This document shows positions 1 to 38,635 of a stretch of 38,635 nt of DNA, one piece after another (the stretch's first letter is position 1; the number at the start of each line of letters is the position of its first letter). Position numbers and translations under genes: made by a program. The notes below the pieces were generated by a model. The model made no database searches and was not told the DNA's origin. It was given only the letters and a program-made list of their open reading frames with translations. The stretch is from Pseudomonadota bacterium (GTDB lineage: Bacteria > Pseudomonadota > Alphaproteobacteria > Acetobacterales > Acetobacteraceae), in assembly GCA_021798575.1 (NCBI GenBank), contig JAJZGI010000017.1, forward strand, positions 1 to 38,635. Direction: 5' to 3'.

Positions 1-1
1 G

Positions 2-127
2 TAGGATAATTGCGTCCAAAGCATGGAAAAATAGAAAACTTTGCCAAAAAACTAAGTAAAAACATGAAGAAAAGCCAATGTATCTCAAAATAGGCCTGAT
101 CCAATCAGACTACGCAGAGGTTCCTTA
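2..127. mobile_element. IS end, left copy of terminal inverted repeat
   Basis: This AT-rich stretch is the reverse complement of 38510-38635, with one mismatch (near base 80) over 126 bp. Identity stops sharply at 127/128 on this side and at 38510/38509 on the other, as expected for two insertion-sequence copies in different targets. The terminus reads (inward) GGAACCTCTGCG and a short palindrome, CTGAT-N3-ATCAG, lies just inside. No complete transposase is in the window. A TTA/TAA flank would suit an IS5-type TNA target, but I do not recognise the family. The ~126 bp length may simply be a k-mer overlap at a contig end. Confidence 0.75.
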
Positions 128-187
128 GTACTGTTATTCGGCACCAAGGTAATTATTCGACTTGCATATGACAAAGAGAATTGATTC

Positions 188-212
188 AAAATCTGCCAAG
201 TAGCAGATTTTT

Positions 213-214
<2 letters not shown>
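188..214 (-). terminator. Intrinsic terminator after queG
   Basis: A perfect 9-bp stem (AAAATCTGC / GCAGATTTT) with a 6-nt loop starts two bases beyond the queG stop codon. In the minus direction the second arm ends in TTTT. In the plus direction it runs into seven T residues, so the hairpin could also stop transcription arriving from the IS side. The remaining bases of 128-187 hold no gene that I can see. Confidence 0.7.
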
Positions 215-1319
<1,105 letters not shown>

Positions 1320-1355
1320 GTCAACCTCAAGCGATCAGGCTCTAAGGCTTTGGCG

Positions 1356-1820
1356 TCAGCCGCGACCACGATATCCCGCGACCTCCTGCGCTGGCACCCA
1401 GGCGCCGGCGGGCGGCTCGCCGGTCTGCCAGAAGACATCGATCGGGATGCCGCCCCTGGGATACCAATACGTGCCGATACGCAGCCATTTGGGTGCCAGC
1501 AGGGTGATGAGGCGATCCGCGATCATCAGGGTGCAGGCCTCATGAAAGGCGCCGTGATTGCGGAAGCTGTGGAAAAACAGTTTGAGCGATTTGCTCTCCA
1601 CCAGCCATGCGTCCGGGATATAGTCGATGATGATATGCGCGAAATCCGGTTGGCCGGTCATCGGGCACATCGAGGTGAATTCCGGGCAGGTGAAGCGCAC
1701 CACGACATGTTTGCCACCAGCCTCGGCCGCCACGCGCTCCAGCACGGCCTGCTCGGGCGCTTGCGGTGTCTCTGAGGCGTGTCCCAACTGCTGCAGGCCC
1801 GCGTAGCGCTCTTCAACCAT
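1356..1820 (-). CDS. queF: NADPH-dependent 7-cyano-7-deazaguanine reductase QueF
   Basis: QueF reduces preQ0 to preQ1, the base that Tgt inserts into tRNA. The protein is the short, unimodular (YkvM) type: 154 aa from the chosen start. The catalytic Cys is C52 in [10 protein letters not shown], with D59 nearby, and the substrate motif [16 protein letters not shown] runs from about 74 to 89, followed by HE. ATG 1820 was chosen because a GGGAG ribosome site lies about 10 bases upstream; ATG at 1829 is possible but too close to that site. The start overlaps the end of tgt by 8 bases, implying translational coupling. Confidence 0.93.
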
Positions 1821-2931
1821 GTTTTGCATTCTCCCATCCGGCACGGGTGCGCGCGCAATAGATAGCATAATTTTTTTCCAGAATCGCCATGCGCGCCTGG
1901 GTCATCAGGCTCTGGTAGTAGGTGAGGTTATGGGTGGTGAGTAGCATCGGCCCGAGAATCTCCTGCGCACGAAATAGATGATGCAGATAGGCCCGGCTAT
2001 GGCGCGCACAGCACAGGCAGGCGCAAGTGGCATCGAGCGGGCGCGCATCGTCGATAAAGCGGGCATTGCGCAGATTGAAGACGCCGTGTGAAGTGAAGGC
2101 GCGCGCGGTGCGCCCGGCGCGGGTCGGCATCACGCAGTCGAACATATCCACCCCGCGCGCGATGGAGCCCAGCAGATCATCCGGCGTGCCGACCCCCATG
2201 AGGTAGCGCGGCTTTTGCGCTGGCAGCAGCGGGGCGGTGACCTCCAGCATGGCGAACATCATGGCCTGGCCCTCGCCGACCGCGAGGCCGCCAATGGCAT
2301 AGCCCTCGAAATCTTGTTCAACCAGGGCGGCGGCGGATTCAGAGCGCAGATCCTCGAACACATTGCCCTGCACGATGCCGAACTGGCCGTAGCCTGGGCG
2401 CGCGATGAAAGCAGCGCGCGAGCGTATGGCCCAGCGTGTGGAGAGGCGCATGGAGACCGCGGCCTGCTCGTGCGTGGCCGGGAATGGCGTGCATTCATCC
2501 AGCACCATCGTGATGGTGGCATCGAGAAGATGCTGGATCTGCGTTGAGCGCTCCGGTGAGAGGTGATGCGCCGAGCCGTCGAGATGCGAGCGGAAGGTGA
2601 CGCCCTGCTCGTCCATCTTGCGCAGTTTGGCGAGCGACATGATCTGGAAGCCGCCGCTGTCGGTCAGGATCGGCCCTGGCCAGTCCATCATTTCATGCAG
2701 GCCGCCCAGGCGTGCCACGCGCTCCGCCGTGGGGCGGAGCATGAGATGATAGGTGTTGCCAAGTACGACCTTGGCGCCCGTGGCGCGTACGGAATCGGCG
2801 GTCATCGCCTTCACCGTGCCCGCCGTGCCCACCGCCATGAAGGTGGGGGTTTCCACCTGCCCATGCGTGGTGCTGAGCAGCCCGGCGCGGGCGGCGCCGT
2901 CCTGCGCTTGGAGTGCAAAGCCGAAATTCAT
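1813..2931 (-). CDS. tgt: tRNA-guanine transglycosylase Tgt
   Basis: Tgt exchanges guanine-34 of GUN-anticodon tRNAs for preQ1. It is 372 aa, close to the E. coli length of 375. The catalytic base Asp is in LTDSGGFQ (D91). The nucleophile Asp is in [15 protein letters not shown] (about D265). The zinc ligands are CxCxxC at 303-308 plus a His in LLTTHN. GIVQGN (about 185-190) is the base-recognition loop. The start codon overlaps the queA stop as ATGA, and the end overlaps queF, so queA-tgt-queF is a coupled operon. Confidence 0.96.
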
Positions 2932-3953
2932 GCGCGCTCCAGCAGGCAGGCGTCGCCGTAGGAATAGAACCGGTATTGCGCTGCGATGGCGTGGGCATAG
3001 GCGCTGCGGATGCGCGCCATGCCTGCGAAGGCGCTGACCAGCATGAGCAGGGTGGAGTGCGGCAGGTGAAAGTTCGTGAAGAGCAGGTCGGCGACCTTGA
3101 AGCGATAGCCCGGCAGGATGAAAATATCGGTATCTCCGCTGAAGCTCTGTATCGTGCCCGATGCGTCCGTGGCGGACTCCAGCAGGCGCAGCGCGGTGGT
3201 GCCGATGGGGATGATGCGTCTGCCCGCGGCGCGCGCGGCGTTCAGCCGGGCTGCCGTCTCCGCGGTGATCATCCCGCGCTCGGCGTGCATTTTATGGCTG
3301 CGCACATCCTCCACCCGCACGGGCAGGAACGTGCCCGCGCCGACATGCAGCGTGACATGGGCGAGGCCGATGCCCGCCGTTTGTAAGGTCGCCAGTAATT
3401 CCGGCGTGAAGTGCAGCCCGGCGGTGGGTGCGGCGACGGCGCCCGCGTGGGTCGCGAAGATGGTCTGGTAGTCGGCGCTGTCCTGCGCGGTGAGACCCTC
3501 GGGCCTCGCGATGTAGGGTGGGAGGGCGAGCGCACCACAGCGCGCCAGCGCGGTCGGGAAGTCCGGCGCGTCGAAGCGCAGGACCGCCGCACCATCTGGC
3601 AGAAGCTCCAGCACGTATGCGGAGAATTCAGCGTCGATCCGTAGCACGTCATTAATCTGTACGCGCCTCGCGTTGCGCAGCAGCACGCGCCAGGCGCCAT
3701 CGGAACGCTGCTGGTCCAGCGTGATCCCGATGCGGGCGTCGCCGCGCACGGCGCTCAACTGGGCGGGGATCACCTTGGTGTCGTTGACGACCAGAATATC
3801 CCCCGCGCGCAGAAAAGCGGGCAGATCGCGCACATGGGCATCACGCAGCGGGCCCGCGCCGACATGGAGCAGGCGGGCGGAATCGCGCGGGCGCGCCGGT
3901 TCCTTCGCGATGCGCTCGGGCGGCAGATCGTAGAAAAAATCGGCGCGATTCAT
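2928..3953 (-). CDS. queA: S-adenosylmethionine:tRNA ribosyltransferase-isomerase QueA
   Basis: QueA transfers and isomerises the ribosyl part of S-adenosylmethionine onto preQ1-tRNA to give epoxyqueuosine-tRNA. The 341-aa protein begins [24 protein letters not shown], the family signature. Other hallmarks are [28 protein letters not shown], and a C-terminal [19 protein letters not shown]. It overlaps tgt by four bases (ATGA) and lies 15 bases downstream of the VOC gene. Product of this step is the substrate of QueG, encoded three genes downstream. Confidence 0.96.
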
Positions 3954-3968
3954 CGCAGTCGCCAGCCC

Positions 3969-4364
3969 TCAGGCCCCCATATAGGAGGCGAGCTCGATGA
4001 GGTTGCCGTCCGGGTCGCGGCAATAGACCGACGTGATATCTCCCAGCGCGCCGATGCGCGAGACCGGCCCGCGCTCCAGCGTGACGTTGCAGGCGTGGAG
4101 CTGGGCGATGGCGTCCTCCGGGCGCACGGCGATGACGAAGCACAGATCCAGCGTGCCGGGGCGGGCCAGACGCGCGTGCGGCAGCACCTCGTGGCCGATC
4201 TCGTGTAGGTTGATCTTTTGCGCGCCAAAGCGCAGCGAGGTGCGGTTGGAGCCGCCGTATTCATCACGCTCCATGCCCAAAACGCGCTGGTACCAGGCGG
4301 CGGTCTCGGTGATGTCGTTGCAGACCATGACGATATGGTCGATCCGGTCGACGGTGAATTTCAT
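3969..4364 (-). CDS. VOC (glyoxalase/bleomycin-resistance) family protein
   Basis: A 131-aa single-domain vicinal-oxygen-chelate protein. [23 protein letters not shown] at the N-terminus and [14 protein letters not shown] at the C-terminus are typical; H10 and the late Glu would be metal ligands. The substrate is unknown; the family includes lyases, dioxygenases and resistance proteins. Its start overlaps the fumarase stop by four bases (ATGA), so it is translationally coupled to fumarase and leads into the queuosine genes. I see no sequence evidence linking its chemistry to either. Confidence 0.85.
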
Positions 4365-6007
4365 TCGGTGAGTCCGGCGAAGAAGTCGTTGCCCTTGTCG
4401 TCCATTACGATGAAGGCGGGGAAGTCCTTCACCTCGATTTTCCAGACCGCTTCCATGCCGAGCTCGGGGTATTCCAGCACCTCTACGCTGGTGATGTTGT
4501 TCTGCGCCAGCACCGCCGCCGGGCCGCCGATGGAGCCCAGATAGAAGCCACCGTATTTCTGGCAGGCGTTGCGCACGGCAGCGCTGCGGTTACCCTTGGC
4601 GAGCATGATGAGCGAGCCGCCCGCGGCCTGGAATTCTGCGACGTAAGAATCCATCCGCCCGGCGGTGGTGGGACCGAAGCTGCCGGTGACCATGCCGTCC
4701 GGCGTTTTTGCAGGGCCCGCGTAATAGACCGGGTGGTTCTTGAGGTAGTCCGGCAGGCCTTGGCCCTGGTTCAGGCGCTCTTGTAGTTTGGCGTGGGCGA
4801 TGTCGCGCGCGACGACGATGGTGCCGGTGAGGGCGACGCGGGTTTTAACCGGGTGGCGGGAGAGCTCCGCCAGGATTTCCGGCATGGGCCGGTTGAGGTC
4901 GATGGCGACGACCGCGGCGTTGGGCTCCGCTTGGGGCTCGGGCAGGTATTTCGCCGGGTCACGCTCCAACTGTTCGAGGAACACGCCGTCCCGGGTGATT
5001 TTGGCCTTGATCTGGCGGTCCGCCGAGCAGGAGACGCCGATGCCAATCGGCAGGGACGCGCCGTGGCGGGGCAGGCGGATCACACGCACGTCGTGGCAGA
5101 AGTATTTGCCGCCGAACTGCGCGCCGATGCCGATGCGCTGGGTCGCCTCCAGCACTTGTTGTTCCATCGCGGGGTCGCGGAATGCGCGGCCGGAGGAATC
5201 GCCGGTGGTGGGCAGCGTATCGTACCATTTGGTGGAGGCGAGCTTGACGGTTTTAAGCGTCAGTTCCGCCGAGGTGCCCCCGATGACGATGGAGAGATGA
5301 TAGGGCGGGCAGGCCGAGGTGCCCAAAGTGCGGGTCTTGGCCTCAATGAAGGCGAGCAGCGCCTGCGGGTTCAGCACCGCCCTTGTCTCCTGGTAGAGGT
5401 AGGTTTTATTGGCCGAGCCGCCGCCCTTGGCGATGAACATCAGCGCGAATTCATCGGCGTGCTGCTCACCTGGGGCGGCCATGATGTCGAACTGGACGGG
5501 CAGATTATCCCCGGTGTTGCGCTCCTCGAACATGCTGAGCGGCGCCATCTGGCTGTAGCGCAGGTTGGTCTCGGTATAGGTGCGGTGGACGCCCCAGCTG
5601 ATGGCCTCCTCCTCATCTCCCTGCACCCAGACGCGCTGGCCCTTTTTGCCGAAGACCAGGGCGGTGCCGGTATCCTGGCACATCGGCAGCACGCCGTCGG
5701 CGGCGATTACGGCGTTTTTGAGGAATTCCAGCGCCACATAGCGGTCGTTGGCGCTCGCCTCCGGGTCCCGCAGGATTTTCGCGAGCTGGGCAAGGTGGGC
5801 CGGGCGCAGCAGATGCGCGATGTCCTGGAAGGCGGTGAAGGCGAGCTCGCTGAGCGCTGATTCGGTGATTCGGAGGACGGTCTCACCCTCTACCTCGAAT
5901 GTGGAGACGCCGGCGATATCAAGCCTGCGATAGGGTGTCTCATCGGCGGCGAGCTGGAACATCGGCGCGTAGGCAAAACCAGGGCGGCGTTTTGTCGAGA
6001 TATTCAT
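4361..6007 (-). CDS. fumA: Class I (iron-sulfur) fumarate hydratase
   Basis: It interconverts fumarate and malate in the TCA cycle with an oxygen-sensitive [4Fe-4S] cluster. Both the alpha and beta parts are present in one 548-aa chain, as in E. coli FumA/FumB. Probable cluster cysteines are C110 ([11 protein letters not shown]), C233 ([11 protein letters not shown]) and C327 ([16 protein letters not shown]), spaced like the 105/224/318 set of the family. The beta part carries [15 protein letters not shown] and [12 protein letters not shown]. Six bases separate it from sspB upstream, and it overlaps the VOC gene downstream, so it is inside a long minus-strand operon. Confidence 0.95.
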
Positions 6008-6013
6008 CGCGTA

Positions 6014-6520
6014 TTAGTCTTTCTGGCGTTTGCGGAAGGCATCCAGGCTGACCACCTCGGCGGGAATGTCGCTGGCGCGCGAGGGTACGTCATCGCCTTC
6101 CGGGGCTGGCATCTCGCCCACTTTGATCGGCTCTGGCACCGGCACCTCAAAATGCAGGCCGAAGCGGACTTCCGGGTCGCTGAAGGAGATGATGGCGGCG
6201 GTGGGAATAGTGAGGATGGAGGGCACACCGCCGAAGGATAGCCCGACCGTGAGCATCTCGCCCGGCGCATCCACGCCCAGGCTGTGGTATTGATGCTGCA
6301 GGACGATGGTCATCTCGTCGGGGTATTGGGCGCGCAGGCGCTCCGGGATGACGACGCCGGGATAGGCGGTTTTGAAGGCGATGTAGAAATGGTGGCCGCC
6401 CGGCAGGCCGTTTGCCGCCGCATGGCGCAGCGCGCTCACCACCACCTGGCGCAGCGCATCCTGCGTCCAGTCGTCATAGGGCAGCAGTGATTCCGGCACA
6501 TTGGTATCGTCTTCAGTCAT
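6014..6520 (-). CDS. sspB: ClpXP adaptor SspB (alphaproteobacterial type)
   Basis: SspB tethers ssrA-tagged and other substrates to ClpX. The 168-aa protein has the alphaproteobacterial opening LLPYDDWTQDALRQVVVSAL, then GLPGGHHFYIAFKT, PDEMTIVLQHQY, and LSFGGVPSILTIPTAAI, forming the substrate-binding domain (about 10-135). A charged, flexible tail ending in LDAFRKRQKD would carry the ClpX-binding segment. An AGGAAG site precedes the ATG. It sits directly upstream of fumarase. Confidence 0.9.
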   Translation of the reverse strand: MTEDDTNVPESLLPYDDWTQDALRQVVVSALRHAAANGLPGGHHFYIAFKTAYPGVVIPERLRAQYPDEMTIVLQHQYHSLGVDAPGEMLTVGLSFGGVPSILTIPTAAIISFSDPEVRFGLHFEVPVPEPIKVGEMPAPEGDDVPSRASDIPAEVVSLDAFRKRQKD

Positions 6521-6553
6521 CTCAACTTCCTGTTCCGGCGCGGGGCGCTTGGC

Positions 6554-7390
6554 TCAGCGTGATTCGCGCTCATAGTGACGGTAGTATTTTTCGGTCACCA
6601 GATCGGTCTGTACCACGATCGCAATATCCGTGGTGTTAAACTGCCGGTCGATCACCGCGCCCTCGCCGACGAAGCCGCCTAGCCGCAGATAGCCTTTTAC
6701 CAGTGGCGGTAGGGCCAGCAAGGCCCGTCTGGCGTCGAGTTTGGCCGGGTCGAAGCGGCGCATCTCGACATATTCATGGGGCAGCGCGCGCGGGCGGATG
6801 GCGGCGGGTGCGAGATGCCGGGTGGCGAGATAGGTGAGCTCGGGAGCCAGCGCATCCGGGTCGGTGCCGTTGAGCGAGGCGCAGCCGAACATCAGATCGA
6901 TGCCATAGTGGAAGACATAGGCGGCGATGCCGCGCCAGAGCAGCTGCATGACCGAGCGCGAGCGGTACGCGGCATCGGTGCAGCTGCGCCCGAGCTCCAG
7001 CTTGCGTCCGGAAAAACCGTTGAGGGCGGAGATGTCGTACTCGCCGGAGGAATAAAACCGGCCGATTTTGGCGGCGGCGGACTCGCGGATGAGGCGGTAG
7101 GTGCCGACCACGGCGTTCGGCCCCTCGCCTAAATCATGGTCCATCACCAGAAGATGGTCCGCCACCTCGTCGAACAGGTCACAGTCCCGCGCGGCGGCGA
7201 GGGTCTGCGCATCGGCCCGCGCGCCCATCTCCTGGTAGAACACCCGGTAGCGCAGGGCCTGCACGGCATCCAGCTCGGCGGCGCTCACCGCGAGGCGCAC
7301 GCCGAGATTGCCCGAGCGCAGCTCGGCAAAGCCGGGGGCGGCGTTGCCGAGGATAAAGCGCGGCAGCGCGGGCGCTACATGCGTGTTCAT
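6554..7390 (-). CDS. olsB: L-ornithine N(alpha)-acyltransferase, OlsB-like
   Basis: OlsB adds a 3-hydroxyacyl chain from acyl-ACP to ornithine, the first step toward ornithine lipids, phosphate-free membrane lipids common in acetic acid bacteria. The 278-aa protein has the GNAT/hemolysin-like fold: LRYRVFYQEMGA (about 45-56), VVGTYRLI, KLELGRSCTDAAYRS (about 130-144), and LMFGCASLNGTDP. The C-terminal part, LPPLVKGYLRLGGFVGEGAVID, is typical. No olsA is next to it, so the second acyltransferase must lie elsewhere if ornithine lipid is made. Its start overlaps the Fur-family gene as ATGA. Confidence 0.85.
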   Translation of the reverse strand: MNTHVAPALPRFILGNAAPGFAELRSGNLGVRLAVSAAELDAVQALRYRVFYQEMGARADAQTLAAARDCDLFDEVADHLLVMDHDLGEGPNAVVGTYRLIRESAAAKIGRFYSSGEYDISALNGFSGRKLELGRSCTDAAYRSRSVMQLLWRGIAAYVFHYGIDLMFGCASLNGTDPDALAPELTYLATRHLAPAAIRPRALPHEYVEMRRFDPAKLDARRALLALPPLVKGYLRLGGFVGEGAVIDRQFNTTDIAIVVQTDLVTEKYYRHYERESR

Positions 7391-7797
7391 CGGGTCATTC
7401 GCCGACCAAACAGCTCTATTTTGATCACGTTCAGCTCAAAACCTTCCCGCCCCGCGATACTGCGCAGCAGAAGCTCGGCCTCGGGCGAGGAGAACTCGAG
7501 CACGTTCGCGGTTTCCTGGTCCACCAGGTGGAAATGATTGCGCTCACCGCTCGGCTCGTAGCGGGCGCGCCGGCTGCCGAGCTCGCGCCGAGAGAGGATG
7601 CCCTTTGCCTCTAGCAGGCGCACTGTGCGATAGACGGTGGCGAGCGAGATGCGCGGGTCGAGCTGATTGGCGCGGCGATGGAGTTCGTCCACGTCAGGAT
7701 GGTCCCCGGCGGACGACAATACGCGCGCGATGACCCGCCGTGGGCCTGTCATCTTCAGCCCGTTCTCTATACACAGGCGCTCGATGCTGATGTCCAT
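7387..7797 (-). CDS. fur: Fur family transcriptional regulator
   Basis: This 136-aa protein has the Fur winged helix: LKMTGPRRVIARVL, then DVDELHRRANQLDPRISLATVYRTVRLLEAKGIL (recognition helix). The metal and dimer region shows RNHFHLVDQETANVLEF, so the His-x-His element is kept, but no CxxC zinc motifs are present. This resembles alphaproteobacterial Fur/Mur proteins more than enteric Fur; whether it senses iron, manganese or another signal cannot be read here. It is the first gene of the minus-strand run and overlaps olsB by four bases. Confidence 0.88.
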   Translation of the reverse strand: MDISIERLCIENGLKMTGPRRVIARVLSSAGDHPDVDELHRRANQLDPRISLATVYRTVRLLEAKGILSRRELGSRRARYEPSGERNHFHLVDQETANVLEFSSPEAELLLRSIAGREGFELNVIKIELFGRRMTR

Positions 7798-7851
7798 CTC
7801 GAGCCTTGTGGCCCAAGTTTTTTCTCCGGTCCAGCCTTAACTAGAGTAACC
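7798..7851. promoter_or_regulatory. Divergent fur / TusA-like intergenic region
   Basis: Only 54 bp separate the starts of two divergent genes, so both promoters must be here or extend into the coding ends. It contains a TTTTTT run and CTTAACTAGAGT near the plus-strand start. I see no clear inverted Fur box. Confidence 0.4.
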
Positions 7852-8100
7852 ATGACGATATCTTCCCTGCCCCGGCACCATAGAGCCATTGATATCACCG
7901 CCGAGACCTGCCCGATGACCTTCGTGCGCACCCGCCTGGCGTTGGAGGTCATGCAGAGCGGGGAGATTCTGCTGGTGCGGTTGCGGGGTGCGGACCCGGT
8001 CGCGAATGTGCCGCGCGCCGTGGCGGATTTTGGCCATGAGCCGCTGGATCTGGCCGAACAGCCGGACGGGACCTGGCTGCTGGTGGTGCAGAAGGGCTGA
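7852..8100 (+). CDS. TusA/SirA-family sulfur carrier-like protein
   Basis: An 82-aa protein with the TusA fold signature DITAETCPMTFVRTRLAL: the conserved Cys (C20) is followed by Pro, but the usual CPxP is CPMT. Family members pass persulfide sulfur for tRNA thiolation, molybdenum cofactor or sulfur metabolism. The C-terminus (GTWLLVVQK) fits the last beta strand. It may be a paralog rather than the tRNA 2-thiouridine TusA, so no gene symbol is given. It is separated by 46 bases from the lipid A genes downstream. Confidence 0.8.
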   Translation: MTISSLPRHHRAIDITAETCPMTFVRTRLALEVMQSGEILLVRLRGADPVANVPRAVADFGHEPLDLAEQPDGTWLLVVQKG

Positions 8101-8146
8101 GAGGCCGGGAGTTGGCGCATTTGCGGCAAGATGCTACCGCCGCGCG

Positions 8147-8809
8147 GTGAAGAAAATTCTGCAATCGGCGTGGTTTCAGGCCGGGATTGCCCGGGCGGCG
8201 GCGTGCTACTTCGGCTTTGTGGCGCGCACCGTGCACTGGCGGGTGGAGGGCGAGGCGCAGTTGCGGGAAATGGCGCTTGGCGACCCGCTGATTGTGGTGT
8301 TTTGGCATGAGGTGCTGCCCAGTATGCCGGTGCTCTGGCAGCGCGCACGCGAGCTTGGCTTGGCGAGGCCCGCTGTGGTGCTGGCCAGCCAGCATCGGGA
8401 TGGTCGGCTGATTGCCCGGGTGGTGGGCCATATGGGCATCGGGCTCGTCGCAGGCTCGTCCTCGCGCGGCGGTGCGGCCGGCCTGCGCGGGCTGCTCAGG
8501 GCGCTGGATGGTGGCGCGCATGTGGGTTTGACGCCCGATGGTCCGCGCGGGCCACGCCGGGTTTGCGCACCGGGTGCGGTGCAGCTTGCCGCATTGAGTG
8601 GGGCGAGAATCCTGCCCTGTGCCGCGCGCGTTACCCCGGCCAGAACTCTGGGCTCTTGGGATTTGATGCGGATTCCGCTGCCTTTCGGCCGTGGCGTGCT
8701 GGTGTGCGGGGCTCTGCTCACCGTGCCACGCGAGGGCTGGCAGACCAAGGTGCCGGAGCTGAGCCAGGCGCTTGATGCAGCGATGGGCCTTGCTTTGGTG
8801 CGGCGATGA
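8147..8809 (+). CDS. DUF374 lysophospholipid acyltransferase family protein
   Basis: A 220-aa LPLAT-like protein of the DUF374 type: IVVFWHEVLPSMPVL, ASQHRDGRLIARVV, GSSSRGGAAGLRGLLRAL and the diagnostic LTPDGPRGPRR. Family members commonly sit beside Kdo transferase and LpxK genes and are thought to be acyltransferases of lipid A or lipoprotein-related chemistry; the exact reaction is not settled. Start is GTG 8147; upstream sequence in the same frame does not resemble the family. Its stop overlaps the waaA start (ATGA). Confidence 0.85.
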   Translation: MKKILQSAWFQAGIARAAACYFGFVARTVHWRVEGEAQLREMALGDPLIVVFWHEVLPSMPVLWQRARELGLARPAVVLASQHRDGRLIARVVGHMGIGLVAGSSSRGGAAGLRGLLRALDGGAHVGLTPDGPRGPRRVCAPGAVQLAALSGARILPCAARVTPARTLGSWDLMRIPLPFGRGVLVCGALLTVPREGWQTKVPELSQALDAAMGLALVRR

Positions 8810-10032
8810 TCGCGGCGGCGTACCGGGCGGCTGGGTTTATGGCGGCACCGGGCCTGCGCTGGCTGCTGGCGCGCCGGGTTGCTCGCGGCAAGGAGGACGC
8901 GGGCCGGGTGGGCGAGCGTTTTGGCAGAGCGGGCCTGCCCCGGCCCGTTGGGCGGCTGGTGTGGTTCCATGCCGCCAGTGTGGGTGAGATGTTGTCTGTT
9001 CTGCCGGTGATCCAGGCCGTGGGCTGTGAGGTGTTGCTGACGACCGGCACGCGGACCTCTGCCCGGCTGGCCGAGCAGCGGCTGCCCGCCCATGCGCGCC
9101 ATCAGTTCGTGCCATTGGATCACCCCTCCTGGGTGGCGGCGTTTCTGGCGCATTGGCGGCCCGACGCGGCGGTGTTCGTGGAGAGCGAATTGTGGCCGGG
9201 GATGCTGGATATCTGTGACGCCAGGGGCATCCCGAGGCTGCTGATCAACGCCCGCATCTCCGTACGCTCCGCCCGCAACTGGCGGTGCGTGCCGGGTTTT
9301 GCCCGCCGGGTACTGGGGCCGTTCCGGTATATTCATGCGCAGTCGGTGGCGGATGCGGAGAATTTGCGGGCGCTTGGCGCCTCCGACGTACTGGAATGGG
9401 GGAATTTGAAGTTTTTTGCGCCCGAACTGCCGGTGGATGCGGCGGCGCTGGCGGCGCTGCGCGCGGCCTTGCCGGGCCCGTGCTGGCTGGCGGCGAGCAC
9501 GCATCCCGGCGAGGAGGCGCTGGTTTTGCAGGCGCACCAGGCGCTGCTGGCGGCCTATCCCGGGCTGGTCACGCTGCTGGTGCCGCGCCACCCGGAGCGT
9601 GGGGCGGAAGTGGCGCAATTATGCGAGGCACCGCGGCGCAGCCTGGGCGAGACGCCGCAGCCCGGGCGGGTCTATGTCGCGGATACGCTGGGCGAGCTGG
9701 GGCTGTTTTTTCGCCTCGCGCCATTCGCCTTCCTCGGTAATTCGCTGCTGGGTTTTGGCGGACATAATCTGATCGAGCCCGCGATGCTGGCCCGCCCGGT
9801 AATCGCGGGTCCGCATGTGGAGAATTTTATCGAGGCCGCGGCTATGCTGCGGGCGGCGGGCGCGCTGCGGGAGGTGGCGGATGCGCCCACCCTGGCGGAG
9901 GCAGCGGGTAATTGGCTCGCCGTACCGGAACAGGCGCAGGCTCTGGGGCTGGCGGCGCAGGCTGTATTCCAGGCGCAGGGGGATCTGCCGCAGCGCCTGG
10001 CACGGTTGATCCTGGATTGCGCGCTCGCATGA
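8806..10032 (+). CDS. waaA: 3-deoxy-D-manno-octulosonic acid (Kdo) transferase
   Basis: WaaA transfers Kdo from CMP-Kdo to the lipid A precursor at the inner membrane. The 408-aa GT30 protein begins with a membrane segment (IAAAYRAAGFMAAPGLRWLL), then RVGERFG, LVWFHAASVGEMLSVLPVI (catalytic Glu in SVGE), VFVESELWPGMLD, and LLINARIS. The C-terminal Rossmann half has FLGNSLLGFGGHNLIEPAML and PVIAGPHVENF. It overlaps lpxK by four bases. Whether it adds one or two Kdo units cannot be deduced. Confidence 0.95.
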   Translation: MIAAAYRAAGFMAAPGLRWLLARRVARGKEDAGRVGERFGRAGLPRPVGRLVWFHAASVGEMLSVLPVIQAVGCEVLLTTGTRTSARLAEQRLPAHARHQFVPLDHPSWVAAFLAHWRPDAAVFVESELWPGMLDICDARGIPRLLINARISVRSARNWRCVPGFARRVLGPFRYIHAQSVADAENLRALGASDVLEWGNLKFFAPELPVDAAALAALRAALPGPCWLAASTHPGEEALVLQAHQALLAAYPGLVTLLVPRHPERGAEVAQLCEAPRRSLGETPQPGRVYVADTLGELGLFFRLAPFAFLGNSLLGFGGHNLIEPAMLARPVIAGPHVENFIEAAAMLRAAGALREVADAPTLAEAAGNWLAVPEQAQALGLAAQAVFQAQGDLPQRLARLILDCALA

Positions 10033-10970
10033 GAACACCCGAATTCTGGGCCCGGCGTGGGGTGCTCGCGGTCGCGCTCTCGCCGCTTGGGCAGGCCACG
10101 CGGTGGTTTACCGCCCGGCGGGTGGCCCGCGGAGGATTTACGCCCGGAGTGAAGGTGATCTGCGTGGGCAATGCGGGCGTGGGCGGAGCGGGGAAAACCA
10201 CGCTGGTGCTGGATCTGCTGGCGCGCCTGCCGGGGTGCAAATTCGCGCTGACACGCGGTTATGGTGGCGCGCTGGCGGGCCCGCTGCTCGTGGACGAGGC
10301 GCTGCACAGCGCGGCCCAGGTGGGGGATGAGGCGTTGCTGCTGGCGCAACTGGCGCCAACCGTGGTGGCGCGTGACCGGGCCGCCGGGGCGCGGCTGGCG
10401 TTGGCCGAGGGAGCCAGCGTGATCGTGATGGATGACGGGTTGCAGAATCCATCGGTCGCGAAGACGCTCTCCTTGCTGGTGATCGACGGGGGCTATGGCT
10501 TTGGCAATGGATTTTTGTTGCCCGCCGGGCCGTTGCGCGAGCCGGTGGCGCAGGCGGCGCGGCGCTGCCGCGCGGCGGTGCTGATCGGCCGGGATGAAAC
10601 CGGCGCGCTGGCGGCGTTGCCCTCCGGGCTGCCGGTGTTGCGTGCCGCGCTGGTGACCGATTGTTCCGAGGATTTGAGCCACCGCCCGGTGATCGCCTTT
10701 GCCGGCATCGCCCGGCCGGAGAAATTCTTCCGCTCCGTGCGGGACATGGGGGCGGAGCTGGTGGCGATGCACGGGTTCGCTGATCATCATGTATATGGCT
10801 CGGGCGATGCCGCACGGTTGCTGGAGGCGGCGACGCGGCGCGGCGCGACCCTGGTGACGACGGCGAAGGATTATGTGAAGTTGCCGCCAACGCTGCGCGC
10901 GGCCAGCCTGATGGTGCGGGTGCGGCTGGAATGGGAGGATGAGGCGGCCTTGCGGGCGATTTTGGCATGA
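10029..10970 (+). CDS. lpxK: Tetraacyldisaccharide 4'-kinase LpxK
   Basis: LpxK phosphorylates the 4' position of the lipid A disaccharide. The 313-aa protein starts MRTPEFWARRG, the family opening, followed by a P-loop GNAGVGGAGKTT (about 46-57), LTRGYGG, VGDEALLLA, and VIVMDDGLQNP, and ends with LVTTAKDYVKL. The start was set at ATG 10029, which overlaps the waaA stop (ATGA); an open frame extends upstream to 9912 but is only read-through of waaA in another frame. It overlaps the next acyltransferase by four bases. Confidence 0.95.
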   Translation: MRTPEFWARRGVLAVALSPLGQATRWFTARRVARGGFTPGVKVICVGNAGVGGAGKTTLVLDLLARLPGCKFALTRGYGGALAGPLLVDEALHSAAQVGDEALLLAQLAPTVVARDRAAGARLALAEGASVIVMDDGLQNPSVAKTLSLLVIDGGYGFGNGFLLPAGPLREPVAQAARRCRAAVLIGRDETGALAALPSGLPVLRAALVTDCSEDLSHRPVIAFAGIARPEKFFRSVRDMGAELVAMHGFADHHVYGSGDAARLLEAATRRGATLVTTAKDYVKLPPTLRAASLMVRVRLEWEDEAALRAILA

Positions 10971-11896
10971 ACAAGGTCGCATTTAGTGACGCCGCGCAGG
11001 CGCTGGCGCTCCGCGCCGTGGTCGGTTTTATACGGCGGCGGACGCCTGCCGGTGCCTCGCGGCTGGGCGGAGGCATTGCCCGCTGGATCGGCCCGTGGCT
11101 GCCCACCTCGCGCGTGGCGGCGCAGAATCTGCGCATGGCGATGCCTGAGCTTGGTGCCGCCCAGCACAAAAGAATCATCGCCGAGGCATGGGAGAATCTT
11201 GGCGCCACGGCGGCGGAGTTGATGGTGCTCGGTGATCTGCGCGAGAGCGCGACCGGCCCCGGTTATGAGATGATCGGCTGGGATGAGCATGTGGCGCCGG
11301 TGCTGGCCAAGGGTGGCCCGAGCATCTCTTTCACAGCGCATATCGGCAACTGGGAGATCATACCGCCTGCCGCATTTGCGCGCGGTGTCGACATCGGGTT
11401 CATGTATCGCGCCGCGAGCAACCGGCACGTCGATGCGCTCATCCTGCGCCTGCGGGAGGCGAATTTTGGCCGCAAGATATCGATGTTTCCCAAAGGTGCT
11501 GTGGGCGCGCGCCAGGCCTATGCGCACCTGGTGCGCGGCGGGCATCTGGCGATGCTCGTGGACCAGAAGCTGGATAATGGCATCGCCGTGCCGTTTTTTG
11601 GCCGTCCGGCGATGACGACGCAGGCTATGGCGGCGTTTGCCCTCCGGTTCAGGTGCCCGGTGCTGCCGATGCATGTGGTGCGCGTGGGGCCGGCGCGGTT
11701 GCAGGTGATCTTCGAGCCGCCAATGGCGTTACCCGATACTGGTGATAAGGAAGCCGACATTCTGACCCTGACCACGCAGATGAATGCGGTGCTGGAGCGC
11801 TGGATCCGCGAGAAGCCCGGCGCCTGGCTTTGGCTGCATCGGCGTTGGCCCAAGGCGTGCTATCAATCAGCGGACCATAATAATTCGGGAGGATAA
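10967..11896 (+). CDS. LpxL-like lauroyl/lysophospholipid acyltransferase
   Basis: A 309-aa LpxL/HtrB-family enzyme, likely adding a secondary acyl chain to lipid A at the inner membrane. The catalytic H-x4-E is HIGNWE (about 125-130). Other hallmarks are VAAQNLRMAMPEL, MYRAASNRHVDALI, GHLAMLVDQKLDNGIAVPFFG (a family signature), and WLWLHRRW near the C-terminus. Stop TAA is one base before the next ATG. The gene order DUF374-waaA-lpxK-acyltransferase makes this a lipid A-Kdo operon. Confidence 0.9.
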   Translation: MNKVAFSDAAQALALRAVVGFIRRRTPAGASRLGGGIARWIGPWLPTSRVAAQNLRMAMPELGAAQHKRIIAEAWENLGATAAELMVLGDLRESATGPGYEMIGWDEHVAPVLAKGGPSISFTAHIGNWEIIPPAAFARGVDIGFMYRAASNRHVDALILRLREANFGRKISMFPKGAVGARQAYAHLVRGGHLAMLVDQKLDNGIAVPFFGRPAMTTQAMAAFALRFRCPVLPMHVVRVGPARLQVIFEPPMALPDTGDKEADILTLTTQMNAVLERWIREKPGAWLWLHRRWPKACYQSADHNNSGG

Positions 11897-11897
11897 G

Positions 11898-12605
11898 ATG
11901 CAGGTTGGCGAGGTCATGCATAGAACGACGGTTGCGGTGCAGCCGGGCACGCTGGTGGTGGAGGCGGCGCGGATGATGCTGGCGCACCGGGTGAGCGGGC
12001 TGCCGGTGCTCGATGCCGATGGCCGGCTGGTGGGCATGGTGTCCGAGGGGGATTTGTTGCGCCGGGCTGAACTGGGCACGGACGGCAAGCCCGCGGGCTG
12101 GCTGCGCGGGCTGCTGCTGCCCTCCTCCGTGGCGGCGGATTATGTGACCACCCATAGCCGCCATGTGAGCGGGGTGATGACGCACCATCCGGTGTTTGTC
12201 GCGCCCGATACCGAGCTTGAGGAGGTGGCGGAGCTGATGCTACGCAAACATCTCAAGCGGCTGCCGGTGTTGCGGGGTGGCGTGCTGGTAGGGGTGGTCA
12301 GCCGGGCGGACCTGCTGCGCCTGTTGGCCCGTAAAATGACCAAAACGCCGCAGGATACCAGCGATGCGGCGATCGGGGACTATATCAAAACCGAGATGAG
12401 TCATGCCCGATGGGTGCCGCGCTCGGGCGTCAAGATCGCCGTGCAGGACCAGGTGGTGCGGCTGGAGGGTACGATTTTCAGCGAGGATGAGCGCCAGGCG
12501 GTGCTGGTGATCGCCGAGAATGCGCCGGGTGTGAAGGCGGTGCGGGATCATCTCGTGTTTGTTGATCCGGGCTCGGGCATGGCTTTTGCGGGGGATGCGA
12601 ACTAG
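11898..12605 (+). CDS. CBS-pair and BON domain protein
   Basis: The 235-aa protein has CBS1 (VGEVMHRTTVAVQPGT to GMVSEGDLLRR, about 2-58), CBS2 (VSGVMTHHPVFVAPDT to GVVSRADLLRLLA, about 88-148) and a C-terminal BON domain (about 158-225: VKIAVQDQVVRLEGTIFS, AENAPGVKAVRDHL). CBS pairs bind adenylates; BON domains contact phospholipid or protein. It is soluble by sequence, and its partner is unknown. A strong GGGAGG site lies in the end of the acyltransferase gene, so it is part of that operon. Its stop TAG is the first three bases of a palindromic repeat. Confidence 0.88.
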   Translation: MQVGEVMHRTTVAVQPGTLVVEAARMMLAHRVSGLPVLDADGRLVGMVSEGDLLRRAELGTDGKPAGWLRGLLLPSSVAADYVTTHSRHVSGVMTHHPVFVAPDTELEEVAELMLRKHLKRLPVLRGGVLVGVVSRADLLRLLARKMTKTPQDTSDAAIGDYIKTEMSHARWVPRSGVKIAVQDQVVRLEGTIFSEDERQAVLVIAENAPGVKAVRDHLVFVDPGSGMAFAGDAN

Positions 12606-12706
12606 AGTGTTTTTCATCAAATGAAAAACACTTTAGTCATATTTTGGCGAGCAATTTCATTCATCTAATTTGAATTGGCGGTTCAAATTAGCTGCATATT
12701 GCTCTA
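12603..12706. repeat. TAG-bounded two-hairpin palindromic element, copy 1
   Basis: This 104-bp element begins TAGAGTG and ends TTGCTCTA. Hairpin 1 is AGTGTTTTTCAT (12606-12617), a 3-base loop, and its exact complement at 12621-12632. Hairpin 2 is CTAATTTGAA (12665-12674), a 7-base loop, and its exact complement at 12682-12691. Between them is TTTTGGCGAGCAATTTCAT, almost all shared with the copy at 14783. GAGCAAT and ATTGCTC pair around hairpin 2. It lies between convergent genes and supplies the CBS-BON stop codon. Confidence 0.85.
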
Positions 12707-12711
12707 GCGTT

Positions 12712-13137
12712 TTAATGGCGGGTTTTTGGGGACAGGCCGAGGCGAGGCATCTCGATCGCCGGGCAGCGGTCCATCACCACCTGTAGCCCGGCGGCGCGCG
12801 CAACGGCCGCGGCGGGTTCGTTGATGACGCCGAGCTGGAGCCAGAGGGTTTTTGCGCCCAGGCGGGTTGCCTCAAGCATGGGCTCCGCCGCTGCCGCCGA
12901 GTTGCGGAAGATCTCGACCATATCCAGCGGCGCAGCCTCCTCCAGCGCGGCGACCACGGTGCGGCCCAGGATGGATTGGCCACTGAGGCCAGGGTTGACC
13001 GGCGTGACCTCGAAGCCTTGGGCAAGCAGGAACCGCATGACCCCGAAGGACGGACGATCCGGCTTGTCGGACGCGCCGACCAAGGCGATCCGCCGCGTGG
13101 TGGTGAGGATGTGGCGCAGCGTATCGTCGGTGTGCAT
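12712..13137 (-). CDS. CoA-binding domain protein (YccU-like)
   Basis: A 141-aa single-domain CoA-binding protein: RIALVGASDKPDRPSFGVMRFLLAQGFEVTPVNPG (Rossmann start), then VDMVEIFRNSAAA and LWLQLGVINEPAAAVARAAGLQVVMDRCPAIE. Orthologs are widespread and mostly uncharacterised. ATG 13137 was chosen, with GGGGAAGAG just upstream; longer open sequence upstream overlaps the divergent gene and does not resemble the family. It is convergent with the CBS-BON gene, with the palindromic element filling the gap, and its stop TAA is six bases from that element. Confidence 0.88.
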   Translation of the reverse strand: MHTDDTLRHILTTTRRIALVGASDKPDRPSFGVMRFLLAQGFEVTPVNPGLSGQSILGRTVVAALEEAAPLDMVEIFRNSAAAAEPMLEATRLGAKTLWLQLGVINEPAAAVARAAGLQVVMDRCPAIEMPRLGLSPKTRH

Positions 13138-13171
13138 GTCTCTTCCCCGGTTGCCCGGCTGCTTGTAAGCC

Positions 13172-14785
13172 ATGCGCATGAGAAAAAACATCATCGGCGC
13201 CCTGTTGCTGAGCCTGGTCACGGTTTTATGTTGGGCAGCGGCGAACAGGCCCCAGGCGGGGGATGTTTCCATGCCCGCGGGCCGGTTTGAATCGCTCTCC
13301 TACGCGCCGTATCGGGCCTGGCAGTCCCCGTTGGATAAGGACTACCCGACCGGGGCGCAGGTGGCGCAGGATCTGGCGCTGGTGGCGACCCGGGCGAAGG
13401 CCATCCGCACCTATTCGGCGATCGAGGGCAATTATGACATGGGCACGCTCGCCAGGCAGGCGGGGCTGAAACTGTGGCTGGGGATATGGCTTGGCACCAA
13501 TCCGGCGCAGAACGCGCGAGAGATGGCGGCAGGGATCGCCCAGGCGAATGCGCATCCAAACACCATCATCCGCGTGGTGGTGGGCAATGAGGTGCTGCTG
13601 CGCCGCGATCTCTCCGTGCAGGACCTGATCGCGGATATCGACTATGTGCACGCGCGCGTGAAGCAGCCAGTGGCCTATGCCGATGTGCCGCATTTCTGGC
13701 GCGAGTTTCCGCAGGTGGCGCAGCATGTGGATATCGTAATGGTGCATATTCTGCCCTATTGGCAGAACCATCCGCTGGGCGTGCAGGCGGCGATCGACAG
13801 TATCCAGGGGACCATCAGTAGCTTCAGGAAGCTGTTTCCCGGTAAGGTGATCTGCATTGGCGAGACGGGCTGGCCGAGCCGTGGGCGCTGGCGCGGGCCG
13901 GCTGCACCGTCGCGCGTAAATGAGGCGGTGTTTCTGCGCGAGTTCGTGACGCTCGCGCGCCAGGAGGGGGTGCAATACAACCTGATTGAGTCGTTCGACC
14001 AGGTTTGGAAATATCAGGATGAGGGCGTCGCCGGGGCCAACTGGGGCATCTGGAACGCGCAGCGGGAGCCGAAATTCCCGTTGAACGGGCCGGTGACCGA
14101 GCGGCCGGACTGGCCTTGGTACGCCACCCTTGGCGTGCTGGCCGCGTGGCTGCTGTATGGCGCGGCGGGTTTTGGGGGTTTCCGGCTCGTGCTGGCGAGT
14201 TTTGCCCTAGGCAATGGTCTTGCCATCGCCTGCATGGGTACGCTGCCGCTGCTCTATGACCATTGGCTGGAGCTCGATGCGTTGGTGAACCTTCCATTGC
14301 AGTTGATTTTTGCCGCGCTTGCCGTCCGCCGCGCGGCAGCGGTGCTGCGGGGCGAGCCCGTGCCGCCGGTGACGAGCGGGGCGATGGTGCTGGCCGGGCT
14401 GCGCCGCGGCCGGTTGCGGCTGGATTATGGTTCGCTGTGGTTTATCTTCCTGGCCAGCGCCGCGATCTTCGAGGCGATGCTGGTGTTCGACGGGCGCTAC
14501 CGCGCCGCGCCGATGGCGGTGTTCATCATCCCCGTGATCGCCGCCTTGATGCGTTTTTCCACTCGCGACAAGCCGCGGCAGATGGGTTGGGAGGAACTCC
14601 TGGCGGCCTATGCGCTGGCGATTCTGGCGATCGCGGATTCGTTGATCGAAGGTTCGGCGAACCTGCAATTTGTGGCCTGGAACCTGGCGGCGTTGGTGCT
14701 GGCGGCACCCGTGATCATGGCGACGGACAGCAAAAAAGGCGCGCGCAGGTCGCGCGCTCTGAACCCGCGGCGCCGCGGATTTTAG
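13172..14785 (+). CDS. Membrane-anchored GH17 beta-1,3-glucan hydrolase/transferase
   Basis: The 537-aa protein has an N-terminal signal anchor (about 5-24), a GH17 domain facing the periplasm (about 35-320), and about seven membrane segments in the rest. The GH17 acid/base is E140 (VVVGNEVLL) and the nucleophile is E231 (CIGETGWPS). GH17 enzymes cut or transglycosylate beta-1,3-glucans. It is homologous over the GH17 part to the gene at 27526, which adds a GT2 synthase; shared stretches include AAANRP, IRTY and LPYW. This one has no GT domain, so it likely trims or cyclises glucan. The stop TAG is the start of a palindromic element. Its start is 34 bases from a divergent gene. Confidence 0.85.
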   Translation: MRMRKNIIGALLLSLVTVLCWAAANRPQAGDVSMPAGRFESLSYAPYRAWQSPLDKDYPTGAQVAQDLALVATRAKAIRTYSAIEGNYDMGTLARQAGLKLWLGIWLGTNPAQNAREMAAGIAQANAHPNTIIRVVVGNEVLLRRDLSVQDLIADIDYVHARVKQPVAYADVPHFWREFPQVAQHVDIVMVHILPYWQNHPLGVQAAIDSIQGTISSFRKLFPGKVICIGETGWPSRGRWRGPAAPSRVNEAVFLREFVTLARQEGVQYNLIESFDQVWKYQDEGVAGANWGIWNAQREPKFPLNGPVTERPDWPWYATLGVLAAWLLYGAAGFGGFRLVLASFALGNGLAIACMGTLPLLYDHWLELDALVNLPLQLIFAALAVRRAAAVLRGEPVPPVTSGAMVLAGLRRGRLRLDYGSLWFIFLASAAIFEAMLVFDGRYRAAPMAVFIIPVIAALMRFSTRDKPRQMGWEELLAAYALAILAIADSLIEGSANLQFVAWNLAALVLAAPVIMATDSKKGARRSRALNPRRRGF

Positions 14786-14885
14786 AGTGCTTTGCGTTGT
14801 CACGCACGCACTCTATGTTTTTTGGCGAGCAATTTCATGTGATTGGACTGAATCTGCCGATTCAATCCAATCACATATTGCTCTA
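14783..14885. repeat. TAG-bounded two-hairpin palindromic element, copy 2
   Basis: A 103-bp relative of the element at 12603. It begins TAGAGTGC and ends TTGCTCTA. Hairpin 1 pairs AGAGTGC with GCACTCT and, inside, GCGT with ACGC. Hairpin 2 pairs a 16-base arm starting GTGATTGG (14839) with one ending CCAATCAC (one mismatch), around a TGCC loop. TTTTGGCGAGCAATTTCAT and CATATTGCTCTA are identical to copy 1, but the arm sequences differ while still pairing. Its two ends form the stop codons of both flanking convergent genes. Confidence 0.85.
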
Positions 14886-15518
14886 ATCCTCGTGCGAATG
14901 CCCGTGGTTGTGCGGAGCCGGGGTGTCGCTCAGCATCTCGATCCGCCCGGTGATCTGGCCACCATCCTCCACCTGCAGGCGGCGGCATCGGGCGGTGCCC
15001 AGCACGCGGCCTGAGCCGCGCACGATGAGCGCGTGGCGGGCGGTGAGCGTGCCGTCGATCGTGCCGGCGACCTCGGCCTCATCGACCTCGACCTCGCCTT
15101 TGAACAGGCCGCCATGGGCGATGGAGAGCTCGATCAGGCCATTGACCATCGCGGCCTCCACGGTGCCTTCGACGACCAGGCGCTCGGCATCCTGCACGGT
15201 GCCCTGTACGCTGATACCGCGGCCGACGACGAGCGTGCGGCGCTGGCCATCCTCCCGCGCCCCTGCTGCGTTGCCGGGAATGCTGGGGCGGATCATCGGG
15301 TTGGCCGCTGGGGTGGCGGGCAGCGGCGGTGCGAAGGGTGAACGGGCCATGGGAAACTCCTTGAGGGGGGGTGAAGCGGGCTCGGGCTCAGGCTCGGGCG
15401 TGGTGGGATGTTCCGATTTCGTATCGGGGTCTGGATGTTGTGCTTGCGTATCGGGTGCGGCGGGTGGTGTGGCTACGACCGGTGGCGTTGGTGGTTCAGC
15501 CTTGCGTTTGTTGAACAA
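14883..15518 (-). CDS. Bactofilin family cytoskeletal protein
   Basis: Bactofilins polymerise without nucleotides into filaments that place cell-wall or envelope machinery. The protein (211 aa) has a Pro/Glu-rich disordered N-terminus and a right-handed beta-helix core (about 95-195) with repeats such as VQGTVQDAERLVVEGTVEA and ARHALIVRGSGRVLGTARC; the tail is His-rich (HNHGHSHED). The long form starts at TTG 15518, preceded by GGGAG, with MFNKRK resembling the membrane-binding start of bactofilins. A second start, ATG 15350 (MARSPFAPPLP), has a very good AAGGAG site and would give a 155-aa form. The stop TAG lies in the palindromic element. Confidence 0.87.
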   Translation of the reverse strand: MFNKRKAEPPTPPVVATPPAAPDTQAQHPDPDTKSEHPTTPEPEPEPASPPLKEFPMARSPFAPPLPATPAANPMIRPSIPGNAAGAREDGQRRTLVVGRGISVQGTVQDAERLVVEGTVEAAMVNGLIELSIAHGGLFKGEVEVDEAEVAGTIDGTLTARHALIVRGSGRVLGTARCRRLQVEDGGQITGRIEMLSDTPAPHNHGHSHED

Positions 15519-15620
15519 GCTCGCTCCCGGGTTTGGGTTGTTGGGTATAGGTTGGCTGTTGGGCTAGCACGGAGGCTGCCAACGCGACAACCTGGGTGGC
15601 GGCTTTTATTTGCGGCTGCC

Positions 15621-15643
15621 GGGGCGTGATGCTAACGCGCCCC
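15621..15643 (+). promoter_or_regulatory. Leader hairpin before the PfkB kinase
   Basis: GGGGCG (15621-15626) and CGCCCC (15638-15643) form a 6-bp stem with an 11-base loop, 27 bases before the kinase ATG. No T-run follows directly, so a folded leader is more likely than a terminator. The rest of 15519-15669 holds no gene. Confidence 0.35.
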
Positions 15644-15669
15644 AAGATGAATTTTTGGAGAGTCTCCGC

Positions 15670-16650
15670 ATGACCGCGACACGTTTTGACCTGACCGGCA
15701 TCGGCAATGCGATCGTCGATCTGATCTTGCCGGTGGATGACGAATTTTTAAGCCGTCAAGGCATGACCAAGGGCGCGATGCGGCTGATCGACGCCGATTC
15801 CGCCGGGCGAATGACCACGGCGATGCGGGGCGGTGTCAGCGCCTCGGGCGGCTCGGTCGCGAACGCCTGCGCGGTGGCGGCGGCGTTGGGCGCGCGGGTC
15901 GCGTTTCTGGGCAAGGTGGCGGATGACGAGATGGGCGCGGTGTTCGCCCGGGAGATCAGAGCGCATGGGGTGCACTACCCGACCGCGCCATTACGGGCAG
16001 TGGTGCCGACGGCGCGATGCCTGATTCTGGTGACGCCCGATGGCCAGCGCACCATGAACACCTATTTGGGAGCGGGCGGTGAGTTCGGTCTTGGCGACCT
16101 GGATGAGGCGGTGATCGCGGCCTCGGCGGTGACGTATCTGGAGGGGTATCTGTTCGACCCGCCGGCCGCGCAGGGCGCGTTCATCGAGGCGGCGCGGATG
16201 GCCCGCGCGGCCGGGCAGAGAACCGCGCTCTCACTCTCTGACGCGTTTTGCGTCGACCGTCACCGGGCGCAGTTCCGCCGCCTGGTCGCGCAGGGCGTGG
16301 ATGTGCTGTTCGCCAATGAGGCGGAGATTTGCAGCCTGTATGCGCGGAGCGACTTTGCCGAGGCGGCGGCGGATGTGGCGCGCGAGGTGCCGCTGTCGGT
16401 GTTGACGCGCAGCGAGGCGGGCAGCGTGATTCTACATGAGGGCGCGCAGATTAAGGTGCCGGCGATGCCGGTGCGGGTGCTGGACACCACCGGCGCGGGC
16501 GATGCCTATGCCGCCGGGTTCCTGGCAGCGCTCACCAAAGGTGAGAGCCTCGCGGATGCCGGGGTGCTGGGCGCGCGGGCGGCGGCGCTGGCGATCGGCC
16601 AGATGGGTGCGCGCCCGCCGCGTGAGGATCTGCGGGCGCTGCTGGGGTGA
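15670..16650 (+). CDS. PfkB-family carbohydrate kinase, probable adenosine kinase
   Basis: A 326-aa PfkB-fold kinase. N-terminal GIGNAIVDLILPVDDEFL, then SGGSVANACAVAAALGARVAFLGKVADDEMG and the C-terminal DTTGAGDAYAAGFLAAL with the catalytic Asp and anion hole. The mid-protein NTYLGAGGEF and ALSLSDAFCVDRHR match proteins annotated as adenosine kinase in alphaproteobacteria; ribokinase-type activity cannot be excluded. Its stop overlaps the GTG of the transporter gene (GTGA), so the two are coupled. Confidence 0.88.
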   Translation: MTATRFDLTGIGNAIVDLILPVDDEFLSRQGMTKGAMRLIDADSAGRMTTAMRGGVSASGGSVANACAVAAALGARVAFLGKVADDEMGAVFAREIRAHGVHYPTAPLRAVVPTARCLILVTPDGQRTMNTYLGAGGEFGLGDLDEAVIAASAVTYLEGYLFDPPAAQGAFIEAARMARAAGQRTALSLSDAFCVDRHRAQFRRLVAQGVDVLFANEAEICSLYARSDFAEAAADVAREVPLSVLTRSEAGSVILHEGAQIKVPAMPVRVLDTTGAGDAYAAGFLAALTKGESLADAGVLGARAAALAIGQMGARPPREDLRALLG

Positions 16651-17408
16651 ATTTGAGCATGAGTCCGGCCGAGGCGGTGCTGGTCGGGGTGTCGTTTATC
16701 GCCGGAGCCCAGAATGCCCTGGCCGGTGGCGGCATGTTTCTGATGTTTCCGGCGTTGTTGTATATGGGGCTCGACCCCAGGCTCGCGAATATCACGCTCA
16801 CCATCGCATTGTTCCCCTCCCAGGTGACGACTAGCCTAGCCGGGCGACGGCTGATGACTGGCGCCGTCGGAATTCCGCTGCGGAACCTAGTGGCGATCAG
16901 CCTGCTGGGTGGCGCGTTGGGCGCGGTTTTGCTTCTGGCGACGCCGGTGGGTATTTTCACGCATCTGGTGCCGTATCTGGTGCTGTTCGCTACGGTGGTG
17001 TTTGCCTGGGGGAGTTTTTTTGACGCGCGGCGAACGGCAGGCGCGCCGCCGCCGATTTCACCCCGGATGGCGATGCTGGCGCAGACGGGAATTGCGGTCT
17101 ATGGTGGTTATTTTGGCGCGGGCATCGGGTTTTTGATGTTGGCGGCGCTGACCTCCGCAGGTCTTGGCCTGCGCCACGCCGGGGCGACGAAAAACCTGCT
17201 GGCGGCGGCCATGAATGTGGCGGCTGTGGTGATTTTTGTGTTGCGTGTGCAGGTGGACTGGCGGCTGGTGCTTCTGGTGGCGCTGGCGGCGGCGGCGGGC
17301 GGGCAGTTTGGCGCATATCTGCTGCGCCGGATGAATGAGACCGCGCTGCGGGTGGGGATCACCGCGATCGGGCTGATGTTGACGGTGGCGCTGTTTCTGC
17401 GCGCGTAA
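16647..17408 (+). CDS. TauE/SafE family membrane transporter
   Basis: A 253-aa polytopic protein with about eight membrane segments and the two DUF81 halves of the sulfite exporter family: AEAVLVGVSFIAGAQNALAGGG near the start and YGGYFGAGIGFLMLAAL in the second half. Such proteins export sulfite or other small anionic sulfur compounds; the substrate here is not shown. GTG 16647 overlaps the kinase stop; ATG 16659 is an alternative. It converges with the Lrp gene, only seven bases away. Confidence 0.88.
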   Translation: MNLSMSPAEAVLVGVSFIAGAQNALAGGGMFLMFPALLYMGLDPRLANITLTIALFPSQVTTSLAGRRLMTGAVGIPLRNLVAISLLGGALGAVLLLATPVGIFTHLVPYLVLFATVVFAWGSFFDARRTAGAPPPISPRMAMLAQTGIAVYGGYFGAGIGFLMLAALTSAGLGLRHAGATKNLLAAAMNVAAVVIFVLRVQVDWRLVLLVALAAAAGGQFGAYLLRRMNETALRVGITAIGLMLTVALFLRA

Positions 17409-17415
17409 GGACAGG

Positions 17416-17880
17416 TCAAATCGGCAGTGCGCTGTCCTTCATGCGCTCCATCGCGAAGCGCGAGGAGACGTTGCGCAACGCCACCGAGGCGATGAGATTG
17501 CGGTAGAAGGAGTCGTAGGCCGCGATGTCCGGCACGATGACGTGCAGCAGATAGTCGACATCGCCGCTCATGCGCCAGGCGCCGACGATCTGCGGCGTGT
17601 CCGCTACCGTCTGCGCGAAGCGGGCGAGCCACTCAGCGGAATGATCCGAGGTCTCCACCGAGACGAAGACCGAGACCGGCAGGCCGAGCAGATCGGCGTC
17701 CAGCAGCGCGACGCGGCTACGGATGACGCCGGATTCCTCCATCCGTTTGATCCGTTTCCAGCACGGGGTGGCGGTGAGGCCGACCTGTTCGGCGATCTCC
17801 TGGAAGGACAGCGCCGCGTCCTGCGCGATAAGACGCAGGATGGCGCGGTCGGTCGGATCGAGGGGCTCGGGCTCTCGCAT
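17416..17880 (-). CDS. Lrp/AsnC family transcriptional regulator
   Basis: A 154-aa regulator with an N-terminal helix-turn-helix (about 8-58: DRAILRLIAQDAALSFQEIAEQVGLTATPCWKRIKRMEESGVI) and a C-terminal RAM/AsnC effector domain (about 70-148: VSVFVSVETSDHSAEWLARFAQTV, GDVDYLLHVIVPDIAAYDSFYRNLI). These proteins sense amino acids and often control the neighbouring divergent gene. Here that is serC, across a 100-base gap, so control of serine synthesis is a reasonable guess but not shown. Confidence 0.92.
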   Translation of the reverse strand: MREPEPLDPTDRAILRLIAQDAALSFQEIAEQVGLTATPCWKRIKRMEESGVIRSRVALLDADLLGLPVSVFVSVETSDHSAEWLARFAQTVADTPQIVGAWRMSGDVDYLLHVIVPDIAAYDSFYRNLIASVALRNVSSRFAMERMKDSALPI

Positions 17881-17925
17881 GGGGTTTTCCAGTCTTGCGG
17901 CGGGGGTGGAACTGGGCTAGAGGCC

Positions 17926-17974
17926 GACCCGGGTCACGCCCCCCCAATGGGGCGCTTTTCTTCTGTAAGGGAGA
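17926..17974 (+). promoter_or_regulatory. Structured serC leader with terminator-like hairpin
   Basis: A 10-bp palindrome GACCCGGGTC (17926-17935) is followed by a hairpin CGCCCC-CCCAAT-GGGGCG (17937-17954) and CTTTTC, then the ribosome site AAGGGAGAG and the serC ATG. The hairpin sits where it could terminate transcription or limit ribosome access. A 'serC' leader RNA motif is known upstream of alphaproteobacterial serC genes; membership is inferred from position and layout only. Confidence 0.5.
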
Positions 17975-17980
17975 GTTTTT

Positions 17981-19153
17981 ATGGCAGATTTTTCCGTCGC
18001 CGCCAAGCCGGTGGCGCGTCCGCAGAATCCTAATTTCTCATCCGGCCCCTGCGCCAAGCGCCCTGGCTATACGCTGGAGGCGCTCGCCGGCGCGGCGCTG
18101 GGCAGAAGCCACCGCGCGAAGGAGCCTAAGGCGAAGCTGGCCGAGGTGATCTCCCGCTCGGCTGGCATACTCGGCATGCCGGAGGGCTGGCGGTTGGGCA
18201 TCGTGCCGGGCTCCGACACCGGGGCGATCGAGATGGCGATGTGGTCCATGCTGGGCGCGCGCGCCGTGGATGTGCTGGCGCATGAGAGCTTCTCGGAAGC
18301 CTGGGCGACGGATGTGATCAAGCAATTGAAGCTGGAAGATGCGCGGGTTTTGAGCGCGGATTATGGCTGGTTGCCGGATGTCTCGGCGATCGATTTTTCG
18401 CATGATGTGGTGCTGGCCTGGAATGGCACGACCTCTGGCGTGTGCTTCCCGGGGGGTGATTTTATTGCGGCAGAGCGCGAGGGGCTCGTGTTCGCGGACG
18501 CGACCTCCGCCGCGTTCGCGATGGATTTGCCGTGGGACCGGCTCGATGTGGTGACATGGAGTTGGCAGAAGGTGCTGGGCGGCGAGGCCGGGCATGGGAT
18601 GCTGGCGCTCAGCCCGCGCGCGGTGGCGCGGCTGCTGAGTTACAAGCCTGCCTGGCCATTGCCGAAGATATTCCGCCTGACGAGTGGCGGTAAGCTGAGC
18701 GAGGGTATCTTCGCGGGTGAGACGATCAACACGCCCTCCATGCTGTGCGTGGAGGATGCGCTGGATGGTCTGCGCTGGGCGGAGGGCATTGGTGGGCTGG
18801 CGGGCTTGATGGCGCGCGCGCGGGCGAACCTGGCGGCGGTGGCGGGCTGGGTTGAACATAACCCGCGCGTGGCGTTTCTGGCGGAGCGAGCCGAGACGCG
18901 CTCTCCCACCTCGATATGCCTGGTGATGACGGCACCGTGGTTCGCGAGGCTGGATGCGGCCGGGCAGGCGAAGGCGGCGAAGGAAGTGTCGGCGCTGCTG
19001 GAGCGCGAGAAGGTGGCGCTGGATGTGGCGGCTTACCGCGACGCCCCCCCGGGCCTGCGGATATGGGGCGGTGCCACGGTGGAGACATCGGATATTCTGG
19101 CCCTGCTGCCGTGGATCGACTATGCGATCGATACGGTTTCGGCAGATTTTTAG
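17981..19153 (+). CDS. serC: Phosphoserine aminotransferase SerC
   Basis: SerC converts 3-phosphohydroxypyruvate and glutamate to phosphoserine, and also serves pyridoxal phosphate synthesis in many bacteria. The 390-aa protein is the alphaproteobacterial subtype: [20 protein letters not shown] at 17-36, [30 protein letters not shown], and the PLP lysine K197 in [15 protein letters not shown]. It lies 28 bases upstream of serA, which makes its substrate. The stop TAG opens the remnant TAGAGTGG. Confidence 0.95.
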
Positions 19154-19169
19154 AGTGGTTTTTGCGTGA
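19151..19169. repeat. Partial TAGAGTG element at the serC stop
   Basis: TAGAGTGGTTTTTGCGTGA resembles the first ~18 bases of the copy at 14783 (TAGAGTGCTTTGCGTTG). As in the full copies, the TAG is the stop codon of the upstream gene. The second hairpin and core are missing, and the serA ribosome site (AAGGA) follows directly, so this would be a remnant or a chance match. Confidence 0.35.
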
Positions 19170-19181
19170 AGGAATCCTGAC

Positions 19182-20768
19182 ATGGCTAGAGTTCTGATCA
19201 GCGATAAATTATCGCCCGCGGCGATCGCGATCTTCAAGGCGCGCGGGGTTGATGCGGATGTGAAGACCGGCCTCACCCCGGCGGAGCTGCGCGCGATCAT
19301 CGGCGAGTACGACGGGCTGGCGATTCGCTCCGCCACCAAGGTGACCAAAGAGGTGCTGGCGGTGGCGGGGCGGCTGAAGGTCGTGGGCCGGGCTGGAATC
19401 GGCGTGGATAATGTGGATGTGAAATCCGCCACCTCACGCGGCGTGGTGGTGATGAACACGCCGTTTGGCAATGCGATTACAACGGCAGAGCATACGATCG
19501 CGCTGATGTTCGCGCTGGCTCGGCAGTTGCCCGAGGCGAGCGCCTCCACCAAGGCCGGAAAATGGGAGAAAAACCGTTTCATGGGCGTGGAGCTTACCGC
19601 CAAGACACTCGGGCTGATCGGCTGTGGCAATATCGGCTCGATCGTCGCGGACCGCGCGGTGGGGCTGAAGATGAAAGTGCTGGCCTATGACCCGTATTTG
19701 ACCGAGGCGCGTGCCGTGGTTCTGGGTGTTGAGAAGGTGGAGTTGGAGACGCTGCTGGCGAAGGCGGATTTTATCACGCTGCATACGCCGCTGACCGATG
19801 CGACGCGCAATATTCTGTCCCGCGAGGCGCTGGCGAAAACCAAAAAAGGGGTGCGGATTGTGAACTGCGCGCGCGGCGGGCTGCTGGATGAAACGGCGCT
19901 GTATGACGCGCTGGTGGGCGGCCACGTGGCGGGTGCCGCACTGGATGTTTTTGAGGTGGAACCGGCGACGCAGAGCCCGTTGTTCGAGCTGGAGAACGTG
20001 ATCAGCACGCCGCATTTGGGGGCGGCGACGATGGAGGCGCAGGAGAATGTGGCGCTCCAGGTGGCCGAGCAGATCAGCGATTTTCTGCTCACCGGCTCGG
20101 TGAGCAATGCGCTCAACATGCCGAGCGTGAGCGCCGAGGAGGCGCCGAGGCTGCGGCCCTATATGGAGCTGTGCCGCCTGCTGGGCGGTTTTGCCGGGCA
20201 GATGACGCAGGCGCGGGAGGGGGTGATCCGGCGCGTGTTGATCGAATATGAGGGTGCCGCGGCGCCGCTCAACCACCGGCCGCTCACCGCTGCGGCGCTG
20301 GCCGGGTTGCTGGGGCCGGTGATGGAGGGGGTGAACATGGTCTCCGCCCCGGTGTTCGCCCGTGACCATGGGATCGAGGTCTCCGAGGCGGTGCATGACC
20401 GCATTGGGGACTACCAGAGCCTGGTGCGGATCACCGTGACAACGGATGAGCAGACGCGCGCGGTGGCGGGTACGCTGATCGGCAACGGCAGGCCCAGGCT
20501 GGTGGAGATTAAAGGCATTAAAGTGGAGGCGGATTTTGCGCGGCACATGCTGTATGTGACGAACCAGGATAAGCCGGGGTTTATCGGCCGGTTTGGTATG
20601 TTGCTGGCGGATGCGGGGGTGAATATCGCGACGTTTCATCTGGGCCGCGCGGCGCAGGGGCAGGATGCGATCTGCCTGGTTTCCACCGATGGCGATATGC
20701 CAGGTGCGGTGCTGGCCAGCGTGCGCGCGCTGCCGCTGGTGATGCAGGCGACGACACTGGCGTTTTAG
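19182..20768 (+). CDS. serA: D-3-phosphoglycerate dehydrogenase SerA
   Basis: SerA oxidises 3-phosphoglycerate, the first step of serine synthesis. The 528-aa protein is the long type: substrate/NAD domains with GRAGIGVDNVDV, NAD-binding GLIGCGNIGSIVA (about 145-157), the catalytic Arg in VNCARGGLLDE, and the His in STPHLGAAT; then an intervening domain (about 320-450) and a C-terminal ACT domain (about 455-528: LYVTNQDKPGFIGRFGMLLADAGVNIATFHLGR) for serine feedback. AAGGA precedes the ATG. It follows serC. Confidence 0.97.
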   Translation: MARVLISDKLSPAAIAIFKARGVDADVKTGLTPAELRAIIGEYDGLAIRSATKVTKEVLAVAGRLKVVGRAGIGVDNVDVKSATSRGVVVMNTPFGNAITTAEHTIALMFALARQLPEASASTKAGKWEKNRFMGVELTAKTLGLIGCGNIGSIVADRAVGLKMKVLAYDPYLTEARAVVLGVEKVELETLLAKADFITLHTPLTDATRNILSREALAKTKKGVRIVNCARGGLLDETALYDALVGGHVAGAALDVFEVEPATQSPLFELENVISTPHLGAATMEAQENVALQVAEQISDFLLTGSVSNALNMPSVSAEEAPRLRPYMELCRLLGGFAGQMTQAREGVIRRVLIEYEGAAAPLNHRPLTAAALAGLLGPVMEGVNMVSAPVFARDHGIEVSEAVHDRIGDYQSLVRITVTTDEQTRAVAGTLIGNGRPRLVEIKGIKVEADFARHMLYVTNQDKPGFIGRFGMLLADAGVNIATFHLGRAAQGQDAICLVSTDGDMPGAVLASVRALPLVMQATTLAF

Positions 20769-20820
20769 GGGCTCAGTCGGCAGGATCAAAATGCCCAGTC
20801 ATAGGGCAAGGTGAGGCAGG

Positions 20821-22272
20821 ATGGCGGCTTGGTGGCGGCGTTATGAGCGATACATGGGTAAAAACGCGATTTTGGCGTTTTTCGTTCTGTGTGCGTTTCC
20901 CACAGGGCTGATGATGGCTTTGATTACGCCGCCTGGGCAGTCGCCCGACGAGCCGGCCCATATGGCGCGTGCACTGGGCCTACTGCATGGTGCGGTTTTG
21001 GGAGTGCGCAAGCCTTTTATCGACCCCTATACGGGCAAACAGCGGTGGCATACCGGGGTGAAGGTGAATATCGGCCTGTTCCAGGCTTCAGTTGGGCCAG
21101 TGACGGAGATCGCCAACCGGCCGGTGGTAACCAGCCAGGATTTCCTGGCCAGCCGGGCGCGCCCGGCGGACCCGCAGCGTGTTTATGTGAATTTACCGAA
21201 TACGGCGACGTATTTCCCTGGAGCGTATTTGCCCGCCACATTGGGCGTGGCGGTGGGGCTGCTGGCGTACGCACCGCCCTATGCTTGTTTTCTGCTGGGC
21301 CGGTTGTTTATGCTGGCGGCCTATATTGCGGTTGGGGTGGCTTGCCTGTGGATGGCGGCATTTGGTGAAGGGTTTTTGCTCGGCATCCTGCTATTGCCGA
21401 TGACATTGTTTCTGGGCAGTACCTATAATCAGGACGGTCTCCTCATCGCCATGAGCTGCCTAGCCTGTGCCGCGCTGACGCGGGGTAGCACGGGCTACCG
21501 GATATTCGGGTTAGCGACCTTTGTGCTCGTGCTCGGCTCCAAGCCGCCCTATGCGCTGATGATCGGGGTGTTTCTGCTGCCCTTGTTCGGAGCGGGATTC
21601 TGGCGACGGATGTGTGAGGTGGCGATAGCCAGTGTGCCGGTGGTGTTGTGGGTGATGTTTATCAGTGCCTTTGTGGTGGTGCCGTTTGGGATTATGGCGT
21701 ATCATCCCGGGCCGCTCTTCGTGGGAGATCGCAGTATCACACTGCATCATGCCGATGCTGGAAAAAATTTGCATATCCTATTGGCGCGGCCAACGAGGTT
21801 TTTTACCCTGCCGTGGCAGTATGTGACCAGCGACTGGTGGCTTGCACTTTGGATGATGGTCGGGGTTCTGGGTCCCTTGCAACTTGTGTTGCCATACCAT
21901 TATTATTTCCTATGGGAGAGCTCGCTGGTCTTCTCGCTGCTGGGAGCATTTTTCACGCACCGGGCGCAGACAACGCCAAGGGTTCACGCGTTGGTAAATT
22001 TTTTCTTCGTAACGGGCGTGATCATCATAACCCTGTGGTTGATTTTGATCATGCTGTATCTGGACTGGACGGATGTCGGGAAAAATCTGATTGATGGATT
22101 TCAGGGCCGTTATATTTCGCCGTTGCTGCCGTTTTTGTTGTTTGCATTGCCCGCGGTACGCTGGCGATTCAAGGTGCCACCGTTGTTGCCCGCATTGCCG
22201 GTGATCGCCTTGGGGCTCTACGATATGGGTTACCTGCCAATGAAGCTGGTTTGGAATTATTATCTGCATTAG
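20821..22272 (+). CDS. DUF2142 family polytopic membrane protein
   Basis: A 483-aa protein with about 11-12 membrane segments. The family signature is seen as PPGQSPDEPAHMARALGLLHG (about 37-57), NTATYFPGAYLPATLG, and FQGRYISPLLPFLLFALP (about 435-452). DUF2142 proteins resemble GT-C glycosyltransferases and often occur in surface polysaccharide clusters; the substrate is unknown. ATG 20821 has a GAGG site; ATG 20854 is an alternative. Base composition is more AT-rich than in serA, and the gene is followed 13 bases away by a convergent glycosyltransferase. The AT shift may mean transfer. Confidence 0.82.
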   Translation: MAAWWRRYERYMGKNAILAFFVLCAFPTGLMMALITPPGQSPDEPAHMARALGLLHGAVLGVRKPFIDPYTGKQRWHTGVKVNIGLFQASVGPVTEIANRPVVTSQDFLASRARPADPQRVYVNLPNTATYFPGAYLPATLGVAVGLLAYAPPYACFLLGRLFMLAAYIAVGVACLWMAAFGEGFLLGILLLPMTLFLGSTYNQDGLLIAMSCLACAALTRGSTGYRIFGLATFVLVLGSKPPYALMIGVFLLPLFGAGFWRRMCEVAIASVPVVLWVMFISAFVVVPFGIMAYHPGPLFVGDRSITLHHADAGKNLHILLARPTRFFTLPWQYVTSDWWLALWMMVGVLGPLQLVLPYHYYFLWESSLVFSLLGAFFTHRAQTTPRVHALVNFFFVTGVIIITLWLILIMLYLDWTDVGKNLIDGFQGRYISPLLPFLLFALPAVRWRFKVPPLLPALPVIALGLYDMGYLPMKLVWNYYLH

Positions 22273-22285
22273 CGAGATCAAATTT

Positions 22286-24433
22286 TCAAAAATCTAGCAG
22301 GCTCATCAGCTTTTTCGCATAATTTGCCATGCTGTAGGTCTCGCAGTGAGTGGCACGTTCTGCCTCAGTATCATCTTTCGTGTCCAGCATTTCAGCCAGC
22401 GCGTTGGCGATCTCGTCGACGTTCAGGTCATCCCCGACCTCTCTGATGTAAGACGGTGCGAAGATATTCCGCGCGAGATCCCTATTGGCGACACTGGGCA
22501 GGCCGGCGGCGATACAGTCCTGCAGCGCGCCGGAGATGTTGCCGGGTGTGCCCTGGCGCAGTTGCAGCGCGCAGTCTGCCGCCAGCAGATGGTTTCGATA
22601 GTCGGCTTCGGTGAAAAAATGTGAGCCAAATTGCACAAAAGGCGCGATTCCGAGCGCTGTCGCCAGTGCGGCATAGGCGGGTGTGGCGCCGGTTGGCTCG
22701 CCGACGAAGACGAGTCTGCAAGGCAGGTGCGCCCGCAGGGCTGCAAAGGCGTGCAGCGCGGCGGGGATGCCCTTGTTATGGCCGATGAAGCCGAAGCTCG
22801 CGATGATCTTCTTATCCCCCAGGCCCAGCGCGTGGCGTGCGGCCCGGTGCATGGCCGGGCTGATAGCGGGAAAGGGCCGCTGGATGGCGAAGGGCAGATG
22901 CGCGGCGGCGACGCCGAACCGGCTCTGCACCTGCGCGACTGGCTCCCGCGCGTGAAAAATGAGCGGGCGCGCGGCGATGGCGAGAGGTTGCAGAAAATCC
23001 GCCTCGCGCAGGGTCTCATCGGCATCCCAGGCGATGATCTCGGCATGAGATACCGGCCGGCCGAGCTCGGCGCTGGCCATGGCGGCGGCGTGGCCCGGCC
23101 CGTGCCAGGCGGCCAGGCCGAGTAGCCGTGAGTCGTGACACAAAGCAGCGCTACCATGGGTAATGGCGAGCTGTTGGATGACGCTGTGGTGAGGGGAATT
23201 GCCGATGACGCTCAGCACGGAGTCATACGCTCGGGAGAGATGCGGTAGGGCGGAGATCTGTGGGCCGCCGAACAGACTGAGTTCGCATAGTCGCGCGAGC
23301 TCGGGCGCCATGGCTGCGGAATAGTCGGCGACGCCGGATTTTGCGGGCGGCAGCGGGGTGAGCATGGCGACGCGCGGCTTGGCCCCGCGCGTGATGGCGG
23401 GCGTGGCAGGGTACAGCTGGCCGAAGATTTTTTTCGCCACGGCATCGGCGGTGAAACCGCGCCAGAGGCCGGACTGCGCGGCGATGAGCCGCTCCCTGTG
23501 GCCGGGCTGGGTGAGAATGGGTTCAAGGATCGCGGCCAGGGCGGGCGCGTCATCCGGTGGGAAGCGCAGGCTGGCATCCGCCACCAGGGCGCGATGCGCC
23601 GGGATATCCGAGACGACGGCAGGGGTCTGCGCCGCCATGGCCTCCACCACCGGCAGGGAAAAACCTTCCGCCCGGGAGGGCACGACCACGCAAACCGCGT
23701 GCGCGTAGAGATGTTGCAAGGTGGGCTCGTCCACCGTGCCGGGCAGGGTGGCGCCGGCGTTTTGCAGCCGGATTTTATCCTCAAGGGGATACTCGCCGGT
23801 GATGACCACGGGGATGGCGCGCAGAATGTCATTGGCATTGCGCGCGGCGAGCAGAACTTCCGGGTTTTTGCGTGGGTCGCTGCCGCCGATCATCAGGATG
23901 TGCCGCCCGGGTCCGGGCGTGACGCGCTCAGCCCAGCCGGGCAGCGGCGCGCCAGTAACATGGGCTGGCACGGGGCCATAGAGCTCACCCAGGCGCGTGG
24001 CGGTGGGCTGCGAGACCGGGAAAAATTGGTCGTAGCGGCGCAGCCAGGCCATGGCGGTGAAATACTCCAGCCCATGCGCGCGGCGGAGCAGGTGGGTTTC
24101 CGGCGCATCGAACGGGATGAAGTCGTGCACGCAGGCGGCCTTGGTGATGGCGGGGTTGAGCAGCAACCGGGCGACGAAATTCTGCGCCGGGCCCATCGGC
24201 GACGGGTTCAAAAACACGGTATCCGTGGGCAGGCCGGGCAGGTAGGCGTGTGGCGAGAGCTGGGCCGCCAGCGCCGCCAGCGCTGCGGGCAACGCGGGCA
24301 GGTTGGGGTCGATGAGGCCGATGAACGGCTTGGGCGCATGGCTTATGAGGCCGCGCGCATGGGTGCCGATGCCGCGGGTGGCGTAATCGGGCAGTTGCAG
24401 GCAGCGCATGTCGATGATGAGGCGGGGCAACAT
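22286..24433 (-). CDS. Tandem GT4 glycosyltransferase
   Basis: A 715-aa protein with two GT-B (GT4) units. Unit 1 (about 1-370) has the C-terminal GGSDPRKNPEVLLAA, LPGTVDEPTLQHLYAHA and PSRAEGFSLPVVEAM, which keeps the E-x7-E motif. Unit 2 (about 380-715) begins VAMLTPLPPAKSGVADYSAAMAPEL, has SFGFIGHNKGIPAALHAF, and shows TPGNISGALQDCIAAGLPSVA where the usual two glutamates are N and D. The second unit may therefore be altered or inactive. Start ATG 24433 gives MLPRLIIDMRCLQ; upstream sequence lacks homology. Likely builds a surface glycan with its DUF2142 neighbour. Confidence 0.85.
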   Translation of the reverse strand: MLPRLIIDMRCLQLPDYATRGIGTHARGLISHAPKPFIGLIDPNLPALPAALAALAAQLSPHAYLPGLPTDTVFLNPSPMGPAQNFVARLLLNPAITKAACVHDFIPFDAPETHLLRRAHGLEYFTAMAWLRRYDQFFPVSQPTATRLGELYGPVPAHVTGAPLPGWAERVTPGPGRHILMIGGSDPRKNPEVLLAARNANDILRAIPVVITGEYPLEDKIRLQNAGATLPGTVDEPTLQHLYAHAVCVVVPSRAEGFSLPVVEAMAAQTPAVVSDIPAHRALVADASLRFPPDDAPALAAILEPILTQPGHRERLIAAQSGLWRGFTADAVAKKIFGQLYPATPAITRGAKPRVAMLTPLPPAKSGVADYSAAMAPELARLCELSLFGGPQISALPHLSRAYDSVLSVIGNSPHHSVIQQLAITHGSAALCHDSRLLGLAAWHGPGHAAAMASAELGRPVSHAEIIAWDADETLREADFLQPLAIAARPLIFHAREPVAQVQSRFGVAAAHLPFAIQRPFPAISPAMHRAARHALGLGDKKIIASFGFIGHNKGIPAALHAFAALRAHLPCRLVFVGEPTGATPAYAALATALGIAPFVQFGSHFFTEADYRNHLLAADCALQLRQGTPGNISGALQDCIAAGLPSVANRDLARNIFAPSYIREVGDDLNVDEIANALAEMLDTKDDTEAERATHCETYSMANYAKKLMSLLDF

Positions 24434-24489
24434 TGGCGACGGGGGTTTTCCGGTTATAGCTAGCGCGCTTGGTATATGAGTCTGGATGG
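24434..24489. promoter_or_regulatory. Short divergent promoter region
   Basis: Fifty-six bases separate two divergent starts. The stretch is locally AT-rich with TTATAGC and GGTATATGA on the plus strand (TATAAC and TATACC on the minus strand), which could serve as opposing -10 boxes. No operator symmetry is evident. Confidence 0.3.
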
Positions 24490-26082
24490 ATGATGACAAC
24501 CGAAGGTGGAAACTGGCGGCGTTTAACCGGGTTGCGGCTGCCGCTGGCGCATGATGCGGCGGCGTTGCGTGGGGCGGTGTGCGCCAGGCTCGGCGTGGAG
24601 GACGCGGACCTACTGGGGTTTGAGGTGTTCCGCCGAGCCTGTGATGCACGCAAACGTCGCGAAATTACGCTGGTTTATACAATCGATGCCCGGCTGGCGA
24701 TGGACGTGGCGAGTGAGCCGGTGCCGGACCTTACCTATCGTTTTGTCACCCGCGCGCGGCGACCGCCGAAGCTTCGCCCAGTGGTGGTCGGCACCGGGCC
24801 GTGTGGGATTTTTGCGGCATTGGTGCTGGCGCAGATGGGTTTTGCGCCGATCATTTTGGAGCGCGGCAAGCAGGTGCGCGAGCGCACGCACGACACCTGG
24901 GGGCTATGGCGGCGCGGTGTGCTGAACCCGGAGTCCAACGTGCAATACGGCGAGGGCGGAGCTGGAACGTTCTCCGATGGCAAGCTCTATTCGCAGATCA
25001 AGGACCCGCGCCACCTGGGCCGCAAGGTGCTCCAGGAATTCGTCCGTGCCGGCGCGCCGGAGGAGATTCTCTGGGTCGCCAAGCCGCATATCGGCACCTT
25101 CCGGCTGGTCGGCATGGTGGAGAATATGCGCACGCAGATCGAGGCGCTGGGCGGCGAGTATCGCTTTGGTGAGAAAATGGTTGGGTTGGAGCTGCAGGAA
25201 GAGCGGGTGCAGGCGGTGCTGTTGGAATCGGGCACTCGGCTTGCCGCGAACCACGTGGTGCTGGCAATCGGCCATAGCGCGCGCGATACGTTCGAGATGC
25301 TGTATGGGCTGGGCGTGTTCATGGAGCCCAAATCGTTCTCGGTCGGGTTACGGATCGAGCATCCGCAGTCGATGATTGATGCGCACCGGTTTGGCGATGC
25401 CGCCGGGAATCCGATTCTGGGCGCCGCCGACTATAAGCTCGTGCATCACGCGCGCAACGGGCGCTCGGTGTATAGTTTTTGCATGTGCCCGGGCGGCACC
25501 GTCGTCGCGGCGGCGAGCGAGCCGGGGGGCCTCGTGACCAACGGCATGAGCCAGTATTCGCGCAATGAGCGCAACGCCAACGCGGGGATCGTGGTTGGCG
25601 TGTCCGCCGCGGACTATCCGGGTGGAGTGCTGGCGGGTGTCGCGTTTCAACGCCGCTGGGAGGCGGCGGCGTTTGTCGCGGGTGGTGAGAGCTACCAGGC
25701 ACCGGGGCAGCTCGTGGGGGATTTTCTGGCGGGCCGCCCCTCCGTTGCGTTCGGCGAAGTGCTGCCCTCCTACCGGCCTGGCGTGAACCTTACGGATCTA
25801 TCCGGCTGCCTGCCCGATTACGCGATCGCGGCGATCCGGGAGGCGCTGCCCGCCTTCGACCGGGAGATTCCGGGTTTCGCGCGGGGGGACGCGGTGCTGA
25901 CGGGAGTCGAGACGCGCACCTCATCGCCGCTGCGGATTACGCGCGGGCGGGATTTTCAGAGCTTGAACGTGGCCGGGCTGTATCCGGCGGGCGAGGGTGC
26001 CGGCTATGCCGGGGGTATTTTATCCGCCGGGGTGGATGGGATAAAGGTGGCGGAGGCGGTGGGGCTGAGCCTGGCGGGTTGA
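24490..26082 (+). CDS. FAD-dependent dehydrogenase (COG2509 type)
   Basis: A 530-aa flavoprotein of the uncharacterised COG2509 group. The dinucleotide motif is VVVGTGPCGIFAALVLAQMGFAPIILERG (about 105-133), followed by NVQYGEGGAGTFSDGKLYSQIKD (FAD contact), SVGLRIEHPQSMID and SFCMCPGGTVVAAASEPG with a CxC pattern, and a C-terminal GEGAGYAGGILSAGVDG. An N-terminal domain of about 90 residues precedes the FAD fold. The natural substrate is unknown. ATG 24490 or 24493 is preferred over TTG 24469. The end overlaps the convergent HlyC gene by 79 bases. Confidence 0.85.
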   Translation: MMTTEGGNWRRLTGLRLPLAHDAAALRGAVCARLGVEDADLLGFEVFRRACDARKRREITLVYTIDARLAMDVASEPVPDLTYRFVTRARRPPKLRPVVVGTGPCGIFAALVLAQMGFAPIILERGKQVRERTHDTWGLWRRGVLNPESNVQYGEGGAGTFSDGKLYSQIKDPRHLGRKVLQEFVRAGAPEEILWVAKPHIGTFRLVGMVENMRTQIEALGGEYRFGEKMVGLELQEERVQAVLLESGTRLAANHVVLAIGHSARDTFEMLYGLGVFMEPKSFSVGLRIEHPQSMIDAHRFGDAAGNPILGAADYKLVHHARNGRSVYSFCMCPGGTVVAAASEPGGLVTNGMSQYSRNERNANAGIVVGVSAADYPGGVLAGVAFQRRWEAAAFVAGGESYQAPGQLVGDFLAGRPSVAFGEVLPSYRPGVNLTDLSGCLPDYAIAAIREALPAFDREIPGFARGDAVLTGVETRTSSPLRITRGRDFQSLNVAGLYPAGEGAGYAGGILSAGVDGIKVAEAVGLSLAG

Positions 26083-27365
26083 GCGAGTTGCCCCTCGCGT
26101 TCCACCCGCACCCGCTCGACCCGTCTTCCATCCATTTGCAGCACGGCGAACTTCCAGCCGCCGAACACGATGGCGTCGCCCTTGCGCGGGGGGCGTTGCA
26201 GCAGGGCCAGGATGAGCCCGCCCAGCGTGTGGTAGCTGCCGGGGTTCGGCAAATCGGGCAGGTGCAGCCGGGCCTTGGTCTCGTCCACCGGGGTCAGCCC
26301 ATCCAGCTCGAAGATCTCGCCGGGCGCGGTGGCGCCTTTCAGCGTGGGTTGTTCGGCGTCGCCCACCATCGCCTCCAGCACGTCAGCGGCCGTGACCATG
26401 CCCTCGAAACTGCCATATTCGTCGAGCACGATGGCGATGCCCAACGTATCCGATTTCAGGCGCTCCAGGGCCTCCAGCGCGGAGACGGAGTCCGGGATGG
26501 CCATTGGCTGGCGGAGCGCTGCGGCGAGCGAAAATTCCTTGCCGTCCAGTACACGGTCCAGAATATCCTTCGCCTGGACGATCCCGGCGACGTTATCGAT
26601 CGCGCCGTCGCACACCACGAAGCGGGAGTGAGGCGCGGCACGCAGGGCGGCAATGATGGTGGCGCGTGGTGCCGTGCGGTCGATCCAGGCGACCTCTGTG
26701 CGCGGCGTCATGATGGCACGCACCGGCTTGTCGGCCAGGCGGAGCACACGCTCGATAATGTCCCGCTCTTCATGCTCGAGCACACCCGTTTCAGCGCCCT
26801 CCACGAGCATGGCCTTTAGTTCCTCCTCGGACATGGCGCGCCGGTCATCGCCTGCGGGGCCGAAGGCGCGCAGCACAAGCCCGGTGGTCTGGCCGAGCAG
26901 CCATACGACCGGGGTGGTGGCGCGGGCCATGATGGCGAGCGGCTGTGCGATGATGGAGGCGACGCGTTCGGGGTGGCGCAGGGCGAGCTGTTTGGGCACC
27001 AGCTCGCCAAACACGAGCGTAAGGAAGGTGATGGCCAGCACCGTGCAAGCGAGCGCCAGCGGGTTGGCGTAGGCGGCCAGCAGCGGCAGCCGCGCCAATG
27101 GGCGGGCGAGCTGGCCCGCCAACTCCTGCCCGCCAAACACGCCGGTGAGGATTCCAATGAGCGTGATGCCGAACTGCGAGGCGGGCAGAAAGCTCTGCGG
27201 ATGGTCCGCCAGGTCGCGGGCGCGCGCCGCGCCGCGCACGCCCCGCCGCTCCATGAGTGTCAGCATGGCCCGGCGGGCCGAGACCAGTGCCAGCTCGCTG
27301 AGCGCGAAGGCACCGTTGAGGAGAATCAAAACAGCCAGGATGAGCAGTTGCAGGGCGAGTGGCAT
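26004..27365 (-). CDS. HlyC/CorC family (CNNM-CBS) membrane protein
   Basis: A 453-aa protein: CNNM/DUF21 transmembrane domain (about 1-190; PLALQLLILAVLILLNGAFALSEL, ASQFGITLIGILTGVFGGQELA, FGELVPKQLALRHPE), a CBS pair (about 215-340; IMTPRTEVAWIDRTA, GIVQAKDILDRVLDG, LDEYGSFEGMVTAADVLEAMVGD), and a C-terminal CorC_HlyC domain (about 355-430). Homologs are linked to Mg2+ or Co2+ efflux and tolerance. ATG 27365 was chosen because it starts the first membrane helix. The last ~26 codons overlap the opposite gene. Confidence 0.9.
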   Translation of the reverse strand: MPLALQLLILAVLILLNGAFALSELALVSARRAMLTLMERRGVRGAARARDLADHPQSFLPASQFGITLIGILTGVFGGQELAGQLARPLARLPLLAAYANPLALACTVLAITFLTLVFGELVPKQLALRHPERVASIIAQPLAIMARATTPVVWLLGQTTGLVLRAFGPAGDDRRAMSEEELKAMLVEGAETGVLEHEERDIIERVLRLADKPVRAIMTPRTEVAWIDRTAPRATIIAALRAAPHSRFVVCDGAIDNVAGIVQAKDILDRVLDGKEFSLAAALRQPMAIPDSVSALEALERLKSDTLGIAIVLDEYGSFEGMVTAADVLEAMVGDAEQPTLKGATAPGEIFELDGLTPVDETKARLHLPDLPNPGSYHTLGGLILALLQRPPRKGDAIVFGGWKFAVLQMDGRRVERVRVEREGQLAQPARLSPTASATFIPSTPADKIPPA

Positions 27366-27525
27366 GGGAGGCAGCCTAACCGATCCGATGCTACCGCGCA
27401 CCGGCTGGCGGCGGAATAAATTCAATTTGCCATAGTTGCGACACAATCACGCCCAGCCGATGCCGCAGTGCAGCGACATAGTTGGTTACAGGCGGGGCTC
27501 GTCCCGTTTGAAACTGGACCGACAG

Positions 27526-30231
27526 ATGACCTATCAAGCGCCGATTCGCCGTCAGAAGGCACAGACTTCCATAGCGCGGCCCCGCAAAGGCTGGGCCAGC
27601 CCCAGTTCCTGGGCGGCGGTGCTCATCGTTGGCGTGATCGCCTTTGGCATCTGGGCGGCGGCGAACCGGCCAGCGACGAATATTCCGCCCTACGCGGGTA
27701 AAATCGACGGGTTTGCCTTCTCGCCGTTCCATGCCGGGGAAAGTCCGCAAACCGGTGTCTACCCAAGCATCGCCCAGATAAAATCCGACCTTCAGCTGGT
27801 CGCGACGCGTACGCACAATATCCGCACCTATACGGTGCAGGGGGATTTGGGTGACATTCCCGCGCTGGCCGAGGGCATGCATTTGAATGTGACGCTGGGT
27901 GCCTGGCTGGACGCTCACCCCCGGGCCAATGACGCCGAGTTGGCGAAGGTGGTGCGGGTGGCCAACGCCAGCCCGGACGTCACGCAGATCATGGTGGGTA
28001 ACGAGACGATTTTGCGCGGTAATCTGACCGTGCCGCAGTTGATGGCCGACATCGATCTGGTGAAGCGCCAGACGCACGTACCGGTCTCCACCGCCGAGCC
28101 CTGGCATGTCTGGCTGAGCCATCCGCAGTTGGCCACATCGGTCGATTTCATCACTGTGCATCTGCTGCCCTACTGGGAGGGCGTGCCGGAGAAGATCGCC
28201 GTGGCGGATGCCATACACCGGCTGCATGAGGTGCAGCGACGCTTTCCCGGCAAAAAGATCGAGATCGGCGAGATCGGCTGGCCCTCGAATGGTATCGATA
28301 TCGGCGCGGCGCGCGCCAGCACGGTGAATCAGGCGCGCTTCATGCGGGACTTCTTCAACCTCGCGCAGAAGGAGCATCTGCATTACTTCGTGATGGAGGC
28401 GTTCGATCAGCCCTGGAAGACCAGCTTTGAGGGCCGCGCCGCGGGCTATTGGGGCATGTATACGCTGGGGCGGGCGCAGAAATGGTCCATGACCGGCCCG
28501 GTTCAGAACAACCCGGCGTGGATCTTCTACGCCATCGGCGCGCTGTTACTCGCCGGCTTGGCGAGCCTGGCGCTGCTCTCGCGTCGGCCGGATATCCGCC
28601 TGCCCGGCAAGCTGATTTTCGCCGTGCTGGTGGATGGGTTCGCCAGCGCGCTCGCGATGCTGCTGATGACCATGGGTGAGACCTATCTCTCGCTCAGCGC
28701 GGCGGCGGTATGGGGCACGCTCGCACTCGGCCAGGGGGTGCTGCTGTTCCTGCTCATCGCCGATAGTTTCGATCTGGTGGAGACGATCTTCGGCCGGGTC
28801 TCCAAACGCCACTATGAGCCTATCCCCGCGCCGGCTGGGGCGGTGCTGCCCAAGGTGTCGATCCATCTGCCGATCTGCAACGAGCCGCCCGAGATGGTGC
28901 GCGCGACGCTCGATGCGCTGGCGGCGCTGGACTATGACCGTTTTGAGGTGCTGGTCGTGGATAATAACACGATGGACCCCAGAGTATGGGAGCCAGTGGC
29001 CGAGCATTGCGCCAGGCTGGGGCCGAAATTCCGCTTCTTTACGCTCGGCAAATACAAAGGGTTCAAGGCGGGTGCGCTGAACTTCGCGCTGCGCGAGACC
29101 GCGGCGGATGCGCAGATCATCGGTGTGATCGACAGCGATTATACGGTGGAGCCGGACTGGCTGCGCTGCATGGCGCCGGCCTTTGAGAACCCGAATGTCG
29201 GCTTCACCCAGAGCCCGCAGGACTATCGCGACAATGACGGCAGCCTGTTCAAGCGCCTGATGTTCTGGGAGTACGCCGGGTTCTTCCACGCCGGAATGGT
29301 GGCGCGCAACGAGCGCAATGCGATTATCCAGCACGGCACCATGACGCTGGTGCGCAAGGCGGCGCTGCTGAATGAGAATGGTTGGGCGGAATGGTGCATC
29401 ACCGAGGACAGCCAACTCGGTCTGCGGCTGATGCGCGCCGGGTATGAGGCGGTCTACTCTAAAAAGAGCTTCGGCAAGGGCGTGATGCCCGATGATTTCA
29501 ACGCTTTCAGGAAGCAGCGCTACCGCTGGGCCTATGGCGCCATGCGGATCGTGCGGGCCAACTGGCGCGCGCTGTTCTCGCCCTTCAATCACGACCTCAC
29601 GCTCGGTCAGCGCTGGCATTTTATCACCGGTTGGCTGCCCTGGGTGGGCGATGCGCTGGGGTTGGTGTTTCTGGTGATGGGGTTGGGTTGGTCGGCAGGG
29701 TTGATCCTGGACCCGGTGCGGTTTGAATTTCCGATCGTGCTGTTTATGCTCCCTTCCATCGGATTGTTCCTGTTCAAGATCGTGCAGATTCTGGCGCTAT
29801 ACGCCAACCGCGTGCCGTGCGGCCTCAAAGACCGTGTGGGTGCGGCGGTGGCGGGGCTTGCGCTCTCGCACAGCATCGGCAAGGCGGTGTGGAAGGGTTT
29901 GTTCAGTAATAACCTCGCATTCTCCCGTACGCCGAAGATGAAGAATGCCCCGGCACTGATCCAGGGGCTGGTGATGTCACGCGAGGAGTTGCTGCTGCTG
30001 GTCCTCACCTGGGGTGCGCTGCTGGGCGTGGGGTTTGGCCATCATTGGGCGACGGTGGAGACCAAGCTCTGGTGCGTGGTGCTGTTCACCCAATCCCTGC
30101 CGTATCTTGCCTCGGTCAGCGTGGCCATCATGGCGGCGATGCCGGCGCGGCGGGCAAGGGCGGCGGCGCTGCCGGTGGCGCAGAAGCTGCCCGCGCGGCT
30201 GACCAGCCTGCACCCGGCGGCAGGAGACTGA
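27526..30231 (+). CDS. GH17-GT2 fusion beta-glucan synthase (NdvB-like)
   Basis: A 901-aa protein: one membrane segment (about 28-45), a periplasmic GH17 domain (about 55-330, acid/base E160 in IMVGNETIL, nucleophile E249 in IEIGEIGWPS), membrane helices (about 330-415), a cytoplasmic GT2 domain (about 442-670: VDNN, DSD at 536-538, TED at 626-628, QRYRW at 664-668), and further helices to the end. The layout matches Pseudomonas NdvB, which makes periplasmic cyclic beta-1,3-glucans: GT2 polymerises UDP-glucose and GH17 transglycosylates. Start ATG 27526 was chosen; TTG 27436 is a longer option. A GH17-only relative is at 13172. Confidence 0.88.
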   Translation: MTYQAPIRRQKAQTSIARPRKGWASPSSWAAVLIVGVIAFGIWAAANRPATNIPPYAGKIDGFAFSPFHAGESPQTGVYPSIAQIKSDLQLVATRTHNIRTYTVQGDLGDIPALAEGMHLNVTLGAWLDAHPRANDAELAKVVRVANASPDVTQIMVGNETILRGNLTVPQLMADIDLVKRQTHVPVSTAEPWHVWLSHPQLATSVDFITVHLLPYWEGVPEKIAVADAIHRLHEVQRRFPGKKIEIGEIGWPSNGIDIGAARASTVNQARFMRDFFNLAQKEHLHYFVMEAFDQPWKTSFEGRAAGYWGMYTLGRAQKWSMTGPVQNNPAWIFYAIGALLLAGLASLALLSRRPDIRLPGKLIFAVLVDGFASALAMLLMTMGETYLSLSAAAVWGTLALGQGVLLFLLIADSFDLVETIFGRVSKRHYEPIPAPAGAVLPKVSIHLPICNEPPEMVRATLDALAALDYDRFEVLVVDNNTMDPRVWEPVAEHCARLGPKFRFFTLGKYKGFKAGALNFALRETAADAQIIGVIDSDYTVEPDWLRCMAPAFENPNVGFTQSPQDYRDNDGSLFKRLMFWEYAGFFHAGMVARNERNAIIQHGTMTLVRKAALLNENGWAEWCITEDSQLGLRLMRAGYEAVYSKKSFGKGVMPDDFNAFRKQRYRWAYGAMRIVRANWRALFSPFNHDLTLGQRWHFITGWLPWVGDALGLVFLVMGLGWSAGLILDPVRFEFPIVLFMLPSIGLFLFKIVQILALYANRVPCGLKDRVGAAVAGLALSHSIGKAVWKGLFSNNLAFSRTPKMKNAPALIQGLVMSREELLLLVLTWGALLGVGFGHHWATVETKLWCVVLFTQSLPYLASVSVAIMAAMPARRARAAALPVAQKLPARLTSLHPAAGD

Positions 30232-30524
30232 AACCACAGCGATGGTTGAGTTCATGAACGGGGCCGTTTCCCCCGCTTATGTTTTGCCGAAACGCGGGGC
30301 AGCAATGTCCGAAATAGCTTGCCTTTTGCGGTGCAGCATGTGCATGAAGCGGCGTCAACCGCGAATGCGCGACCGGATTCCGATCCGGCCTTGGCGGTTG
30401 GTTTGTCTATTGGGGCGGGGACGTCCTCCCGGGCAGTTTTTTACCCGTCCACTCCAAAATCGCGCGTGGAAGCCGGACAATACGCCTGCAAACCCAGGGT
30501 TTGCGGCGCCGGAGATGTTTATTT
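30232..30524 (+). promoter_or_regulatory. 293-base leader/intergenic region before the helicase
   Basis: I see no convincing gene in this gap. It contains a perfect hairpin CCGGAT-TCCG-ATCCGG (30373-30388), a GC-rich stretch around GGGGACGTCCTCCC (about 30417-30430) followed by TTTTTT, and the helicase ribosome site CGGAGA. A long folded 5' untranslated region is typical of DEAD-box helicase genes under cold-shock or autoregulation, but this is inference. Confidence 0.35.
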
Positions 30525-31754
30525 ATGACTGAACTAACCTTTGAATCCCTCGGCCTTGCCGCGCCGATTCTCCAGGCCCTCAAAAATGCCGGTTTTAACA
30601 GCCCGACCCCGATTCAGGCGGGCGCGCTGCCCGCCGGGCTGGCCGGGCGCGACGTGCTGGGCACCGCGCAGACCGGTACCGGCAAGACCGCCGCTTTCGC
30701 GCTGCCGATCTTGCAGCAGATGGCCGCCAACCCGCTGCGCCCGCGCCGCTTTGCTGCCCGTGCGCTTATTCTGTCCCCCACCCGTGAGTTGGCGGTGCAG
30801 ATCGAGCAAGAATTTCGTAAGTTTGGCACGGGCCTCGCGCTTAACGCCGTGCTGGTGGTGGGCGGCGTCGGCCGCTCCGGCCAGGTGAACCGGATGTCGC
30901 GTGGCGCGGACATTGTGGTGGGAACACCCGGGCGCATCTGCGACCTGATGAGCACGCGCAACCTATTGATCGACCAATGCCAGTTTTTTGTGCTGGATGA
31001 GGCGGACCGGATGCTGGATCTCGGCTTCATGCCCGACATCCGCAAAGTGGTGGCTGCATTGCCAAACCGCCGGCAGTCGGCGTTGTTTTCCGCTACCATG
31101 CCCAAAGAGATACTCTCGCTCGCCGAGGGGCTGTTGCGGGACCCGGTGCGGGTCTCCATCGAGCCCGTGGCCTCAACGCCGGTGCTGGTGGAGCAGCATG
31201 TGCATTTTGTCGACGGCTCCGCCAAGAAGCACCTGCTCAGCAGCCTGCTGCGCGATCCGACCCTCACGCGCGCCATCGTGTTCACCCGCACCAAGCGCGG
31301 CGCCGACCGGGTGGCGCTGGGGCTGAACGCGGAAAAAATTTCCGCCACCGCCATGCATGGAAATTTGGGCCAGAATGCCCGCCAGCGGGCGCTGGAGGAT
31401 TTCCGCGCCGGCAATGTGCGGGTGCTGGTGGCGACTGACCTCGCCGCGCGCGGGATCGACGTGCTGGGGGTCTCGCACGTGATCAATTATGAGTTGCCCA
31501 ACGAGCCGGAGAGCTATGTGCACCGGATCGGGCGCACGGCGCGCAACGGGGCCAAGGGTATCGCCGTGGCGCTGTGCGATGCGACGGAGCTGACCTATCT
31601 CAACTCCATCGAGAAGCTCACGGGCGTGAAGATGAACGTCGCGAGCGGTGTTCGCCCGGCCCACGCGGCGGCGGCGAAAAAGCCGCAGCGTCATCCGGAC
31701 ATGATCGTCCGCAAGCCGCGCCGCCCGCAATATGCCCAGAGGCGTGCAGCTTAG
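30525..31754 (+). CDS. DEAD-box RNA helicase, RhlE-like
   Basis: A 409-aa ATP-dependent RNA helicase, probably for RNA unwinding in ribosome assembly or decay. Motifs in order: Q motif FNSPTPIQ (24-31), AQTGTGKT (48-55), PTRELA, GTPGR, DEAD, SAT, then RAIVFTRTKRGADRVALGL, ATDLAARGID and HRIGRTAR. The tail (about 370-409) is short, basic and Arg/Lys/Pro-rich (KKPQRHPD, KPRRPQYAQRRAA), suited to RNA binding. ATG 30525 has a CGGAGA site. It converges with fthC, with stop codons overlapping. Confidence 0.93.
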   Translation: MTELTFESLGLAAPILQALKNAGFNSPTPIQAGALPAGLAGRDVLGTAQTGTGKTAAFALPILQQMAANPLRPRRFAARALILSPTRELAVQIEQEFRKFGTGLALNAVLVVGGVGRSGQVNRMSRGADIVVGTPGRICDLMSTRNLLIDQCQFFVLDEADRMLDLGFMPDIRKVVAALPNRRQSALFSATMPKEILSLAEGLLRDPVRVSIEPVASTPVLVEQHVHFVDGSAKKHLLSSLLRDPTLTRAIVFTRTKRGADRVALGLNAEKISATAMHGNLGQNARQRALEDFRAGNVRVLVATDLAARGIDVLGVSHVINYELPNEPESYVHRIGRTARNGAKGIAVALCDATELTYLNSIEKLTGVKMNVASGVRPAHAAAAKKPQRHPDMIVRKPRRPQYAQRRAA

Positions 31755-32305
31755 TCCGGGGTGATGCGGCGGAAATAACGCTCCGTCGCCAGGGCCTGGA
31801 GTTTGAGGTCGTGCTCAGCGCTGGGCACGGCCTCAATTTCCTGCGCGGCGAAGGCGCAGCCCAGGCGAAAGGCTTGCGGGAGTACATCTACGGTGCGGTC
31901 GTAATAGCCGCCGCCATAACCCAGCCGTCCGCCCTGAGCATCGAAGGCCAGCAGCGGGATCAGGAGAAAATTCGGCGTGACGAGCGGGCCGCTCGGGTGC
32001 CAGGTGGCAAAGCGACCAGGCTCCAGCCGATCGCCGGGGCGCCACGCATGGAAGCGTAGCGGCTGGCCGGGCGGCGGTGTCTCGGGCAGGCAGATAACAT
32101 GGCCTTTCTCGTGCAATGTTAGCAGCAGCGGGCGGATATCGATCTCGGAGCCGATCGGCCAATAGCCGCCGATGCTGGCACCCGCTGGTGGCGGGTTGTT
32201 CAGCACCTGCTCAGCCAGTTGCGCGCTCAGGGTCGGGTTGCAGGCGGCACGGTTCGCCCGGGCGGTGGCGCGAGCGATCGCCTTGGCTTGGACGAGATCA
32301 GCCAT
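31751..32305 (-). CDS. fthC: 5-formyltetrahydrofolate cyclo-ligase
   Basis: It converts 5-formyl-THF to 5,10-methenyl-THF with ATP, returning a storage form to one-carbon metabolism. The 184-aa protein carries IGGYWPIGSEIDIRPLL, CLPETPPPGQPLRFHAW, and the family signature LGYGGGYYDRTVD (about 138-150). ATG 32305 was chosen; it is 14 bases after the DAHP synthase stop, and sequence further upstream lies in that gene. Its stop TAA and the helicase stop TAG overlap as TTAG. Confidence 0.92.
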   Translation of the reverse strand: MADLVQAKAIARATARANRAACNPTLSAQLAEQVLNNPPPAGASIGGYWPIGSEIDIRPLLLTLHEKGHVICLPETPPPGQPLRFHAWRPGDRLEPGRFATWHPSGPLVTPNFLLIPLLAFDAQGGRLGYGGGYYDRTVDVLPQAFRLGCAFAAQEIEAVPSAEHDLKLQALATERYFRRITPD

Positions 32306-32319
32306 CGGCGAGTGGCGGC

Positions 32320-33711
32320 TTATGGCGTCGTGCGCCGGGCACGGCGGGCCTTCAGCGCCTCGGCGATGAGAAAGGCGAGCTCCAGCGACTGCTCGGCGTT
32401 CAACCGTGGGTCGCAACTCGTCTCATAGCGCGCGCCGAGGTCGGATTCGGCCAGGCCGCGCGCACCACCAACACATTCGGTCACGTCCTGGCCGGTCATC
32501 TCCACATGCGCGCCGCTAGGAATGGTCTGCTCGGCGCCGCAGATTTCAAAAAAACCATGCAATTCTGCCACGATGGCCTCAAACCGCCGGGTTTTGATTT
32601 TTTGTGCGGTGGCGATCGTGTTGCCGTGCATCGGGTCGCACAGCCAGACCGGGGTGCGGCCCGCGCGCCCTACCGCGCGCAGCAAGGGCGGCAATTTTTC
32701 TGCTACTTTGTCCGCTCCCATGCGGGCGATCAGCGTGAGCCGGCCGGGTTCGTTATGTGGGTCGAGCCGCTCGATCAGCCGCAGCAGGTCATCCTCCTGC
32801 ATCGAGGGCCCAACCTTCATGCCGATTGGGTTTTTGATGCCGCGCATGAACTCCACATGCGCGCCGTCCAGCTGGCGGGTGCGGTCGCCGATCCAGAGAA
32901 AATGCGCCGAGCAGGCGTAGTGATCGCCCGAAGTGGAATCGACGCGCGTCAAGGCCTGCTCATAGGGCAGCAGCAGGGATTCATGGCTGGTGTAAAAATC
33001 CGTCTCGCGGATCTGCGGGGCGGAGATGCTGGTGAGGCCGCAGGCGCCCATGAAGCTGAGCGTTTCGTCGATCCGCGTGGCGAGGTCGCGGTAGCGCTCC
33101 ACCAGGGGCGAGCGCTCCACGAATTCAAGGTTCCAGCGGTGCACCTCGTGCAGGTCCGCGTAGCCGCCGGAGGCGAAGGCGCGCAGCAGATTGAGCGTGC
33201 CGGCCGACTGGAAATAGCCGAACTCCATGCGCGTGGGGTCGGGGATGCGCGCCGCTTCCGAGAAATCAGGCCCGTTGATGATATCGCCGCGATAGGAGGG
33301 CAGGGTTACGCCACCGATCGTCTCGGTGTCTGAAGAGCGTGGTTTGGCGAACTGGCCCGCCATGCGGCCCAGTTTGACCACTGGCATGGCGCCGCCAAAG
33401 GTGAGCACGACGGCCATTTGCAGGAGCACGCGGAAGGTATCGCGGATGACATTGGCGGTGAAATCCCCAAAACTCTCGGCGCAGTCCCCGCCTTGTAGCA
33501 CGAAGGCATGGCCGGAGGCGGCCAGGGCGAGCTGCGCCTTCAGCCGCCGCGCCTCACCCGCGAACACCAGCGGCGGGAAGCGCGCGATGCGGGCCTCCAT
33601 CGCCGCCAGCCGGTCGGCGTTCGGGTAGCTCGGCACTTGGCGGATCGGGCAGTCCCGCCAGCTCGCGGGGCTCCAGCCTGGGTTGAGATGGGCCGGGGTT
33701 ATGGTATCCAT
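32320..33711 (-). CDS. Class II DAHP synthase
   Basis: It condenses phosphoenolpyruvate and erythrose-4-phosphate, the entry reaction to aromatic amino acids. The 463-aa protein is the class II (plant-like) type: [27 protein letters not shown], metal-binding Cys in [10 protein letters not shown] (C77), [77 protein letters not shown], and CDPMHGNT. No feedback extension typical of some class II enzymes is evident beyond the core. It is followed by fthC. Confidence 0.95.
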
Positions 33712-33769
33712 GAGCGCTCCAGAGACCCGAATATCGGGTATTATCGCGCATATTTAGCCCAGCTGCCAC

Positions 33770-35149
33770 TCAAGGGGAACTCTGCGGTCCGACGACCCTG
33801 GTTTGCGTGCGCAAGATGACAAATTCCTCCGCGGCTGTCGGGTGGATGCCGATGGTGTGGTCGAAATCCGCCTTGGTGGCACCCGCGGTGATGGCGATGG
33901 CGATGCCCTGCATGATCTCCGGCGCGTCCTCCCCCAGCATATGCGCGCCGAGGATTTTGTCTGTGTCGACGTCGACGATGAGTTTGATCAGGGTTTTGCG
34001 CACCCGGCCGGAGAGGTTGTGGCGGAGCGGGGTGAAACGCGAGAGAAACACGTTCGCCGCGCCACGCCGCGCCGCTTGCGCCTCGGTCAGCCCCACGGTG
34101 GCGATGGGTGGGCTGGAGAACACGGCGGTGGGCACCCGCTCCAGACTGACGCGCCGAGGGTTGTCACCAAACAAGGTATCCGCCAGGGCATGACCCTCTG
34201 CGGTCGCGACCGGGGTGAGGTTCAACCGGTCGGTTACATCGCCGATCGCGAAGATATGCGGAGTGCGCGTGGCGAGGTGTTCATCGACCGGGATGGCGCC
34301 GTTCTCGCCCGTTTCCAGCCCGGCGGCGGCGAGGTTCAGCCCTTGGGTGTTGGCGGCGCGGCCCGTTGCGAAAAAGACGAGGTCGACCTCGAGACTGGAA
34401 TAATCCGAGAGCGCCAGGATGCGGGTTTCGCCATCGCGCGAGATGTTCATCGGCAGCGTGTCGGGATGCAGGATGACCCCGCTCTCGTTCATCGCCTCGG
34501 CGAGACCGAGGCGCATATCCTGATCGAACCCGCGCAGCGGCAAAGGCTGGCGATAGATGAGATGGGTCTGCGCGCCCAGGCCTGCGAAGACGCCGGCGAA
34601 TTCCACCCCGATATAGCCGCTGCCGATGATGGCGATTCGCCGGGGCATGGCGGGGAGATAAAAAACATCGTCGGAGATGATGCCGTGCTCCACGCCAGGG
34701 ATCTCCAGGCGCGTCGGATAACCGCCCGTGGCGATGACGATGCGGGCGGCGGTGATGCGCGCCCCGCCGACATCGAGCGTGTGTGGGTCGATGAAGCGCG
34801 CTTCTGCTGCGAAAATTTTGGCGCCGGCCTGTTCCAATAATTGTTGGTAGATATGGTTGAGCCGGGTGATCTCGTGGTTTTTGGCGGTGATGAGGACAGG
34901 CCAGTCATGCATGGCGGGCGGGCTGCTCCAGCCAAAGCCCTGGGAGTCGCGCGCGGCCGCGCCATATTCCGCCGCCATGACCATGAGTTTTTTTGGCACG
35001 CAGCCGATATTCACGCAGGTGCCCCCCCAGAAGCGCGACTCCGCGATGCCGACCCGCGCGCCATGCCCGGCGGCGATGCGCGCGCAGCGCACCCCGGCGG
35101 AGCCGCCGCCGATCACGAACAGATCAAAGTCGAATTCTGGTTCCGGCAA
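33770..35149 (-). CDS. gor: Glutathione-disulfide reductase
   Basis: A 459-aa NADPH-dependent flavoenzyme reducing glutathione disulfide. FAD motif FVIGGGSAGVRCARIAAGHGARV (11-33); redox pair C45/C50 in GGTCVNIGCVPKKL; NADPH motif AIIGSGYIGVEFAGVFAGLG; and the C-terminal catalytic HPTAAEEF. The basic-residue region after GSGYIGVEF (LIYRQPLPLRGFDQD) fits the NADPH-type enzyme. TTG 35149 was chosen because AGGAG lies six bases upstream; GTG 35188 is a weaker alternative that would overlap the upstream gene by 11 bases. Confidence 0.93.
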   Translation of the reverse strand: MPEPEFDFDLFVIGGGSAGVRCARIAAGHGARVGIAESRFWGGTCVNIGCVPKKLMVMAAEYGAAARDSQGFGWSSPPAMHDWPVLITAKNHEITRLNHIYQQLLEQAGAKIFAAEARFIDPHTLDVGGARITAARIVIATGGYPTRLEIPGVEHGIISDDVFYLPAMPRRIAIIGSGYIGVEFAGVFAGLGAQTHLIYRQPLPLRGFDQDMRLGLAEAMNESGVILHPDTLPMNISRDGETRILALSDYSSLEVDLVFFATGRAANTQGLNLAAAGLETGENGAIPVDEHLATRTPHIFAIGDVTDRLNLTPVATAEGHALADTLFGDNPRRVSLERVPTAVFSSPPIATVGLTEAQAARRGAANVFLSRFTPLRHNLSGRVRKTLIKLIVDVDTDKILGAHMLGEDAPEIMQGIAIAITAGATKADFDHTIGIHPTAAEEFVILRTQTRVVGPQSSP

Positions 35150-35177
35150 TCCTGGCTCCTGTGGTTTAGTGATAAGC

Positions 35178-36299
35178 TTATAGCACACCCATCAACCAGC
35201 GCCGCGCGAAGCGCTCTCCGGCCTCGGTATTGCGGGACGGCGGGAGCACCGCCACGCCTGGTGTGCCCCAGCAGATGAGCGGCACGTTCTGGCGCGCCGC
35301 GCGCAGGGTGAAGTCGAGCAGTTCCAGACCGGCCCCGTCGTCCATCTCGGGGTCGAACCCGCCAAGCTGCGTCAGCAGGCTTTTATCTGCGGCCAGTTGC
35401 AGGCCGGTTGATGCCTGAAACGCTGCTTCGGCCGGTTTTGTCCGGACCATGCGGGCGACGGCGCTGGCCAGCGCGCCTGAGAGGATCAACGCGCCTGCGG
35501 GCTGTTGGGGTAGCGCCGCCAGGGTGGCATCCAGCCCGTGCGCGGCGTGATTCAGGAATATGACCCGTGTGCCGCGCGCCAAGGCCGTGGCGTCATTACG
35601 CCGCGCGGCGGCGGGCTGCCCCGGGCCGAGGCAATATGTGAGGTTTGCCGCCCTCGCTTGCAGATTCGCGGTGCGCGGGTCCGCACCGCCGTCGGTGAGC
35701 AGAATTTCAACATTGCGTTCGTGCAGGGATGGCGCGGCCTGCTGGAGCGCGTGCAGTAGAGGCTCAGCGTCCACCCAGGCATCGAAAATGAGGCTGTAGG
35801 CGGGCCGCGCCGGGCGAGGCAGGGTGAAGCGTGGCATGGGCGCCGGTGCACGGATGTTCAGCTGCGCCTCCAGGCCGCTGAGCGCGCGGACGAGCCTTGC
35901 GCCTTCACCGTGGCCCGGCCTGGTGAGCGCCTCGGCCCGCGCCAGCGCCTGGAGATCATGGCGCGCTCTGTCGATCCGCGCGGTGAAGCTGGCGGGCAGG
36001 GCGACGCTGCCGAATAATTTCTGCCAGAAGCAGACGCCGGTGGCCTGGTCCCGTGCGCTCAGCAGCGCGTGGTTGGCGGTGGCTAATTGTTTGCTGAGGG
36101 TGACGCTGAAACCATGATAGCCATCGCCATAATGGCGCAGGCGTAGGTCTTCGCGGAAGCGCGAGGCCCGGCTGCTGGCTGCCAGCGTATCATCGAGCAT
36201 GATATCCACGCGTCGGCGCGTCTGGGGCTCCCAGGGGCACCAACACCAGCCGTGCAGCACGCCGTCCTCATCCAGCGCAACGTCACCCAGAATCGTCAT
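35178..36299 (-). CDS. GT2-like protein with N-terminal beta domain, probable glycan enzyme
   Basis: A 373-aa protein that I recognise only in part. The N-terminus (LHGWCWCPWEPQTRRRVDIMLDD, RASRFREDLRLRHYGDGYHGFSV, about 10-70) resembles the small GDGxHGF domain attached to many alphaproteobacterial surface-glycan glycosyltransferases. The C-terminal half (about 180-365) has a GT2-like core, with a degenerate DD pattern (EILLTDGGADP) and LTQLGGFDPEMDDGAGLELLDFTL, which resembles the acceptor motif GGFDE...EDxDL. A typical DxD metal motif is not clear, so activity is uncertain. ATG 36299 was chosen over 36350. Confidence 0.6.
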   Translation of the reverse strand: MTILGDVALDEDGVLHGWCWCPWEPQTRRRVDIMLDDTLAASSRASRFREDLRLRHYGDGYHGFSVTLSKQLATANHALLSARDQATGVCFWQKLFGSVALPASFTARIDRARHDLQALARAEALTRPGHGEGARLVRALSGLEAQLNIRAPAPMPRFTLPRPARPAYSLIFDAWVDAEPLLHALQQAAPSLHERNVEILLTDGGADPRTANLQARAANLTYCLGPGQPAAARRNDATALARGTRVIFLNHAAHGLDATLAALPQQPAGALILSGALASAVARMVRTKPAEAAFQASTGLQLAADKSLLTQLGGFDPEMDDGAGLELLDFTLRAARQNVPLICWGTPGVAVLPPSRNTEAGERFARRWLMGVL

Positions 36300-36441
36300 A
36301 ACGGACCACCCGAAAAGCCGGGCCAAACACGCCCGGACGATGAAAACCATTATAATGACGAAAAATTGATTGAATCTAGCGTGGTTATCAATTTGGAACC
36401 GGAGGCATAGCGTGCGTAACCCTTGTGAATCGGATCGATAC

Positions 36442-36463
36442 AGCGTCTGTTAAAGACGCTTTT
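36442..36463 (+). terminator. Terminator-like hairpin in the glycosyltransferase leader
   Basis: A perfect 7-bp stem AGCGTCT / AGACGCT (36442-36448, 36454-36460), loop GTTAA, then TTTC. It lies about 30 bases before the TTG start of the GT2-GT4 gene, in the AT-rich divergent gap 36300-36491. It could be an attenuator, a leftover terminator of a lost gene, or a 5' UTR stabiliser. Confidence 0.45.
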
Positions 36464-36491
36464 CTCGTGTTTATGAACGCTCAAGGGTGCC

Positions 36492-38552
36492 TTGTCAGAC
36501 CATACGGATGTGCAGCGTGACGCAAGGGTGCAGGCGGTGGGTCTTGTAGATCGGCTGGTGGCGCTGGATGCGCGCATCCACGCGCTGGAGGCTGAAAAAG
36601 CGGAATTGAAACAACGGCTGATCGTGTCGGCCAGCCATCAGCCAGGCAACGGGCAGGCGTTTGAGGCGCCCCGTACCAAGCATGAATGGCGGCTGGCCGA
36701 GGATGGGGCCTGCGCCGCCGCTGCGCTGGGTCAGTATGACGTGCGGGTGGATGACGCGGTGGTGCTGGAGGGAAGGCGCGGTGAGGCGTTCCTGGCGCGG
36801 TTTTTCCTGCTGGGCGCGGCCCCGGATTTTGCCGGCGCGGTGGCGACCTTGAACCGGCTATGCCCGCAGCAAGGGGAGGCGACGCCGGAGGTCTCGATCG
36901 TGATTCCGGTGCATGGTGCGCTGGCCTATACGCTGAACGCGCTGGATAGCCTGCTGCGCCATGCCTCACGCCATGTTTTTGAGATTATTCTGGTAAACGA
37001 CGCCTCGCCCGACGCGAGTCCGGAGTTTTTGCCGCAGATCGTGGCGCTGCGTTACCATGCCATGGGGCGGAATGCCGGGTTTATCGCTGCCAGCAACGCC
37101 GGGGCGGCGCTGGCGCGTGGCGCTTATATCGTGATGCTGAACAACGACACGCGCGTGGTGGCGGGGTGGCTGGATGCGCTGATGGCGAGCTTTGCGCGTT
37201 GGCCGCGGGCTGGGCTGGTAGGCGCCAAGCTGCACTATCCGGACGGCAGCCTGCAGGAGGCTGGGGGGATCGTGTGGCGCGATGGCAGCGCCACCAACGA
37301 CGGGCGCGGGGATGATCCGAACCGGCCGCAATATGCCTATGCGCGGCAGGTGGATTATGTTTCCGGCTGCGCGATTGCATTGCCGACAGCGCTGTGGCGC
37401 GAGCTGGGCGGGTTTGATGATGTGTTCAGCCCGGCCTACTGCGAGGATGTTGACCTCGCCTTGCGGGTGCGCGCGGCGGGGCGGCAGGTGTGGTTCCAGC
37501 CGCAGGCGCGCGTGGTGCATTATGAGGGCAAAACCTCGGGCACGGATACCGCGAGTGGCGCCAAAGCTTGGCAGACCGTTAACACCAAAAAACTCTATTT
37601 ACGCTGGCGTGAGCGGCTCAGCCACCACCGGCCGCGGGGCCAGGCGGTGTATTTTGAGCGTGAACGGAGCGTGCATCAGCGCATTCTGGTGGTGGATGTG
37701 AGCGCCCCCACACCGGACCAGGATGCGGGCTCAGTGCAGACCGTGCTGGCGCTGCAAAGCTGCCTGGCGCTGGGCTATAAAGCCCATTTTGTCGCGCAAG
37801 ATAACGCGCTGTTTCAGCCTGGCTACACTACGGCCTTGCAGGAGATGGGCGTGGAGTGCGCCTACGCGCCGTTTGAGCCCGGGTTCGAGCTTTATATGCA
37901 GCGTTATGGCTGGTTGTTCGACGTGGTGCTTGTCTTCCGCCCCAGCGTGATGGAGAAATGCCTGCCCGCCATCCGCGCTCACGCGCCGCAGGCGGCGGTG
38001 CTGTTTCATGTTGCGGATCTGCACCATCTGCGGATGGCGCGGACGGCGGAGCTGGAGGATGACGCTGACCTGCGCCATGCCGCGGAGATCATGCGCCGCC
38101 GTGAGTTAGCCCTGGTGCGCGAGGTGGATTGCACGATCACCCATTCCACCGTGGAGCGGGAGATTCTGACGCAGGCGGCCCCGGGCGCGCCGGTGGCGCT
38201 GTGGCCGCTGATGCAGACCTTTGTTGGCACGCGCGTGCCCTTTGCGGCGCGGCGGGATGTCTGTTTTATCGGCGGCTATCGACATCCGCCGAATGTGGAT
38301 GCGGTGCGCTACTTCGTTGCTGAGGTTTTTCCGTTGTTGCGTGCGGCGGAGCCGGGGATACGCTTTATCATCGCCGGCTCCTTCCCGCCGGAGGAGGTGC
38401 GGGTACTGGCCGCGCCGGATATCATCATCGCCGGGCAGGTGGCCGAGCTGGGCGAATTATTTGACCCCTGCCGGGTATTCGTATGCCCGTTGCGCGTGGG
38501 TGCCGGGGTTAAGGAACCTCTGCGTAGTCTGATTGGATCAGGCCTATTTTGA
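36492..38552 (+). pseudogene. GT2-GT4 glycosyltransferase truncated by IS insertion
   Basis: Codons 1-673 belong to a large two-domain glycosyltransferase. A coiled-coil (about 18-45) precedes a GT2 domain (about 132-345; VSIVIPVHGALAYTLNALDSLL, NND at 217-219, CEDVDLALR) and a GT4-like unit (about 380 on; RILVVDVSAPTPDQDAGSVQTV, VCFIGGYRHPPNVDAVRYFV). The last native residues, PLRVGAGV, are the middle of the C-terminal GT-B motif that normally continues with G-K and an E-x7-E. After codon 673 the frame reads 13 residues from the IS end and stops at 38552. TTG 36492 with AAGGG upstream is the best start. GT2 could still work; GT4 is likely dead. Confidence 0.82.
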
Positions 38553-38635
38553 GATACATCGGCTTTTCTTCATGTTTTTACTTAGTTTTTTGGCAAAGTT
38601 TTCTATTTTTCCATGCTTTGGACGCAATTATCCTA
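38510..38635. mobile_element. IS end, right copy of terminal inverted repeat
   Basis: Inverted copy of 2-127 (125 of 126 bases identical). The junction with the glycosyltransferase is at GGTTAAGGAACC. The copy interrupts the gene, which shows that it is a true insertion and not a shared gene end. The transposase lies beyond the window. Confidence 0.8.

Follow-up and report, generated by a model that had tools for sequence, protein, structure and literature searches.

The intergenic repeats CIR1 to CIR4 are reportedly due to Chen and Shapiro in 2003, and the RIME, which carry two palindromes, are said to go back to Osteras in 1995. CIR are CcrM-associated intergenic repeats of Caulobacter (PMC2229807, PMC10969869), and RIME are Rhizobium-specific intergenic mosaic elements (PMC2873474, PMC2573895). 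In passages of a review (PMC2229807), CIR are described as intergenic sequences of ~110 bp with two long inverted repeats and a linker, TA termini, and one arm that has GANTC at its loop or close by; section 7 of this review lists their target site duplication as unknown and calls for a mechanism of mobility. The same passages describe RUP of Streptococcus pneumoniae and other IS630-type MITEs, which are ~107 bp in length, use a TA target and have ends like those of IS630-family insertion sequences (ISs). For the IS630 family itself, exemplified by ISY100, excerpts of PMC2170065 report TA insertion with a 2-bp duplication, and a preference of IS630 for CTAG is cited therein.

The window, by which we mean the entire 38,635-nucleotide stretch of DNA that was analysed, carries two elements with likenesses to each of these systems. 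By description alone, and as far as the published excerpts go, they are like CIR in size, in the two arms and linker, the TA ends, the GANTC near a loop, the intergenic location and the alphaproteobacterial host, and like RIME as alphaproteobacterial intergenic mosaic repeats. They differ from CIR in that the host order is Acetobacterales, and in the TA duplication, the IS630-like ends and the stop-codon placement seen here. RUP share their size, TA target and IS630-like ends; however, each terminus here forms a separate hairpin, and as inverted repeats the two ends have only a few bases in common (TAGA(G/T)...), with no long terminal inverted repeat. Insertion is at TA with a 2-bp duplication, as in IS630 family ISs, although the elements, 103-106 bp in length, carry no transposase. 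It is most likely, with a probability of roughly 0.78, that they represent non-autonomous miniature transposons of IS630/Tc1-mariner type, and we infer mobilisation by an IS630 transposase.

A first-pass annotation had placed two elements at 12603-12706 and 14783-14885, and both are present at exactly these coordinates on the forward strand, each extending from TA to TA (covariance model E values of 9.5e-17 and 8.5e-18, respectively) and each folding as two hairpins. Copy 1 has subfamily A hairpins, at 12603-12635 and 12649-12704, the second of which lacks GANTC. Copy 2 has subfamily B hairpins, with hairpin 1 at 14783-14815 (detected by folding and also by pattern), after which comes a T-run, and hairpin 2 at 14827-14883, where GANTC occurs at 14850-14854 and 14859-14863, the latter being 23-27 bases from the right end. 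Folded as single-stranded DNA of the forward strand, the copies have z scores of -7.1 and -9.6, and none of 200 shuffled sequences folds as well. The arm pairing originally described also holds, for the 12 bp of hairpin 1 in copy 1 as well as for the inner arms of hairpin 2. The core that had been called conserved and unpaired is partly paired, since half of it forms the base of hairpin 2, where GAGCAAT is paired to the terminal ATTGCTC, leaving unpaired only a 3-nt TTC bulge (12656-12658 and 14834-14836). The terminal TAG of copy 1 (12603-12605) is the stop codon of a CBS-BON gene (11784-12605), and that of copy 2 (14783-14785) is the stop codon of a GH17-like gene (13172-14785), both on the forward strand. 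The other end of copy 2 (14883-14885, reverse strand) is the TAG stop of a convergent bactofilin gene (14883-15518); these genes were assigned from open reading frames and Pfam.

The elements belong to a large repeat family, as had been proposed, and the repetition is well beyond what chance would give. The exact 12-mer GAGCAATTTCAT matches 12 times in the 2.37 Mb genome of origin versus no matches for a reversed control, and a covariance model finds at least 43 distinct places there at E<=7.1e-6, a lower bound because 150 of 513 candidates were scored and one that includes the 20 copies from which the model was built and which match by construction. Matches were also found in 28 of 36 other genomes of the genus, and six genomes of other families contain related matches, either two-hairpin or hairpin-2-like. 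One element each gave no match in plasmid collections (two queries) or phage collections (one query). A regular-expression catalogue, biased toward well-kept copies, comprises 136 distinct elements at 197 places; 119 of 122 sites are intergenic, with no overlap of more than 30 bp with an open reading frame called by a simple GC3-based picker rather than a gene finder. Neither of the outcomes that would have spoken against a family, an absence of further copies or arms that do not pair, occurred in the genome of origin.

Filled sites were compared with empty ones. A readable empty site was obtained at only two of nine sites queried, one in the comparison of G011 with G023 (183 bp at 97%), with a single TA in CTAG, and one in the comparison of G002 with G011, with a single TA in TTAG. 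In both pairs, the filled site has one element and a second TA that the empty site lacks. Five tandem element pairs each overlap by exactly the 2-bp TA. The ends conform to YTAGAG...CTCTAR and the target to YTAR, with C or T preceding the TA at 135 of 143 left ends and 138 of 142 right ends. Elements are dispersed and variably present among genomes. At all four G021 sites compared with G007 the element is absent from G007, none of them with a clean junction. One G007 site retains a hairpin-1-like stub, and loss is thus possible at those sites. G036, taken with G026 as a close pair, yielded no spanning hit for six of its sites in G026, G023, G002 or G011, and one further site was dropped, where G002 and G023 differ and another repeat is present in G023.

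The TA duplication also bears on whether these could be REPIN/BIME-like repeats moved by a Y1 (RAYT) transposase; the first-pass annotation had named a REPIN or a MITE as examples of folded mobile DNA. Short paired hairpins and a mosaic composition would suit this proposal, which is nevertheless highly improbable: hairpins 1 and 2 differ in sequence and do not represent one palindrome in two opposite orientations, TA is duplicated at insertion, and neither a GTAG nor a CGTC tag was noticed in the elements.

An IS630 transposase would instead cut the element at TA and paste it into YTAR. Element ends, and their YTAR target, resemble those of one IS630 clade of the genus, in which an automatic scan found TAGAG at both ends in 7 of 31 loci and all 12 loci inspected closely have TAGAG at one end or both; a second clade has other ends (TAGTGATTC). 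Element right ends have TAGA(G/T) at the terminus and GANTC at 23-27 in common with IS left ends. The right-end match to IS left ends averages 13.65 of 22, versus a null of 7.55 (sd 2.28) that reaches this mean in 2.0% of cases (5.6% for hairpin 1) and is itself contaminated, and hairpin 2 fits IS right ends equally well (13.62). The left ends compared represent few independent lineages, given that L382 and L392, and likewise L394, L395 and L397, are near-identical, and L384 was picked among three candidates. In one G022 copy, hairpin 1 is identical to the first 19 nt of the IS right end in L394. IS630 transposases are present in 24 of 38 genomes of the genus (E<=1e-10), and the genome of origin has no DDE_3 gene at E<=1e-5; the source of the transposase may perhaps be an IS that was lost from this genome or not assembled in it. 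An initial idea, that the arms of a subfamily correspond to the IS630 carried by their own genome, did not hold, because matching ISs and subfamilies are found in different genomes. In G016, G022 and G007 the IS ends are unlike the elements of the same genome, and the IS that matches type E came from G018, which gave no element match.

The GANTC register is shared by elements and ISs. Of 136 distinct elements, 92 carry GANTC at 23-27 counted inward from the right end and none carries it there at the left end, compared with 62 of 1544 other TAGAK 40-mers (mean of 7.2 at other positions), many of which are themselves uncatalogued copies or IS ends. Seven of eight IS630 left ends examined have GANTC at the same position. 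Within the element, the site falls in the hairpin-2 apex in 95 of 136 cases, versus 9.9% of shuffles, and never in hairpin 1 or the linker. Speculatively, GANTC makes the element end sensitive to CcrM methylation. A limited literature search turned up no prior report of this register. The element might alternatively be a CIR repeat proper that is moved by an unknown enzyme, its IS630-like ends being a convergence on TA targeting. The size, the two arms and linker, the TA ends and the GANTC near a loop all fit the CIR description excerpted in PMC2229807, and the matches in six genomes of other families also speak for it. A hairpin-2 apex lacking GANTC, as in copy 1 but not copy 2, is found in 41 of 136 elements, a difference from CIR. 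However, a GANTC register shared between the right ends of elements and the left ends of IS630 is not what convergence on TA by itself would predict. We consider this explanation quite unlikely. The miniature IS630-type transposon favoured here suggests how two-hairpin repeats of the CIR-like sort could move, a point that the review left open in its section 7 (PMC2229807).

The hairpin arms had been interpreted as a selected fold, either RNA or mobile DNA. The pairing itself is strong: among the 20 model copies, 93.0% of 675 cells are paired, compared with a shuffled mean of 79.8% and with 31.6-42.7% when partners are displaced by 1-3 columns; changes on both sides are seen in 20 of 34 pairs. 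Further pair types do not exceed those of shuffles in these copies (310 of 500 reach the observed value). The arm differences are due to subfamily differences and hairpin shuffling, as reflected in the combinations of hairpin 1 and hairpin 2 types in the genome of origin (AA 3, AB 1, BB 4, CC 12 and CF 4). Each terminus would be doubled into a hairpin, with arms that diverge among subfamilies through altered end sequences and swapped hairpin modules; copying from one arm to the other may contribute to their staying palindromic.

It is also conceivable, if unlikely, that a structure in RNA or DNA is under selection for a role in the host, such as a bidirectional transcription terminator or an mRNA 3′-end stabiliser, and is kept at gene ends for its usefulness. 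Consistent with this, 51 of 122 sites fall between convergent genes, versus 90 of 567 control gaps, and a T-run follows the type B hairpin 1. Change is less frequent at paired than at unpaired positions in type C of the genome of origin (0.089 versus 0.143, n=7; type A, with n=2, is uninformative), and double compensated cells, inherited ones included, exceed independence in G021 (19 versus 4.89) and in the same type C (12 versus 6.43). However, element orientation in tandem gaps is even (28 same, 25 opposite), and in the G021 burst rates of change are similar at paired and unpaired sites (0.041 versus 0.049), with 42 single changes breaking pairs and five keeping wobble pairs (0.11, expected 0.14). 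Moreover, neither element has an Rfam match at the gathering threshold or at E<=5, and only 1 of 29 orthologous loci of the window sites in relatives carries any element. RNA as the primary explanation was rejected on orientation and mutation pattern. Because whole-module replacement of hairpins accounts for much of the difference between arms, and single changes after insertion break pairs about as freely as expected, the arm changes are weak evidence for RNA, while MITE-like mobile DNA fits. There is little indication in single copies that the fold is under selection, and the double-hairpin shape looks like a trait of mobile DNA rather than of a working RNA. A caution follows, in that perfect arm covariation can arise from mobile-DNA ends and module exchange in the absence of a selected RNA.

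Roughly half of all sites examined fall within stop codons. The terminal TAG is the stop codon of a neighbouring gene at 64 of 122 sites, compared with 96 of 535 YTAR sites in the null (OR 5.0, p=8e-14). Random truncation of genes was rejected as an explanation, since 73 stops fall exactly at the terminal TAG and only four elsewhere inside an element. Both ends begin TA-G, so that insertion into a TAA or TAG stop on either strand should always leave an in-frame TAG; the element's own TAG serves as the stop, and genes would thus survive and such copies persist. More broadly, and only tentatively, this could be a methylation-gated IS630-type family specialised in stop codons, which would rebuild TAG at TAA/TAG stops of either strand, with one insertion able to serve two convergent genes and with the right-end GANTC coupling its movement to CcrM and the replication fork; the alphaproteobacterial CIR and RIME repeats would then be the same system. 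No prior report of stop-codon self-repair was found in a limited literature search. The arrangement represents a route to a harmless transposon, wherein a stop codon is entered and then restored by the end of the element. Before and after can be seen at one site, where a filled/empty pair shows TAA converted to TAG and the C-terminus of the protein is identical.

Both copies in the window begin with TAGAG and end with CTCTA (copy 1 at 12603-12706, 104 bp; copy 2 at 14783-14885, 103 bp; both defined from sequence), and both fold in the same order, with hairpin 1 followed by a T-rich linker carrying GGC at its end and then by hairpin 2. The base of hairpin 2 is formed by the core GAGCAAT paired with the terminal ATTGCTC, followed by an unpaired TTC on the 5′ side and then by the inner arms. 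The first-pass annotation had described a conserved unpaired core. This description holds for the TTC, but GAGCAAT is paired, and hairpin 2 is thus longer than was first thought. Elsewhere in the window, a serC leader (RF00517, 17927-17979, forward strand, 42.3 bits) lies directly upstream of an ORF at 17981-19153.

The sequence GAGCAATTTCAT has 12 exact matches in the source genome versus none for a reversed control. With 150 of its 513 candidates scored, a covariance model built from 20 copies of that genome finds at least 43 distinct places there at E ≤ 7.1e-6. Matches to this model occur in 29 of 61 genomes, namely the source and 28 of 36 others of the genus, with copy numbers per same-genus genome from 3 to more than 60 in some and zero in eight; none of 24 same-class genomes matched. 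In a wider sample of the class, at least 7 of 289 genomes matched, the source included (13 candidates scored per genome); in the six other genomes, the repeats are hairpin-2-like or consist of two hairpins, with a bulge of the same kind. Scanning public genomes for an exact pattern returned at least 115 stretches; among the 80 matches listed, all named genera are ones we place in Acetobacterales, with look-up supporting three, and the remainder are unnamed MAGs. Several of the bulged, hairpin-2-like repeats from other families of the class (loci L414-L421) have GAACC in place of the GANTC of the Acetobacterales elements.

Across 20 copies from the source genome, 93.0% of cells are paired, with changes on both sides in 20 of 34 pairs. 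Element copies fall into subfamilies, and hairpins of different types combine: the hairpin 1-hairpin 2 combinations among 24 source-genome elements in a strict catalogue were C-C (12), B-B (4), C-F (4), A-A (3) and A-B (1). Within a burst of copies in genome G021 (27 of modal length among 32 distinct), paired sites changed at a rate of 0.041 and unpaired sites at 0.049, and 42 single changes broke a pair versus 5 that kept a wobble (0.11 observed, 0.14 expected). Pointing the other way, compensated double changes numbered 19 versus 4.89 under independence, a count of inherited cells and not of events; the same kind of count, again of inherited cells rather than events, gave 12 versus 6.43 for type C of the source genome (n = 7), where paired sites changed at 0.089 versus 0.143 for unpaired sites. 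Hairpin 2 is flipped at one locus (L324), and at two others (L321, L058) it has lost its bulge and is now perfect, as would be expected if one arm had been copied onto the other. Given the subfamilies, the hairpin combinations, the G021 pattern and these variants, covariation alone does not require an RNA, one of the two readings initially offered for it. Wider mosaic repeats also occur, in which a hairpin 2 of another type is attached to unrelated left hairpins (L342, L348), and about five 63-bp units of the hairpin-2 type alone stand head to tail at a contig end (L343, G000:C93:1-420).

The gene between the two window copies has orthologs in 37 of 38 genomes (some of them a paralog), and an element of any kind is present at 1 of 29 ortholog loci examined; at the copy-2 junction, the ten loci carrying both genes have no element. 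G021 and G007, which are about 88% alike, differ at all four G021 elements in one 19.5-kb stretch, with clean junctions absent. Nine sites were also queried as joined flanks against four genomes. At the first informative site, G011 reads ...CCGTTTC[element]... versus ...CCGTTTCTAGAAAAAG... in G023 (183 bp at 97%), and a single TA became two. At the second, read from sequence, G011 has one TA in CTTAGC where G002 has an element plus a second, palindromic repeat. This repeat (at locus L063; about 60 bp, TACCAGCCC...GGGCTGGTA) is inserted next to the element at the same TA and has more than 30 further short matches in G002. Five tandem element pairs each overlap by exactly TA.

Duplication of TA is described as a hallmark of the IS630/Tc1-mariner group (PMC2170065). 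A search for the DDE_3 domain was positive in 24 of the 38 genomes of the genus and negative in the source genome. TA-flanked ends both beginning with GAG occur at 7 of 31 IS loci, and each of 12 IS loci inspected closely has at least one TAGAG end, the base before TA being C or T at all 18 ends chosen there; a further copy (L388) has A before TA on one side, and a different IS630 clade carries TAGTGATTC at its ends. GANTC occupies positions 23-27 in the right ends of 92 of 136 distinct elements and in no left end, and in 7 of 8 IS left ends (one picked from three candidates), which represent about four lineages owing to near-identical ISs. Compared in register, element right ends reach an identity of 13.65/22 with IS left ends, where other TAGAK sequences, a set that includes uncatalogued element copies, reach 7.55 (sd 2.28); their identity with IS right ends is equally high (13.62 for the elements). 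Moreover, 19 nt of a G018 IS right end are identical to hairpin 1 of a G022 element copy. Within single genomes, no match between IS type and element type was found. Although this mismatch of types counts against it, the TA duplication, the shared ends and the GANTC register lead us to infer that the elements are probably mobilised in trans by an IS630-type system. Judged by published description, their closest known system is the Caulobacter CcrM-associated intergenic repeats (CIR), which they resemble in size, in having two arms joined by a linker, in their TA ends and in a GANTC located at a loop; the review gives the mobility mechanism of CIR as not known (PMC2229807).

Sites with sufficient flanking sequence numbered 122: the element lies between convergent genes at 51, tandem genes at 53 and divergent genes at 15, and it overlaps an ORF at 3. 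The control gaps comprised 90 convergent, 368 tandem and 109 divergent ones; orientation of the element in tandem gaps is even (28 versus 25). At 64 of the 122 sites, a flanking gene uses the terminal TAG as its stop codon, and at 9 this is so on both sides; in comparison, 96 of 535 YTAR sites located away from ORFs and elements are stops (odds ratio 5.0, p = 8e-14). Stop ends fall at the terminal TAG in 73 cases versus 4 elsewhere within the element. This placement is likely explained by TA being the target and both ends continuing with G, such that insertion would rebuild any TAA or TAG stop. The two empty sites show the stop-codon placement directly: the TAG stop remains TAG between G023 and G011 at the first site, and TAA in G011 becomes TAG in G002 at the second, with the protein end unchanged. 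TGA stops, which end 420 of the 737 called ORFs that have no element, would offer no target. The excess may reflect either an insertion preference for stops or the loss of other insertions. In the window, stop codons coincide with three of the four element ends, including both sides of copy 2.
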